A DNA stretch of 51,526 bases, taken from positions 103,398 to 154,923 of the forward strand of contig NZ_VJXQ01000005.1 in assembly GCF_007655485.1 (NCBI RefSeq), given 5' to 3'. Source of the DNA: Halobellus captivus. Lineage in GTDB: Archaea > Halobacteriota > Halobacteria > Halobacteriales > Haloferacaceae. The stretch's first letter is position 1. Every line of letters starts with the position of its first letter. This document shows, one piece after another, positions 1 through 51,526 of this stretch. The notes beneath the pieces are model-generated. The model was not told where the DNA came from and searched no databases. It saw only the letters and a list, made by a program, of their open reading frames with translations. Position numbers and translations under genes: made by a program.

Positions 1-657
1 GGTGGGCGGATCCGCCTCACGACCCCGATGCTCTTCTGTGTCGGATTCATCGCAAACTTCATCATCGGCGGCGTCACCGGCGTCTTTGAGGCCTCGATCC
101 CGATCGATATGGTTCTGCACGACACCTACCACGTCATCGCGCACTTCCATTACGTCATTATGGGAGGAATCGCGTTCGCGGTCTTCGCGGGGATTTACTA
201 CTGGTTCCCGCTTGTCACGGGCCGCTGGTACCAGCGGACGCTCGGCAAGTGGCACTTCTGGCTCACGATGATCGGCACCAATCTCACGTTCTTCCCGATG
301 ATCTTCCTCGGGTACGGCGGGATGCCGCGCCGATACGCCGGGTACGACCTCACTGTCGGCCCCGTGGCATACTTCACAGATCTTCATCAGCTTGCGACTC
401 TCGGGGTGTTCGTCCTCGTGTTCGGACAGTTGATCTTCGTCTGGAACCTGCTGTCATCGTGGGTAGAGGGCAAAGAGATCGATAGCACCGATCCCTGGAA
501 CCTCAAACGAGATCATCTCCTCACTAACGAATGGCAGTGGCTCGAAGATACCCGGCAGACGGCACTCGTCGATGGGGGAATCGACACCGCCCCCGAAAGC
601 GCCGCCAATCCACATACCGGGCCTGAGCACGACGGTTGCGAGAAACATCACAGATAG
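1..657 (+). CDS. Cytochrome c oxidase (haem-copper oxidase) subunit I, C-terminal part
   Basis: This is the 3' end of a terminal oxidase subunit I gene whose start lies outside the window; the frame is open from base 1. The product would be the integral membrane subunit that reduces O2 at the haem-copper centre. Near the beginning it carries [13 protein letters not shown], which matches the family segment holding the high-spin haem ligand and the helix X low-spin haem ligand (H-F-H). At least four hydrophobic segments follow ([64 protein letters not shown]). The GMPRRYAGY motif is typical of A-type subunit I. The hydrophilic tail is about 65 residues and ends in KHHR. Composition is GC-rich, unlike the island to the right. 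The family assignment is firm; the A subtype is inferred from the motifs. Confidence 0.95.
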
Positions 658-946
658 AGTGGGGTCTGAGAGCCTGCAATCGGTTGTAATCGATTGAACA
701 TAACGGCGCTGTCTCCCCCCTACGACCTGCCCGGTCGTTGGGGAAGAACCCCCTTACACGTGCGATTGGGTAAACCGTGAGCAATCCGTCCAGGGCACGG
801 GTGGAATCTGCGAAAAAGAGTCTCCAAACTCACTCGGCATCGTTTTCCTCAAGACAAATGAACGGGAGAATATGTTGGAATGCTTATTTGTTAGATGATC
901 CCAAAAGAAGTGTTGCAGAGAGAGCACATTACAGCAACATACAGTC

Positions 947-1489
947 CTAGTTGGCTACCTCATACTGGTGTTCTACGATTCCGCTGCCGTGTGTAGTCGT
1001 ATCGACTAGATCCAGTCGCTGTTTATCGTATTTACCGGAAAACAACGATATTCCATCTCCCAAGAGAATTGGGACGAACGACAGTCGGAACGTGTCGATC
1101 TCGCGTTCTCGGAGAAATGAATGTGCGAGGTGTGCACCGCCGACCACCCAGATATGGTTGTACTGCTGTCTGAGTTCAAGCACAAGATGGGCGATTTCTC
1201 CGTTAACGAACAGTACTTCATCAGTTGCGGGTGGGAGGTCCCTGTGGGTGAACACGTACGTTGGCTTGTCACCGTATGGCCACTCGCCGAAGCTAAGAAC
1301 CTGTTCATAGGTCGTTGCTCCCATAACGAGGCAGTCCACTGTCTCAAAGAACTCGGAAAAACCCTCAACGTCCTCGTCGCCGTCTGGCTGTGATTGAAAT
1401 TCTGCCAGCCAGTCAACGTTACCTTGGGCGTCGGCAACGTAGCCGTCCACGCTCAGTGCGATGTAGAGTGTGATTCCACTTGCATTCAT
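947..1489 (-). CDS. Dihydrofolate reductase family protein (RibD C-terminal-like)
   Basis: The product is 180 residues, the usual length of stand-alone RibD-C/DHFR-like reductases. It opens with ITLYIALSVDGYVAD, the family's N-terminal strand and nucleotide-binding segment. It continues with CLVMGATTYEQVL (the 'MGRxTYE' motif), then IWVVGGAHLAHSFL (second nucleotide-binding motif, G-G-A/G), and ends with the paired strands FRLSFVPILLGDGISLF. These point to NAD(P)H-dependent reduction of a pterin- or pyrimidine-like substrate in the cytosol, but the substrate cannot be read from sequence. The start is the ATG whose complement ends at 1489. The gene stands alone, 290 bp after the oxidase gene and on the opposite strand. 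It is probably not the folate-pathway DHFR itself, which has different motifs. Confidence 0.85.
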   Translation of the reverse strand: MNASGITLYIALSVDGYVADAQGNVDWLAEFQSQPDGDEDVEGFSEFFETVDCLVMGATTYEQVLSFGEWPYGDKPTYVFTHRDLPPATDEVLFVNGEIAHLVLELRQQYNHIWVVGGAHLAHSFLREREIDTFRLSFVPILLGDGISLFSGKYDKQRLDLVDTTTHGSGIVEHQYEVAN

Positions 1490-1589
1490 ATGAGGTATTG
1501 TGGAAGTTGATTCGCATTAAGAGTAGCAGACAAACCCTCGTACTGGCTACATCCGCTGTATTCAGCACGGTTTCCCGATCAGTTGCGAA

Positions 1590-1630
1590 GGGTTTCAACA
1601 GAGCCGAATGGTCACAGGGCTGTTGAAGGG
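1590..1630. repeat. Solitary IS/MITE end (CTCTGTTGAAA-type terminal repeat)
   Basis: GGGTTTCAACAGAGCC at 1590-1605 is the complement of the GGCTCTGTTGAAACCC end found at 40732. It is followed 11 bp later by a partly inverted copy, GGGCTGTTGAAGGG (1617-1630). No transposase is attached. The same terminal sequence occurs at 6395-6408 and at both ends of the MITE at 16382-16508, so this is read as a scar of that element family. A downstream stretch (about 1640-1790, minus strand) reads as a hydrophobic peptide without a credible start and was not called. Confidence 0.5.
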
Positions 1631-1796
1631 AGAGTGAGATACCGCAATAGAAACGGCACCATTTATGTCACACACGACCCGTCGATAGTTCAAAGTGAAC
1701 GCTACGAGGGCACCAGAGAAACCGACTCCGGCGAATAAAACGGGGACCCGTCCTTCGATGAATCCAGCGTACACGCGGGTTGTTTCAGCGCGGTGA

Positions 1797-2294
1797 TCAC
1801 TCGATCCGGGAGAGCGCGATTGATTTCGCGGTGTCAGTATCATCCTGTGGCGACGTCACGATTTCGAGTTCACGAACCCACTTGACACTCTCCCAGCAAT
1901 CAGCATCGCCAGTCGGGACGAGTCGCGCGGGCCCACCGTGTTCGATCGGTAGCGGATTGCCGTCCAGATCGATCGCTAGAACGGCATTCGAAAGTCGTGG
2001 CAAGGGAAACGAACACGCGTATGCCCCATCCATCGCGTGAACAAGTGCGTGGCTGGCCGACGCGATCGGTTCGGCCCGATCGAGGAGATGTTCCAAGCAG
2101 ACGCCCTGCCACGAGCAATCTTCAGCTATCCAACCCTCCACGCACGCGAAATCAGCCGTGAACGACTCTGAAGGCAGTTCCTCGAGTTCCGGTCTACGAA
2201 ACTGTAACTCGTGAGTGACTGCACCAGTGATGTCAAGTTGGTATCCGTCCGGATCGACAGCATCGGGAACGTCATATGTTTTGAGGGTTGTCAT
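1797..2294 (-). CDS. Small molybdopterin-dependent oxidoreductase (sulfite-oxidase fold)
   Basis: The product is 165 residues, a minimal Oxidored_molyb domain without the haem or dimerisation domains of full sulfite oxidases. FACVEGW at about residues 49-55 contains the cysteine that ligates molybdenum in this family. It is followed by WQGVCLEHLL, then the substrate-pocket and cofactor segments MDGAYACSFPLPRL and GGPARLVPTGDADCWESVKWV. The last of these matches the family's 'G-x-P-x-R-L-x-x-P...G-x-K-x-x-x-x-I' signature. There is no signal peptide or twin arginine, so a cytosolic role is suggested. The redox partner and substrate are unknown. The start is the ATG at 2294. The neighbours are not obviously linked. 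Confidence 0.85.
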   Translation of the reverse strand: MTTLKTYDVPDAVDPDGYQLDITGAVTHELQFRRPELEELPSESFTADFACVEGWIAEDCSWQGVCLEHLLDRAEPIASASHALVHAMDGAYACSFPLPRLSNAVLAIDLDGNPLPIEHGGPARLVPTGDADCWESVKWVRELEIVTSPQDDTDTAKSIALSRIE

Positions 2295-2448
2295 AGGTTT
2301 GGGGTGTGTAACACCGCGTTCCGCTTGGCGTCGGCTCTGTCACCAACTGTTCTTACACGACAGTGGTGAGAAAATCATTCCCCGAACGGGTTCGCGACCG
2401 TGCGGATATCCTCACACTATGGAAATCTCCCCCACCGGCCGATGGCGC

Positions 2449-3516
2449 TCACACGCGAGGGTGAGACCGTACCGACTCCGGAGAGTCCAGATCGATTGAT
2501 TCCTCATAGTCGCCCGAGTGACCGAGTTCAGTCGCTGAACCCGCCTCGGGGCGCTCTTCGAGGCCGCGCCTCCAGAGGAAAACCGCGAACGCCAGGGGTG
2601 ACAGCAGTGCCATTCCGAACGCACCGATCGCGCTGAGCTGTGTTGTCGACACCTCGTGGACACTTCCGAAGACATCTCCGACGACGATCGCACCCCGCAT
2701 CTCAGTCTCGTCTCTCGAACTGACGTACTTGCTAATACCGATTCCGTCGAATACGAGACCCCACGTGCCTCTCACCTGCTTGGGACTCGTGTAACTGCCG
2801 TCAGCGGCCGTCACACTGTGTTCAACGTCGCCGGTCCATTCCCAAATAACTCGTGTTCCAGGGTCTACCTGTATCGCCCCCGGCGAGAACCCGGAGGTGG
2901 CATCACCGTCCGTAGTGGCACTGATGCGGACCTCCTCACGACCACGCAGATCGACCGTCCCGTCAAACGACTCGATACCGTCGAACCAGTCTCCGTAATC
3001 GGGCTCACGGGGCACGTATTCGGGGGCCGCAGCTTCCGCCCCGACATTGACGTCGCCGACGACGACAGCGCCCTTCATTCCCATCGGTTCGTGGGGCGTA
3101 CAGACGTATCGAGAGACACTCTCGGCTTCGAATACCCGTTCGAACGTTTCGCCCGCATCGGACACTAACTCGCTTTCGTAGGCCCCGTCAGTCGCCGCCA
3201 CGTTGTGCATTCCGCCCTCTCCGGTCCATTCCCACACGACTGTGGCCCCGGGGTCGACGCGAACGGCGGCGGGGCCGAACGCGAAGCCGCCGCCGTTGCC
3301 CTGCGCACCGACCTCGACTAGGACCGTGTCTGCACCGCGCTTGTCGACGACGCCCTCGTAGTTGGAGACGTTCGCGAACCACTTCTCGAGGTCTGCGTCG
3401 GACTGCGCACTGACGGGTGGAGCGGCCGTCAGCGCTGCCCCGCCCACCGCTACCGCCGTCGAAGCCTGCAGAAACCGCCGTCGCCCGATCGTCGGGCCGG
3501 ATGTTGTGGTAGTCAT
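2449..3516 (-). CDS. Tat-exported two-domain halocyanin-like protein with C-terminal membrane anchor
   Basis: The ATG at 3516 gives 355 residues beginning MTTTTSGPTIGRRRFLQAS, a twin-arginine signal. An upstream in-frame start at 3558 would bury this signal and is rejected. Two cupredoxin repeats follow. The first (about 45-155) has a complete type-1 copper set: H104, then C139, H142 and M147 in YVCTPHEPMGM. In the second (about 170-272) H223 and a methionine remain, but the aligned segment reads YVSSRDETEM, so the cysteine is Ser and the second histidine is Asp. That domain probably cannot hold copper. A helix at about 284-306 (LSAIGAFGMALLSPLAFAVF) followed by WRRGLEE anchors the protein outside-in. 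It is divergent from nirK, and a role as electron donor to nitrite reductase is inferred from position. Confidence 0.9.
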   Translation of the reverse strand: MTTTTSGPTIGRRRFLQASTAVAVGGAALTAAPPVSAQSDADLEKWFANVSNYEGVVDKRGADTVLVEVGAQGNGGGFAFGPAAVRVDPGATVVWEWTGEGGMHNVAATDGAYESELVSDAGETFERVFEAESVSRYVCTPHEPMGMKGAVVVGDVNVGAEAAAPEYVPREPDYGDWFDGIESFDGTVDLRGREEVRISATTDGDATSGFSPGAIQVDPGTRVIWEWTGDVEHSVTAADGSYTSPKQVRGTWGLVFDGIGISKYVSSRDETEMRGAIVVGDVFGSVHEVSTTQLSAIGAFGMALLSPLAFAVFLWRRGLEERPEAGSATELGHSGDYEESIDLDSPESVRSHPRV

Positions 3517-3631
3517 AGATATACAAAAGTTACAGTACGATATAGTTCGAGAACCCAATTCTCAGAACCTAAGAACCGTATTTCCCATATATCATATACC
3601 AGACCTTAGGGGTTAGTAGAGGAACAAGATT
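3517..3631. promoter_or_regulatory. Divergent halocyanin / nirK promoter region
   Basis: The 115-bp spacer between the two start codons is AT-rich. An archaeal TATA-like stretch, CATATATCATATACC, lies about 30-43 nt before the nirK ATG, which would give a short leader. A second TATA-like stretch (CTATATCG on the minus strand near 3540) could serve the halocyanin gene. Between them, GAGAA CCCAA TTCTC (3549-3563) is a perfect 5-bp inverted repeat and a candidate operator. I do not see the CGAA-N4-TTCG pattern associated with the denitrification regulator NarO, so the regulator is unassigned. Confidence 0.5.
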
Positions 3632-4720
3632 ATGACGTATACTACGACGCGACGGCGGGTGCTACAGGCTGCTGGTGTGGGCGGAACGATGGCGCTTGCG
3701 GGTTGTACCGTTGGCACGCTGACCACCGATGATATCGAAACGAGCCCCTTGCCGCTTCAGATGGACGATCCCGACCTCGGCCCTGCCAAGACGGCCGACG
3801 TCGACCGAATTGCCGCAGATCCCCGCGATATTCCGGCACCGATTACGCGTTCGAAGCCCACGACCGTCGAGGTAGAACTCGAAACGCGGGAACTCGTCGC
3901 GGAGGTCGAACCCGGCGTCACGTTCACCTATATGACGTTCAACGACCAGGTTCCCGGTCCGTTCATTCGGACGCGCGTCGGCGACACAGTCGATCTGACA
4001 ATCCGAAACCACGAGGACAGTTCGATGGCACACAACGTCGACTTCCACGCCTGCCGCGGACCCGGCGGCGGGGCTGAGGACACCGTCGTCGCCCCAGGGG
4101 AGGAGAAGCGTCTCCGCTTCAAGGTGACCTACCCCGGCGCGTTTGTCTACCACTGCGCTGTCGCGAACGTCGACTACCATATCTCTGCGGGGATGTTCGG
4201 CATCATCCTCGTCGAGCCCGAAGAGGGGATGCCCGCGATCGATCACGAGTTCTACCTCGGCCAGCACGAGCTGTACACGACCGGGAAGACGGGACAGGAA
4301 GGTCACCACGAGTTCGACTTCGGGCGGATGGCCCGCGAGGATCCGACGTACGTGCTGATGAACGGCGAGAAGTACGCGATCACGCCCGACAACTACGCGG
4401 AGATGAACGTACAGACGGGCGAAACGGCGCGAGTGTTCTTCGGCGTCGGGGGACCCAACCTGTTCTCGAGCTTCCACCCCATCGGGAGCGTCTGGGACGA
4501 GGTCTGGCGCCAGGGCGCCCTCGCCAGCGAACCGGATCGGTTCGTACAGACAACGCCTGTCCTCCCGGGGAGCGCTTGCGTCGCGACGATGTCGTTCCCC
4601 GTTCCCGGGGACGTCAAACTCGTCGACCACGCGCTCTCACGAGTCGCTCGTAAGGGTGCGATGGCAGTCGTCTCCGCTGAGGGTCCAGAAGATCCGGAGA
4701 TCTACAACGCGAGTCCGTAG
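3632..4720 (+). CDS. nirK: Copper-containing nitrite reductase (NO-forming)
   Basis: The 362-residue product reduces nitrite to nitric oxide outside the cytoplasmic membrane during denitrification. It starts MTYTTTRRRVLQAAG and has a lipobox LAGC with Cys25, so it is a Tat-type lipoprotein. All metal ligands are readable. The type-1 centre is H134, C175, H183 and M188; the type-2 centre is H139, H174 and H333. The catalytic pair is D137 (in HNVDFH) and H282 (in FHPIGSVWD). YHCAVANVDYH and SAGMFG are diagnostic of NirK. Length fits the family. It diverges from the membrane-anchored halocyanin, a plausible electron donor. Its stop codon is immediately followed by a decayed IS6 remnant, so its native downstream context is lost. 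No nor genes are in the window. Confidence 0.97.
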   Translation: MTYTTTRRRVLQAAGVGGTMALAGCTVGTLTTDDIETSPLPLQMDDPDLGPAKTADVDRIAADPRDIPAPITRSKPTTVEVELETRELVAEVEPGVTFTYMTFNDQVPGPFIRTRVGDTVDLTIRNHEDSSMAHNVDFHACRGPGGGAEDTVVAPGEEKRLRFKVTYPGAFVYHCAVANVDYHISAGMFGIILVEPEEGMPAIDHEFYLGQHELYTTGKTGQEGHHEFDFGRMAREDPTYVLMNGEKYAITPDNYAEMNVQTGETARVFFGVGGPNLFSSFHPIGSVWDEVWRQGALASEPDRFVQTTPVLPGSACVATMSFPVPGDVKLVDHALSRVARKGAMAVVSAEGPEDPEIYNASP

Positions 4721-4721
4721 G

Positions 4722-5230
4722 CGTTTGGAACATTGAGCCAGCCAGATGCTTGAAGACAGTTTCACCGGTCTCAGGCTCGAGTGAGTCGAAACAATTCGAG
4801 AACGAGGACGTTCGTCGCTTGAATTGGCAAAAAAATTCGTTCGATGGCGTTCGGATTTCAGTTCGTTCAGTGTGAAATCGGAGGCCAACTCTGTCCAGGA
4901 CAGTGTGAGGTTTTGAGCGCCGCCACCCAGAAATACAGCAGGTTCGACATCGTATTTCTGTCGGAGTTCCCGCAGAACTATCTCGGTTTAGGCGGTCGTT
5001 GTCGTCGAAAGTGATCGGAGTGTAGCAGATCGTGTGTGTCAAGATCAGACGCAGCGTACAACCAGAATTGCTCGTCATTGATTCGAATCACGGTCTCGTC
5101 TACGGCAACGTGATTCGGGTAACGACCGCCTGCGGGCTCTAAATCGGCTTTGCATCCAATCGTGGATTGCCTTAGGGGATCGATCGACATCCGGTTCTTG
5201 AAAGATCGAGACGGTATCGACAGCGGAAGT
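4722..5230 (-). pseudogene. Decayed IS6-family transposase, subgroup A
   Basis: Fragments in different minus-strand frames match the haloarchaeal IS6 transposase. In order they are AVDTVSIFQEPDVDRS (N-terminal region), then GGRYPNHVAVDETVIRIND with the first catalytic Asp, then the C-terminal RRTSSFSNCFDSLEPETGE. Several frameshifts separate them and the N-terminal ~45 residues are missing. The left end (near GCGTTTGGAACATTGAGCCAG) resembles the ends at 46293 and 51422 (GTGTTTAGTTTGGAGCATTG), placing it in the same subgroup. It abuts the nirK stop codon directly. It is inactive. Confidence 0.8.
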
Positions 5231-5294
5231 CCCGATGACAGCACAGAACCCGAACGTGACAGTCTTCGGCATACCTCTGGTTGAGGTGAGATCC

Positions 5295-5540
5295 TCAGGG
5301 CGTCGATTCGACGCGTTCTCCGCGTACCGTGACGTAAATGAGTATTCCAAGCAATCCGGGAACCAAGCCTGCCAAGAAAAGCAATCCGATACCTACCCCC
5401 CATTGCCACGCCCAGTCGCTCCCACGGGATTTCGCATCGCGGTAGACCCACCGACCGATTAGACCGAAGGCGAGGAGCAGTATCAGGAGGATAATCATCA
5501 ACTCGGGGCCACCGGGGACCTGTAAGGGAAGCGGGAACAT
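5295..5540 (-). CDS. Small two-helix membrane protein
   Basis: This is an 81-residue protein with two clear transmembrane helices, LMIILLILLLAFGLIGRWVY and WGVGIGLLFLAGLVPGLLGI, separated by the hydrophilic loop RDAKSRGSDWAWQ. The first helix is preceded by VPGGPEL, reminiscent of the N-terminal helix of TatA-like proteins, but the amphipathic helix of TatA is missing. Coding is supported by its composition (GC-rich, Arg/Asp-containing loops) and by a sensible ATG at 5540. The function is unknown. It lies between two IS remnants and appears intact. Confidence 0.65.
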   Translation of the reverse strand: MFPLPLQVPGGPELMIILLILLLAFGLIGRWVYRDAKSRGSDWAWQWGVGIGLLFLAGLVPGLLGILIYVTVRGERVESTP

Positions 5541-5644
5541 GGATAATGCAATTACCCAGTACCCGTATAGACTTTTCTCATATAGTCAATCCACATCGCT
5601 ACCGAACGGGTGTTTCACAGTCGAGGAGATCTAATAAGAAAATT

Positions 5645-6310
5645 TCAACAGAATTGTCTAGTTAATAGCCTCAGCTGGCGTTTGATCATACAGTACTTGA
5701 TGGGGTCGTTGAACGTCATAATAGTTCATATTCTATGCAATACATCGGAGAACGACAGACCGACTGCCGACCCACGGATAATGAAAGCAGTCGATCCTCA
5801 TTTTAAAGGTCAGAGACGGATTTTTGATGGGTTTCGGTCGACGTAGTCCAGGTGATCGCTCACTCCGACACGAAAGAGAGCAGTCAGGCATCGGTAGCCC
5901 TCGACCAGAAACGTAGTGTCCGATAAATAGTGTTTATCGGCGATTTTTACCCAAGAAACTCATCCGCGGGGTCGGTTCCTCGCCGTTCGAATAGATCGAT
6001 GCCGAGTAGCAACTGTGAGTCGAAGTGTATTGCGAGATATACCCAAGACAGACCGCCTTTGAGTCGGGCAGCGGTTTCGACAACCGCGACGCGCTCGGCT
6101 ACGCCGTCACCAGACGCTCTGCGTTCTGGTTGGCTGCATAAGAGCCCTGCTCTCGCGAACGACGACAGGTCAGGAACGCTGTCAGCCAGCCGGTGCACCA
6201 GAATCGTTGTTGTCTCTCTGAGCGAACAACCGGCCGCATGGAGTCGCACGGTGAACGCCCTGACGGACGTCTCCGTCCGCTCACGCTACTCATCTAACTC
6301 AGCGTTACGT
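5645..6310 (-). pseudogene. Decayed IS6-like transposase of a second type
   Basis: In minus-strand order I can read, across several frames: REQTETSVRAF-like sequence and VRLHAAGCSLRETTTIL (N-terminal helix-turn-helix), then HRLADSVPD, then LSWVYLAIHFDSQLLLGIDL with ERRGTDPADEFLG. These are followed by TTFLVEGYRCLTALFRVG (second Asp region, here Glu), FKMRIDCFHYPWVGSR, and finally NYYDVQRPHQ with TPAEAIN. That order matches a haloarchaeal DDE transposase of the type ending in 'YNHQRPHQAL'. Stops and frameshifts are frequent, so it is dead. It is distinct from the IS6 copies at 39456, 46293 and 47004, which lack the RPHQ terminus. Confidence 0.7.
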
Positions 6311-6394
6311 CCTGTTGAGCAGGTCTGCGAGCATCTCTGTACAAGATACGCAACGACCAGCTCGTTCCTCAATCTGCGCGAACTAGACAGTGTC

Positions 6395-6408
6395 ATTTCA
6401 ACAGAGCC
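6395..6408. repeat. Solitary IS/MITE terminal repeat
   Basis: ATTTCAACAGAGCC is identical to the right end of the MITE at 16382-16508. Here it directly abuts the truncated DUF234-type gene fragment that begins within a few bases, suggesting the element's insertion or excision removed the front of that gene. Confidence 0.5.
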
Positions 6409-6777
6409 GCCTCCGGATTTCGTGAGTTCGGAATTCGAGAGGCTGTGTCAGCAGATGCTTCCGGAACTATACGCCGAAGAGACGTTCATTGATATCGGTC
6501 GCTGGTGGTACAAAGAGCACGAGGGTGATATGGTCGACTTCACCACAGAGAGGGGGATGGTCGTGGGTGAGTGAAAGTGCACGAATGCGACGCTGGACGA
6601 CAGCGCGCTCTCATCGCTTGAAGACCACGCTGCAGAAACCCGCTGGACATCTGGTACCCACGAGGGGGAGACGAAGTACGCGCTATTCACACGAAGTGAT
6701 GTAACACGACCTGTCCTGGAAACGGTATCGAAGCGTGATGACCTTCGACTGTTCCATCTGGGAGAGATCACACAACC
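6404..6777 (+). pseudogene. Archaeal ATPase C-terminal domain (DUF234-like) remnant
   Basis: One continuous frame reads PPPDFVSSEFERLCQQMLPE, then FIDIGRWWYKEHEGDMVDF, MVVGE, a TGA stop, KCTNATLDDSALSSLEDHA, and finally TKYALFTRSDVTRPVLETVS and DLRLFHLGEIT. This matches the C-terminal domain of archaeal STAND-type ATPases (DUF234), where the nuclease-like core has D...E-x-K residues. The in-frame TGA falls where the family has Cys in 'GECK' (TGC to TGA). The ATPase domain is absent upstream, where the IS end sits. Fragment identity is by motif recognition. Confidence 0.7.
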
Positions 6778-6910
6778 GCGTGTGTCACCTTCTCTTAACC
6801 GTCATCACTGCGCTTTAACCAACATTTGGAACGAATATCCGGGAGCATTGATTACTGTCGAGTAGCGGATTTTGGAAATCGTCCCGGAAGCAGGTAAAAA
6901 CAGATAGCCA

Positions 6911-7108
6911 GTCAGAACGGCGAGGAAAGTGGAATCATCCCCGGCGGACAGCTCATCGGACCGAACGTGTCGGAACTAATCGCGGAGTGTGCGTTCACCG
7001 CCGAGAAATGTGCCACGCCCGATGACGTCGCGAACACAACCCACACCACCCCATACTCGCGGAGGTCATAATAGAGTCCGCAGAAACGCACAGGACAGAC
7101 GACGTTCT
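6911..7108 (+). pseudogene. Dihydrolipoamide dehydrogenase C-terminal fragment
   Basis: The frame reads GIIPGGQLIGPNVSELIAE, then CAFTAEKCATPDDVANTTH, and after a one-base shift PILAEVI followed by a stop. This corresponds to the dimerisation domain of pyridine nucleotide-disulfide oxidoreductases of the Lpd type, whose hallmark is 'GGQ(I/L)IGP..SELI.E' followed by 'HAHPTLSE' with the catalytic histidine. Here the sequence after TTHT is frameshifted and the HPT motif is disturbed. No FAD or NAD domain is present upstream, so only the tail of the gene survives. Confidence 0.7.
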
Positions 7109-7172
7109 AATTTTTCAAATGAAATCAACCGATAGAATAATGTCTTGCTAAGTTACAATCGCTAAACTAACA

Positions 7173-8669
7173 ATGAATATTATACATAGACTCCGTTTCG
7201 TCGCTGATTCAAATGCAGACAAGATAGCTGTCGCGAGTGTCGATGGCGAACTGTCATACGAGGAGCTTTACGATCAAACGGACCGTTATGCGAGAGCGTT
7301 AAAAGAGTATGGAGTAAAGGAAGGAGACCGTTTCAGTTTAGTTATGGAGAACTCGAATCGAATGCTCACACTCCTATTAGCAGGTTGGCAGATAGGTGCG
7401 GTTCCAGCACCGATCAACATCCGACTGAAGGATGAGGATATTACGGAGCTTGTTGAGGATGCAGGGAGTTCACTCGTTATCGCTGATCAGAAGTATCAAA
7501 ACAAAATCAACGAATCAGACTTAAAAGATAAGGCTGCCCTTCACTGGTCAAGCAGCGACAAAACAGGCTTCGAGTCGGTCTTCCCCGAGGAGGTCAGGAA
7601 TCGGACCGTTAGCCCAAGGGGAGATCAAGATGATGCAATATTTCTACACACTGCTGGGACGACCGGGCGGCCAAAATGGGTCCGAATCTCGCACGGGAAC
7701 CTAGCAGCTAGTATGGGAGCGATGATTGGGGCGAATTTAGGAGTAAATGACGTGGGTCTTCATTACTACCCCCTCTACCATTCTGGTGGGATTGATATGA
7801 CGCTTTGTCGGCTATTAATCGGAGCGACGACAATCGTTGGGAGTGGGTGGGATCCTTCTGATGCCCTATCGAAAATTGAGGAATATAGCGTAGATGGTAT
7901 AACTGTAGTACCACAAATGGGATATGAGTTAGTCCACCAAAATGAGATAAATAAGTACGATCTATCCTCCCTTTCGTATTTTTTAGTCGGCTCTGATACC
8001 GTCACCGAAGAGCTCGCCGACAAGTTTCTCTCCCTCGGTGCACAACCGATGCAAGCGTACGGACTCACGGAAACGATGGCAGTTATTGCAGTCACAAAAT
8101 TTGGAGATATAGATTGTCCTCTAGACTCAACTGGAAAGGTTATCGAAGATATAGCCAAAGTGAGAATCGTAGACCCTGAAACCGGACAAGAGGTTGACTC
8201 TGGCGAAATTGGTGAGATTTTGATATCAGGCGACAAGCTCGCCCACGGATACCACAATCGGCCCGATAAGGAGCGGGAGGTTTACGAAGACGGCTGGTTA
8301 CACACTGAGGATCTCGGCACAGTTGACGAAGACGGATATCTCTATATAACAGGTCGACTGGATAATATGATGATTGTCGGCGGAGAAAATGTCTATCCAA
8401 CTGATGTGGAGGAAACGCTGGTACAGCACCCGGCGATTTCTCAGGCAGTCGTGATCGCCATTCCCGATGAACGAAAAGGAGAAATCCCTGTTGCGAATGT
8501 GGTATTGAGAGATGGTGAAGATCTCACCGAAAAAGAACTGCAGCAGTGGTTTATCAGCCAAGACGCGGCATTCAAGCATCCAAGGGTCGTGCGATTCTTG
8601 AACGAGCTACCAAAGACAGCTCTCGGAAAAATTAACCGGAGCCAGCTTCAACAGGAACTCACTGAATAA
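7173..8669 (+). CDS. Acyl-CoA ligase (AMP-binding, class I adenylate-forming)
   Basis: The 498-residue product activates a carboxylic acid with ATP and joins it to CoA. The P-loop-like motif A3 reads HTAGTTGRPKWV. Motif A5 is YGLTETM. A7/A8 is HTEDLGTVDEDGYLYITGR, and the C-terminal lysine motif is KTALGKINR with the catalytic Lys near residue 486. N- and C-terminal subdomains are complete. It is convergent with the crotonase-like gene at 8720, 50 bp away, so the two are a functional neighbourhood and not an operon. The substrate could be a fatty, phenylpropanoid or other aromatic acid; sequence alone does not decide. Composition is less GC-rich than the nirK region. Confidence 0.93.
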   Translation: MNIIHRLRFVADSNADKIAVASVDGELSYEELYDQTDRYARALKEYGVKEGDRFSLVMENSNRMLTLLLAGWQIGAVPAPINIRLKDEDITELVEDAGSSLVIADQKYQNKINESDLKDKAALHWSSSDKTGFESVFPEEVRNRTVSPRGDQDDAIFLHTAGTTGRPKWVRISHGNLAASMGAMIGANLGVNDVGLHYYPLYHSGGIDMTLCRLLIGATTIVGSGWDPSDALSKIEEYSVDGITVVPQMGYELVHQNEINKYDLSSLSYFLVGSDTVTEELADKFLSLGAQPMQAYGLTETMAVIAVTKFGDIDCPLDSTGKVIEDIAKVRIVDPETGQEVDSGEIGEILISGDKLAHGYHNRPDKEREVYEDGWLHTEDLGTVDEDGYLYITGRLDNMMIVGGENVYPTDVEETLVQHPAISQAVVIAIPDERKGEIPVANVVLRDGEDLTEKELQQWFISQDAAFKHPRVVRFLNELPKTALGKINRSQLQQELTE

Positions 8670-8719
8670 TCCGGATAGTATGGTTAATTGGTTGACTCTT
8701 CTATCGGGGTTGTTCGAGA

Positions 8720-9490
8720 TTAGTTCCACTCAGGCTCTCGCTCGTTACGAATCGCGGCCATAGCTTCCTCGTAATCAGCGGAGGACATACATTCTTGCTG
8801 GAATTCTAAATATTGCTGGAAGAAATCCTCAAACCCTAAATCGAATGCATCTCCCGTAGCATGTTTCGTCAGCCGAGCCCCTTTAGAGTTTACCCTCATA
8901 TACTGCTGGAGCAGTTCCTCTACTTCTTCATCCATCGTTTCTTCGTCAACTAAATGATCAACGAGACCAATTCGTTCTGCCTCTTCACCATCAATATGGT
9001 TTCCGAGGATGTTCATTTTCTTCGCTCGTCCCATGCCAATGTATCGGGGCAGGCGCCACGTCCCTAGGCCCGGAAGGATGCTCTCTTCAATTGCAGTTAG
9101 TCCTAGCTCTGCTGATTTTGTACAAACGCGGATATCGCTTGCCAAGGCGATTTGTAACCCCCCGCCTATTGCGTATCCCTTAATCAGGCTAATGACAATC
9201 GCATCCATCGTTTCAAAGCGCCGGAGGCCTCGCTCCCACGGCTCGAAAATGCGCTTGTCGATATTACCAGTTGAGAGTTCCTTTAGATCAATGCCGGAAC
9301 AAAACGCCCGCCCAGCACCTTCGATTGTTATAAGTCGTACTTCCCGATCATGATCTAATAGCTCTGAAACTGCGTCCAAGTCACGAGCAATGTCGTGATC
9401 AATGGCGTTTAGACGTTCTGGCCTTTCCAGAGTAATTCGAGCGATTGGTCCTTCTTTCTCGACGGTAATATGTTCAAGGTCAGCTTTCAT
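8720..9490 (-). CDS. Enoyl-CoA hydratase/isomerase (crotonase) family protein
   Basis: The ATG at 9490 gives 256 residues, standard for the family; an upstream GTG at 9559 would add an unconserved tail. The oxyanion-hole segments are clear: GRAFCSGIDLKE (about 60-71) and KGYAIGGGLQIALASDI (104-120), then LPGLGTWRLPRYIGMGRAKK. In classic hydratases two Glu residues act, one in GGGCE and one in PE-x-x-x-G. Here the aligned positions appear to be Gln113 and Ala133, although Glu135/136 lie nearby. It may therefore be an isomerase, lyase, hydrolase or decarboxylase of the fold and not a hydratase. It sits between two CoA ligase genes. The alignment was done by eye. Confidence 0.88.
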   Translation of the reverse strand: MKADLEHITVEKEGPIARITLERPERLNAIDHDIARDLDAVSELLDHDREVRLITIEGAGRAFCSGIDLKELSTGNIDKRIFEPWERGLRRFETMDAIVISLIKGYAIGGGLQIALASDIRVCTKSAELGLTAIEESILPGLGTWRLPRYIGMGRAKKMNILGNHIDGEEAERIGLVDHLVDEETMDEEVEELLQQYMRVNSKGARLTKHATGDAFDLGFEDFFQQYLEFQQECMSSADYEEAMAAIRNEREPEWN

Positions 9491-10083
9491 TAGCAACGTA
9501 ATCCAAAGTGCTATTAGCAATAATAAATCCTTTGGTGATTGAATTGTATTTTGTGGCACGACAGCAGATATTCAAGCGAATAATAATACTCAGGTTTAAA
9601 TTGTAGGTAGCAAAATTCCCCTGTCGAAATCTATCGCTGTACTCAAAAGCTTAGGTCTGCCCACTACCAACCAATATTGACAGAGAGTCTAGAAACCCGA
9701 CCTGCAACCATAACAGCCGAGCCTGAATCTCGCCGCGATCATTCACACAATAATCGGGTGATGAATATCCGACTGTTTCCAGCCAGAAACACCGTACTGA
9801 TCCAATATTCCGTAAAGCCGGGAGAATCCCCGTTAGTGAAGCAATCTTTCTGGTGGACGGCCCGTCTAATTGTAATCATCCTATTATCATCGATACCTAC
9901 ATAAATTCCAACAAGTTGCTCACTGGTGGATCTAGATCGTTGAACCGGGTCACTCTCCCGACAATATTAGATACGCTCAGTCACCCCCATAAGAATATAG
10001 TTGCAGATATTCACCATCTGTTTCAAATAATTAATCGGCGCAACACCAAATATTATAATCTTTCGTGTTAGTAAACGAAATGT
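9491..10083. other. AT-rich intergenic region with promoter of the second CoA ligase
   Basis: No convincing gene is seen in this 590-bp spacer; the short open frames have no family resemblance. ATATTATAAT at about 10050-10059 lies 25-34 nt before the ATG at 10084 and fits an archaeal TATA box for a leaderless or short-leader transcript. The crotonase gene on the other strand must also be transcribed from this spacer. Confidence 0.5.
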
Positions 10084-11688
10084 ATGCCTGGATTCGAGCA
10101 GACCATCATCCCCTTCCTAACGCGTGCGGAGAAATTCTACCCCGAGAAGGAGATCGTCACACGAACTAACGACAGGATCCACCGCTATTCCTATTCAGAA
10201 GCCGTCGAACGAATTTCACAATTGGCAAATGCACTGCAGTACGCCGGTGTTAGCCGACGAGATCGGCTTGGAACATTCAGTTTCAACCATTTCAGGCACT
10301 TCGAGATATATTTTGGTGTGCCAGGAATCGGTGCTCAGTATCATACAATTAATCCATTCCTTCCGGATAAACACATAGAACATATTGTGAAAGATGCCGA
10401 AGATAAATGGATCTTTATTGATCCATCTCTACTTGAGAAACTAGAACGAGCTTTAAGTACGGAAACTGCATCATCTATTGAACGGTTTGTTGTTATGGGA
10501 GATAGTATTCCAGAGACATCTCTTGATCCAGTAATCGATTACGAATCTCTCATTGGGGGCCACCCAACCCACTACGAATGGCCACAACTGGATGAAAATC
10601 TTCCAGCCTCGATGTGTTACACTTCGGGAACGACTGGTATGCCAAAGGGGGTCGAGTATACTCACAAAATGATGTGGTCACATTCGATGGCCTGCTTGAC
10701 ACCTCAAGGGTACGGAGTAGATGACTCAGATACAATTATGTCTGGGGTTCCGATGTTCCACGTCAATTCGAACGACTCACCATTTTTCGGTGCAGCAGCT
10801 GGCGCAAAGCAGGTATTAGTGGGGGAGTCACCAGATCCGAAAGACTACGTCTCATTGATTCAAGAAGAAGACGTCACACTATCGTTTGCAGTGCCTACAA
10901 TCTGTCTAGGTATTATCGAATATATTGAAGAGAATGACCTTGACCTCCCTTCGTTTGAACGAATTCAAATGGGAGCGGATTCAGTTTCTCAAAACCTCAT
11001 CAGACGATTTGAAGATCAGGGGATCGAAGTTCTTCACGGATGGGGTATGACCGAAGCACTACCATTATGTACAGCCTCTCGTCCAAAGCCGAAAATGAAT
11101 GACTGGGATCAACCGAGAAAGCTCAATAAAAAGACCAAGATCGGGGTTCCACTCCCGGGAGTTGAAACTAAGGTCGTCAATAATGACGGAAACGAAGTAC
11201 CGTGGGACGGTGAGTCGTTTGGTGAATTGTACGTTCGTGGCCCTTGGATTACTACGGAGTATTTTAACCGTCCTGCGGAAAATGAAGCTAGTTTCAAAGG
11301 AAAGTGGCTCAAGACGGGTGATATCGTCACTGTCGATGAGGAGGGGTATTTCGATCTGATAGACCGAAACAAATACCTGATCAAGAGCGGTGGAGAATGG
11401 ATTTCGTCAATGCAACTCGAGAAGGCCATCGAAAGCCACGATCACGTGATCACTGCTGGTGTTATTGGGGTTCCGGATGCGAAGTGGGGTGAACGACCTG
11501 TCGCGTATATCGTATGTGATTCCGACCGCAGAGGCAAGCAAATCAGTGATTCTCTCAGGAATCAAATCAGCGCGGAGTTCCCGGATTGGTGGACTCCTGA
11601 CGAATTCATATACGTCAATAACTTACCCGAAACCGCAACCGGAAAAATTGACAAAGAGGAACTCGAAAATCGGTATCAACAGCGGTAG
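10084..11688 (+). CDS. Acyl-CoA ligase (AMP-binding, medium/long-chain type)
   Basis: The 534-residue product is a second adenylate-forming ligase, only distantly like the one at 7173. A3 reads YTSGTTGMPKGVEYTHK. A5 is HGWGMTEALPL. A7/A8 is LKTGDIVTVDEEGYFDLIDR with NKYLIKSGGEWISS, and the terminal lysine motif is ETATGKIDKEEL with catalytic Lys near 521. The GGEWISS form is typical of the AlkK-like medium-chain and dimethylsulfoniopropionate-type ligase branch. A TATA-like box lies 25-34 nt upstream. Two ligases in one module could act on different intermediates. Substrate is unassigned. Confidence 0.93.
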   Translation: MPGFEQTIIPFLTRAEKFYPEKEIVTRTNDRIHRYSYSEAVERISQLANALQYAGVSRRDRLGTFSFNHFRHFEIYFGVPGIGAQYHTINPFLPDKHIEHIVKDAEDKWIFIDPSLLEKLERALSTETASSIERFVVMGDSIPETSLDPVIDYESLIGGHPTHYEWPQLDENLPASMCYTSGTTGMPKGVEYTHKMMWSHSMACLTPQGYGVDDSDTIMSGVPMFHVNSNDSPFFGAAAGAKQVLVGESPDPKDYVSLIQEEDVTLSFAVPTICLGIIEYIEENDLDLPSFERIQMGADSVSQNLIRRFEDQGIEVLHGWGMTEALPLCTASRPKPKMNDWDQPRKLNKKTKIGVPLPGVETKVVNNDGNEVPWDGESFGELYVRGPWITTEYFNRPAENEASFKGKWLKTGDIVTVDEEGYFDLIDRNKYLIKSGGEWISSMQLEKAIESHDHVITAGVIGVPDAKWGERPVAYIVCDSDRRGKQISDSLRNQISAEFPDWWTPDEFIYVNNLPETATGKIDKEELENRYQQR

Positions 11689-12783
11689 TATTCACTGAAA
11701 CTACAACTTCTCAAATTTAATTAGAACTACCACCTAACGACTGGTTTTGATGAAATCAACTGAAAGTGTAAGCGACAGTTGTCTACGCTAACCAATCAAC
11801 TATATGCACTATTAGACTCATTTTTGTGGTACCCAACTGACTCGATCAATCATTCTTCCTCTGCAAGTGCTGGAACGTTATCGCGGTGATCAGATTGTCG
11901 ATTCCCGTTTTAGCACAAGGGAGACTCGAAGGTTACATAGTGTTGAATACTGATTTCACTAGCTGTTATACAGATTATACTGGAAGAAGCCAAGGTTCCA
12001 GTCTGTCCTATGGAAATCGGCCTCATTATTTCCGAACTTAGGCTACTCACTCATAGCCGCTCTCTCAATTTAGTAGTTAGCTGTCATCAACCCTAGAAGT
12101 TGTCCGAATATGTCGCACAGTATTCAAAACTATTTTTGTGTATATTTAACCTGCATTGGATATAACAGATGTACACATATTATTAAGAGGACAATTTGTT
12201 AGACAATAACAGACAATTGATCTCACTACGAAGTACAAATCCGTTGGGCGTGGAATACCTCTGTCCCTCAGTTATTTTAGATTCCGTAACTGCTTACGCA
12301 GAACTCTGGGGGGTATTGATGTGTTCCCATCACTAGTATTCACGCCAGGGCGTCCGAGAATACCGAACGGCCCATTCATTCGTATGAGTGTGCTTCTCGT
12401 GGAGAATAGGACACCCTCCGTATAACAAGAGAAGTATAATGGAACGGGAACTTACTCAGAAGTAGACTTCCAGAAGTGAGTTATCAGACTTAGCATCGCT
12501 CACTCAGCGCGTATGTATTACGTCCTAGAACCATACTACATATCGATTTGTAAAAATTAATACTGTGTAGAGGATCGATATCGAAGTTTTGTTAGTACTG
12601 TTGGAAATGGTGAGAGCAACTTCCTCGTCAAACGAATTGACTAGGGAGTTAAGAAGAGTTCTTGTGAATTTCATCGTTTACTTGGAAACAATATCCTCAA
12701 CAGGTAGATATTCTAATTGTCCAACTTTGTGAGCTACTGAATATTGTTTGAGGCTATACAGTTGTTTCACAATTAAATATTCG
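11689..12783. other. Long AT-rich stretch without recognisable genes
   Basis: About 1.1 kb lies between the CoA ligase and the thioesterase gene. Every frame is broken frequently and no motif, tRNA, hairpin of note or IS end was recognised. Base composition is among the most AT-rich in the window. It could be decayed coding or IS material beyond recognition by eye. Confidence 0.4.
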
Positions 12784-13185
12784 CTATACCTTGTAACCTC
12801 TTCCTCGAAAAGTAGCAATTTCCGTTCCGTCGAATAGTACAATGTTAACCGTCATCTCTGCTGTTTTTCTGCTTTCATTGGTTACCTCTGCCTTGGCAGT
12901 TACTGTATCTCCTTGCTCGGCTGCTGTTAGAAAGGAAATATTCGCTTCCAACGCCACACTAGTCGTATCCTCCAATAACGATTCCAGTGCAGCTCCTGCC
13001 GCAGAATCCGCTAAGGAAAAAATAGCCCCTCCGTGAAGTGTCCCATTCATATTTAAATGATCTTCGGTAACTCTCATTTGTGCAACGGCTACACCGTCTG
13101 ATACAGTTGTAAATGAGATACCAAGGTGTCGGCACAAAGGATCATTCAGATGCGCATCCGAATCTTGTTCACTCGTTTTCCCCAT
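12784..13185 (-). CDS. PaaI-type hotdog-fold acyl-CoA thioesterase
   Basis: The 133-residue product is a single hotdog domain. MNGTLHGGAIFSLADSAAG contains the family's HGG and the Asp that activates water. ANISFLTAAEQGDTVTAKAE and VNIVLFDGTEIATFRGRGY are the expected following strands. PaaI-type enzymes hydrolyse aryl- or acyl-CoA thioesters and are commonly found with aromatic-acid CoA pathways, where they rescue trapped CoA. Its placement near two CoA ligases and a crotonase-fold gene fits that role, but the substrate is inferred. The start is the ATG at 13185; a short leader with ATATATC sequence lies upstream. Confidence 0.9.
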   Translation of the reverse strand: MGKTSEQDSDAHLNDPLCRHLGISFTTVSDGVAVAQMRVTEDHLNMNGTLHGGAIFSLADSAAGAALESLLEDTTSVALEANISFLTAAEQGDTVTAKAEVTNESRKTAEMTVNIVLFDGTEIATFRGRGYKV

Positions 13186-13631
13186 AATCTCAGTTGTATG
13201 ATCCTATGATATATATCTTCTCGTAGCTCAGGAGGTCGTATTTAGTTACTGATGAAGAGTGAGGTAGGAAAATATCTTGCTGATCTGTGGCAGAAATCGC
13301 CCGCCTGAGTGGATGCGTTTCCCGGAATCATCTTGGATGTCCAGATCGCGATGTCGCTGTTCCTAATCATTACGTTCTTCTTCGATATTCAGGGGTTCGC
13401 TCCTTCCTGTCGAGCAGGTCTAAGGCGAAAGCATCGCCGTGATGTTCATCGGCCCCGATCTGGACCGTAGACTCTGCTCCATCCAGGGCTGTCTCCTTCG
13501 CTAGATATAAGTTCTACATCTTTGAAGATCGCTAATTAGTCCCCCGCGCGGAATTAGAAACGCATCTCTGCCGTGGTACCAGATATCTTACAGATAGTAG
13601 GGTTTATTATGGACTATACTTACATATACCT
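13186..13631. other. Intergenic region with promoters; possible short gene remnant
   Basis: The left edge carries the AT-rich promoter of the thioesterase. On the right, TTTATTAT at about 13603-13610 sits 22-29 nt before the ATG of the binding-protein gene. The middle (about 13310-13500) is more GC-rich than its surroundings, and its minus strand reads a short acidic peptide, but no family was recognised and no start is evident. Confidence 0.35.
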
Positions 13632-14639
13632 ATGCCCCGAGGCACCAGACGAGAATTCCTTAAGGCAAGCGCTGGAACTACAACTATTGGATTAACCGGA
13701 CTTGCAGGTTGTATAGGGGGGGATTCGAGTCCTACACTATCATTGGACTATGTTGTTCCATTTGAAAACTGGCCATACTTCTTTGATATCCCAGGGGTAC
13801 GAGAGAATCTTAGTAATGTTGGCGACGACTATGAAATAGAAATTTCCCGAAGTTCAAGCACGCCCGACTCGCTTAATCTAATGGCATCAGGAGATGCCGA
13901 TATCGCCTTAGTTACAACACAGAGTTATGCGAGCTCGATTATTCAAGAAACCATTCCGGGGGGGTATACCGGCATTTTGGTCGATTTTTGGGACGCTCAT
14001 CCGGAACATTTTGGATTTGAAATCTATTCTCGGCCTGATTCCGGTATTACTGAACCGGAAGATCTCGAAGGGGCACAACTCGGTGTCAATGGTTTGGGGA
14101 CGAGTGTCCACGCTATCTTAATATTAATGTTACAAGATGTCGGTATTGATCCAGAGGAGGATGTTGAGTTTGTCGAACAGCCATTCCCGACAATGTACTC
14201 CAGTTTAGAGGATGAAATTATTGATGCTTCAATTTTTGTGGCACAATTTGCAACAGAACCCAGATCAAATGATTATAATTTAGTATTCTCTACACAAGAT
14301 CTTTATGATGAGGCGATCCCATCTGGATACCTTGTAGCTCGAAATGATACACTTGACGAAAATGAAGATGGAATTGCTGCATTTGTAGAGGATTATGTTA
14401 ATTTAGCAGATTATTCATTCAACAATCGGGATGAAGTTATATCTCTTGCAAGTGATTTTTCAGATGTTCCGGAAGGCTACCTTGATGCGTTCCTTTTCAC
14501 AGAAAATGACTGGTATCGAACTGAATTTTCATTCGACTTCGACCGATTACAGTTTGTCATCGATGAATTAAGTGATGCTGGGATCACGAGTGAAAGTTTC
14601 AGCGTTCAAGACTATGCAACAAACGAATATATCCCATAA
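13632..14639 (+). CDS. NMT1/SsuA-like substrate-binding lipoprotein (ABC type), orphan
   Basis: The 335-residue protein begins with a Tat motif (GTRREFLKASAG) and a lipobox LAGC at Cys27, so it is an anchored extracellular binding protein. The body resembles NitT/TauT/NMT1-type binding proteins. Features are the strand LDYVVPFENWPYFFDIPGV, SGDADIALVTTQSYAS as the ligand-pocket 'GxxDxA' region, EDLEGAQLGVNGLGTSVHAI (the family's 'LKGKKVG..G.GS' hinge), and a 'D-A-x-x-x-x-P' analogue in IIDASIFVAQFATEP. No permease or ATPase gene is adjacent: the next DNA is an IS remnant, so partner genes were lost or lie elsewhere. Its codon use is strikingly AT-rich. The ligand is unknown. Confidence 0.8.
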   Translation: MPRGTRREFLKASAGTTTIGLTGLAGCIGGDSSPTLSLDYVVPFENWPYFFDIPGVRENLSNVGDDYEIEISRSSSTPDSLNLMASGDADIALVTTQSYASSIIQETIPGGYTGILVDFWDAHPEHFGFEIYSRPDSGITEPEDLEGAQLGVNGLGTSVHAILILMLQDVGIDPEEDVEFVEQPFPTMYSSLEDEIIDASIFVAQFATEPRSNDYNLVFSTQDLYDEAIPSGYLVARNDTLDENEDGIAAFVEDYVNLADYSFNNRDEVISLASDFSDVPEGYLDAFLFTENDWYRTEFSFDFDRLQFVIDELSDAGITSESFSVQDYATNEYIP

Positions 14640-14705
14640 GTATCACTGTCTAATTGACATAGATCGAGGAACGTAAAGGTAGTAGAGGATTTTTAAGGAT
14701 TCGTA

Positions 14706-14924
14706 GCTTGGTTGAAATCCTCAAAGAGTTATAAGTTAGTCCGGTAGTCAGATTGGATGCAAGCCCTCTCAAAATCACAGTTACCTCAGTTCGTTGAACA
14801 AAGATATCACTAATCCACCGAGCTGTCGCTCGCTACTCTTTGAAGCTCTCGAAACGCCGGTACACACTTCAGAAGCACATCGTCCTAATTTATCGCAAGG
14901 TACGGAAGAAACGACGTACCGAAT
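14706..14924 (+). pseudogene. N-terminal remnant of an IS5-like transposase with left end
   Basis: GCTTGGTTGAAATCCTCAAA at 14706-14725 resembles the left end of the element at 40732. Downstream, MQALSKSQLPQFVEQ corresponds to MDALPKSQIHRFTEK of that element. The nucleotide sequence then tracks it through the region equivalent to YSSKFSKHRYTLPQHVV before homology stops. Several frames are needed. It is joined directly to the IS6 remnant that follows. Confidence 0.6.
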
Positions 14925-15450
14925 ATTGCCCGACGAACAGATCGAGATGCCTCGGATTCGGGGATCGTGTTCAGATACGGATCAAAAGGTAAGGCGGGGC
15001 TTGAGTTTGGTGAACCAGAAGCGACACCGCAGCTGCTGACAAAGCTCAGTATTCAGCTGCATCTCGCTGACCTTTCGCTTTCGAATACTATTTTATCTCT
15101 TGAGATATTCGGGGCCCAGTGTGTTCGTTCGACGGTTCACAAGGCGGATCTATCTCTCAAATCTGGTCGATCTCCGGATGACGTTTCCGTTGACGAAACC
15201 GTGATTCAGATTGATGACGATCAGTACTGACTGGACGCTGCCGTCGATCTAGAAGTGAGCGAATTACTACATACAAAGCTTGAAATGACGAGAGTAAATG
15301 CTCTCACAAAATTTTAATGGACTTCGCGAGAGACACGACGTCGACGATAGTGTATGTCTCGGTGATAACGCTACTCCGTTGAAAGAAGTCTGCCACCGAC
15401 ACGGCCTCGGTTTCAGATACGACCACCACGGAAGCCGCAACAGCGCCAAA
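14925..15450 (+). pseudogene. Decayed IS6-family transposase
   Basis: The plus strand reads an N-terminus with EPEATPQLLTKLSIQLHLA and then DLSLSNTILSLEIFGAQCVR. STVHKADLSLKSGRSP and DDVSVDETVIQIDDDQY follow, then a stop where the family has Trp. After further stops, CHRHGLGFRYDHHGSRN marks the region just before the third catalytic residue, and the match ends there. The final ~40 residues are missing. This is the only IS6 remnant in the window on the plus strand. Confidence 0.75.
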
Positions 15451-16099
15451 TGTATATTTTATTAGATATAACAAAGAACTAGTTCGTTCTCAAACTATAA
15501 TGATTACGTCAATCCAGAAACAGCCGACAACTGACTCAGTTCCTTCGCGTTCGCATATAATCAACTTAGTCGAACACTACCGGATTTGTGATGCTATACG
15601 TCGGCACGGGGGGAATGATCGATCACTAAGCACAGGATGACGCGGTTTTGAGAAACACTATGATCCACACCTGTGGAAAATCTCGCGAGTGATGCAGATA
15701 AGAGGATACTAGTTACGATTACTGATTACGGTTACAAAATATAGAACACGGATCACAGTCGTAGTAGCAGCCGGGCAACGTCACTCTGGGAAGCACCGTC
15801 AGTATTGATTGTCGTGTCCCAATCGAGTGCAGCAGCAACCTCTACAGCAGTATTCGACAGTACACCAGCCTCGTCGAGGCCAACGAGCAGGAGATCCTGA
15901 GCTCGTTCGGCTGTGAAATAACACCACTCCGACCGCAGTAATACGCCGTACAATGGGTAGATACCGGTGGCTGCAGAGTATGAGCATTCACGCGTGAGAA
16001 TTAACCAACAACAAAGGTAGGAACGGAGTAGTTGTTGGTTAAATCTAGAGAATTGAACCATCGAAACCGAAGTACAGTAATTCAGAATAAGGGATAGAG
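15451..16099. other. Region left of the origin; one doubtful small ORF
   Basis: Most of this stretch is AT-rich and without genes. On the minus strand a frame ending at 15753 reads FTAERAQDLLLVGLDEAGVL and then NTAVEVAAALDWDTTINTDG with SDVARLLLRL, which looks like real protein sequence. No good start is present: the frame runs upstream through the inverted repeat at 16001-16042 (possible ATG at 16061). It is probably the C-terminal part of a broken gene of unknown function. Confidence 0.35.
16001..16042. repeat. 12-bp perfect inverted repeat beside the origin
   Basis: TTAACCAACAAC (16001-16012) and GTTGTTGGTTAA (16031-16042) are exact complements separated by 18 bp. The structure lies 58 bp before the first origin box. 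It could be a protein-binding site, a cruciform associated with the origin, or a terminator; there is no T-run after either arm, which speaks against a simple terminator. Confidence 0.65.
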
Positions 16100-16869
16100 A
16101 CACCCCTCTATCGATGTGTTTAGTGGTGAGTAGTCCAACCCCTCTGCTCACGAAGTCTATTGAGTACAAGAAGGACGTCAGGCATCTTGAACGAACAGAC
16201 ACCCCTCTATCGATGTGTTCAAACCAAATTAGGATACGGGAAGAAACCGGGTAAATTAGAAGCGAACAGAGAGTTCAAGAGGAAATTCACAATAGACGGT
16301 AAGAATAGTGATTTTGAGATTGGAGAAGTTAATTACTGTTGGACAAGTACTGCCCCGTTGTTGGGGAGAATGTAAAGTCGAGGTTCTGTTGAAATCCTGG
16401 CTCTGTCTTGCGGTTTTTCTGTGAACATAATTTCACAACGGAACCCTGTGAACAGGGTAGAAGAGTCGCTCCCCCTCAATATCAACGCTGAATGATTTCA
16501 ACAGAGCCAAAGTCGAATAAACACATCGAACACATCGATAGAGGTGTGTGTGTGTGTTTGTGTAAAGATAGAAGAAGAAGTTATACCTCAAATTAAGCGT
16601 TTTACTGGATACAACTACCTATACTCCCAAACATCGTGTTACAAGTTTAGATACGTGTGTACACACCCCCGGTCATCGATTACCTATATTCCGAGACTGA
16701 CCCCACAGGTATCCTCCGAACACATCGATAGAGGGGTGTGTGTCTCGATGCATCGGTCCTGAAACACTTCGTTGTCCGTTTCTGAAAATCAACTCTAATA
16801 TTACTAGATACTGCTGAAAAAACCGATTTGATCACCTGTAACAACAAAACACACTTCGATAGGGGTGGG
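16100..16869. repeat. Upstream array of origin recognition boxes (5 copies)
   Basis: Five copies of a ~20-bp box precede the orc1/cdc6 gene. Two are in plus orientation, consensus ACACCCCTCTATCGATGTGTT (shown here with its first base dropped as CACCCCTCTATCGATGTGTT): 16100-16120 and 16199-16219. Three are inverted: 16529-16548 (AACACATCGATAGAGGTGTG), 16719-16739, and a degenerate one at 16850-16869 (CACACTTCGATAGGGGTGGG). A (GT)n run extends the box at 16529. The opposing orientations flank AT-rich DNA, the arrangement expected of archaeal origin recognition boxes around an unwinding element. Confidence 0.9.
16382..16508. mobile_element. 127-bp MITE with 8-bp target duplication
   Basis: The element begins GGTTCTGTTGAAATCC and ends GATTTCAACAGAGCC, imperfect inverted copies of each other. 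It is flanked on both sides by AAAGTCGA (16374-16381 and 16509-16516), a perfect 8-bp target-site duplication. It has no ORF. Its ends match GGCTCTGTTGAAACCC at the left end of the IS5-like element at 40732, which is the likely parent family. It is inserted between the second and third boxes of the origin's upstream array. Confidence 0.88.
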
Positions 16870-16904
16870 GAAACTTTTTGTACTCTGGTTGTATGGTCGT
16901 CATT

Positions 16905-18365
16905 ATGAGGACTCACGATTCCGATGGCTCCAAGCCAGGTTCGGAACCATCGGAGAATGAGACCACGACGCAAGCGGATCTCGGATCTAACTCCACGGGT
17001 ACAGATTCGTCCTCCAAATCGACAGTCCAATCGTCATCTAGCCGATCCGTCGAGACTGACCAGGTGACCGAGTCACAATCGATCGAGGAGATGCTCCTCG
17101 AGTTCGACGAGCAGGATGGGCTTATTCGTGATCGATCACTCCTCGATCCAAACTACATCGTTGAAGAGGATCGAATCGTTGGTCGCGACGAACAACTTCA
17201 GGAAGTTACGAAGATGCTTCGGGTCGCACTTGGCGACAACCGGCCACCGAACCTGTTCCTTTACGGTCCCTCCGGGACGGGAAAATCGCTCATCACGAAA
17301 GCCGTCTGCAAAAACATTAGTCGAATTTGTGAGTCCCGAGATATTCGGTTTGGGACGATAGAAGTCAACTGCCAGGATCTCGATACGCTCGGCGTCGCAG
17401 TCTACGAACTCGCACAGCAAGCCGCAAGCGAGGCGGACGTAGACGTCGAAGTTCCGAAACACGGTGTGGCGACGAAAGAGAAATGGGACGAACTCTACCG
17501 AATTGTCAACGAGAATTTCGATTCCGTGGTGTTCGTCCTCGATGAATTGGATATGCTCGTTGGTCGCCGGGACAAACAGGAGCCTGCGTTCTCTCGGTTG
17601 CTCTACCAGCTATCGCGAGCCGGTGCCGCCGACGATCTTACCGCGTATCTGTCCGTGGTCGCGATTTCGAACGACACAAAGATGATGGAATCCGTCGGAA
17701 GTCGTGCATTAAGCTCGTTTACGCCTGAAGACGTTCATTTCGACGACTACGATGCGAACCAACTCCAGGCGATCCTCCGCCGTCGCCAGGACGCCTTCCA
17801 CGACAGTGTCGTTGAGGATGACGTCATCCCGCTAGCAGCCGCGTTCGCTGCACAAACGCACGGTGATGCTCGGAAAGCGATTGATTTGATGCGTGTCGCG
17901 GGCGAACTCGCTGAGCGGGACGGCGACGACCGTGTTCGCGAAGAACACGTCCGGCAAGCCCAAGACAAAGTCGAAAAGAACCGCGTCCTCGAAGTCGTCC
18001 GTGGCATCAGTACGCAGAAGAAACTTTGTTTGTACGCTACTGCGGCTGTTGCTGCCGAAGCAAATGACGGCACCGCTCGGAGTACAACCGGGTATCGAGT
18101 GTATCAGTATCTGACTGACTCGATCGATGCAGATCAGTACCAACAGGAGTCGTACGTAAACAAAATGAAAGAACTGACGACGTACTCTTTGGTCGACTTC
18201 GAGCGCCGTAGTCACGGCCCAAGCTCGGGAATGTTCCTTGAGTTCCAGTTCGGTGAGCGGCCGGACACCATCTTGGACACGCTGCGTGAGGATTCTCGTC
18301 TCAAGATGGTCTCCGACGATGAAGTCACGTCGGTCGTGAGAGCACAGGTTCGAAATGAAGCCTGA
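16905..18365 (+). CDS. Orc1/Cdc6 family replication initiator
   Basis: The product is a AAA+ origin-binding protein (486 residues from the ATG at 16905; ATG 16893 and TTG 16878 are alternatives). A low-complexity Ser/Thr/Glu-rich N-terminus precedes Walker A GPSGTGKS (about 121-128) and Walker B VVFVLDELD (about 208-216). Sensor 1 is in VVAISND, and GDARKAIDLMRVAGELAE carries sensor 2. A C-terminal winged-helix region with TTGYRVYQYL follows. It recognises origin boxes and loads the MCM helicase. The gene lies between two arrays of the CTATCGATGTGTT box, which are presumably its own binding sites and which also place its promoter under likely autoregulation. Haloarchaeal replicons commonly pair one orc gene with one such origin. 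Confidence 0.95.
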   Translation: MRTHDSDGSKPGSEPSENETTTQADLGSNSTGTDSSSKSTVQSSSSRSVETDQVTESQSIEEMLLEFDEQDGLIRDRSLLDPNYIVEEDRIVGRDEQLQEVTKMLRVALGDNRPPNLFLYGPSGTGKSLITKAVCKNISRICESRDIRFGTIEVNCQDLDTLGVAVYELAQQAASEADVDVEVPKHGVATKEKWDELYRIVNENFDSVVFVLDELDMLVGRRDKQEPAFSRLLYQLSRAGAADDLTAYLSVVAISNDTKMMESVGSRALSSFTPEDVHFDDYDANQLQAILRRRQDAFHDSVVEDDVIPLAAAFAAQTHGDARKAIDLMRVAGELAERDGDDRVREEHVRQAQDKVEKNRVLEVVRGISTQKKLCLYATAAVAAEANDGTARSTTGYRVYQYLTDSIDADQYQQESYVNKMKELTTYSLVDFERRSHGPSSGMFLEFQFGERPDTILDTLREDSRLKMVSDDEVTSVVRAQVRNEA

Positions 18366-18399
18366 CTAGACTCACACATTCGGTGTTGGATCACCTGCA

Positions 18400-18713
18400 C
18401 CCTCCCCTCTATCGATGTGTATTCGGGAGAGATACACATACACACCGATAGAGGCTCTCTTCGTCCTGGTTCTGACTGGGGTGAAGGGTTCAGACAGGCT
18501 CAAACCGCACACCTCTATCGAAGTGTTTTCCACTGGTAGAGGATTTAAAATGGCTGGAAACTCGGAATAATCTCTCCTTAGGTTTTGATGTTAAGATTGT
18601 CGTTCCGCGCCCCACTTGCTGCTAACGATTCTTTGTAGCTACATACGGATGTCACACCTCTATCGATGTGTTTGATTCGCTACTCCGACGGAACACACCT
18701 TTATCGATGTGTT
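18400..18713. repeat. Downstream array of origin recognition boxes (5 copies)
   Basis: Boxes follow the initiator gene at 18400-18420 (plus), 18439-18457 (inverted, ACACACCGATAGAGGCTCT, degenerate), 18508-18528 (plus, CACACCTCTATCGAAGTGTT), 18653-18672 (plus, CACACCTCTATCGATGTGTT) and 18694-18713 (plus, CACACCTTTATCGATGTGTT). The spacer 18529-18652 is partly AT-rich and could be a second unwinding element. The boxes begin only 35 bp after the stop codon. Confidence 0.88.
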
Positions 18714-18864
18714 CACTACGATGAGGATATCAGAAGATGAAACTGATCGTCTCAATGGATACGGTTCTCGAACTCCTTCAAGATGGACAGTGATTCACCT
18801 TCAACAATTTCGTGTTTTTCATACCTAACACCCTTCACAGCGGATGTCGCACCTCCTTTCAACG

Positions 18865-19083
18865 ATGCCCATCGACCGAGACACATCCGAGAACACGAGC
18901 GAGGACGAGCTCGCGGATCTTTCGGTCCTTGATCAGGTCCTCGGATTTCTCGCCGGAAACGAGGATCGGGCGTTCAAGGCTCGCGAAATTGCCTCTCAGA
19001 TTGTCGTTGATGAGGGGGCGGTGAGCACTGCACTCTCACGATTGAAGGACCCAATGACTTCAACGGTGACTTCGGTCGTGTAG
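18865..19083 (+). pseudogene. Truncated winged-helix (MarR-like) protein next to the origin
   Basis: The frame from the ATG at 18865 reads MPIDRDTSENTSEDELADLS, then VLDQVLGFLAGNEDRAFKAR and EIASQIVVDEGAVSTALSRL. This is the first half of a small winged-helix protein that is often found beside haloarchaeal orc genes. After KDPMTS the frame is lost and stops at 19083, at about 72 residues, whereas the family runs to well over 100. A shifted frame still reads VTDDE just downstream, so a frameshift followed by truncation is likely. The recognition helix survives but the wing does not. It is probably non-functional. Identification is from memory of the family. Confidence 0.65.
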
Positions 19084-19111
19084 ATACGTCACCGATGATG
19101 AAAATTACTGT

Positions 19112-19975
19112 TCAGCTGTGAGAGAATGATAAATTCATTTCATCCGAACCTACAATCACTTTTCCATCAAACTCTGCTTCGGCTTCGGCTTTCATTTGTT
19201 TCGTATCGCGTAATTGCATTATATGCGTGAGCACGAGCGTATCGACTCCGGCTTGATTTGCTATTTTCCCCGCTTCACCGGCAGAGCTATGCGTCTGCTT
19301 GAATGTATCCCAATCTGATTCGTCAAGTGGATATCTTCCTCTGTATTCCGCTAACACCTTTGATTCTGGAATCGGATCCAAGGGCGGTGCGACCATCGAG
19401 TCGTGGATTAAGACGTCCGCGTCCGTAGCGAATTCCGCTAATGGTGGGTAGTACCCTGTATCGGGTGAGAGAACAACAACTGTGTCTGATTGCGGATCCT
19501 CGATACGATACGCATACGTTTCGATCGGGTGATTCACCTCCGTTGCCGTGAGTTTGAAGTCGTCCGTATCATAAGAGAAGTCTTCTGAGACGAGTTCAAA
19601 TGTAGTGTTTTTCAGGTGATTAATAGATTGATCGGTAACGCGTTCCTTGTATTTGATGTCCTCGTCGTAGATTTCGTAGAAGGCGTCGAGGAGGGATAAC
19701 GTCACTTCTGGCCCACCGACTGTGAGCTTATCCCGACCTAGCATCCAACCCATCAGAAGAAAATTAAAAAATGAGCTGTTGTGGTCGATATGGTGATGGG
19801 TGAAAAATAAATATTCGATATCTGAGATTGACACTTTCTTATCAATAATTCTATCTAACGACTTCGGGCCACAATCGAAAAGAAGTGGTTCGTCATTAAC
19901 CTCTATTAAAACACCAGTTCCGGCACGTTCTGGGTGAGGAAGTGGAGTACCCGTACCCAATAGTGTGATATTCAT
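19112..19975 (-). CDS. MBL-fold metallo-hydrolase (RNase Z-like), paralogue 1
   Basis: The ATG at 19975 gives 287 residues starting MNITLLGTGTPLPHPERAG. This matches the starts of its two paralogues in the window and lies about 25-33 nt after a TATA-like AAATATAATAAG. The metal site is FFTHHHIDHNSSFF (HxHxDH), with further ligands in VVLSPDTGYYPP, LIHDSMVAPP, the H of THSSAGEAG and LVLTHIM. The second half follows the ElaC/RNase Z-like arrangement, but with no flexible arm, so it is likely a small-molecule hydrolase. The gene follows the amidohydrolase-Rieske operon in the same direction after 203 bp and has its own promoter. Confidence 0.9.
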   Translation of the reverse strand: MNITLLGTGTPLPHPERAGTGVLIEVNDEPLLFDCGPKSLDRIIDKKVSISDIEYLFFTHHHIDHNSSFFNFLLMGWMLGRDKLTVGGPEVTLSLLDAFYEIYDEDIKYKERVTDQSINHLKNTTFELVSEDFSYDTDDFKLTATEVNHPIETYAYRIEDPQSDTVVVLSPDTGYYPPLAEFATDADVLIHDSMVAPPLDPIPESKVLAEYRGRYPLDESDWDTFKQTHSSAGEAGKIANQAGVDTLVLTHIMQLRDTKQMKAEAEAEFDGKVIVGSDEMNLSFSHS

Positions 19976-20178
19976 ACGACGATTCAATAATTGGTCTTAT
20001 TATATTTAGTAGTACTTCTCGCTACTGTATCTGTTTAATCCCCTCTGGTTCTATTTATATTATTCTGTTACGAACAACCCGTTGGGTAGATACCTGAACA
20101 ACATCCCGATGTAAGTTTGCGACTTTCACAAACATTCTAACTAGATAGGTTTAATGAATAGTATATGCTATTTTATAT

Positions 20179-20550
20179 CTATTCTACGATGATATACACA
20201 TCACCGTCTTCAATTTCGACCTCATACGTTGGAAGTTGAATATCATCTGTTGCGAGGTGTTCACCTGTCTCTAAATCGTAGGTCCAACCGTGCCACGGGC
20301 AACTGATCACGATTTCGTCCTCATTGTGCGACCAATCAAGCGGTTTTCCCGTTCCGGTGTACTCTCCATCCATCTTTTCGTGAACCCGTCCCGTACAAAC
20401 GGGGCCACAATCGTGCAGGCAAGTATTACTGAGTGCGTAGAAGTTGCCATCGTATTGGATGACACCGATTGATTTGCCATTAACCGTAAGTATCTCGCGA
20501 TCCCCGTCCTCGAACTCCGCAACGGGCTTTACTTCGACCTTCTCACTCAC
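20179..20550 (-). CDS. Rieske [2Fe-2S] ferredoxin-like protein
   Basis: The 123-residue protein has a single Rieske domain: C44-x-H46 in NTCLHDCGP and C84-x2-H87 in SCPWHGWTYD. The longer-than-usual connection between the two motifs contains TGRVHEKMDGEYTGTGKPLD. The DLETGEHL and LPTYEVEIEDGDVYI tail is typical of stand-alone Rieske ferredoxins and NirD-like proteins. There is no signal or membrane segment, so it is cytosolic. Its ATG overlaps the stop of the upstream amidohydrolase gene by 4 bp (ATGA), implying translational coupling. It may carry electrons to an oxygenase encoded elsewhere; no oxygenase large subunit is visible here. Confidence 0.92.
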   Translation of the reverse strand: MSEKVEVKPVAEFEDGDREILTVNGKSIGVIQYDGNFYALSNTCLHDCGPVCTGRVHEKMDGEYTGTGKPLDWSHNEDEIVISCPWHGWTYDLETGEHLATDDIQLPTYEVEIEDGDVYIIVE

Positions 20551-21656
20551 AGGTCAAACACCTCCAACGCGTTTCCACCTAGGATTTTCTGCTTGTCGTC
20601 TTCCGTGAGGAAGGGAAGGTCGGTCACCGTTGTGGGTCGATCGTAATCCCAATGCGGATAATCCGAAGCGTACATTATCTGGTCAGCCCCGATCATATTG
20701 AAACAAGTTTCCAAGTACTCCGGATTGGCGCTCTTCTCAAGCGGTTGAGTCCCGTAGTAAACCTCTTTCAAGTAATCGCTCGGAAGTTTTTCCAAAAGAG
20801 GGTTCTCCTCCGGCCGTTTAAGATACTCCTCGTCAAGTCTGGTCATAAGTGCCGGTACGTAGGTGACACCGGATTCCATAAAAATGATGTCTAGTTCGGG
20901 GAACTTCTCGGGAATTCCTTCCATTACGAGGCTCGTCAGCTGTGCCTGATTTGACGCGAGGAAACCGAGCGCGTGAGTTTCGATGAACGACTGAAAACCA
21001 TCGTAGCTATCTAATCCCGCACCGCCGGTGTGAAAGACAAACGGATAGTCGAGTTCCTCGCCGAGTTCGTAGATACGGTCGTATTTGCGGTTTCCGAGCG
21101 CTGGACGGGCACCGGCCGCAATCATACAGGCGCCGATGAATCCCTCATCGTCTTCAGTTTCTTTGAGTAGGTCTAGGGAGGCCTCGACGTCGTGAAATGG
21201 AACGGGAACGAGTCCGTAGATTCCCTCATCTGGATCGAGGATGTGCTCTCGGACGTACTTGACGTACCCCTCCATAAATTGAGTAACCCGCTGATCGTCC
21301 GAGCGGACGGCATTCGCGGGGAGCAGCAGGTGCGAAATCTGAAGTTGGATATCGATACCGATTGACTCCATTGAGGCTTTTATTTCGTCGGGTTCCGCTG
21401 GTTCGTCCGGGTAACTTGAGTGTTCGCGGTCGATCCGTCCATACGCCTGTCTATCACCTGTACTCGTCGGAAAATATGACGACGCGTTCTGCTTGGCTCC
21501 GATCTCTCCCCACCCGCTCTCCTTCAGTCGTGTTCGCCAAGGCTCGTCCATATACTCCGCAATATTTTCAAACGATTCCAAATAGTGGGCATCGACGTCG
21601 ACGACGGTATAATCAGAATCCACTGACGAATTATTTGTTCGATGTTCGCTCGACAT
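20547..21656 (-). CDS. Amidohydrolase family 2 protein (ACMSD-like TIM barrel)
   Basis: The 369-residue protein is of the COG2159/Amidohydro_2 type. VVDVDAHYLESFENIAEYM replaces the usual HxH with D-x-D-x-H near residue 20. FVFHTGGAG supplies the barrel histidine, DIIFMESGVTYVPALMTRLD the next position, and MYASDYPHWDYDRP the conserved Asp. The family includes ACMS decarboxylase and aromatic-pathway enzymes (5-carboxyvanillate decarboxylase LigW, 4-oxalomesaconate hydratase LigJ), so decarboxylation or hydrolysis of a ring-derived acid is plausible. It forms an operon with the Rieske gene. A TATA-like TTTATATTC lies about 30 nt upstream. Confidence 0.9.
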   Translation of the reverse strand: MSSEHRTNNSSVDSDYTVVDVDAHYLESFENIAEYMDEPWRTRLKESGWGEIGAKQNASSYFPTSTGDRQAYGRIDREHSSYPDEPAEPDEIKASMESIGIDIQLQISHLLLPANAVRSDDQRVTQFMEGYVKYVREHILDPDEGIYGLVPVPFHDVEASLDLLKETEDDEGFIGACMIAAGARPALGNRKYDRIYELGEELDYPFVFHTGGAGLDSYDGFQSFIETHALGFLASNQAQLTSLVMEGIPEKFPELDIIFMESGVTYVPALMTRLDEEYLKRPEENPLLEKLPSDYLKEVYYGTQPLEKSANPEYLETCFNMIGADQIMYASDYPHWDYDRPTTVTDLPFLTEDDKQKILGGNALEVFDL

Positions 21657-21803
21657 TGCTGTATCTCGTCAATTGGATAATTAGAATATAAATTTTGGGG
21701 TGACCAACTCGATGTATCACTACATTTTCTCCTGAGTAGCCAATCCAGTACTCGCCGACTACGGCGAACTGTTTATATATTTTCTCGAGAGTTGCCAGTA
21801 GTG
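21657..21803. promoter_or_regulatory. Divergent promoter region, amidohydrolase / ThDP enzyme
   Basis: The 147-bp spacer has TTTATATAT about 24-32 nt before the ATG at 21804, and TTTATATTC (minus strand) about 30 nt before the amidohydrolase start. Both genes are thus likely expressed from short-leader transcripts starting in the shared spacer, which supports co-regulation of the two operons. Confidence 0.55.
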
Positions 21804-23510
21804 ATGACTCAGAGTAACACCGCCACTATCGAAGTCGGAGAGAAGGTAATACAGAGACTCAGTGACAACGGCGTGGAACACGTATTCGGAACCTTCGGTA
21901 CTGATCATCCGACCCTGCTGAAGGGCTTAGCGACAAACGAAGAGATAAAAACGATTAAAGCCCCGCACGAGATGGTCGCTGCGAGTGCTGCACACGGATA
22001 CGCGCAGGCGACAGGAGAACCACAGGTGGTGCTCGTCCATGTTGACGTCGGAACAGCTAATCTCGGCGCAAGCGTTCATAACGCAGCACGTTCTCGGATT
22101 CCACTGTTTTTGATGGCCGGGCGAACCCCGCTTACGTCACAGGCCGAAATACCGGGATCTCGAAGCGTTCCCGTGCACTACTACCAAGACGTCTACGATC
22201 AGCACTCGCTAGTGAGTGAGTACACGAAGTGGGAATACCAACTGGAACACGGGGAAACCGCTCAAGGTGCGGTCGACAGAGGACTCGATATTGCGACGAG
22301 TACTCCCCAAGGACCCGTCTACTTGACGATGCCCCGAGAAGTGCTCCGGTATGAATCACAATCGGATTCAATGGACAGAACTCCGAAAGAGCGAGAGACC
22401 GCGTTTGGTACAGTTACCAACGCGATGTGTGCCGAATTTGTTTCGATGCTCGATAGCGCTGACGATCCTCTACTCGTTACCTCCTATCTCGGCCGTACCG
22501 AAGACTCCGTGTCGGTTCTTCAGGAGTTCGCCGAAACTGCTGGCGTCGGAGTCGTCGAATCGCCCCCGACGTTCGATATGAACTTTCCGCACGACCATCC
22601 ACTGCACCTCGGATTTGATCCACATCGATTTTTGCCGGACAGCGACTTAGTATTCGTTGTGAACAGTGATGTTCCCTGGGTTCCCACTATATCAGCACCG
22701 TCGGACGAGACACCGGTTGTCCACATCGATCCGGACGTTGGAAAGGAACAGTATCCCCGATGGGATTTTCGACCTGATTATTCAATCGCTGCAGACCCAA
22801 TTCAAGTTCTCTCCGATCTGACCGATCACATACGGGCCCAATCGACGACAGCGACTGAGGACCGGATCACACAGATCACAGCCCGGCACGATAAACTCGA
22901 AAGGGAACGAAAAGAACGGCTAAAGACACAACGAGAATCAGACAGTATTTCGGTCGCAAAACTCTCTGATACACTGAGTCAGGTGATACAGGACGACACA
23001 GTAATCGTAGCTGAACCAGTTTCGAACACCCAAACCGTACTTGAATATCTGGATCGAAGCGAGCCCGGAACATACTATTCGTACTGTATGAGTGGTCTTG
23101 GTTGGGGACTCGGGGCGAGCCTCGGCATCAAGTTAGCCAAACCGGAATCGACCGTTGTCTCTGTCGTGGGAGATGGCTCGTTCCTTTTCGGAAATCCGAT
23201 GGCAGTGATCCAGATGGCTCAAACATATGATCTCCCTCACCTCTTGGTCGTGTACAATAATCGAGGGTGGCAGGCCGTCGATAAAGCAATTGATGATCAA
23301 TACGGCGAGACCGCCTTCGGCGGTGGAGAGTTCTCGACGTTCGATCCTGATCATACCTTTGCAGAGGCAGCCAGTGGTATGGGGTGCCACGCCGAGCGGA
23401 TAACGGATCCAACTCATTTATCCTGTGCGCTCAATCGTGGACTCGATGCCGTTGAATCAGGTTCGATTGCTCTCCTGGAGGTTGTTATCGATCGGGAATT
23501 CCCAAAATGA
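21804..23510 (+). CDS. Thiamine diphosphate-dependent enzyme (benzoylformate decarboxylase / acetolactate synthase-like)
   Basis: The ATG at 21804 gives 568 residues; an earlier TTG is rejected because the TATA box is positioned for the ATG. The N-terminal Pyr domain carries the activating Glu56 in IKAPHEMVAASAAHGYA. The central domain follows, and the C-terminal PP domain has GDGSFLFGNPMAVIQ through VVYNNRGW, the GDG...NN cofactor and Mg2+ motif. Such enzymes decarboxylate 2-oxo acids or carboligate aldehydes. With an aldehyde dehydrogenase gene immediately downstream (126 bp, same strand), decarboxylation of a 2-oxo acid to an aldehyde and then oxidation to the acid is the natural reading. 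The exact substrate is unknown. Confidence 0.9.
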   Translation: MTQSNTATIEVGEKVIQRLSDNGVEHVFGTFGTDHPTLLKGLATNEEIKTIKAPHEMVAASAAHGYAQATGEPQVVLVHVDVGTANLGASVHNAARSRIPLFLMAGRTPLTSQAEIPGSRSVPVHYYQDVYDQHSLVSEYTKWEYQLEHGETAQGAVDRGLDIATSTPQGPVYLTMPREVLRYESQSDSMDRTPKERETAFGTVTNAMCAEFVSMLDSADDPLLVTSYLGRTEDSVSVLQEFAETAGVGVVESPPTFDMNFPHDHPLHLGFDPHRFLPDSDLVFVVNSDVPWVPTISAPSDETPVVHIDPDVGKEQYPRWDFRPDYSIAADPIQVLSDLTDHIRAQSTTATEDRITQITARHDKLERERKERLKTQRESDSISVAKLSDTLSQVIQDDTVIVAEPVSNTQTVLEYLDRSEPGTYYSYCMSGLGWGLGASLGIKLAKPESTVVSVVGDGSFLFGNPMAVIQMAQTYDLPHLLVVYNNRGWQAVDKAIDDQYGETAFGGGEFSTFDPDHTFAEAASGMGCHAERITDPTHLSCALNRGLDAVESGSIALLEVVIDREFPK

Positions 23511-23636
23511 CGCAATAGAAGGGTTGCTCACGCGGTGTTAAATTTATCAGTACCGTAGACGCGCACAATCCGGCCGAGCTACTAATAGCCGCATTTGAGC
23601 GGTAGATATATACTGGAAGCCTCTATGTGATTTTTT

Positions 23637-25109
23637 ATGGCTGCTAGCCTCGCCCAGACCTATGGGTGCTTCATCGACGGTGAATGGCGTTCCATCGGAG
23701 AGCAGTTCCCTGTATTCGATCCAACGACCCAAGAGAGGATTACAACCGTATACGATGGCGGACCGGAGGCCATCGACGAGTCGATTCGATCGGCCCAAGA
23801 GTCACTCGAGAGATGGAACGGTCTTAGTGCACAAGACCGCGGAGAGATCCTTTCTGGTGTAGCCAATGCTCTGCGGAGCGAAAAAGAGCATCTGGCAAAA
23901 GTCGAAACCAGAGAGAGCGGTCGTCCACTTTCTGAATCACGATACTTGGTAGAGCTCGGTATCGATAACTTCGATTATTTCGCTGGGCTAGCAGATAAAA
24001 TCGAGGGTAAAACGATTCCAGTATCTGGCGACCGACTCGATTACACCCTACAGGAACCACTCGGAGTGACCGGCCACATTATCCCGTGGAACGCTTCGTT
24101 TGTTCTCGCCTCGCGGAGTATTGCACCAGCGCTGACTTGTGGAAACACTGTCGTGGCAAAAGCCTCTCCTGAAACTCCACTTTCACTTCTCGAAATGGCG
24201 CGAATTGCAAATGAGGCAGGACTTCCGGACGGAGTCTTCAATACAGTCGCGGGAGACGGCGCTCGAACCGGCGCAGCCTTGACCAACGATGACCGAATTA
24301 GAAAGCTCGTGTTCACCGGCTCCCGGGCGACGGGGGAGACAGTTATGAAGGCCGCGGCAGAAAACGTGGTGCCGGTCAGCCTCGAACTTGGTGGCAAAGG
24401 CCCGTGTATCGTCTTTCCAGATGCAGACATTGAACAGGCACTTTCTGATATGGTGAATGTATTTATGAACACGGGCCAAATCTGCTTTGCCACAACGCGA
24501 TTGTTTGTCCACGATGACATTTATGAGGAGTTCATCAATGAGTTCGCTAAAGCAGTCTCCGAGTTGGAGTATGGTCCCGGAATCGAAGATCACGACCTCG
24601 GTGCGTTGATCTCTGCGGAAGCACAGAACAACGTGGATTCGATGGTCAAACAGGCCGTCTCAAACGGAGGGCGTGTTCTCGCCGGGGGTGAATTGCCTGA
24701 CAGTACGGGACATTTTTATCCCGCCACGTTGGTGGACGAGGTAGCTGACGATGCGCTGATTTCCTGCGAAGAAATCTTTGGCCCTGTTCTTACTGCGTAT
24801 CGGTTTGAGGATGAAGAATCGGTCATCAAGCGGGCGAATGACACGAGATACGGTCTCTCGGCCGCTCTCTGGACGGGCAATCTCTCTCGTGCACACCGCA
24901 TTGCTGAGGATATTGACGCAGGGACAATTATGATCAATGAGTATCCCGCTGTGTTCACCGCGGCACCCTTCGGCGGATACAAAGCGAGTGGGATTGGTCG
25001 AGAAAAGGGGGTGCAGGCGCTCGACCACTACACACAAACAAAGAACGTCTCCGTATCCATCGGGAGTTCTCGATCTTGGTCCGGGGACAAAGAGCGCGAT
25101 CCTACGTAA
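23637..25109 (+). CDS. NAD(P)-dependent aldehyde dehydrogenase
   Basis: The 490-residue protein has all family residues: Asn152 in PWNASFVLA, Lys175 in VVAKASPETP, the TGS nucleotide motif in VFTGSRATGE, general base Glu250 in LELGGKGP, and nucleophile Cys283 in NTGQICFATTR. The C-terminal FGGYKASGIGREKG motif is also present. It oxidises an aldehyde to an acid in the cytosol. GATATATA lies 25-32 nt before the ATG, so the gene also has its own promoter despite following the ThDP enzyme. The closest functional groups by motif are benzaldehyde/vanillin- and betaine-aldehyde-type enzymes; the choice cannot be made by eye. Confidence 0.95.
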   Translation: MAASLAQTYGCFIDGEWRSIGEQFPVFDPTTQERITTVYDGGPEAIDESIRSAQESLERWNGLSAQDRGEILSGVANALRSEKEHLAKVETRESGRPLSESRYLVELGIDNFDYFAGLADKIEGKTIPVSGDRLDYTLQEPLGVTGHIIPWNASFVLASRSIAPALTCGNTVVAKASPETPLSLLEMARIANEAGLPDGVFNTVAGDGARTGAALTNDDRIRKLVFTGSRATGETVMKAAAENVVPVSLELGGKGPCIVFPDADIEQALSDMVNVFMNTGQICFATTRLFVHDDIYEEFINEFAKAVSELEYGPGIEDHDLGALISAEAQNNVDSMVKQAVSNGGRVLAGGELPDSTGHFYPATLVDEVADDALISCEEIFGPVLTAYRFEDEESVIKRANDTRYGLSAALWTGNLSRAHRIAEDIDAGTIMINEYPAVFTAAPFGGYKASGIGREKGVQALDHYTQTKNVSVSIGSSRSWSGDKERDPT

Positions 25110-25237
25110 TTCTCTCCATCATTGAGGGAGATAGCATATCAAAATTATGCGCAACTGCTCCGTTCGAGGGCGGAAGAAATATATGGAACTTTAGAAATGA
25201 AGCTCACTTTTTTGTCAATGGGCAGAATACACGAACC

Positions 25238-25660
25238 GTGTTCCGAGTATTACTTCCGGTTGATACGGATAAAGCACGCGCACGCCGAGCCGCAGAGGTT
25301 GTCACTAAACTGCCCGACGCAGCGGAGTCCGTTCAGGTCACCATTTTGAATGTTCACCCACAGTTGACGGACGTGGGGGACCGAATTGCGGATCCAAAGG
25401 ACTGGTACGACGAGGCAGACTTCCCCGAGAGTGTAGCTGAAGCTGAGACAATCCTCAGTCGTGCGAGCATTGATGTTCAGAAGGAACGGACCTATGCTGA
25501 CCCGGCCGAAGCCATCCTTGAGCGCACCAGTGAAATCGAGCCTGATCTGATTATTATGGCTGGCCGCAGCCGAACGCCCGTCGGGAAAGTGCTTTTCGGT
25601 AGCGTCACTCAATCAGTTTTACTCAACGCAGACGTTCCAGTGACGGTTGTCCGACCGTGA
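25238..25660 (+). CDS. Universal stress protein (UspA family)
   Basis: The family start corresponds to a GTG at 25238 (first residues M/V-F-R-VLLPVDTDKARARRAAEVV), giving 140 residues. The open frame extends upstream into unconserved sequence overlapping the aldehyde dehydrogenase end, so the longer version is rejected. The ATP-binding signature is intact: MAGRSRTPVGKVLFGSVTQS followed by VLLNADVPVTVVRP (G-x2-G-x9-G-S/T). The protein is cytosolic, and its role in this operon (stress response to an aldehyde or aromatic substrate) is inference. It converges with the MBL gene, 16 bp apart. Confidence 0.88.
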   Translation: MFRVLLPVDTDKARARRAAEVVTKLPDAAESVQVTILNVHPQLTDVGDRIADPKDWYDEADFPESVAEAETILSRASIDVQKERTYADPAEAILERTSEIEPDLIIMAGRSRTPVGKVLFGSVTQSVLLNADVPVTVVRP

Positions 25661-25676
25661 GGATGTTTTAGTTGGT

Positions 25677-26540
25677 CTACACCGTGGAGATAGTGAGCCC
25701 GTCCTCGGCGACGTAGACATCGCCAGAAAAGGCTGATTCAGCTTGTTCCTTGGTGGCCTCTGTGTCTTGGGCTGGGAGGAAGTGAGTTAACACGAGTGTC
25801 TCGACACCGGCGGCCTCGGCTACTTCACCCGACTCCCTCCCAGAGGCGTGATAGTCAACCATCGGAGTCTCGCTCGGATGAGGGTTGGTAGAAAGGTATT
25901 GCCGCCAGCTTTCTTGATCGCAGGCATCGTCGGTTTCAGTGACCTCCCGTGTGGGCCCGACGGCTGCGTCGTGTACTAGCACATCGGCACCTTTGGCGAA
26001 ATCGACAAGTGAATCGATTCGCTCCGTGTCCCCCGAAAACACAAAGGATTTTCCGGAATCGTGCGCGTCGACCCGGTAGGCGTAGGTTGGAATCGAATGA
26101 GAAACAGAATGGACCGTCACAGTCCATTTATCCTCGGAAATGACCGTTTCATCGTTGACGTGTTGGTGCTTTATACCGGTCATCCCTTCGATTGGCCGGC
26201 CGAAGTCCTTCCGGTAATCAATGTCCCTGGAGTAGATGTCCGTTAATGCCGAAATGAGCGTATCAGTACCCTCAGGGCCGTAGACCGAGAGATCTTGGCG
26301 CCCATACATCCAACTCGTGATTACAAAGTGGAAGAACGACGAATTATGATCGATGTGATGGTGGGTTAAAAACATCGACGTAATGTCCTGTAGATCAAAC
26401 TTGTTCTCTAGGAGTCGTTCAACTGTCATCGGACCGCAATCGAAAAGCAACGGTTCATCATCTATTGATACGACCATACTTTGGCCCGCTCTGGATGTCT
26501 GTGGCGGGGGCGATCCACTCCCCAAAATGGTGATTTCCAT
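25677..26540 (-). CDS. MBL-fold metallo-hydrolase (RNase Z-like), paralogue 2
   Basis: The 287-residue protein starts MEITILGSGSPPPQTSRAG. The metal-binding core is FLTHHHIDHNSSFF, with VFSGDTERIDSL, LVHDAAVGPT, a His in DYHASGRESGEVA and LVLTHFLPAQDT completing the site. It is clearly the same family as the proteins at 19112 and 38260, and all three share the end pattern VIVGSDE/VYVAEDGLTIS. It converges with the stress-protein gene and so is not part of that operon. It may be a lactone or thioester hydrolase; the reaction is unassigned. Confidence 0.9.
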   Translation of the reverse strand: MEITILGSGSPPPQTSRAGQSMVVSIDDEPLLFDCGPMTVERLLENKFDLQDITSMFLTHHHIDHNSSFFHFVITSWMYGRQDLSVYGPEGTDTLISALTDIYSRDIDYRKDFGRPIEGMTGIKHQHVNDETVISEDKWTVTVHSVSHSIPTYAYRVDAHDSGKSFVFSGDTERIDSLVDFAKGADVLVHDAAVGPTREVTETDDACDQESWRQYLSTNPHPSETPMVDYHASGRESGEVAEAAGVETLVLTHFLPAQDTEATKEQAESAFSGDVYVAEDGLTISTV

Positions 26541-27234
26541 AAGAGAATGATTTCACAAACCGACTAAAATACTTTGCGGTTACTGTGTCTCTTCTCCGGT
26601 TCGAGTCTCCGTTAGCCGATTTTGACCACCTCTGTTGCAGTCCTGAGTAAAATGCCATCAACTATGAGCTTAATTTCGAAATAACCCAAATCACCAATTG
26701 AAATCGGTTTGGAACTACTTGAATAGGTGACTAGAACCCCTTCTATGATGATGTACTGCTCGATCTGCTTCAATCCAGTATCCAAACCCTCGACTGATGT
26801 AACATATGTACCTCTGTTATTTGCCGATTGAAACTATGCTGTTATAGTTCCTCGTAGCCAATTCCGGTTGAGTTCGCCGAATTGATTGCTTTGGTATATA
26901 TCCAAATAATGTGTGAGTACCTAGCACGGTGTTAGATACCCTCATAAATCTCGGTTCTAATCCGATTATATCGGGTATCCTTTGCTCCATTACCAAATCA
27001 TTTCGATGGAAGGTTTGTCGCGATTATCTCTGGCATCCGAATACGGACAACACAAATTCGACGATGCTCAAACTGAGATGCGACAGTCAGGTGGTTCGAC
27101 TGTGAATCATCTCTGGGCCAAATCCGGTGAAATTTTCCTAACTCTCCGTAAAGTGCACGTTGGGACAATATGGCTACGATGGTGCCGAATCCCTAAGGGA
27201 AAGCTTTAATTACCTATCTGAGGAGTGTAGAACT
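26541..27234. other. Intergenic region upstream of the TAXI-TRAP operon
   Basis: No supported gene is seen in about 690 bp. The left side must contain the promoter of the MBL gene. On the right an unconserved frame runs into the binding-protein gene and was not accepted as an N-terminal extension, because the Tat signal begins at the ATG at 27235. Confidence 0.4.
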
Positions 27235-28371
27235 ATGACAGATGAGAGATCTGTATGTGACCAGAATGGCATTATCGACCGACGCAGTGCACTGAAGGCG
27301 ATGGGTACCGCCGGATTAGTCGGCCTCGCTGGTTGCTCAAGTGGCGACAACGACAACTCAGGCGCGAACGGCGGTTCCGGTGACGGAGATTCTACAGCCT
27401 CAGATGGCTCCGGAGATTCCAACGGTAACGGCAGTAGTCCGGAGAGCCTCACTCTCACGAGCGGTCCGGAAGGCACACTCATTTATGGGGTAGGCAGCGC
27501 AATGTCGGCCACGCTCCGCCAGCACTCGGATATCGTACTAAATGCCCAGGCTGGTCCCTCGGGTCAGTCACTTGTCCAACTCATCCAAGGTAACGAAAAA
27601 CTCGGCGCGGCAAGTGCATGGCTTGTTCTACAGGCACTGAACAATGAGGGCCGGTTCGAGGATATCGAATCCGAACTCCAGCCGATGCAAATTATGACGA
27701 TGATGGATCAGCGTACAGGAGCCGTCACCAAAGCCGGGACCGATATCGAGTACTACAGTGACGTTGCGGGGGCTACCGTTGGTCTCGGCCCGGCCGGGGC
27801 TTCGTTCAATGACCCGTGGAAACTGGCACTGGATACGGCAACCGGGGGAGGCGACTATGATACGACGACAACAGCGGTCAACCAAGAAGCCGATGCGGTC
27901 TCCTCGAACCGCGTCGACGTCCAGATTGTTCCAATGCACGTAAACGGTCTCAATCCGGCACACATATCTCAGGTGTATGCCGAAAACGACATACGAGTAC
28001 TGTCATTTCAGGAGGATTCTGTCAATACTATCGGAAGTGAAACGAATCTCGGACTGGAACCGACGCCGAACGACGAACTCTCAGAAAACATCGCAGAGTT
28101 CACTCACGAACCGGAGTCAATCCTATTGCAGTCCCGATACGTACTGATGGGAACGAGCCAACTGTCGTCCGATTTCGTCTATTCATTTATGGATACACTC
28201 TGGCAAAATAGTGAGCACCTCGGAGAGGGTCACGCTGGTGCCCAACCGTTCAATGATATTGAATTCTGGACCCAGACGGTTGTTCCAGAACTCCCTGTCC
28301 ATCCCGGCGCCGCAGAGTTCCTCAAAGAGCACGACGCTTGGGACGACGACTACGAAGTTGGTGAAGTATAA
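27235..28371 (+). CDS. TAXI-family TRAP transporter solute-binding lipoprotein
   Basis: The ATG at 27235 gives 378 residues starting with a Tat signal (IIDRRSALKAMG) and lipobox LAGC with Cys34. A Gly/Ser/Asp-rich linker follows (about 36-70), typical of haloarchaeal anchored binding proteins. The mature domain begins LTLTSGPEGTLIYGVGSAMS, which fits the TAXI 'TGGTGGTYYPLG' start. ERGAASAWLVLQ-like and VGLGPAGASFNDPWKLALD segments form the pocket, and VDVQIVPMHVNGLNPAHI follows. It delivers an organic acid-type ligand to the permease encoded 61 bp downstream. Ligand identity is not readable. Confidence 0.92.
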   Translation: MTDERSVCDQNGIIDRRSALKAMGTAGLVGLAGCSSGDNDNSGANGGSGDGDSTASDGSGDSNGNGSSPESLTLTSGPEGTLIYGVGSAMSATLRQHSDIVLNAQAGPSGQSLVQLIQGNEKLGAASAWLVLQALNNEGRFEDIESELQPMQIMTMMDQRTGAVTKAGTDIEYYSDVAGATVGLGPAGASFNDPWKLALDTATGGGDYDTTTTAVNQEADAVSSNRVDVQIVPMHVNGLNPAHISQVYAENDIRVLSFQEDSVNTIGSETNLGLEPTPNDELSENIAEFTHEPESILLQSRYVLMGTSQLSSDFVYSFMDTLWQNSEHLGEGHAGAQPFNDIEFWTQTVVPELPVHPGAAEFLKEHDAWDDDYEVGEV

Positions 28372-28432
28372 ACTATCCAGGACTAGATAAGTACCGTGAA
28401 TTATTAATGACTTCCACGTCTCAAACAGAAAA

Positions 28433-30373
28433 ATGACCGCTACCGCGGAGACAGAAACTGGTGGACGATTGCCTGAACGACTCGCCACGGGGGCGTTCCG
28501 TCTAACTGCGCTGGTGACTGCGCTATTAGTAATAGCGTACGCGATGTTCTATCCACTAGACCGTCCTGAACTGTCCAATCTCGTTTTGGGGACTTCGACT
28601 CTCACATTCTACGCGCTATATACGAAGACCCGACTCGAAGATGGACTCAACACGAAGTCAAAAATGTTCGGGGCGGCAGCGATGCTGACGGGGCTCGTCT
28701 TTCTCGGTGCGACATTTTACGTTCACTTTGTTTACGACCGGTGGATTTCAACCGGGAGTCTGCTCGTCTACAACAGTACGGACATCCTGGTCGGTACGAT
28801 TCTCGTCGTCGTAACCACCCACGTCGTCTATGAAGAGTATGGTGGTGTGTTGGCAGCTGTTATCGTCGCTGTTATGCTTTATGGGTTAGTAGGAAACCAC
28901 CTCCCGTGGATCTTCGAACACTCCGGATACGGCATTGAGGAACTCATCGCGAGACAAACCGTCTCTATGAGCGGTGTCTACGCATTCATTCTCCAAATTA
29001 TGGCGACTTGGGTTGCGATTTTCCTCCTTTTAGCCGGGCTTGTGGAAGAATACGGCGGCTTCGATTACATCACCGAAAGCGGGATGAAGATCGCCCGGCG
29101 CTCAAAAAGTGGTCTCGTACAAACCGCGGTCGTTTCGAGTATGATTGTCGGAATGATGATGGGCGCGGCCGTCTCGAACGTAGCAATAACCGGGTCCTTC
29201 ACAATCCCGCTTATGAAGGATCGTGGCGTTCCGGCCTCGGTGGCGGGTGCGATCGAGTCCGTCGCTAGTACTGGTGGACAGATACTCCCACCGATTATGG
29301 GACTTGCTGCGTTCCTAATGGCTGATATCGTTGGAATCCCGTTCTCGGAGGTCGTTATTGGCGGGTTCCTCCCTGCAATGTTGTTCTACATCACTATCGG
29401 ATTGGGGATCCACTTCCGGACAAAAAAGGAGGAATGGATCGATGATGTACCAGAGGGGGATGGCGTCAGTTGGGGCTTCCTCCTACGGGGTGCACAATAC
29501 ATTATCCCTATCGTCGTACTCATTTACGTCCTAATCGCCTTAGAATTTGGGCCACTTGAAGCGGGGAAATATACACTCGGAACACTTCTGTTAACCACTG
29601 TCGTGCGGTACGGCGTTATTGACCGAGATCTGAGAGGCTGGGTTGAAGATACGATCAACGGGTTAATTCGAGGCGGAGAAATGCTTGCACCATTTATGGC
29701 GCTCGGTGCTGGCCTCGGGATCATCATCAACATTTACGGGTCGACGGGGTTAGGTCAGAAGATTGCGCTTAATCTTATGGTAATGGCGGCAGGAGTGATG
29801 GTCGTCGCACTCCTCATTGTTATGTTTGTGAGTATCCTATTCGGAATGGGCATGCCGACTCCTGCAGCATATATTCTCGTCGCAACCGTGTTGGCTCCGG
29901 CACTTGTTCGTCTGGGCTTCGAGCCACTCGTCTCTCATATGTACGTCTTTTACTTTGCACTACTTTCATCTCTCACGCCGCCGGTCGCCGTCCCAATTGC
30001 AATGGCGACGACAATCTCTGGATCCGGATTCTGGGAAACAGTCGTAGAGGCACTTCGGTTCGGTGTTTGGTTGTTCTTCATCCCCTTTATGTTCCTCGCG
30101 AACCCTGCTCTCATTATCTGGTCATTCCCCGAGACAGTCCTTCAGTTCGTTCTCGTTTCATCCGGATGTGTTGGGCTCGTATTTACATCGACTGGATACA
30201 ACGGGTTTGCCGAGCTTGGTTCTCCTGGACGTTCGATCGCGTTCATCCTCGGGATCGTTACGATTTTCGCTCCCGACACTATCATCCAGATTGGTGGGCT
30301 CATATGTATGTTGGTTTTTATCACCCTCTCAGTCCTCGGTTCTCGATCAGAACACCTTCAGATAGCTGGATAA
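28433..30373 (+). CDS. TRAP transporter fused permease subunit (4TM + 12TM)
   Basis: The 646-residue integral membrane protein is the fused form used with TAXI binding proteins. The N-terminal third contains about four to five helices (LTALVTALLVIAYAMFY, FGAAAMLTGLVFLGATFYV). The DctM-like part has the signatures SMIVGMMMGAAVSNVAITGS and ESVASTGGQILPPIMGLAAF (the conserved G-G-Q-x-x-P-P-x-M-G), and later FGMGMPTPAAYILVATVLAP and SSLTPPVAVPIAMA. It co-transports solute with Na+ or H+. Spacing to the binding protein gene (61 bp) supports one operon. A regulator of the IclR type follows 317 bp downstream. Confidence 0.95.
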   Translation: MTATAETETGGRLPERLATGAFRLTALVTALLVIAYAMFYPLDRPELSNLVLGTSTLTFYALYTKTRLEDGLNTKSKMFGAAAMLTGLVFLGATFYVHFVYDRWISTGSLLVYNSTDILVGTILVVVTTHVVYEEYGGVLAAVIVAVMLYGLVGNHLPWIFEHSGYGIEELIARQTVSMSGVYAFILQIMATWVAIFLLLAGLVEEYGGFDYITESGMKIARRSKSGLVQTAVVSSMIVGMMMGAAVSNVAITGSFTIPLMKDRGVPASVAGAIESVASTGGQILPPIMGLAAFLMADIVGIPFSEVVIGGFLPAMLFYITIGLGIHFRTKKEEWIDDVPEGDGVSWGFLLRGAQYIIPIVVLIYVLIALEFGPLEAGKYTLGTLLLTTVVRYGVIDRDLRGWVEDTINGLIRGGEMLAPFMALGAGLGIIINIYGSTGLGQKIALNLMVMAAGVMVVALLIVMFVSILFGMGMPTPAAYILVATVLAPALVRLGFEPLVSHMYVFYFALLSSLTPPVAVPIAMATTISGSGFWETVVEALRFGVWLFFIPFMFLANPALIIWSFPETVLQFVLVSSGCVGLVFTSTGYNGFAELGSPGRSIAFILGIVTIFAPDTIIQIGGLICMLVFITLSVLGSRSEHLQIAG

Positions 30374-30690
30374 GGCCCGCAACAACACATATAATATTAT
30401 TTACACAATCCTGATATACCATAGTAGTGAACAGTTCTGATTAAGTAGAAATTCGCTAGAAAGACACCAAATAATTGTATAATCTCTTTTTAGATCTAAC
30501 CCCAGCTGATCTAAATTTTTATATAAAATAAACTAAATAAATATATTTATGATATATGCACTTCAACAGATTCACTGGAGGATCGTTTGGGAGAGGTGGT
30601 GCCCGGTGATTTTCGCATAATTTCAACACCAATCTGAGGTTTGAACCCGGCACGTAACAGGCTTAACTAAGTACGTTCTGTTCAGTAAGT
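30374..30690. promoter_or_regulatory. AT-rich spacer with IclR-gene promoter
   Basis: The spacer is very AT-rich, including a run of overlapping TATAAA/AATAAAT-like sequence near 30520-30550 after the permease gene. CTTAACTA at about 30662-30669, 22-29 nt before the ATG at 30691, fits a TATA element. No gene is seen. Confidence 0.45.
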
Positions 30691-31458
30691 ATGACCAACA
30701 GTGGATCGCCCCATCATCTGACCACAATCGAGAACGCGTTTCGCATTGTAGAGATCCTGCGAGAGGCTGATGAAGCAACGCTATCGGATATCGCAGCCGA
30801 GTTGGATCTCGCCATCAGTACTGTTCACGACTACCTCACTACCCTTGAGAATCTCGAGTACGTCGTCAAAGAGGACGGAACGTATCGAGTGGGAATGCAG
30901 TTCTACGAAATCGGAAAGTATGTAAAACGATCCAACGATCTTCTCGGGGAGGTGCGACCCGTCCTCAAAGAGATTGCAGACGAGACCGACGAGGTGGTCT
31001 GGTATATTATCGAGGAGCACGGGAAAGCTGTTTATCTCGAGAGCGTTCCCGGTCGGCGAGCAGTCCCCACGTATGCCAAGGCGGGTGAACGGACGCCGAT
31101 GCATTGTGTTGCCGCTGGCAAAGTGATTCTCGCGCACTACCCTAAAGCCAGGGTCCAAGAGATATTTGAAAGACAAGGGATGGACAAACGAACGGAAAAC
31201 ACAATCACTGACCAAAAGTCGCTCTTTGAAGAGTTCGAACGGATCCAGGAACAAGGCGTTGGTTTCAACGATGAAGAATCTGTCTATGGTGTTCGTGCGG
31301 TAGCAACCCCCGTTTTCGACGGGGAAGAAATTGCTGGGGCGATAAGTGTCCCTGGCCCTGCAAACCGACTTGTCAATGATCGGTGGCGAACTGAGATACC
31401 TGAGATCCTCCTCGCTGCTACGAACGAACTCGATCTCAGACTCAGATATTCTGATTAG
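30691..31458 (+). CDS. IclR family transcriptional regulator 1
   Basis: The 255-residue protein has an N-terminal winged helix: ENAFRIVEILREADEATLSD, then AAELDLAISTVHDYLTTLEN, then EYVVKEDGTYRVGMQF. The C-terminal effector domain follows, with YLESVPGRRAVPTYAKAGER, PMHCVAAGKVILAHY, NTITDQKSLFEEFERIQEQG and GAISVPGPANRL. IclR proteins commonly control aromatic and organic-acid catabolism and sense pathway intermediates. Position suggests control of the TAXI-TRAP operon upstream, but this is inference. Confidence 0.95.
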   Translation: MTNSGSPHHLTTIENAFRIVEILREADEATLSDIAAELDLAISTVHDYLTTLENLEYVVKEDGTYRVGMQFYEIGKYVKRSNDLLGEVRPVLKEIADETDEVVWYIIEEHGKAVYLESVPGRRAVPTYAKAGERTPMHCVAAGKVILAHYPKARVQEIFERQGMDKRTENTITDQKSLFEEFERIQEQGVGFNDEESVYGVRAVATPVFDGEEIAGAISVPGPANRLVNDRWRTEIPEILLAATNELDLRLRYSD

Positions 31459-31507
31459 GGAACACTTATTCCTGTGATTTTGATGATTTAATTACTGTTC
31501 CACTAGG

Positions 31508-31695
31508 TCACCAATCCACGGCTTCAGCCGTGGGCTTGTCGGTAGACTCCGGTTCTAGCCGCTACTGGGCGGCAGGCGCATACTCGCCGTTCACGTTCAG
31601 CGTCCCCGACTTCAGGGAGAGGTGACGTACCCACTCGATAGCCATCGGAAGGTGGGATCCGTGCCGCCCTTGCTGTGAAGGTACCACTATCGGGC
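31508..31695 (-). pseudogene. TnpB (IS200/IS605-type) C-terminal remnant with terminal hairpin
   Basis: The minus strand reads SLKSGTLNVNGEYAPAAQ, an in-frame TAG, then RLEPESTDKPTAEAVDW and a stop at 31508-31510. This is the characteristic C-terminal tail of haloarchaeal TnpB proteins. The codons for PTAEAVDW overlap a perfect 8-bp hairpin, CCACGGCTTCAGCCGTGG (31516-31533), the right-end structure of these elements. No RuvC core (DxxE, CxxC zinc motifs) survives upstream. The next ~240 bp on the same strand reads a mixture of short frames that I do not recognise. Confidence 0.7.
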
Positions 31696-32200
31696 CGCTT
31701 TCAGCACGATCAGCGAATTCGTCGGCGGCTGTTCACCGGCGAGTCCACGGGTGATGGACTCGACTTCGACGGGGACGTCGGCGGGATCGACCTCCGTTGA
31801 TTGTGTGTTGTCGATATCGACCGGGATTTGGTCGATCGAGACGTTCCTCAGTAACTGTATTGATCACACCCTTAACGACCCGACGCAAGAAGTGATAGGC
31901 GGTGAGAGAGCCGGTGTGGGGATCGTGAGAACTGTTCATCGAAGTTCTCTAGATGACGGTGTGGCTACCGTCACCGACATCACACTATGTTGGTGATTGG
32001 TTAGTCACTGTCTTTTGGATGGATATTTGGCTGGGGGATGTCCTGTTTCTCAATTCTAGTTGGGTGATTCGAAAGTAGATCCAAAATGACTTAACCAAGA
32101 TGTGAAGATAAATCAAAGAATTATCCAAGGAACAGGCGAATATGCGCCGTAAAAATAATATAATGGCAGCATCCAACGAATTATTTTGAATAAAATACTG

Positions 32201-33562
32201 CTATTCGAATTTTATCGAGAGATCATCTGGTCCTCTAGGGAGGACGATGTTCTGTGACTGCAGAATCCGAATGAAGAATATAATTGCCCCGATAACAACC
32301 ATTCCTAACCAAATTAGGAATGCTATTGTATCTGAGTATGATAAGTAAATAAATGCAGCTAGATTGATAATTAATCCAAGTAGAGCAGAAAACTGGACAA
32401 TTTTAGGGTTGTGGATCCAGGACTTGAGTCTCTCTTTGTTGAACTCTTCCGGATAGAGACGCGGCATCCGGATACCAATCATCATTATTAGACTAGCTCC
32501 TACGAGATAACTTAATGTTGCTGCACCAATAATTGTCCTGAGAGGAAGTCCAACAAATACGCTAGGAATAGCTATTATGAACTGCAGTAACAACAGGTAT
32601 TTCGGCTCACCATATTTGTTTAGTTTCCCACTCCAAGTCGGAAGAATTCCGTCATTAGCTGCTGCGTTAAGATACCGGGAAAGAAGAGTGATTAAACCAA
32701 CTAGAGACGAGAAACCGGCAACTAACGCACCGATGGCAACAATGATCAGTAGTTCCGATGGTAGATACTGAGTGGCAACGATAGCGATCGTATTTCCTGA
32801 TAATTCTGTGTAAGGTAGTACTCCAACGCTCAGCAATCCCATCAGAAATGCAATACCCATATTTCCGAAGATTCCTACTAGAATAGATCTAGGAATGGCA
32901 TCTCCGGGATTATCAATATCATCACCTAAGTCAATCATAAGTAATGCTGGCAAGACAATACCATATATTAATGCAAATGCAGAGACCCCCAAATTAAGAT
33001 TATTTGGTGATGAGATTAATATATTCTCCATCTGTATTTTGGGTATTCCTGGAATTAACAAGGCAAAGACCGCAATTAGAATTGAAGAGGCAAGTAGGAT
33101 CTCTGTGATCCCGACCGCCCGGATACCAAACCAAACAATAACAAAACCGATTATTAGAAGTGATATTACTGTTATTTCGTATGATACTGGTGTAGAGTTT
33201 GCAATAAATTCTCCGCCAGCGGCTACCATTAAATGCAATCCGACTATTGCTACTACGGCAATAAAACTCCAAATATGCGTCCATCCAATCAGTTGCCCGA
33301 ATTTCTTCTTTTCAGGCAACAAAAGCATTGCTGGATATTTGTAATGGGCAGCTGCAGTCGGCCAGATTTTAACTAACGTAAAATACGTAGGAGCCAATAT
33401 GAGCATCGAGATAACTGCCAATAATGGTAATACAAGAACAAGTGGTCCAACCATACTACTCACGACTGTAGGTGTTGCCCACATACCGCCACCAACGGAC
33501 AACCCGACAGCAACGGCATAAGCGGCTATAAGTCCGATCGAACTTTTATTCTTTTCAACCAT
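32201..33562 (-). CDS. APC-superfamily amino acid/organic cation permease
   Basis: The 453-residue protein has about 12 hydrophobic helices. It begins SIGLIAAYAVAVGLSVGGG, where the family has the helix I G-x-G-I/V binding loop (here GGGMWATPTVV). It continues with PTYFTLVKIWPTAAAHYKYP (helix II-III 'P-x-x-G/A-x-x-Y') and so on to WLGMVVIGAIIFFIRILQS. Charged residues are confined to loops. It probably imports an amino acid, amine or aromatic acid by proton or sodium symport. It lies downstream of the first LigM-like gene on the same strand (295 bp apart), which suggests uptake of that enzyme's substrate. It is very AT-rich. Confidence 0.88.
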   Translation of the reverse strand: MVEKNKSSIGLIAAYAVAVGLSVGGGMWATPTVVSSMVGPLVLVLPLLAVISMLILAPTYFTLVKIWPTAAAHYKYPAMLLLPEKKKFGQLIGWTHIWSFIAVVAIVGLHLMVAAGGEFIANSTPVSYEITVISLLIIGFVIVWFGIRAVGITEILLASSILIAVFALLIPGIPKIQMENILISSPNNLNLGVSAFALIYGIVLPALLMIDLGDDIDNPGDAIPRSILVGIFGNMGIAFLMGLLSVGVLPYTELSGNTIAIVATQYLPSELLIIVAIGALVAGFSSLVGLITLLSRYLNAAANDGILPTWSGKLNKYGEPKYLLLLQFIIAIPSVFVGLPLRTIIGAATLSYLVGASLIMMIGIRMPRLYPEEFNKERLKSWIHNPKIVQFSALLGLIINLAAFIYLSYSDTIAFLIWLGMVVIGAIIFFIRILQSQNIVLPRGPDDLSIKFE

Positions 33563-33857
33563 AGATGTATTGTGGACTAATTATTTTACGGAGTGATACT
33601 CTCAGCATTGCTTGTGTTCTGTCTAGTCTCATTTGTTTCTAGTCGAACCGGTGGGTTGGTTGAATGATACCACGAAACACGATTCATTCTAATCAGTAAT
33701 ATACATACTGGTTAATTACACTCAAATAAGTAAGAAAATATGACTATTTAAATTAGGCTGAAAAAGCCGATTCACTAATGCCCACCTGCAATAGCCCCGT
33801 ACCGTCGCAAAATTGGGTTTCTAAAGACTGGCTTCTATCGTTCTGCCTAGGGGCTTG

Positions 33858-35198
33858 TCAGCGATTATCGGCTGAATAGGGAACAGGTGACACAGTTGCG
33901 CTGATCTCAGTCTCAGTATGGGATTCAACACTCGGTGAATTCGATGAATCGCCCCACACAATACTGACTTCAGTTCCCTCCTGAGAGTACTCCTCATTGA
34001 TACAACAGAGCGAAAGAATCCGTCGTTCGTTAACAATATAACAAGCCTTCTTCGATAGCCCAATAAGATCGCCTCCGTCTACCACCTTGTCGTTGTGTTC
34101 GATTGCCCAAGGAATTACGGGTAAATCCATATACTTATAAGTACTCTTTTCCTCAAACAGGGATCGATATATTTTCGTGGCATCCGCTGGATCCCATTCT
34201 AGTGTAACGAGCGTTCGGTTCGGATTCTCAACTTTCTGTTCTAAAGACTCTCGGCCGATAAAGTCATGATCAAGTGATATCAACTTTGTATATCCGATTT
34301 CCATCGGTGTTACATAGTAGTCTTCTATCTCCTCAGAATCGTAACTCCCTCCAAGAGACCATTTTGCTTCGGGAGAATCAGCATCCAGCCATTCCCGATA
34401 TGATTCTAAACCCTCGCTGTAAATCGCAGGTAGTGGACTTCCTACCCAGCCTAAGATTACGGAACTGCTTGCATAGCTCTTTGAACCTAACTCCTGAATC
34501 CCGTATTCCTCTCCCGCTTCAAGGATTGCAACTCGAATTTCGTCATTATCCTCCCAAGGACCCCAGATCTCGAAACCGGCCTCTCCCGCCATACTATGCC
34601 TGAGCCCGTAGAAATCTATGCCATTTATGGAGAATTCCGTGAAATTGAAGAAGGAAACCTCTGGAAGTGGACTATCGGTTACCTTCTTCATAACTTCTAG
34701 CGCATTTGGTCCTTGGATTTGATATCTGAAATTCTTGGGTGGACCTTCGCGTACGTGTGAATTATCGTCACGTTCTATCGACACATCATAATTCATCTCC
34801 TTGGCATTATACTGGACCCAATTGAGGGCAGCTGGTGCACCGGTCAATAGGAAATCGTTATCATCCAGATAGCAAAGAACCGCGTCGCCAATAACATATC
34901 CATCTGAATTACAGGCAACAAACTGTTTTGCTTGCCATTTTTCAAAATTATCGAAGCTATTGATTCCTAGGTTCGAGAGAAGTGCGAGCGCATCTGGCCC
35001 TTGAATCCAGATGTCAGTCATATGGTGGGACTGGTTCGCTAGCGCACAAGTATTTCGCCACGCCCGCTGTTCGCTGATCCAATTGGTTACTTCTTGGGGA
35101 ACCTCTGGGAACGGGTAAGAGCCATCGGGAGTACTCTTTAACATTTCAACAGGGCTTTCGGACTCTTGTAGTACTTGCTCTAAGCTTCGATTGCTCAT
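33858..35198 (-). CDS. GcvT-fold, LigM-like tetrahydrofolate-dependent O-demethylase (paralogue 1)
   Basis: The 446-residue protein belongs to the aminomethyltransferase (GCV_T) superfamily and, by motif pattern, to the branch of vanillate/3-O-methylgallate O-demethylase LigM (about 470 residues). Landmarks are LEQVLQESESPVEMLKS at the start, VTNWISEQRAWRNTCALANQ, SHHMTDIWIQGPDAL, FRYQIQGPNALEVM, GLRHSMAGEAGFEIWGPW, GWVGSPLPAIY, SLGGSYDSEEIEDYYVTP, LDHDFIGRESLE, KYMDLPVIPW and ISATVSPVPYS. All have counterparts in LigM as I recall it. Such enzymes move a methyl group from an aryl methyl ether to THF, a cofactor haloarchaea possess. An APC permease follows and an IclR gene precedes. A glycine-cleavage T-protein is unlikely because no gcvH/gcvP is present and the length is too great. 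Confidence 0.82.
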   Translation of the reverse strand: MSNRSLEQVLQESESPVEMLKSTPDGSYPFPEVPQEVTNWISEQRAWRNTCALANQSHHMTDIWIQGPDALALLSNLGINSFDNFEKWQAKQFVACNSDGYVIGDAVLCYLDDNDFLLTGAPAALNWVQYNAKEMNYDVSIERDDNSHVREGPPKNFRYQIQGPNALEVMKKVTDSPLPEVSFFNFTEFSINGIDFYGLRHSMAGEAGFEIWGPWEDNDEIRVAILEAGEEYGIQELGSKSYASSSVILGWVGSPLPAIYSEGLESYREWLDADSPEAKWSLGGSYDSEEIEDYYVTPMEIGYTKLISLDHDFIGRESLEQKVENPNRTLVTLEWDPADATKIYRSLFEEKSTYKYMDLPVIPWAIEHNDKVVDGGDLIGLSKKACYIVNERRILSLCCINEEYSQEGTEVSIVWGDSSNSPSVESHTETEISATVSPVPYSADNR

Positions 35199-35608
35199 AG
35201 GCGTTCTTTAGATTAATTCCGAATAATAATTAATATTTTTGGTACAGGAAAAGGTGGAGGAGTATATTGTGGAAGGCTGTGGAGACATTTATCCAGTCGT
35301 CTACCGATTTCGAGCAGTGGTATGGATTCACGACTCGACAAGGGATCTTCTCACGACAACCTTTAGCGTGCCTGCGCGGTCAGTTTGCCGAATCCTATGC
35401 GTGAAAACAGCAGTTCAGTTACTCAGTATCATCTATCGATTCCCGTATATACATTAGATATTCTAGAGCGAGACGGAGTCTCATCGAACTCGACGGACGC
35501 CTCAATCCCGTCCTCAACGCTGCAAGTGCCGTGATATGGTGAAACGAACTCCCGATCCACTTTATTGGCTGCCCACTCCATAGCGCTATGGGGGGGGTGA
35601 GTATCCAG
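35199..35608. other. Spacer with unidentified coding remnant
   Basis: The left edge holds the promoter of the LigM-like gene (AATTAATCTA about 20-30 nt before its ATG, minus strand). The plus strand between about 35265 and 35400 reads SILWKAVETFIQSSTDFEQW and YGFTTRQGIFSRQP in one frame before stops. This looks like protein but belongs to no family I can name. It ends in a run of nine G at 35588-35596. Likely a decayed gene or IS. Confidence 0.3.
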
Positions 35609-36379
35609 TCATTTGTATTTCAATTTCAATTCAATCTCATCAGCAGTCCCTATGAGATTTTGACTATAATCTGAGCGGCAAATCTCCTCTGTGAGTCGAT
35701 TTGCCGCACCTACGATACTAATCCCACCAATTGGTCTACCGGACGGGTCGTTGATTGAGGTTCCAATAGAATTGATCCCTTCAATACGCTCTTCTAGATT
35801 CAATGCGTATCCCTGTTCTCTGATTTGATCCAACTCCTCAAAAAGGGCCGTTCTATCGGTTATCGTGTTTTCTGTTTTCTTCGGCAAGCCGGATTGGTCA
35901 ATAATCGATTCAGCGACATCTCTCTGGAGCTCTGCAAGGATAGATTTTCCAATTGAAGTACGATGCATATACAAGCGAGAACCGATTTCCACGGGTTGAG
36001 ATGCAGTGCGATCTCTCGAACTTGTTGCACAGAAGGCTATCTTATCTTGTTCCAAGATGGCGCACCAAACTTGCTCTTGGATTTCCTCGGTGAATACTTC
36101 CATTGGCTCTTGAGCAGCAGAATACAATTGCTTCTTTTTTCGGATTTTATTTCCAAATTCAAGGAACCGCAAACTAAGTTCGTACACGCCTGCATCGGAA
36201 ACAACAAGTTCATACTTCTGAAGAGTATAGAGATGGGCATAAACGGCACTGGGAGACAGACCAAGTTCTGAGGATAGCTCGGATACACCGGCTTGGTTCT
36301 TTTCTAGTAGAAGTTCGATTATCGATATTAACGTCTCGTCTGATTTCACCGTCCGACTTCCCTCGCTGTCTTTGTTCAT
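35609..36379 (-). CDS. IclR family transcriptional regulator 2
   Basis: The 256-residue protein has the winged-helix part ISIIELLLEKNQAGVSELSS, ELGLSPSAVYAHLYTLQKYE, then the effector domain with AFCATSSRDRTASQPVEIGS, MHRTSIGKSILAELQ, NTITDRTALFEELDQIREQG, EERIEGINSIGTSI and GGISIVGAANRLTEE. It sits between the two LigM-like genes, transcribed in the same direction as paralogue 1 and away from paralogue 2. It is therefore the obvious candidate regulator of both, by position. Composition is AT-rich. Confidence 0.94.
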   Translation of the reverse strand: MNKDSEGSRTVKSDETLISIIELLLEKNQAGVSELSSELGLSPSAVYAHLYTLQKYELVVSDAGVYELSLRFLEFGNKIRKKKQLYSAAQEPMEVFTEEIQEQVWCAILEQDKIAFCATSSRDRTASQPVEIGSRLYMHRTSIGKSILAELQRDVAESIIDQSGLPKKTENTITDRTALFEELDQIREQGYALNLEERIEGINSIGTSINDPSGRPIGGISIVGAANRLTEEICRSDYSQNLIGTADEIELKLKYK

Positions 36380-36834
36380 AGTTCAGGTTGGTCCCAAGTA
36401 AAGAAAAGTATACCTCTATTTGTGTTGAGATGTTTCGTCTGGACTAGTGAATGGTTTTAATCCACAATAGCGATGATCTACATATTCATCACTCTCCCGA
36501 GAGCAGGTTTGGATGCACTATCGATGAACCGTCAAAGCCCAGTTCGTGCCGTGTCGGATCCAATCAGTCAATCTGAACCCGATGTGATTACTTAATATTC
36601 GCTGATAGAAAATTTAGGAGGAGAATACGGGGAATAATAGTCTACTAGTAACGAAAATTAGTGATTCGCACATAACTTTACAACCCTATGTTTGTAATTT
36701 CGTTCAGAACATTTTCGCTGTCAACAAAAATATCGCTGCAAGTCTCCTCAGTATCACAATTTGATATATTTGATATCCTATTGTTTGGGGGAAATTAATA
36801 TAGGGAGAGGGCATTAGCCAATGTAGAGGTTCCA
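36380..36834. promoter_or_regulatory. Divergent spacer between IclR 2 and LigM-like paralogue 2
   Basis: This 455-bp spacer has no gene. AATTAATATA at about 36793-36802 lies 33-42 nt before the ATG at 36835 and may be its TATA element. Near the IclR start the minus strand carries AGAGGTATACTTTTCTTTAC, giving a TATA-like TATAC about 25 nt before that ATG. Any operator for the regulator should lie in this interval. Confidence 0.4.
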
Positions 36835-38241
36835 ATGGCAAAACCAAACAGTCTAGAAGAGATCCTCCAGTCGGTCGAGTCGCCCGTTGAACGTTTCCGG
36901 AGCTTGGATATTGGTGGGGAATATATGGATATTGGTGATGGTTTCATTTGGTCATACCCAGATGATCCTTACGAATTCCCCGACGAATACACAAATTGGA
37001 TTGAAGAACAACGGTCATGGCGAGAAACCTGCGCCTTGGCCGACCAGTCATATCATATGGAAGAGGTTTATCTTGAGGGGCCCGATTCTCTTCAACTCCT
37101 CTCTGATTTAGGAGTGAATAGCTTTGAAGACTTCAGGTCAGGTGAACCGGGACAAGCCAAGCAGCTCGTTATGTGTAATCCTGATGGGGAACTCATAGGT
37201 GATACCGTTCTATTCTACGTTGATGAGGAGAAATTCTTGTCGGTCTCGAATCCGTTCCCCCAACACTGGCTCCAATATAACCTTGAAACGGGCGACTACA
37301 ACGCGACAATAGATCGGATCTACAGTCCGTATGATGATAGTTCGCCTGAACATTTCCGATTCGAAGTTCAGGGGCCGGAAATGTACTCAATTATGGAAGA
37401 AGTGATCGATGGGTCTCTCCCCGAAATTGGCTTCTTCAACCTCAATAAGGTCAAAATCAACGGCAAAGAATTCTGGGCTCTCGGCCACGGTATGGCTGGA
37501 GCACCAGGTGTGGAGGTCTTTGGACCCTATACCTACCATGATGAAATTAAAGATGTGATTCTAGATGCAGGACAGGAATATGGTCTGCGTCAACTCGGAT
37601 CGCAAAGTTACAAGACTGCCACTCTTGAAACAGGTTGGATTGGTCGCCCAGTACCCGCAATCTATGATAGCGATGATCTTGAGGAATACAGAAAGTGGTT
37701 GAGTGCTGAGACACTGGAAGCTAATCTATCGTTTGGGGGGAGTTTTGACTCCGATACCATTTCGGATTATTATTTTGATCCAATTGAGCTCGGATATGAC
37801 CGGCTCATCGACTTTGATCACGACTTCATCGGAAAAGAAGCTCTAGAAGAGAAAATCGACGATCCCAACCGAGAAAAGGTTACACTCGTCTTGGACCACG
37901 AGGATATAATCAAGATCTATAGCTCGTTGTTCGAAGGAGATATGTACAAATTTATGCCTCTCCCCGATCCCTTTGACCGATGGGATTCAGCCCATCATGA
38001 CAAAGTAACCCAGAATGGGAGCACTGTTGGGATAGCACGATGGCTTGGATATACTGCTAACGAACGTAAATTCTTAGCGCTCGGCGTTGTTGATGCCGAC
38101 TACAGCAAGCCCGGGACAGAGGTCAGTTATGTATGGGGTGAACCGAACTCGAAGAAATCCCGAGTCGAACGTCACGAACAGACAACAATTGATGCGACCG
38201 TTGCGTCCACTCCCTATGTGGCCGATGGAAAGGACGTCTAG
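36835..38241 (+). CDS. GcvT-fold, LigM-like tetrahydrofolate-dependent O-demethylase (paralogue 2)
   Basis: The 468-residue protein is a clear paralogue of the product at 33858, with the same domain order. It has SLEEILQSVESPVERFRSL, an extra ~15 residues (GGEYMDIGDGFIW), then YTNWIEEQRSWRETCALADQ, SYHMEEVYLEGPDSL, FRFEVQGPEMY, ALGHGMAGAPGVEVFGPY, TGWIGRPVPAIY, FGGSFDSDTISDYYFDPIEL, DFDHDFIGKEALEEK and YTANERKFLALGVVD. The HGMAGAPG and GGSF...DYY...E-GY elements are those of LigM-type demethylases. It could act on a different methoxy position or substrate than paralogue 1. It converges with an MBL gene, 18 bp apart. AT-rich codon use matches the island. Confidence 0.83.
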   Translation: MAKPNSLEEILQSVESPVERFRSLDIGGEYMDIGDGFIWSYPDDPYEFPDEYTNWIEEQRSWRETCALADQSYHMEEVYLEGPDSLQLLSDLGVNSFEDFRSGEPGQAKQLVMCNPDGELIGDTVLFYVDEEKFLSVSNPFPQHWLQYNLETGDYNATIDRIYSPYDDSSPEHFRFEVQGPEMYSIMEEVIDGSLPEIGFFNLNKVKINGKEFWALGHGMAGAPGVEVFGPYTYHDEIKDVILDAGQEYGLRQLGSQSYKTATLETGWIGRPVPAIYDSDDLEEYRKWLSAETLEANLSFGGSFDSDTISDYYFDPIELGYDRLIDFDHDFIGKEALEEKIDDPNREKVTLVLDHEDIIKIYSSLFEGDMYKFMPLPDPFDRWDSAHHDKVTQNGSTVGIARWLGYTANERKFLALGVVDADYSKPGTEVSYVWGEPNSKKSRVERHEQTTIDATVASTPYVADGKDV

Positions 38242-38259
38242 GAGATAAAGGATACTAAC

Positions 38260-39111
38260 CTATGGCGTGATCGTTAGTCCATCTTCAGCGATAATAACGG
38301 TGCCATCAAACACAGATTCTGCTTGCTCTTTCATTTTGCTAGTATCTCTGTAAGGACGGATGTGAGTGAGTACGAGTGTTTCCACATCTGCTGCAGCAGC
38401 TACTTCACCCGCTTCGGTTGGGTTTGAGTGACCAGTACGCAGTACCGATTTCAAATCCTCCGAAAATGGATACTTCTGCTTATACCTATCCCATACCTCG
38501 TCGTTTGGGTTGTCTATCATTGGTGCATCATCACAGTCATGTATTAGAATATCGGCACCTGAAGCAAATTCAGCAACCGAATCTAACTTTCTCGTATCGC
38601 CGGTGAATACAACTGATGTTCCAGTAGAGTGTTCACTAAACCGATACGCGAACGTCTCGATTGCGTGTTCGACTGGTAACGCTTCGGCGGACCACGAGTC
38701 GGTCTTTACGGATAAATCGGGCGTTGTTTGTTCATAATCGATATCAGTAACGCCCTCCAAAGAATTCCCGAGAGCTGATTGTCGATACTCGAAGTCCTCA
38801 GCGTATATATCCTGAAAAGCTGCCAATAATTCTTCCGTACCCTTCGGCCCGTATACTTTCAGCTCGTCTCGACCTTCTACCCAAGTTGAAATGGCAAAAT
38901 AGAAAAAGTCCGAATTATGATCAATATGATGATGCGTAAAAAAGAGGTGGTTGATCTTTTCGAGACGTACATTATATTCAAGAGAATTCGAGATTGTCTC
39001 AGGACCACAATCAACTAGTATGGGATTATCATCCGCCTCAATTACTATACTTGTCCCACCACGGGCTGGATGGGGCGTGGGGCTTCCTGTACAAAGTACT
39101 TTTATTTCCAT
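38260..39111 (-). CDS. MBL-fold metallo-hydrolase (RNase Z-like), paralogue 3
   Basis: The 283-residue protein starts MEIKVLCTGSPTPHPARGG. Metal ligands are in FFTHHHIDHNSDFFYF, VFTGDTRKLDSVAEFA, LIHDCDDAPM, the His of GHSNPTEAGEVAAAA and LVLTHIRPYRDT. It closes with VIIAEDGLTITP. It is homologous along its whole length to the products at 19112 and 25677. It is convergent with LigM-like paralogue 2. Like its paralogues it lacks the RNase Z exosite arm, so it probably acts on a small molecule. Confidence 0.9.
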   Translation of the reverse strand: MEIKVLCTGSPTPHPARGGTSIVIEADDNPILVDCGPETISNSLEYNVRLEKINHLFFTHHHIDHNSDFFYFAISTWVEGRDELKVYGPKGTEELLAAFQDIYAEDFEYRQSALGNSLEGVTDIDYEQTTPDLSVKTDSWSAEALPVEHAIETFAYRFSEHSTGTSVVFTGDTRKLDSVAEFASGADILIHDCDDAPMIDNPNDEVWDRYKQKYPFSEDLKSVLRTGHSNPTEAGEVAAAADVETLVLTHIRPYRDTSKMKEQAESVFDGTVIIAEDGLTITP

Positions 39112-39455
39112 AATCTAATTACCATATTCTCACTTTCATTTCTGGATGAGTCTTGCACTGGTATCTTTGCCAACACAACAAAAGGGACTTTCGTACATAT
39201 TAAATGCTTTGGAAGATTTTCAAATTTATTACAACTATTATTAGACCTCTGAATGCAGTTGTAGTGATATCGATAGTTCCCATCATCCCTTCGTACTGAC
39301 TTGATTTCTGGAGGCAAATGAACGAGTTCAGAGCGGCCGGTTCAATGAGTCGAACAAAGACGGCGTCTCATATCAGTGAGAGCGCCGTCAGTCCGAACAG
39401 GAGAGAAAGCGATCGCTCATTTATGAGGCTGCCGCTGAACGCGGGTAGCTAAGGT
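39112..39455. other. Intergenic region before the IS-dense zone
   Basis: The AT-rich left half should carry the promoter of the MBL gene; its minus strand reads TATTAAATGTACG-like sequence upstream. The GC-richer right half (about 39310-39455) has no recognised gene and abuts the IS6 element. Confidence 0.35.
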
Positions 39456-40142
39456 AGTGTTCAGATTAGCTGACTGAAACAGACGGCGAATCCTTGTAGC
39501 CACGTCTCTGCTGTGTTCGGTTGAGCGTGTCTGAAGTGAGTAACAAAGGCTTCAGTCCGGCGTTTCAGTTCTTTGAATACCCGTTCGACGGCATTCCGAT
39601 TCCCGTGGGTGACGTGTTGGAATCGGAGCGACTGACGATGGCAGGCCGCCTGCAGCCAGGGTGCGCCATCGACCAGAAAGGTCGCGTCGGAAACGAGATG
39701 TTCCTCGCGGAGTTCTGCGAAGAACATCTCGGTCAACGCTTGGGTTCTGGTCGGGAATAGTCGCACGTGCAGCAGGCGATTCTTCTCGGGATCGACCGAC
39801 GCAAACAGCCAGTAACGCTGGTCATTCACGCGGATTACTGTCTCGTCGACAGCGACATCCGGGTCGTGACCCTCTGCAGGCTGTAGGCTAGCTTTCTGAA
39901 TCCAGTTGTGACCGTCGAACAACAGCGTTCGACACCCAGGCTGTCTAGGACTGAAACGGGATCCGCCAGCGATACCCCTGCTAAATGGAGTTGGATACCG
40001 AGCTTCATCGCGGACTCGGGTGTCGCCTCTCGCTCCACAAAATCTACCTCTGGCCAGTCGCTACAGTCGATGAGGCGGCGGGGTTTTGGCATAGGCACCA
40101 AGCAACTACGGCCGCCTCACTTTTCGATCTTATCTGAACAGT
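39456..40142 (-). mobile_element. IS6-family element, subgroup B, nearly intact (single frameshift)
   Basis: The element is about 687 bp with short inverted ends, AGTGTTCAGAT on the left (39456) and ATCTGAACAGT on the right (ending 40142). The minus-strand transposase starts at ATG 40092 (MPKPRRLIDCSDWPEVDFVE) and reads to TVT near 39917. One base is missing there (GTCCAC expected, GTCAC present). The second frame continues HNWIQKASLQPAEG to the stop at 39461. The DDE triad is present: Asp in VAVDETVIRVND, Asp in FLVDGAPWLQ, and Glu in HGNRNAVERVFKELKRR. No clear 8-bp target duplication flanks it. It is the best preserved IS6 copy here. Confidence 0.88.
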
Positions 40143-40324
40143 GCCTGTGGGTGGTGAGGGTGTTCGTCCGCATACCCTCTTGCGATTATGCTAGAAACGG
40201 GGTCCGTAAGGCGGTTGCACAGTAGTTGAGGTCGGTTGTCTCAATGCATATGGTGTGAACATCACAGGTTTCATTCAGAGGACTCAGATTGAAGCGGCTG
40301 CTCAGTAAGGATGCGAACGGAGTA

Positions 40325-40641
40325 CTATATGAGTTCTCTTTTAGTTCGATGCTCGGAATCTCGGGGGGTGTTGGGAGTACCTTCATCAATTTGCTGCTGT
40401 CTCTCGAATCCAAGCCTTTCATAGAAACCGAGGGCGTTCAGTAACGCAGGAACAATGAGCTGTTATAACCCTCTTTTCGAGCTATCTTTTCGGGTTTTCT
40501 GATGAGTGCCCGTCCAATGCGTTCCTCGGTATAATCAGGGTCGACGAATGTTGCTGCCAGCGTGTTTTCATTAAGATGGACTCCCCCAGCTAACGAGATA
40601 GCCGTCTTTTCGGCGACAATAGTCTTCGACGAACTCGGCAT
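40325..40641 (-). pseudogene. GNAT-type N-acetyltransferase, truncated and frameshifted
   Basis: The minus strand reads MPSSSKTIVAEKTAISLAGG, then VHLNENTLAATFVDPDYTEE and RIGRALIRKPEKIARKEGYN. After a frameshift come LNALGFYERLGFERQQQIDE and GTPNTPRDSEHRTKRELI. VDPDY-x-x-x-x-I-G-R-A-L-I-x-K is the acetyl-CoA binding motif A of GNAT enzymes, with K/R changes relative to the usual Q/R-x-x-G-x-G/A. NALGFYERLGF is motif B. The N-terminal half is absent. The original enzyme probably acetylated a small molecule or protein N-terminus. Confidence 0.75.
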
Positions 40642-40731
40642 TAGACTCTGTTAGTATCAAAATCAGACGTGCTAAACAATCCTGTTATTCCTCAAGTGCA
40701 TTCTGTCGAAGTGACTCACATTGTATGCGAG

Positions 40732-41640
40732 GGCTCTGTTGAAACCCTCAGAGAGTTTCAGTTCCGTCTGGTAATTCCACAGAATGGATGCCCTCCCGAA
40801 GTCGCAGATTCACCGTTTTACTGAGAAGGCGATCCATCTGGCACGCCGAGCGGTCTATCGATACTCCTCGAAGTTTTCTAAACACCGCTATACACTCCCG
40901 CAGCACGTTGTTCTTCTGTGTCTCAAAGTTCGAAAGAACACGACCTATCGTGGCCTGCTTGACGAACTGATCGAGATGTCATAAGTCCGTCGTGCTCTCG
41001 GAGTAGCCGAACTTCCTGCACTATCAACGCTCTGTAAGGCGTTTAATCGGCTTGATATGGCTGTGTGGCGTGTTTTTATTCTCTCTCAGTGACGCTACTA
41101 TCGACAAGTGGGGTCGTTGGGATTGATGCGTCAGGGCTCGACCGTAGTCACGCCTCGAAACACTATACGAAACGAGCCGAACTCACGATTCAGCAGCTCA
41201 AAGTGACACTGCTGGTTGATACGAAGGTGAACGCAACCCTCGATCTACTCGTGACGACTATACGAAAACACGATAGCCCGATCGCACCGTCTTTGATCAA
41301 GCGTAATCCCGAGAGTATTCACATCCTTGTCGGTGACAAAGGGTACGACGATCAGAGAATCAGGCGACTTGCCCATCAATACGAGGTTTGTTCACTGATC
41401 AAGCATCGTGAGTTCACGTCACTTCACCGGGCATAGAACGAACGCTTAGACGCTGATCTCTATGGACAACGGAGTCAATCAGAGACTGTCAACTCAACGC
41501 TCAAGCGGAAGTATGGTGCGTTCGTTCGATCTCGACAACGGTGAACGCAGTTTCGTGTACTTACCATCACTGGTCTCGTTCACAACATCGACCGATCATT
41601 CCTGAACGGCCAGTACAGACGAACCGTTAAGCGGCCATAC
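40732..41640 (+). mobile_element. IS5-like (DDE) insertion element, decayed
   Basis: The left end is GGCTCTGTTGAAACCC (40732-40747), followed 37 bp later by the transposase ATG at 40784 (MDALPKSQIHRFTEKAIHLA). The frame stops at 40983 and resumes in pieces. They include GVVGIDASGLDRSHASKHYT (first Asp), LLVDTKVNATLDLLVTTIRK, ILVGDKGYDDQRIRRLA (second Asp), IKHREFTSLHRA and, after another stop, QSETVNSTLKRKYGAFVRSR (Glu). Stops and frameshifts mean it is inactive. No right terminal repeat was found, so the right end is approximate. Its left end defines the terminal-repeat family seen in the MITE at 16382. Confidence 0.8.
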
Positions 41641-41729
41641 AGAAGTAGTAAAGGAGGAAGAGCACAATATTTCACCGGTGAAAAGCCGATCAATCCAAGA
41701 TAGCGAGCCCCTCGACAACGATAGAGTCA

Positions 41730-42160
41730 CCCATCACTGAGTCGGGGACCGGACAACCGTGACACAGTGTTAAGTAGTACAACTATTCCGAGCAGAGACG
41801 CAGTGAGGTGTACGATAATCTGGCCGACAAACGCGCCGGTCCCAACCGTACACGAACGATCGTTGGTTGTGAGGCATAGACATTCAGAAGAACTACACCG
41901 AGTGCGCCATCAGATCGAGGGAAAACCGCCGCGGACCCGTTGTCACGTGATAGAGCGCGACGACCCCGAGAAGTGTCGGTGCTACCCAAATCATTATTCC
42001 AATAACAATACCGGAAGGCGGGCTATCAGTGATACCCGAGAGCCGAATCGACGGGATGGCGAACAGCATCACGACGACGAGCAGGGTAGCGACCGAGAGC
42101 GCTATCTCAGTTGTTTGAATAGAGGGCTGATCTTTGAGTGTTTCGTCGGGGCGGCACACC
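41730..42160 (-). pseudogene. Multi-spanning membrane protein, frameshifted
   Basis: The minus strand reads an opening IQTTEIALSVATLLVVVMLF and then SGIVIGIMIWVAPTLLGVVA with LYHVTTGPRRFSLDLMA. A first shift gives ALGVVLLNVYASQPTIVRVR, and a second gives GAFVGQIIVHLTASLLGIVV with LLNTVS. Together these make about four hydrophobic helices in a sensible order, so this looks like one gene broken by two frameshifts. The family was not recognised. Confidence 0.5.
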
Positions 42161-42699
42161 TAGACAAATACCCGTCCGAAATAGTAAACTATTGATGATC
42201 GGGGTACTGCTCTATTTTGGCTTGCCATCCGATAACTTGGTCCACCTGTATCGGCCGCAACCGGATCAAAATTTACACCGACACTGTGGTGGATTCAATA
42301 GATCAGTCAAATCATAGCTATGTAGAGCTATCCTTCCGATCGTATATGGGGATTGCTAGGAGTAATATCTTCTAAGTATCCATATATCACACGTCAGTCC
42401 TTCGATTAGGGTTTCGAATCGGTCTATGTAAACTGTCATTGGAGAACTCATCTGTCTAGGCTAACTATAAATAAAAATGATAGATATAATATATGGTATA
42501 TAATATTATTTATTAGCATTCGAATATTGTCTTTACATTCGAGAAGTCCTATTTGCGCCTAATAGTGTTAAAAATCCTTCTTTTGATTGGTAAGATTAAT
42601 TGATATGATTCCTTTAACCTAATTAATTCGGTTTTTTCAGCGAAATAAGAGAGTAAACTCCGTAGCCCTCACTTACAAAATATTCGGCTCTGTAGTTTC
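42161..42699. other. AT-rich intergenic region
   Basis: About 540 bp without a gene; the section near 42470-42620 is especially AT-rich, with many overlapping TATA-like motifs. No repeats or hairpins of note were seen. Confidence 0.4.
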
Positions 42700-43215
42700 G
42701 ATACACTACGGTTGATTTCACGGATATCTTACGCTTCGGCAGAAGTTATAGTCGTCGCTTTCAGCAGCATTACACGACCTCCAGCCACCACTACACGCAC
42801 GCACGGCAGCGCCGAGCGTGCGCTTGGTTGACGAAAAAACGGTTTTAGACTGAAGCATTGGTGGTACCGATCACCGTCTATGCGGGCGTCATAAGTGTGA
42901 TCGAGCGGATTTTTGAATCTGTGCTTGATCAGCGGTCTAATGCCATTTTCGCGGAGTTCATCGCGGAAAGCTTTCGCGTCGCGTTTCTTCGAGTAGTCGA
43001 GTGGATGTTGGTGATGTACAGCGTTTCAACATCCACGAGCGCAGTGACTTTCAGCGCCCGGACGCGGTAGGATTTGCCCAGATCGATACGGAGTGTATGG
43101 AACGTGAGTATCGCCCACTCGGCGGGTTCTTCTGTATTATCGACAACTGGTCTAGCTGTATCGACCGTAACACGCGTGAGAAGACGGAATTCGGATATCA
43201 AACTATGCTGTCTCC
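42700..43215 (-). pseudogene. Remnant of a second IS5-like transposase
   Basis: On the minus strand LRIDLGKSYRVRALKVTALV and DVETLYITNIHSTT match the core of a haloarchaeal IS5-type transposase, where 'KVTxLVDVETLxIxDxH' is diagnostic. After a shift, LRENGIRPLIKHRFKNPLDH and TYDARIDGDRYHQ correspond to the 'RPLIKHREx' segment. Traces of the region after the catalytic Glu follow. All catalytic residues except parts of the core are lost. It differs from the element at 40732. Confidence 0.6.
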
Positions 43216-43417
43216 TCGCTTTCTACGGCAATAACGCAGTCGCGGTGTCTCCGTCTAGCGAAACTACAGATCCAAATATTCCAACTAAAAATGAATACAA
43301 AATTAATAATTTGATGGTTTTTCTCATATGTGAGCTTCACGCCAAGATAGAATGCCAACCGTACGCGAGTCATAGGTTTCGATGGGGTTAAGCGATTGAG
43401 TGCTGTTATTCTGATTT

Positions 43418-44032
43418 ATGAGTGAGTCTGGGCCTGGGCCACGTGGGAAGGTGGAGCGATTACTTGAGAAGTATAGTCTTGAGGAGTTCGGTGATTATTT
43501 ACTTGATCGGTGGACGGCGGAGGATGCTGGGGAGCGATTGAGTTTGCGGGAGCTCGCACGAGAGTTCAATATTAGACTGCTTGAAGTGCGGTTGCGGGAG
43601 GTTGATTTGGAGCCAATTGAAGCGACGTTGGAGGGGTATTATGACTCGTTGACTGGTGATGGCGTGAGTAGTGGGGTCCAAACTCAGGTTCGACGAACCC
43701 TTGCACAATCCGGCGTAGATGTACAGGAATTGACGGACGAGTTTGTATCTCGACAGGCGATCCATACGTATTTAACTAAGACTCGGGGAGGGAAGCAACC
43801 CGCGTCGGATGCCTCAATCTCGACTGCGGGTGTCAAGGAGACAGTCGAGCGACTCCGATCGCGGATCCGGGAAGTTTCGACAGGTCGGTTAGTCCGGTTA
43901 CAGAATGCTGGAGAAATTACCCTTGGGGAGTTTCGGGTCACCGTGGATATTCAGGTGTACTGCTCCGACTGTGGGACCCAGCAGAGTATGACGGACCTTC
44001 TCTCACAGAAGGGGTGTAATTGTGGTGGGTGA
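43418..44032 (+). CDS. rdfA: Rod-determining factor RdfA
   Basis: The 204-residue protein begins PGPRGKVERLLEKYSLEEFG, then DYLLDRWTAEDAGERLSLRE, then LAREFNIRLLEVRLREVDLE. This is a helix-turn-helix-like region characteristic of the haloarchaeal RdfA family. A middle helical part follows, then a C-terminal zinc ribbon CSDCGTQQSMTDLLSQKGCN (C-x2-C...C-x-C). RdfA family proteins are linked to rod/disk cell-shape control in Haloferax, and some replicons carry extra copies. It lies 54 bp before the SMC-related gene in the same direction, the usual gene order. The pair is embedded among IS remnants, so it may be an accessory copy. Confidence 0.87.
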   Translation: MSESGPGPRGKVERLLEKYSLEEFGDYLLDRWTAEDAGERLSLRELAREFNIRLLEVRLREVDLEPIEATLEGYYDSLTGDGVSSGVQTQVRRTLAQSGVDVQELTDEFVSRQAIHTYLTKTRGGKQPASDASISTAGVKETVERLRSRIREVSTGRLVRLQNAGEITLGEFRVTVDIQVYCSDCGTQQSMTDLLSQKGCNCGG

Positions 44033-44086
44033 CTAGTGCTGGAATTTAGGAAGAATTATTGTCTGCACGTGCCAATTACAATAATA

Positions 44087-46024
44087 ATGCCAACCGACCA
44101 AATGAAGATTTCAGTATCGAATATCGGCGGTATTGATGAGACGAAGCAAACCTTCGAGCCAGGAGTCTCAATTTTGGCGGGGCGAAACGCTACGAATCGT
44201 ACGTCTTTCCTGCAGGCGGTGATGGCTGGATTCGGGAGTACGCAGGCGAGTTTGAAAGCGGATGCAGATGAAGGATTCGTTGAACTGATGGTGGATGGTG
44301 AGTCGTATACCCGAACGTTGACGCGTTCGAATGGCGGGGTTACCTATGGGGGTGATCCGTATTTGGATGACGCGGAGGTTGCGGATTTGTTTGCGTTCTT
44401 GATTGAGTCGAATGAGGCACGGTTGGCGGTGTCGCGGGATGAAGAGTTGCGGGATGTTATTATGCGGCCGGTGGATACAGAGGTGATTCAAACCGAGATT
44501 CGTGAGTTAGAGCAAAAGAAGCGGGAGGTGGATTCGAAGACTGAGGAACTTGAATCACTTAAAAATCGGCTGCCGAAGCTCCAGGAGCGGTTAACGCAAC
44601 GCCAGATGGATATTGAGACGAAGGAAGAGGAGTTGGCCAAGAGAGAGGCGGAACTTGATGAGCTTGATCAGGGACTTAAGGAGACGCGGGAGGAAAAGAA
44701 TGAGGTTGAGGAGACGTTCAGTGAGTTGCGGGAGGCACGCCAGGAGCTTGAAGATCTCCAGTATAAGCTGGAGACCGAACAAGAGAGTCTTGAGTCATTA
44801 AAGACGGAGCGGGAGGACCTACAGGACGCGCTGGAGCAGCTGGAGACTGGGTCAAAATACAGGATCGAAGAGCTGAATGCTGAATTGTCTCAGCTCCGGA
44901 GTGAGAAGCAAGCGTTGGAGGCTGAAATTAGTACCCTTCAGCAGGTTATTCAGTTCAACGAGGATATGCTGGACGGTTCAACTGCAGATATTGCACATAC
45001 GTTACAGCCCAATGGTGGTGCGAATGCTGAATCAGTCACGGATCAGTTGGTAACGGATACCGAGGTGGTGTGTTGGACGTGTAGTTCGCGGGTAGAGCAA
45101 TCTGCTATTGAGGAGACAGTGGACGATTTGCGGTCATTATTGAGCGGTAAACACAGTGAGGTCCGTGAGCTAGAGGACGAGATCGGAGAGCTGAAATCGG
45201 AGAAGGAGTCGATCGAGGTTCAGCAGGAGCGTGCCGAAGACGTATCGCGTCGTCGCCATGAGGTGGAGGAAGAAATCGAAGAACGAGAGGAGGCGATTAA
45301 TGAGTTGGAGAATCTGATTATGATACAGTCTGAGAAGATTGAGCAGCTTGAAGCGGAGGCAGAGGCCGTGGAAGATGAGGACTATGGTGAGATTCTAGAT
45401 GCGCACAAGGAGGTTAATCAACTCGGGTTCGAGCTTGACCGGCTCCACAAGGAGGTCGAAGAGATTAAGACGGAACTCGCTGAAGTAAACGACCAAGTTG
45501 CTAAGATTGGAGACCTTCAGGATCGTCGTGAGACGATTACAAGTGAACTCAATAAGCTCCGGACGAAGATTGAGCGACTCGAAGAGGGAGCAGTAGAGGC
45601 GTTTAATGACCATATGGCGGATATTCTTGGTATTCTTGAGTACGAGAATGTCGAACGGATTTGGCTCGAACGCACTACAAGGGAGGTTCGAAACGGCCGA
45701 CAGAAAGAGACGAAGAGTGTATTTGAGCTTCATATTATCCGCTCAATGCCGGATGGCACAACGTACGAGGATACTGTAGACCACCTGAGTGAGAGCGAAC
45801 GAGAGGTGACCGGACTCATCTTCGCTCTTGCGGGCTACCTTGTCCATAACGTCTACGAGACGCTCCCTGTTATGCTCCTTGACTCGCTGGAGGCAATTGA
45901 CTCAGACCGCATTACAGAACTAGTTCATTACTTCGAACAGTACGCTGATTACCTATTCGTTGCCTTGCTCTCAGAAGATGCAATGGCGCTGGATGGACAG
46001 TATCCATTCGTGAAGAGCCTGTAA
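44087..46024 (+). CDS. Archaea-specific SMC-related protein (ASRP, Sph-like)
   Basis: From the ATG at 44087 (alternative 44102, MKISVSNIGGID) the product is 645 residues. The N-terminal nucleotide-binding segment is SILAGRNATNRTSFLQAVMA, the family's atypical Walker A lacking the usual Lys. Two long coiled-coil arms (about 135-300 and 345-535) flank a hinge with one CWTC pair, like a zinc hook. The C-terminal head has HLSESEREVTGLIFALAGY (signature motif) and LPVMLLDSLEAID (Walker B). It likely acts on chromosome or cell-shape organisation with RdfA, encoded just upstream. The longer frame from 44036 is rejected because homology begins at MKIS. Confidence 0.9.
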   Translation: MPTDQMKISVSNIGGIDETKQTFEPGVSILAGRNATNRTSFLQAVMAGFGSTQASLKADADEGFVELMVDGESYTRTLTRSNGGVTYGGDPYLDDAEVADLFAFLIESNEARLAVSRDEELRDVIMRPVDTEVIQTEIRELEQKKREVDSKTEELESLKNRLPKLQERLTQRQMDIETKEEELAKREAELDELDQGLKETREEKNEVEETFSELREARQELEDLQYKLETEQESLESLKTEREDLQDALEQLETGSKYRIEELNAELSQLRSEKQALEAEISTLQQVIQFNEDMLDGSTADIAHTLQPNGGANAESVTDQLVTDTEVVCWTCSSRVEQSAIEETVDDLRSLLSGKHSEVRELEDEIGELKSEKESIEVQQERAEDVSRRRHEVEEEIEEREEAINELENLIMIQSEKIEQLEAEAEAVEDEDYGEILDAHKEVNQLGFELDRLHKEVEEIKTELAEVNDQVAKIGDLQDRRETITSELNKLRTKIERLEEGAVEAFNDHMADILGILEYENVERIWLERTTREVRNGRQKETKSVFELHIIRSMPDGTTYEDTVDHLSESEREVTGLIFALAGYLVHNVYETLPVMLLDSLEAIDSDRITELVHYFEQYADYLFVALLSEDAMALDGQYPFVKSL

Positions 46025-46292
46025 ATCGGAAAATCCGTCTATCATTCGTGCGTTTATCATAGTAAAAACCATCTTATGAGAAGTCCCTATATTAACCTAT
46101 GATGGACGTACGGGTGTCATAGAATAGTGTAGGTCTGAATCTGTAGAGGCTATCGATTTCCAGATCAATATATAAAATATATGATACTTAATTGCTTGGT
46201 GCAGAATAGTATCTCACAGCAGGTCAGCCCGTCGAGCGGAATACCCTTTAGAGCTAAGGGTAAAGCAAAAATTTTGGGAGTAGCGGCTGGGT

Positions 46293-46980
46293 AGTGTTTA
46301 GTTTGGAGCATTGAACCAGGCGGCAAATGCTTGGAGCCAATTTTCGGCGGTTTGAGGCTCAATATGGCTGAAACAGTTTGAGAACGAGGAATTTCTGCGT
46401 TTGAGTTCTCGAAAGATTCGTTCGATGGCATTTCGATTTCCATCTCGTTCAGTTTGAAATCAGAGGCCAGCTCTGTCCAGCGCAGTTTGGAGGTGTTGAG
46501 CGCCATCAACCAGAAACACAGCAGTTCGACATCGTGTTTCTGGCGGAGTTCTCGCAGAAAAATCTCAGTTAATGCGGTCGTCGTTGTTGAAAAGAGCCGT
46601 AGATGCAGCAGGTCGTTCGTGTCGGGACCGGCAGCCGCGTACTGCCAGAATTGCTCGTCATTGATCCGAATCACGGTTTCGTCTACGGGAACGTGATTCG
46701 GGGTTCGACCGTCTGCGGGCTGTAAATCGGCCTTTTGTATCCCATCATAGATCACTCTACGAGAGCGCTCGAGACCATCTCTTCGAGAATCGAGGCAGTA
46801 TTCGATAGTGACAGCCCCGCTAACTGGAGTTGAATTCCGAGTTTCATCGCGTGCTCGGGTGTCCGTTGTCGCTCCACAAATCCAAGTCAATCCAGTCCGT
46901 ACATCCACTGAGGCGATTGATTTTTAGCATAGAGCACCACAAAATCACACCGTTTCACTCTTCATCCTTAACTAAACACG
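46293..46980 (-). mobile_element. IS6-family element, subgroup A, decayed
   Basis: The ends are GTGTTTAGTTTGG on the left and CTTAACTAAACAC on the right, imperfect inverted repeats. The minus-strand transposase begins at ATG 46928-46926 (MLKINRLSGCTDWIDLD) and shifts frame within the next 15 codons. Later pieces are IQKADLQPADGRTPNHVPVD with ETVIRINDEQFWQYAA, LLHLRLFSTTTTALTEIF and a degraded C-terminus with RWTELASDFKLNEMEIEM. The DG of the second catalytic motif is lost (LCFWLMALNTS). It begins 269 bp after the SMC-related gene. Its left end is almost identical to the element at 51422. Confidence 0.85.
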
Positions 46981-47003
46981 ACCACACGACCAGCGGCTGA
47001 GGC

Positions 47004-47693
47004 ATTGCTCAGATAAGCTGATTGAAGCAGACGGCGAACGCTTGCAACCACGTTGCTGCTGTGTTCGAATTAGCGTGTCTGAAGTGGGTAGCAAAGGCTT
47101 CGGCTCGGCGTTTCAGTTCTTTAAACACGCGTTCAACGGTATTTCGACTCCCGTGGGTGACGTGTTGGAATCAGAGTGAGTGGCGATGGCTGGCCGCCTG
47201 CAGTCACGATGCACCATCGACCAAGGAGGCTGCGTCGTCGACAAGATAGTTCTGGCGGAATTCCGTGATGAACACTCGCTCAGCGTGGAGGTTATGGTCG
47301 GAAACAGTCGCACGTGCAGCAGGCGATTCTAGGCGGGGTCAACCGCAGCAAACAGCCAGTAGTGCTAATCATTCGCTCGGATTACGGCTTCGTCGCCCGC
47401 GACGTAATCCAGGTCGTGACCCTGTGCAGGCTGTAGATCTGTCTTCTGGACCCTGTTGTGAATGGTAGATCGACAGCGCTCGACACCCAACCCATTGAGG
47501 ACAGAGACGGTATCCGATAGCAAGAGCCCTGCCAAATGCAGTTGGATACCGAGCTTCATCATCGACTTGGGTGCCACTTCTCGCTCCACAAACGCTAACT
47601 CCGGGAAGTCGCTACACTCGATGAGGCGGCTGGTTTCTGGCATAGGCACCAAGCAACTACGGCCGCCTCACTTTTCGATCTTATCTGAACAAG
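47004..47693 (-). mobile_element. IS6-family element, subgroup B, decayed
   Basis: The right end (CTTTTCGATCTTATCTGAAC) is identical to that of the element at 39456, and the left end is ATTGCTCAGATAAGC. The transposase starts at ATG 47643 (MPETSRLIECSDFPELAFVE). Its first motif is degraded (AGDEAVIRAND followed by a stop where Trp/Arg is expected), a second stop follows in VDPA-x-NRLLHV, and a frameshift occurs after TSTLSE. The remaining frame can still be traced to the C-terminus. It lies only about 23 bp from the preceding IS6 copy, so two subgroups have landed side by side. Confidence 0.85.
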
Positions 47694-48059
47694 TATTTTT
47701 GATCGTGTTAAACCTAAGACTAATTACTTTTGTTTCCCCAATCGACGGTATACCACTAGAAAAAAGGTAATAGATTGCCCCTCTTTGTGGGTATAGTCAA
47801 ATATTCTGTTGGATATCTGTTGGATTATCTTATTTCCTCCACTAGAGTAAACGTCAGTTGACGATTAATTAATTTACTACTGTCAAATAAGTATTTGGCA
47901 GTAAATTCTCAAAGAGAAGAAAATACTTGAAAGTATATACCCTAGCCAGTTGAGGTTTGACTTGTAAAAAGATAGTTTACTAATAGTAAATCGGGCTGTT
48001 TCCGCCTTGTTTCAACAGCAGTATTTTATTGGATATAGTATTCGAGATTATCCAATACG
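47694..48059. other. AT-rich spacer after the tandem IS copies
   Basis: No gene is seen in about 365 bp. The sequence contains several TTTACTA/TAGTAAA-like repeats (for example TTTACTAATAGTAAATC at about 47977-47993, a 6-bp inverted repeat), but nothing diagnostic. Confidence 0.35.
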
Positions 48060-48815
48060 CTAGGAATATGTAATATTTAGTTCAATTACGTTTGCTGCTC
48101 GATCGATGGTCTCTGGAAGTTCTTTTTTAAACCGCTCTCCTTTCATTCTGCTTGTAGGCCCGGAAACACTGATAGCCCCAACGGCATTACCGCTATTATC
48201 AACTATCGGTACAGCTATGCAACGTAACCCCGAAAATGCCTCTTCTCGGTCGAAGGCAATCCCAGATTTCCGAATTTCCTCTAGCTCTTGGAAGAGCTGA
48301 TCTCTGTCTGTAATTGTGTGTTCGGTATTTGCTGGGAGTCCGAAACGACTGATAATTTCCTCAACACGTTGTTCGTCAAAATGGGCTATCATTGCTTTTC
48401 CCAAGGCTGTACAATGGGGGAGAACTCGTTTTCCGGTATATGTATCTAGGTGCACTGCATCTTCGCCGCGGGCTCGATATAGATACACTACCCAACCGTG
48501 CTCTTCGACAGCCACATTTGCTAATTCGCCCGTTTCTGTGGCTAATTTTTCAATTTCTGGCTGTGCCACTTTTTGTATTTTTAACCGGTCCCGGGCTCGC
48601 TCACCAAGTTCAAGGAATCGAAGACCCGTGTAGTACGTCTTGTTCTCCTTCACAACGTATTCTTCTTGCTCAAGTGTGCTCAAGTGATGGTGGACCGTCG
48701 CTTTAGTCATATCTAGGTGGTCAGCGAGCTCTGTTATACGGGCTCCTTCGAGCTCTTTCAGCCCCTCGATGATCGACAACATCTTGACCCCGGACTTTAT
48801 CGTTTTCTTGCTCAT
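48060..48815 (-). CDS. IclR family transcriptional regulator 3
   Basis: The 251-residue protein has the winged helix KMLSIIEGLKELEGARITEL, ADHLDMTKATVHHHLSTLEQ, EEYVVKENKTYYTGLRFLEL and the effector domain with YLYRARGEDAVHLDTYTGKR, LPHCTALGKAMIAHFD, NTEHTITDRDQLFQELEEIR, GLRCIAVPIVDNSGNAVGAI and SVSGPTSRM. It is the third IclR member in the window. It lies 116 bp downstream of the D-2-hydroxyacid dehydrogenase gene on the same strand, and the divergent iron-ADH gene follows on the other side, so it may control both. This is inferred from position. Confidence 0.95.
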   Translation of the reverse strand: MSKKTIKSGVKMLSIIEGLKELEGARITELADHLDMTKATVHHHLSTLEQEEYVVKENKTYYTGLRFLELGERARDRLKIQKVAQPEIEKLATETGELANVAVEEHGWVVYLYRARGEDAVHLDTYTGKRVLPHCTALGKAMIAHFDEQRVEEIISRFGLPANTEHTITDRDQLFQELEEIRKSGIAFDREEAFSGLRCIAVPIVDNSGNAVGAISVSGPTSRMKGERFKKELPETIDRAANVIELNITYS

Positions 48816-48931
48816 CTTAGTATAGACTTCTTTCTCCCCAGAATATAAATGCTGTTTGCTGTAGCTACGTTATTGTTTGATAATGCATATCGAACCTAAT
48901 TTCCCCAAACCCAGTTTCATCCTGAAATCAG

Positions 48932-49945
48932 CTAACTAACTTCCTTTATCTGATCGAATACAGAATTTGGAAGGGATTTGCCCTCCAGTGCTGCGAGAAT
49001 ATTTTCTGCGGACATCACGGACATTCGCTCTCGTGTGGGAGTACTCGCACTACCAATATGCGGCGTAACAACTAATTTTTCAGGTTCGTGTCGTAGTATA
49101 CTATGATCTGAGGGGAGGGGTTCTGGATTAGTAACGTCTAACGCAGCAGCCGCAATACTTTCGTCTTCAAGCGCATTGTCCAGCGCATCCATATCTACAA
49201 TCTCGCCACGGCTTGTATTGATAAGGATACCTTCGTTATTCATTTTCTTGAATTCTTGTGATCCAATCATGTCGTATGTTTCCTCTTTCAGCGGTACGTG
49301 TAACGAAACAAAGTCGCTGGTTTGTAGTAACTCGTCTTGGGGGACATACTCTATGTCCACGCCCATCTCTGCTAATTCTCGTTCCTGCTCGTTTTTTCGA
49401 TAGGGGTGGGAGTAAACGACGTCCATGCCAAACCCAATAGATCTGCGAGCGACTGCAGAACCTATACTTCCTATACCGATTATTCCGAGGGTGCGGTTAT
49501 GTAGATCATGGCCAAGAAGGGTTGTGGGGCCCCATGCTTTCCACTTCCCGTCTAGAACATATTCATGAGATTCAACTACTCGTCTCGCACAAGCAGACAT
49601 CAGTGCCCAAGTCAAATCCGCAGTAGTTTCACTGAGTACACCCGGTGTGTATCCAACCATAATATCCTGCTGGGCGGCCTCCTCAACGTCGATATGATCA
49701 TAACCTACAGAAAATGTACTTACAACCTTCAGATTTGGTGATGACGCCAAAACATCTGCATCGATGGTATCAGAGACATTACAGAGCAACCCAAAAGCCT
49801 CAGTTTCCGTGAGCTTCTTCATTATGTGACCCTTCGACGGTGGTACCTCCTCTTCCCACATCACAATTTTACACCTCTCTTCTAGAAGTTCTATACCCGG
49901 TTCAGGGATACGCCTAGTTACGTACACGACCGGCTTCTCGTCCAT
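48932..49945 (-). CDS. D-isomer-specific 2-hydroxyacid dehydrogenase
   Basis: The ATG at 49945 gives 337 residues (MDEKPVVYVTRRIPEPGIEL). An ATG/TTG at 49987 is rejected because a TATA-like ATTAATAA lies about 24-31 nt before 49945, fitting a leaderless transcript. The nucleotide fold is GIIGIGSIGSAVARRSIGF. Catalytic residues are Arg in INTSRGEIVD, Glu in DVTNPEPLP and His in VVTPHIGSAS. YDHIDVEEAAQ and GVLSETTADLTWALM are the usual substrate-side motifs. It reduces a 2-oxo acid such as glyoxylate, hydroxypyruvate or an aryl-pyruvate with NAD(P)H. The substrate is open. Confidence 0.93.
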   Translation of the reverse strand: MDEKPVVYVTRRIPEPGIELLEERCKIVMWEEEVPPSKGHIMKKLTETEAFGLLCNVSDTIDADVLASSPNLKVVSTFSVGYDHIDVEEAAQQDIMVGYTPGVLSETTADLTWALMSACARRVVESHEYVLDGKWKAWGPTTLLGHDLHNRTLGIIGIGSIGSAVARRSIGFGMDVVYSHPYRKNEQERELAEMGVDIEYVPQDELLQTSDFVSLHVPLKEETYDMIGSQEFKKMNNEGILINTSRGEIVDMDALDNALEDESIAAAALDVTNPEPLPSDHSILRHEPEKLVVTPHIGSASTPTRERMSVMSAENILAALEGKSLPNSVFDQIKEVS

Positions 49946-50115
49946 ATACACTGTACCTGATGGTAGGGTTATTAATATTTCGTCCAACCCAAGGCCGAAT
50001 CAAATTTTCTACTCACTCGGTACAAAGAGAACCTAATATCACTACTTCGCTCATAGAAGAGCACCACATTCCGGGAAAACTACTTGTGCGGGTACTACGG
50101 AATAGTAAATGACCG

Positions 50116-51345
50116 ATGTTTACCCAAGAGTCGGTATGGGAATTCGATATGGCGGACAGAGTAAAGTTCGGTATAAACGCTGTTGATGAACTTCCGACTG
50201 ACATTTCAAGTTGGAATGCAAGATCGGCTACGATTATCACCGATGAGGGGCTCGCCCAGACGGGGATGATAGACGAAATTACCGATTGCCTTGAGGAAAC
50301 TTTCGTACATATCTATACCGGTGTTGAGGCTGATCCCTCGATAAAAGTTTTCGAGGAGGCCTTGGAATTTGTGCGTGAACGGGACCCCGATGTGATTATC
50401 GCTGTTGGTGGGGGGAGCAGCATCGATGTAGCTAAGACAGCCAGTGTTATCCACGATGAAGATGGTAGTGTTAGAGATTATATTGCTCCTCCAACTGGAG
50501 GAGGCAAAGAGATTACTGAACCCGGAGTTCCCGTCATTGCGATTCCAACTACAGCAGGCACCGGGTCGGAGTCCTCTCCTGTTTCAGTCATCTCGCTCCC
50601 CGAGAAACAGCTTAAAGTAGGAATATCCAGTAAATACCAGTATCCCGACTTGGCGGTTGTAGACCCTCGGTTGACAACCTCACTTCCATCAAATTTGACT
50701 GCGTATTCTGGACTAGACGCATTATCGCATGCAGTTGAGGCGTATGTAACTCGCCCCTTTGATGGAAAGGAACAACCGCAAACGCCGGAGGGAAGACCGG
50801 ATTATAATGGTAGAACGTTACTCACGGATCAACTCGCCACTACCGCCATCAAGCTGATCTCTGAAAATTTGAGACCAGCTGTGAACAACGGGGCCAATCT
50901 GGAGGCTAGACGTAATATGTCTCTTGCAAGTCTGTTGGCTGGAATCGCTTTCACGAATGCTGGACTTGGTGCTACTCATGCACTTGCTCTATCAGTCGCA
51001 GGGAAGCATAATACGCCTCATGGGCTAACTATTGCAACGTTACTCCCTGCGGTTATGCGCTTTAATGCTGCAGCACAACCTGAACGGTTCCAGACGATGG
51101 CAGAACTTCTGGGAGAAGATCTATCGTCTGGAAGTCAACGTTCTAAGGCCCTAAAATCTGCAAGCGCTGTTGCATCACTTGCAGAGGATGTTGGAGTTTT
51201 GGGAGGTCTTTCCGAACTGGGTGTGGCCGAGAATGAACTACCCCAGCTTGCGGAAAATACGATGCAACTCGAACGACTCCTTGTGGGCAACCCGAGAATG
51301 GTGACAAAAGATGCTGCCAAGGCGATATTACAGGATGCGTTCTAA
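50116..51345 (+). CDS. Iron-containing (group III) alcohol dehydrogenase
   Basis: The 409-residue protein begins MFTQESVWEFDMADRVKFGI. The first ATG is preferred because the family has a short beta strand before 'V-x-F-G'. The nucleotide motif is VIIAVGGGSSIDVAKT, followed by IAIPTTAGTGSESSPVSVIS. Metal ligands lie in SGLDALSHAVEAYVT (Asp and His) and ATHALALSVAGKHNTPHGLT (two His). Related proteins include maleylacetate reductase, lactaldehyde reductase and hydroxyacid-oxoacid transhydrogenase. It is divergent from the 2-hydroxyacid dehydrogenase gene, with a 170-bp spacer holding both promoters. Confidence 0.93.
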   Translation: MFTQESVWEFDMADRVKFGINAVDELPTDISSWNARSATIITDEGLAQTGMIDEITDCLEETFVHIYTGVEADPSIKVFEEALEFVRERDPDVIIAVGGGSSIDVAKTASVIHDEDGSVRDYIAPPTGGGKEITEPGVPVIAIPTTAGTGSESSPVSVISLPEKQLKVGISSKYQYPDLAVVDPRLTTSLPSNLTAYSGLDALSHAVEAYVTRPFDGKEQPQTPEGRPDYNGRTLLTDQLATTAIKLISENLRPAVNNGANLEARRNMSLASLLAGIAFTNAGLGATHALALSVAGKHNTPHGLTIATLLPAVMRFNAAAQPERFQTMAELLGEDLSSGSQRSKALKSASAVASLAEDVGVLGGLSELGVAENELPQLAENTMQLERLLVGNPRMVTKDAAKAILQDAF

Positions 51346-51421
51346 CCAATTGTAGCGTCGCCGTCCGAAACCTAACCGTTTGTAGTCACTCAGCAAGGGG
51401 CTATTTGGCGCAAATTGAGCG

Positions 51422-51526
51422 GTAGTGTTTAGTTTGGTGCATTAATCCAGGCGCAAATGCTTGGAGCCAATTTTCGGCAGTTTGACGCTCAGCGTGGCTG
51501 AAACAGTTTGAGAACGAGGAATTTCT
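51422..51526 (-). mobile_element. IS6-family element, subgroup A, cut by the window edge
   Basis: GTAGTGTTTAGTTTGGTGCA and the following ~100 bp match the left end of the element at 46293 with only scattered differences, for example ATGCTTGGAGCCAATTTTCG and AACAGTTTGAGAACGAGGAA. It has the same orientation as that copy (transposase tail on the minus strand). The rest lies beyond the window, so whether it is intact is unknown. Confidence 0.85.

Follow-up and report, generated by a model that had tools for sequence, protein, structure and literature searches.

In haloarchaea, the mobilisation of MITEs in trans by canonical transposons has been well documented (PMC3119063, PMC10264941), with examples such as the HqIRS families of Haloquadratum and ISH2 and MITEHsal1/2 of Halobacterium. 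One of them, HqIRS37, lies in a CRISPR spacer of Haloquadratum walsbyi HBSQ001 and is likewise a MITE within a functional repeat array (PMC3119063). The disruption of a haloarchaeal origin by a mobile element is also known, since oriC3-cdc6D of Haloarcula hispanica is an origin that carries a transposase insertion and does not function (PMC4441112). In the same species one active origin/cdc6 pair per replicon was found to be essential and sufficient, and the minimal origin of oriC1 is an AT-rich stretch that two inverted boxes enclose (PMC3936714).

The locus described here lies in a 51.5-kb stretch of Halobellus DNA, hereafter the window, and holds a MITE that resembles HqIRS, ISH2 and MITEHsal1/2 in being short and non-coding, in having terminal inverted repeats (TIRs) related to those of a canonical transposon and an internal sequence unrelated to the IS, and in a target-site duplication (TSD) whose length would be set by a transposase acting in trans. 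Its host array is a predicted origin, whereas that of HqIRS37 is a CRISPR locus. As in oriC3-cdc6D (PMC4441112), a mobile element was revealed in an orc/cdc6-linked origin by comparison with related species, but oriC3-cdc6D combines a transposase insertion with a deficient set of boxes and the Halobellus origin carries a 127-bp MITE with all boxes left. It is a new instance and not a new kind, a clean insertion of a MITE into an archaeal origin for which an empty site is known, and otherwise routine genome turnover. The likely explanation is that a non-autonomous MITE with IS5-type tips was inserted in trans, landed in the spacer between boxes 2 and 3 and was tolerated.

Structure and position of the MITE

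The MITE was placed at 16382-16508 on the plus strand by a script check and the family alignment. It is 127 bp long, begins with GGTTCTGTTGAAATCC, ends with GATTTCAACAGAGCC and is non-coding, its longest stop-free frame being 38 aa. Perfect copies of the 8-bp target-site duplication AAAGTCGA flank it at 16374-16381 and 16509-16516, as read from the sequence and confirmed by the script check. The TIRs are 15 bp long and match in 14 of 15 positions; the left one (16382-16396, plus strand) reads GGTTCTGTTGAAATC, with one mismatch to GGCTCTGTTGAAATC, which is the minus-strand reading of the right one (16494-16508). Coordinates, length, TIRs and duplication were all found to be exact. The element shows what is expected of a MITE: it is short (below about 600 bp) and without a transposase gene, and it has TIRs, a TSD of fixed length, an empty site and dispersed copies. 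When the window was scanned for units of 60-400 bp that have TIRs matching in at least 11 of 15 positions and lie between perfect 8-bp direct repeats, the MITE was the sole match of its kind, and 100 first-order Markov shuffles of the window gave two matches in total, both only 11/15.

An Rfam search of the region gave no match. The MITE strand folds better than its shuffles (z = -2.45), mainly owing to the TIRs, and this would fit an ancestral structured part of the origin, with inverted and direct repeats arisen by chance, in place of a transposon. Such a reading is exceedingly improbable, being already refuted by the absence of the sequence at the same site in four congeners and further opposed by homologs that have their own TSDs at unrelated places.

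The insertion is located upstream of an intact orc1/cdc6 initiator gene (16905-18365, plus strand) encoding 486 aa with TIGR02928, Cdc6 lid and winged-helix domains. The dN/dS of orc1 relative to congeners is 0.05-0.07, a purifying-selection figure that spans the whole divergence and not the time since insertion. Box 1, which is ORB-like and of the G-string type (box at 16105; 16098-16120), and box 2 (box at 16204; 16197-16219) are on the minus strand, and box 3 (box at 16530; 16527-16553), box 4 (box at 16720; 16717-16743) and box 5 (16851-16865) on the plus strand. Box 3 is inverted relative to box 2 and lies 18 bp to the right of the MITE edge. The MITE separates box 2 from box 3 in the upstream array, 16204(-) / insert / 16530(+), just as first annotated, and touches neither member of this inverted pair. 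Inverted G-string boxes directly beside an orc/cdc6 gene agree with the published criteria for haloarchaeal orc/cdc6-associated origins (PMC3528665), and the locus is predicted to be a plasmid-type origin of this class.

Downstream of orc1, a second cluster of boxes at 18399-18712 (18406-, 18440+, 18512-, 18657- and 18698-) is also present in congeners, and recalls oriC2D of Haloarcula hispanica, an ORB-rich region downstream of oriC2-cdc6E that restrains oriC2 (PMC3936714).

Empty site in congeners and age of the insertion

The initial annotation had proposed that relatives be compared at this site, and the orthologous origin was found without the insert in four congeners, H. limi (G003), H. 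rarus (G005), H. rufus (G008) and G009, whose Orc1 orthologues are 93-95% identical and which have the same box array. H. inordinatus (G002) is another relative in the genus. Between the flanks matched by BLAST, the window has a gap of about 292 bp and H. rarus one of 158 bp, and the difference in the box 2-box 3 gap between window and congeners is close to the predicted 135 bp, the sum of one insert and one duplicated 8-mer. The empty site in related species documents that the insertion event is real, and since the alignment with congeners continues across it, with matches up to a few bases from the junction, the duplication is derived and not ancestral. The insertion likely came after this Halobellus lineage had split from the sampled congeners.

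The sequence of the box 2-box 3 gap is just 49-55% identical to that of the congeners, and an unmutated 8/8 duplication is therefore unlikely for an insertion as old as the split. The chance of 8/8 TSD identity at that age is below 1% by our own arithmetic (0.54^8), and with a Jukes-Cantor clock the 95% limit on the age of the insertion is roughly 57% of the species-split time. The event had been called recent from its perfect duplication; this limit only bounds its age, and is not recent in absolute terms.

MITE family and related IS elements

Searches of the genus, the order and a plasmid collection gave homologs of the MITE with 69-80% identity in Haloferacaceae, Natrialbaceae and others. 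The initial annotation had suggested a search for further 127-bp copies; 23 near-full-length copies from several haloarchaeal genera could be aligned, most of them 125 bp long, and 12 of these, the window MITE included, have a perfect 8-bp duplication that differs in sequence from copy to copy. Its own genome has only one further copy, which is truncated. The tip sequence of this GGCTCTGTTGAAATC family of about 125 bp and 8-bp duplications was not found in the searchable literature.

The tip GGYTCTGTTGAAATCC is present in 138 of 170 family genomes, and the reversed control in none. In other Haloferacaceae, tip pairs 1.2-1.6 kb apart with a perfect 8-bp TSD enclose a DDE transposase in three cases (L111, L114 and L116); these ISs have the TIR GGCTCTGTTGAAATCC and an IS5 transposase. 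A related IS of the own genome (L155) lies 52 kb away on the contig of the window (C17:171417-172806), and its 273-aa transposase matches the NCBIfam IS5-family model NF033579 (E 9e-59) and DDE_Tnp_1. The motifs around the catalytic residues are kept in this protein, but its residue differs at 10 positions that five relatives keep invariant, and no target-site duplication was found at the IS, so that L155 may possibly not be an active source of the MITE. Haloarchaeal IS5-family ISs (NF033579) and the MITE are alike in their 15-16-bp tips and 8-bp duplication, whereas the ISs measure about 1.2-1.6 kb, carry a transposase gene and have only the tips in common with it. The common tips and duplication length point to an ordinary MITE that was likely mobilised in trans by a transposase encoded elsewhere. 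An IS6 or ISH6-type parentage, suggested by the tip GGCTCTGTTG together with the 8-bp TSD, was ruled out by the IS5-family transposase of the ISs with the same tip.

Other elements with these tips or transposases were also seen. The window holds two degenerate IS5-type transposase remnants, one at 40732-41598 that contains stop codons and has a left tip at 40732, and one at about 14740-15036, just upstream of the origin. L157 (G000, C21:16279-18863), 2585 bp long, shares the tips, is flanked by a perfect 8-bp duplication (GTATTTCC) and has in place of a transposase a 740-aa gene without Pfam or NCBIfam match. Its right end resembles the start of an IS5 transposase gene, and it looks like a passenger-carrying non-autonomous IS. 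L163 (G008:C67), L109 (G023) and L113 (G047) are similarly transposase-less and have the same tips, perfect 8-bp duplications and cargo genes, comprising an FMN-dependent dehydrogenase-family gene resembling type-2 isopentenyl-diphosphate isomerase and two unassigned proteins.

Box spacing and possible effect on the origin

Box spacing was measured upstream of orc1 in 57 loci (L181-L237) from named haloarchaeal genomes and the congeners. The distance of the inverted pair, box 2 to box 3, is 184-199 bp in most of them, with a median of about 196 bp. It is 329 bp in the window, or 194 bp when the insert and one duplication are subtracted, which bears out the change in initiator-site spacing that had been annotated. 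The 329 bp of the window exceeds every genuine inverted-pair spacing measured, the values of 328-329 bp in L229, L230 and L232 being due to an extra, weaker box inside the gap that the motif missed. No transposon was found in the box 2-box 3 gap of other origins among the 57 loci. The other spacings of the window, 190 bp from box 3 to box 4 and 131 bp from box 4 to box 5, compare with family medians of 190.5 and 133 bp. A less expected by-product of this comparison is that the inverted-pair distance is conserved across many haloarchaeal genera while the sequence in between varies, which hints that the distance itself matters. With its altered distance the strain is a natural spacing mutant and an exception to this rule, and the occupied origin together with the naturally empty ones of sister species could allow box-pair distance to be tested directly.

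The invaded gap could be functional, as the layout of the oriC1 minimal origin in Haloarcula hispanica indicates (PMC3936714), and the initial annotation had considered that the insertion might tune the origin. With an extra 135 bp in the inverted pair, boxes 1-2 would then cooperate less well with boxes 3-5, and initiation or copy number would fall. The tight clustering of inverted-pair spacing across genera, with 329 bp above all genuine values, speaks for such an effect, but genuine spacings of 207-295 bp exist and the inverted pair shows no clear 10.5-bp peak of helical phasing, and we regard it as unlikely. It is still more doubtful that initiation has become measurably weaker or differently timed through the extra 135 bp, and that selection has kept the insert as a copy-number setting.

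By nearest-neighbour stability the easiest-melting 60 bp upstream of orc1, a candidate unwinding element, is at 16564-16623 and undisturbed. Of 39 origins that could be scored, 29, with that of the window among them, melt most easily between boxes 3 and 4, and the five Halobellus origins examined all do so just to the right of box 3. As this is outside the invaded gap, the likely unwinding element would not be interrupted. Tolerance of the insertion is inferred from what it spares, namely all boxes, the core of box 3, box 4, box 5 and orc1, and the candidate unwinding stretch. In the favoured explanation, one Halobellus lineage would have acquired the 127-bp MITE, a non-autonomous member of a widespread haloarchaeal family with IS5-type tips and 8-bp duplication, through a transposase acting in trans that inserted it between the inverted boxes 2 and 3 of an orc1/cdc6-linked origin. 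The main effect would be an added distance of 135 bp, or about 13 helical turns, between boxes 1-2 and the core, and initiation would be affected modestly at most. Judged from these features of the DNA, the insertion is probably tolerated rather than a switch.

The contig and the remaining initiator genes

The contig of the window, C17, is 225 kb long, and no Orc/Cdc6 gene besides orc1 was found on it; five further strong Orc/Cdc6 genes of the genome are on other contigs. The second effect considered in the initial annotation, silencing, would require that another origin maintains the replicon. The non-functional oriC3-cdc6D provides a precedent, C17 could belong to a larger replicon, and the five additional Orc/Cdc6 genes could be drawn upon. 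However, oriC3-cdc6D keeps just one box-like element per flanking region (PMC3528665), whereas the Halobellus origin keeps all of its boxes. With the five boxes, the box 3-4-5 spacings, the easiest-melting stretch outside the gap and orc1 all intact, and orc1 the sole Orc/Cdc6 gene found on C17, silencing is very unlikely. If C17 is a replicon of its own, this origin must still work, given that one active origin/cdc6 pair is needed per replicon in Haloarcula hispanica (PMC3936714).

The ends of C17 do not overlap, and it may represent only part of a replicon. As a sign of origin use, the GC skew of the contig shows two shallow minima and no decisive signal. C17 starts ...AACTAAACACGACC and finishes GGTCGTGTTTAGTTAAGG..., and these near-terminal inverted copies suggest an assembly break at a repeat or mobile element. 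Elsewhere in the window, at 43418-46024, a gene for RdfA (rod-determining factor A) is followed by a gene for a 662-aa coiled-coil protein, and the 5-kb stretch with the RdfA gene has a GC skew of 0.18, which is unusual for the contig.
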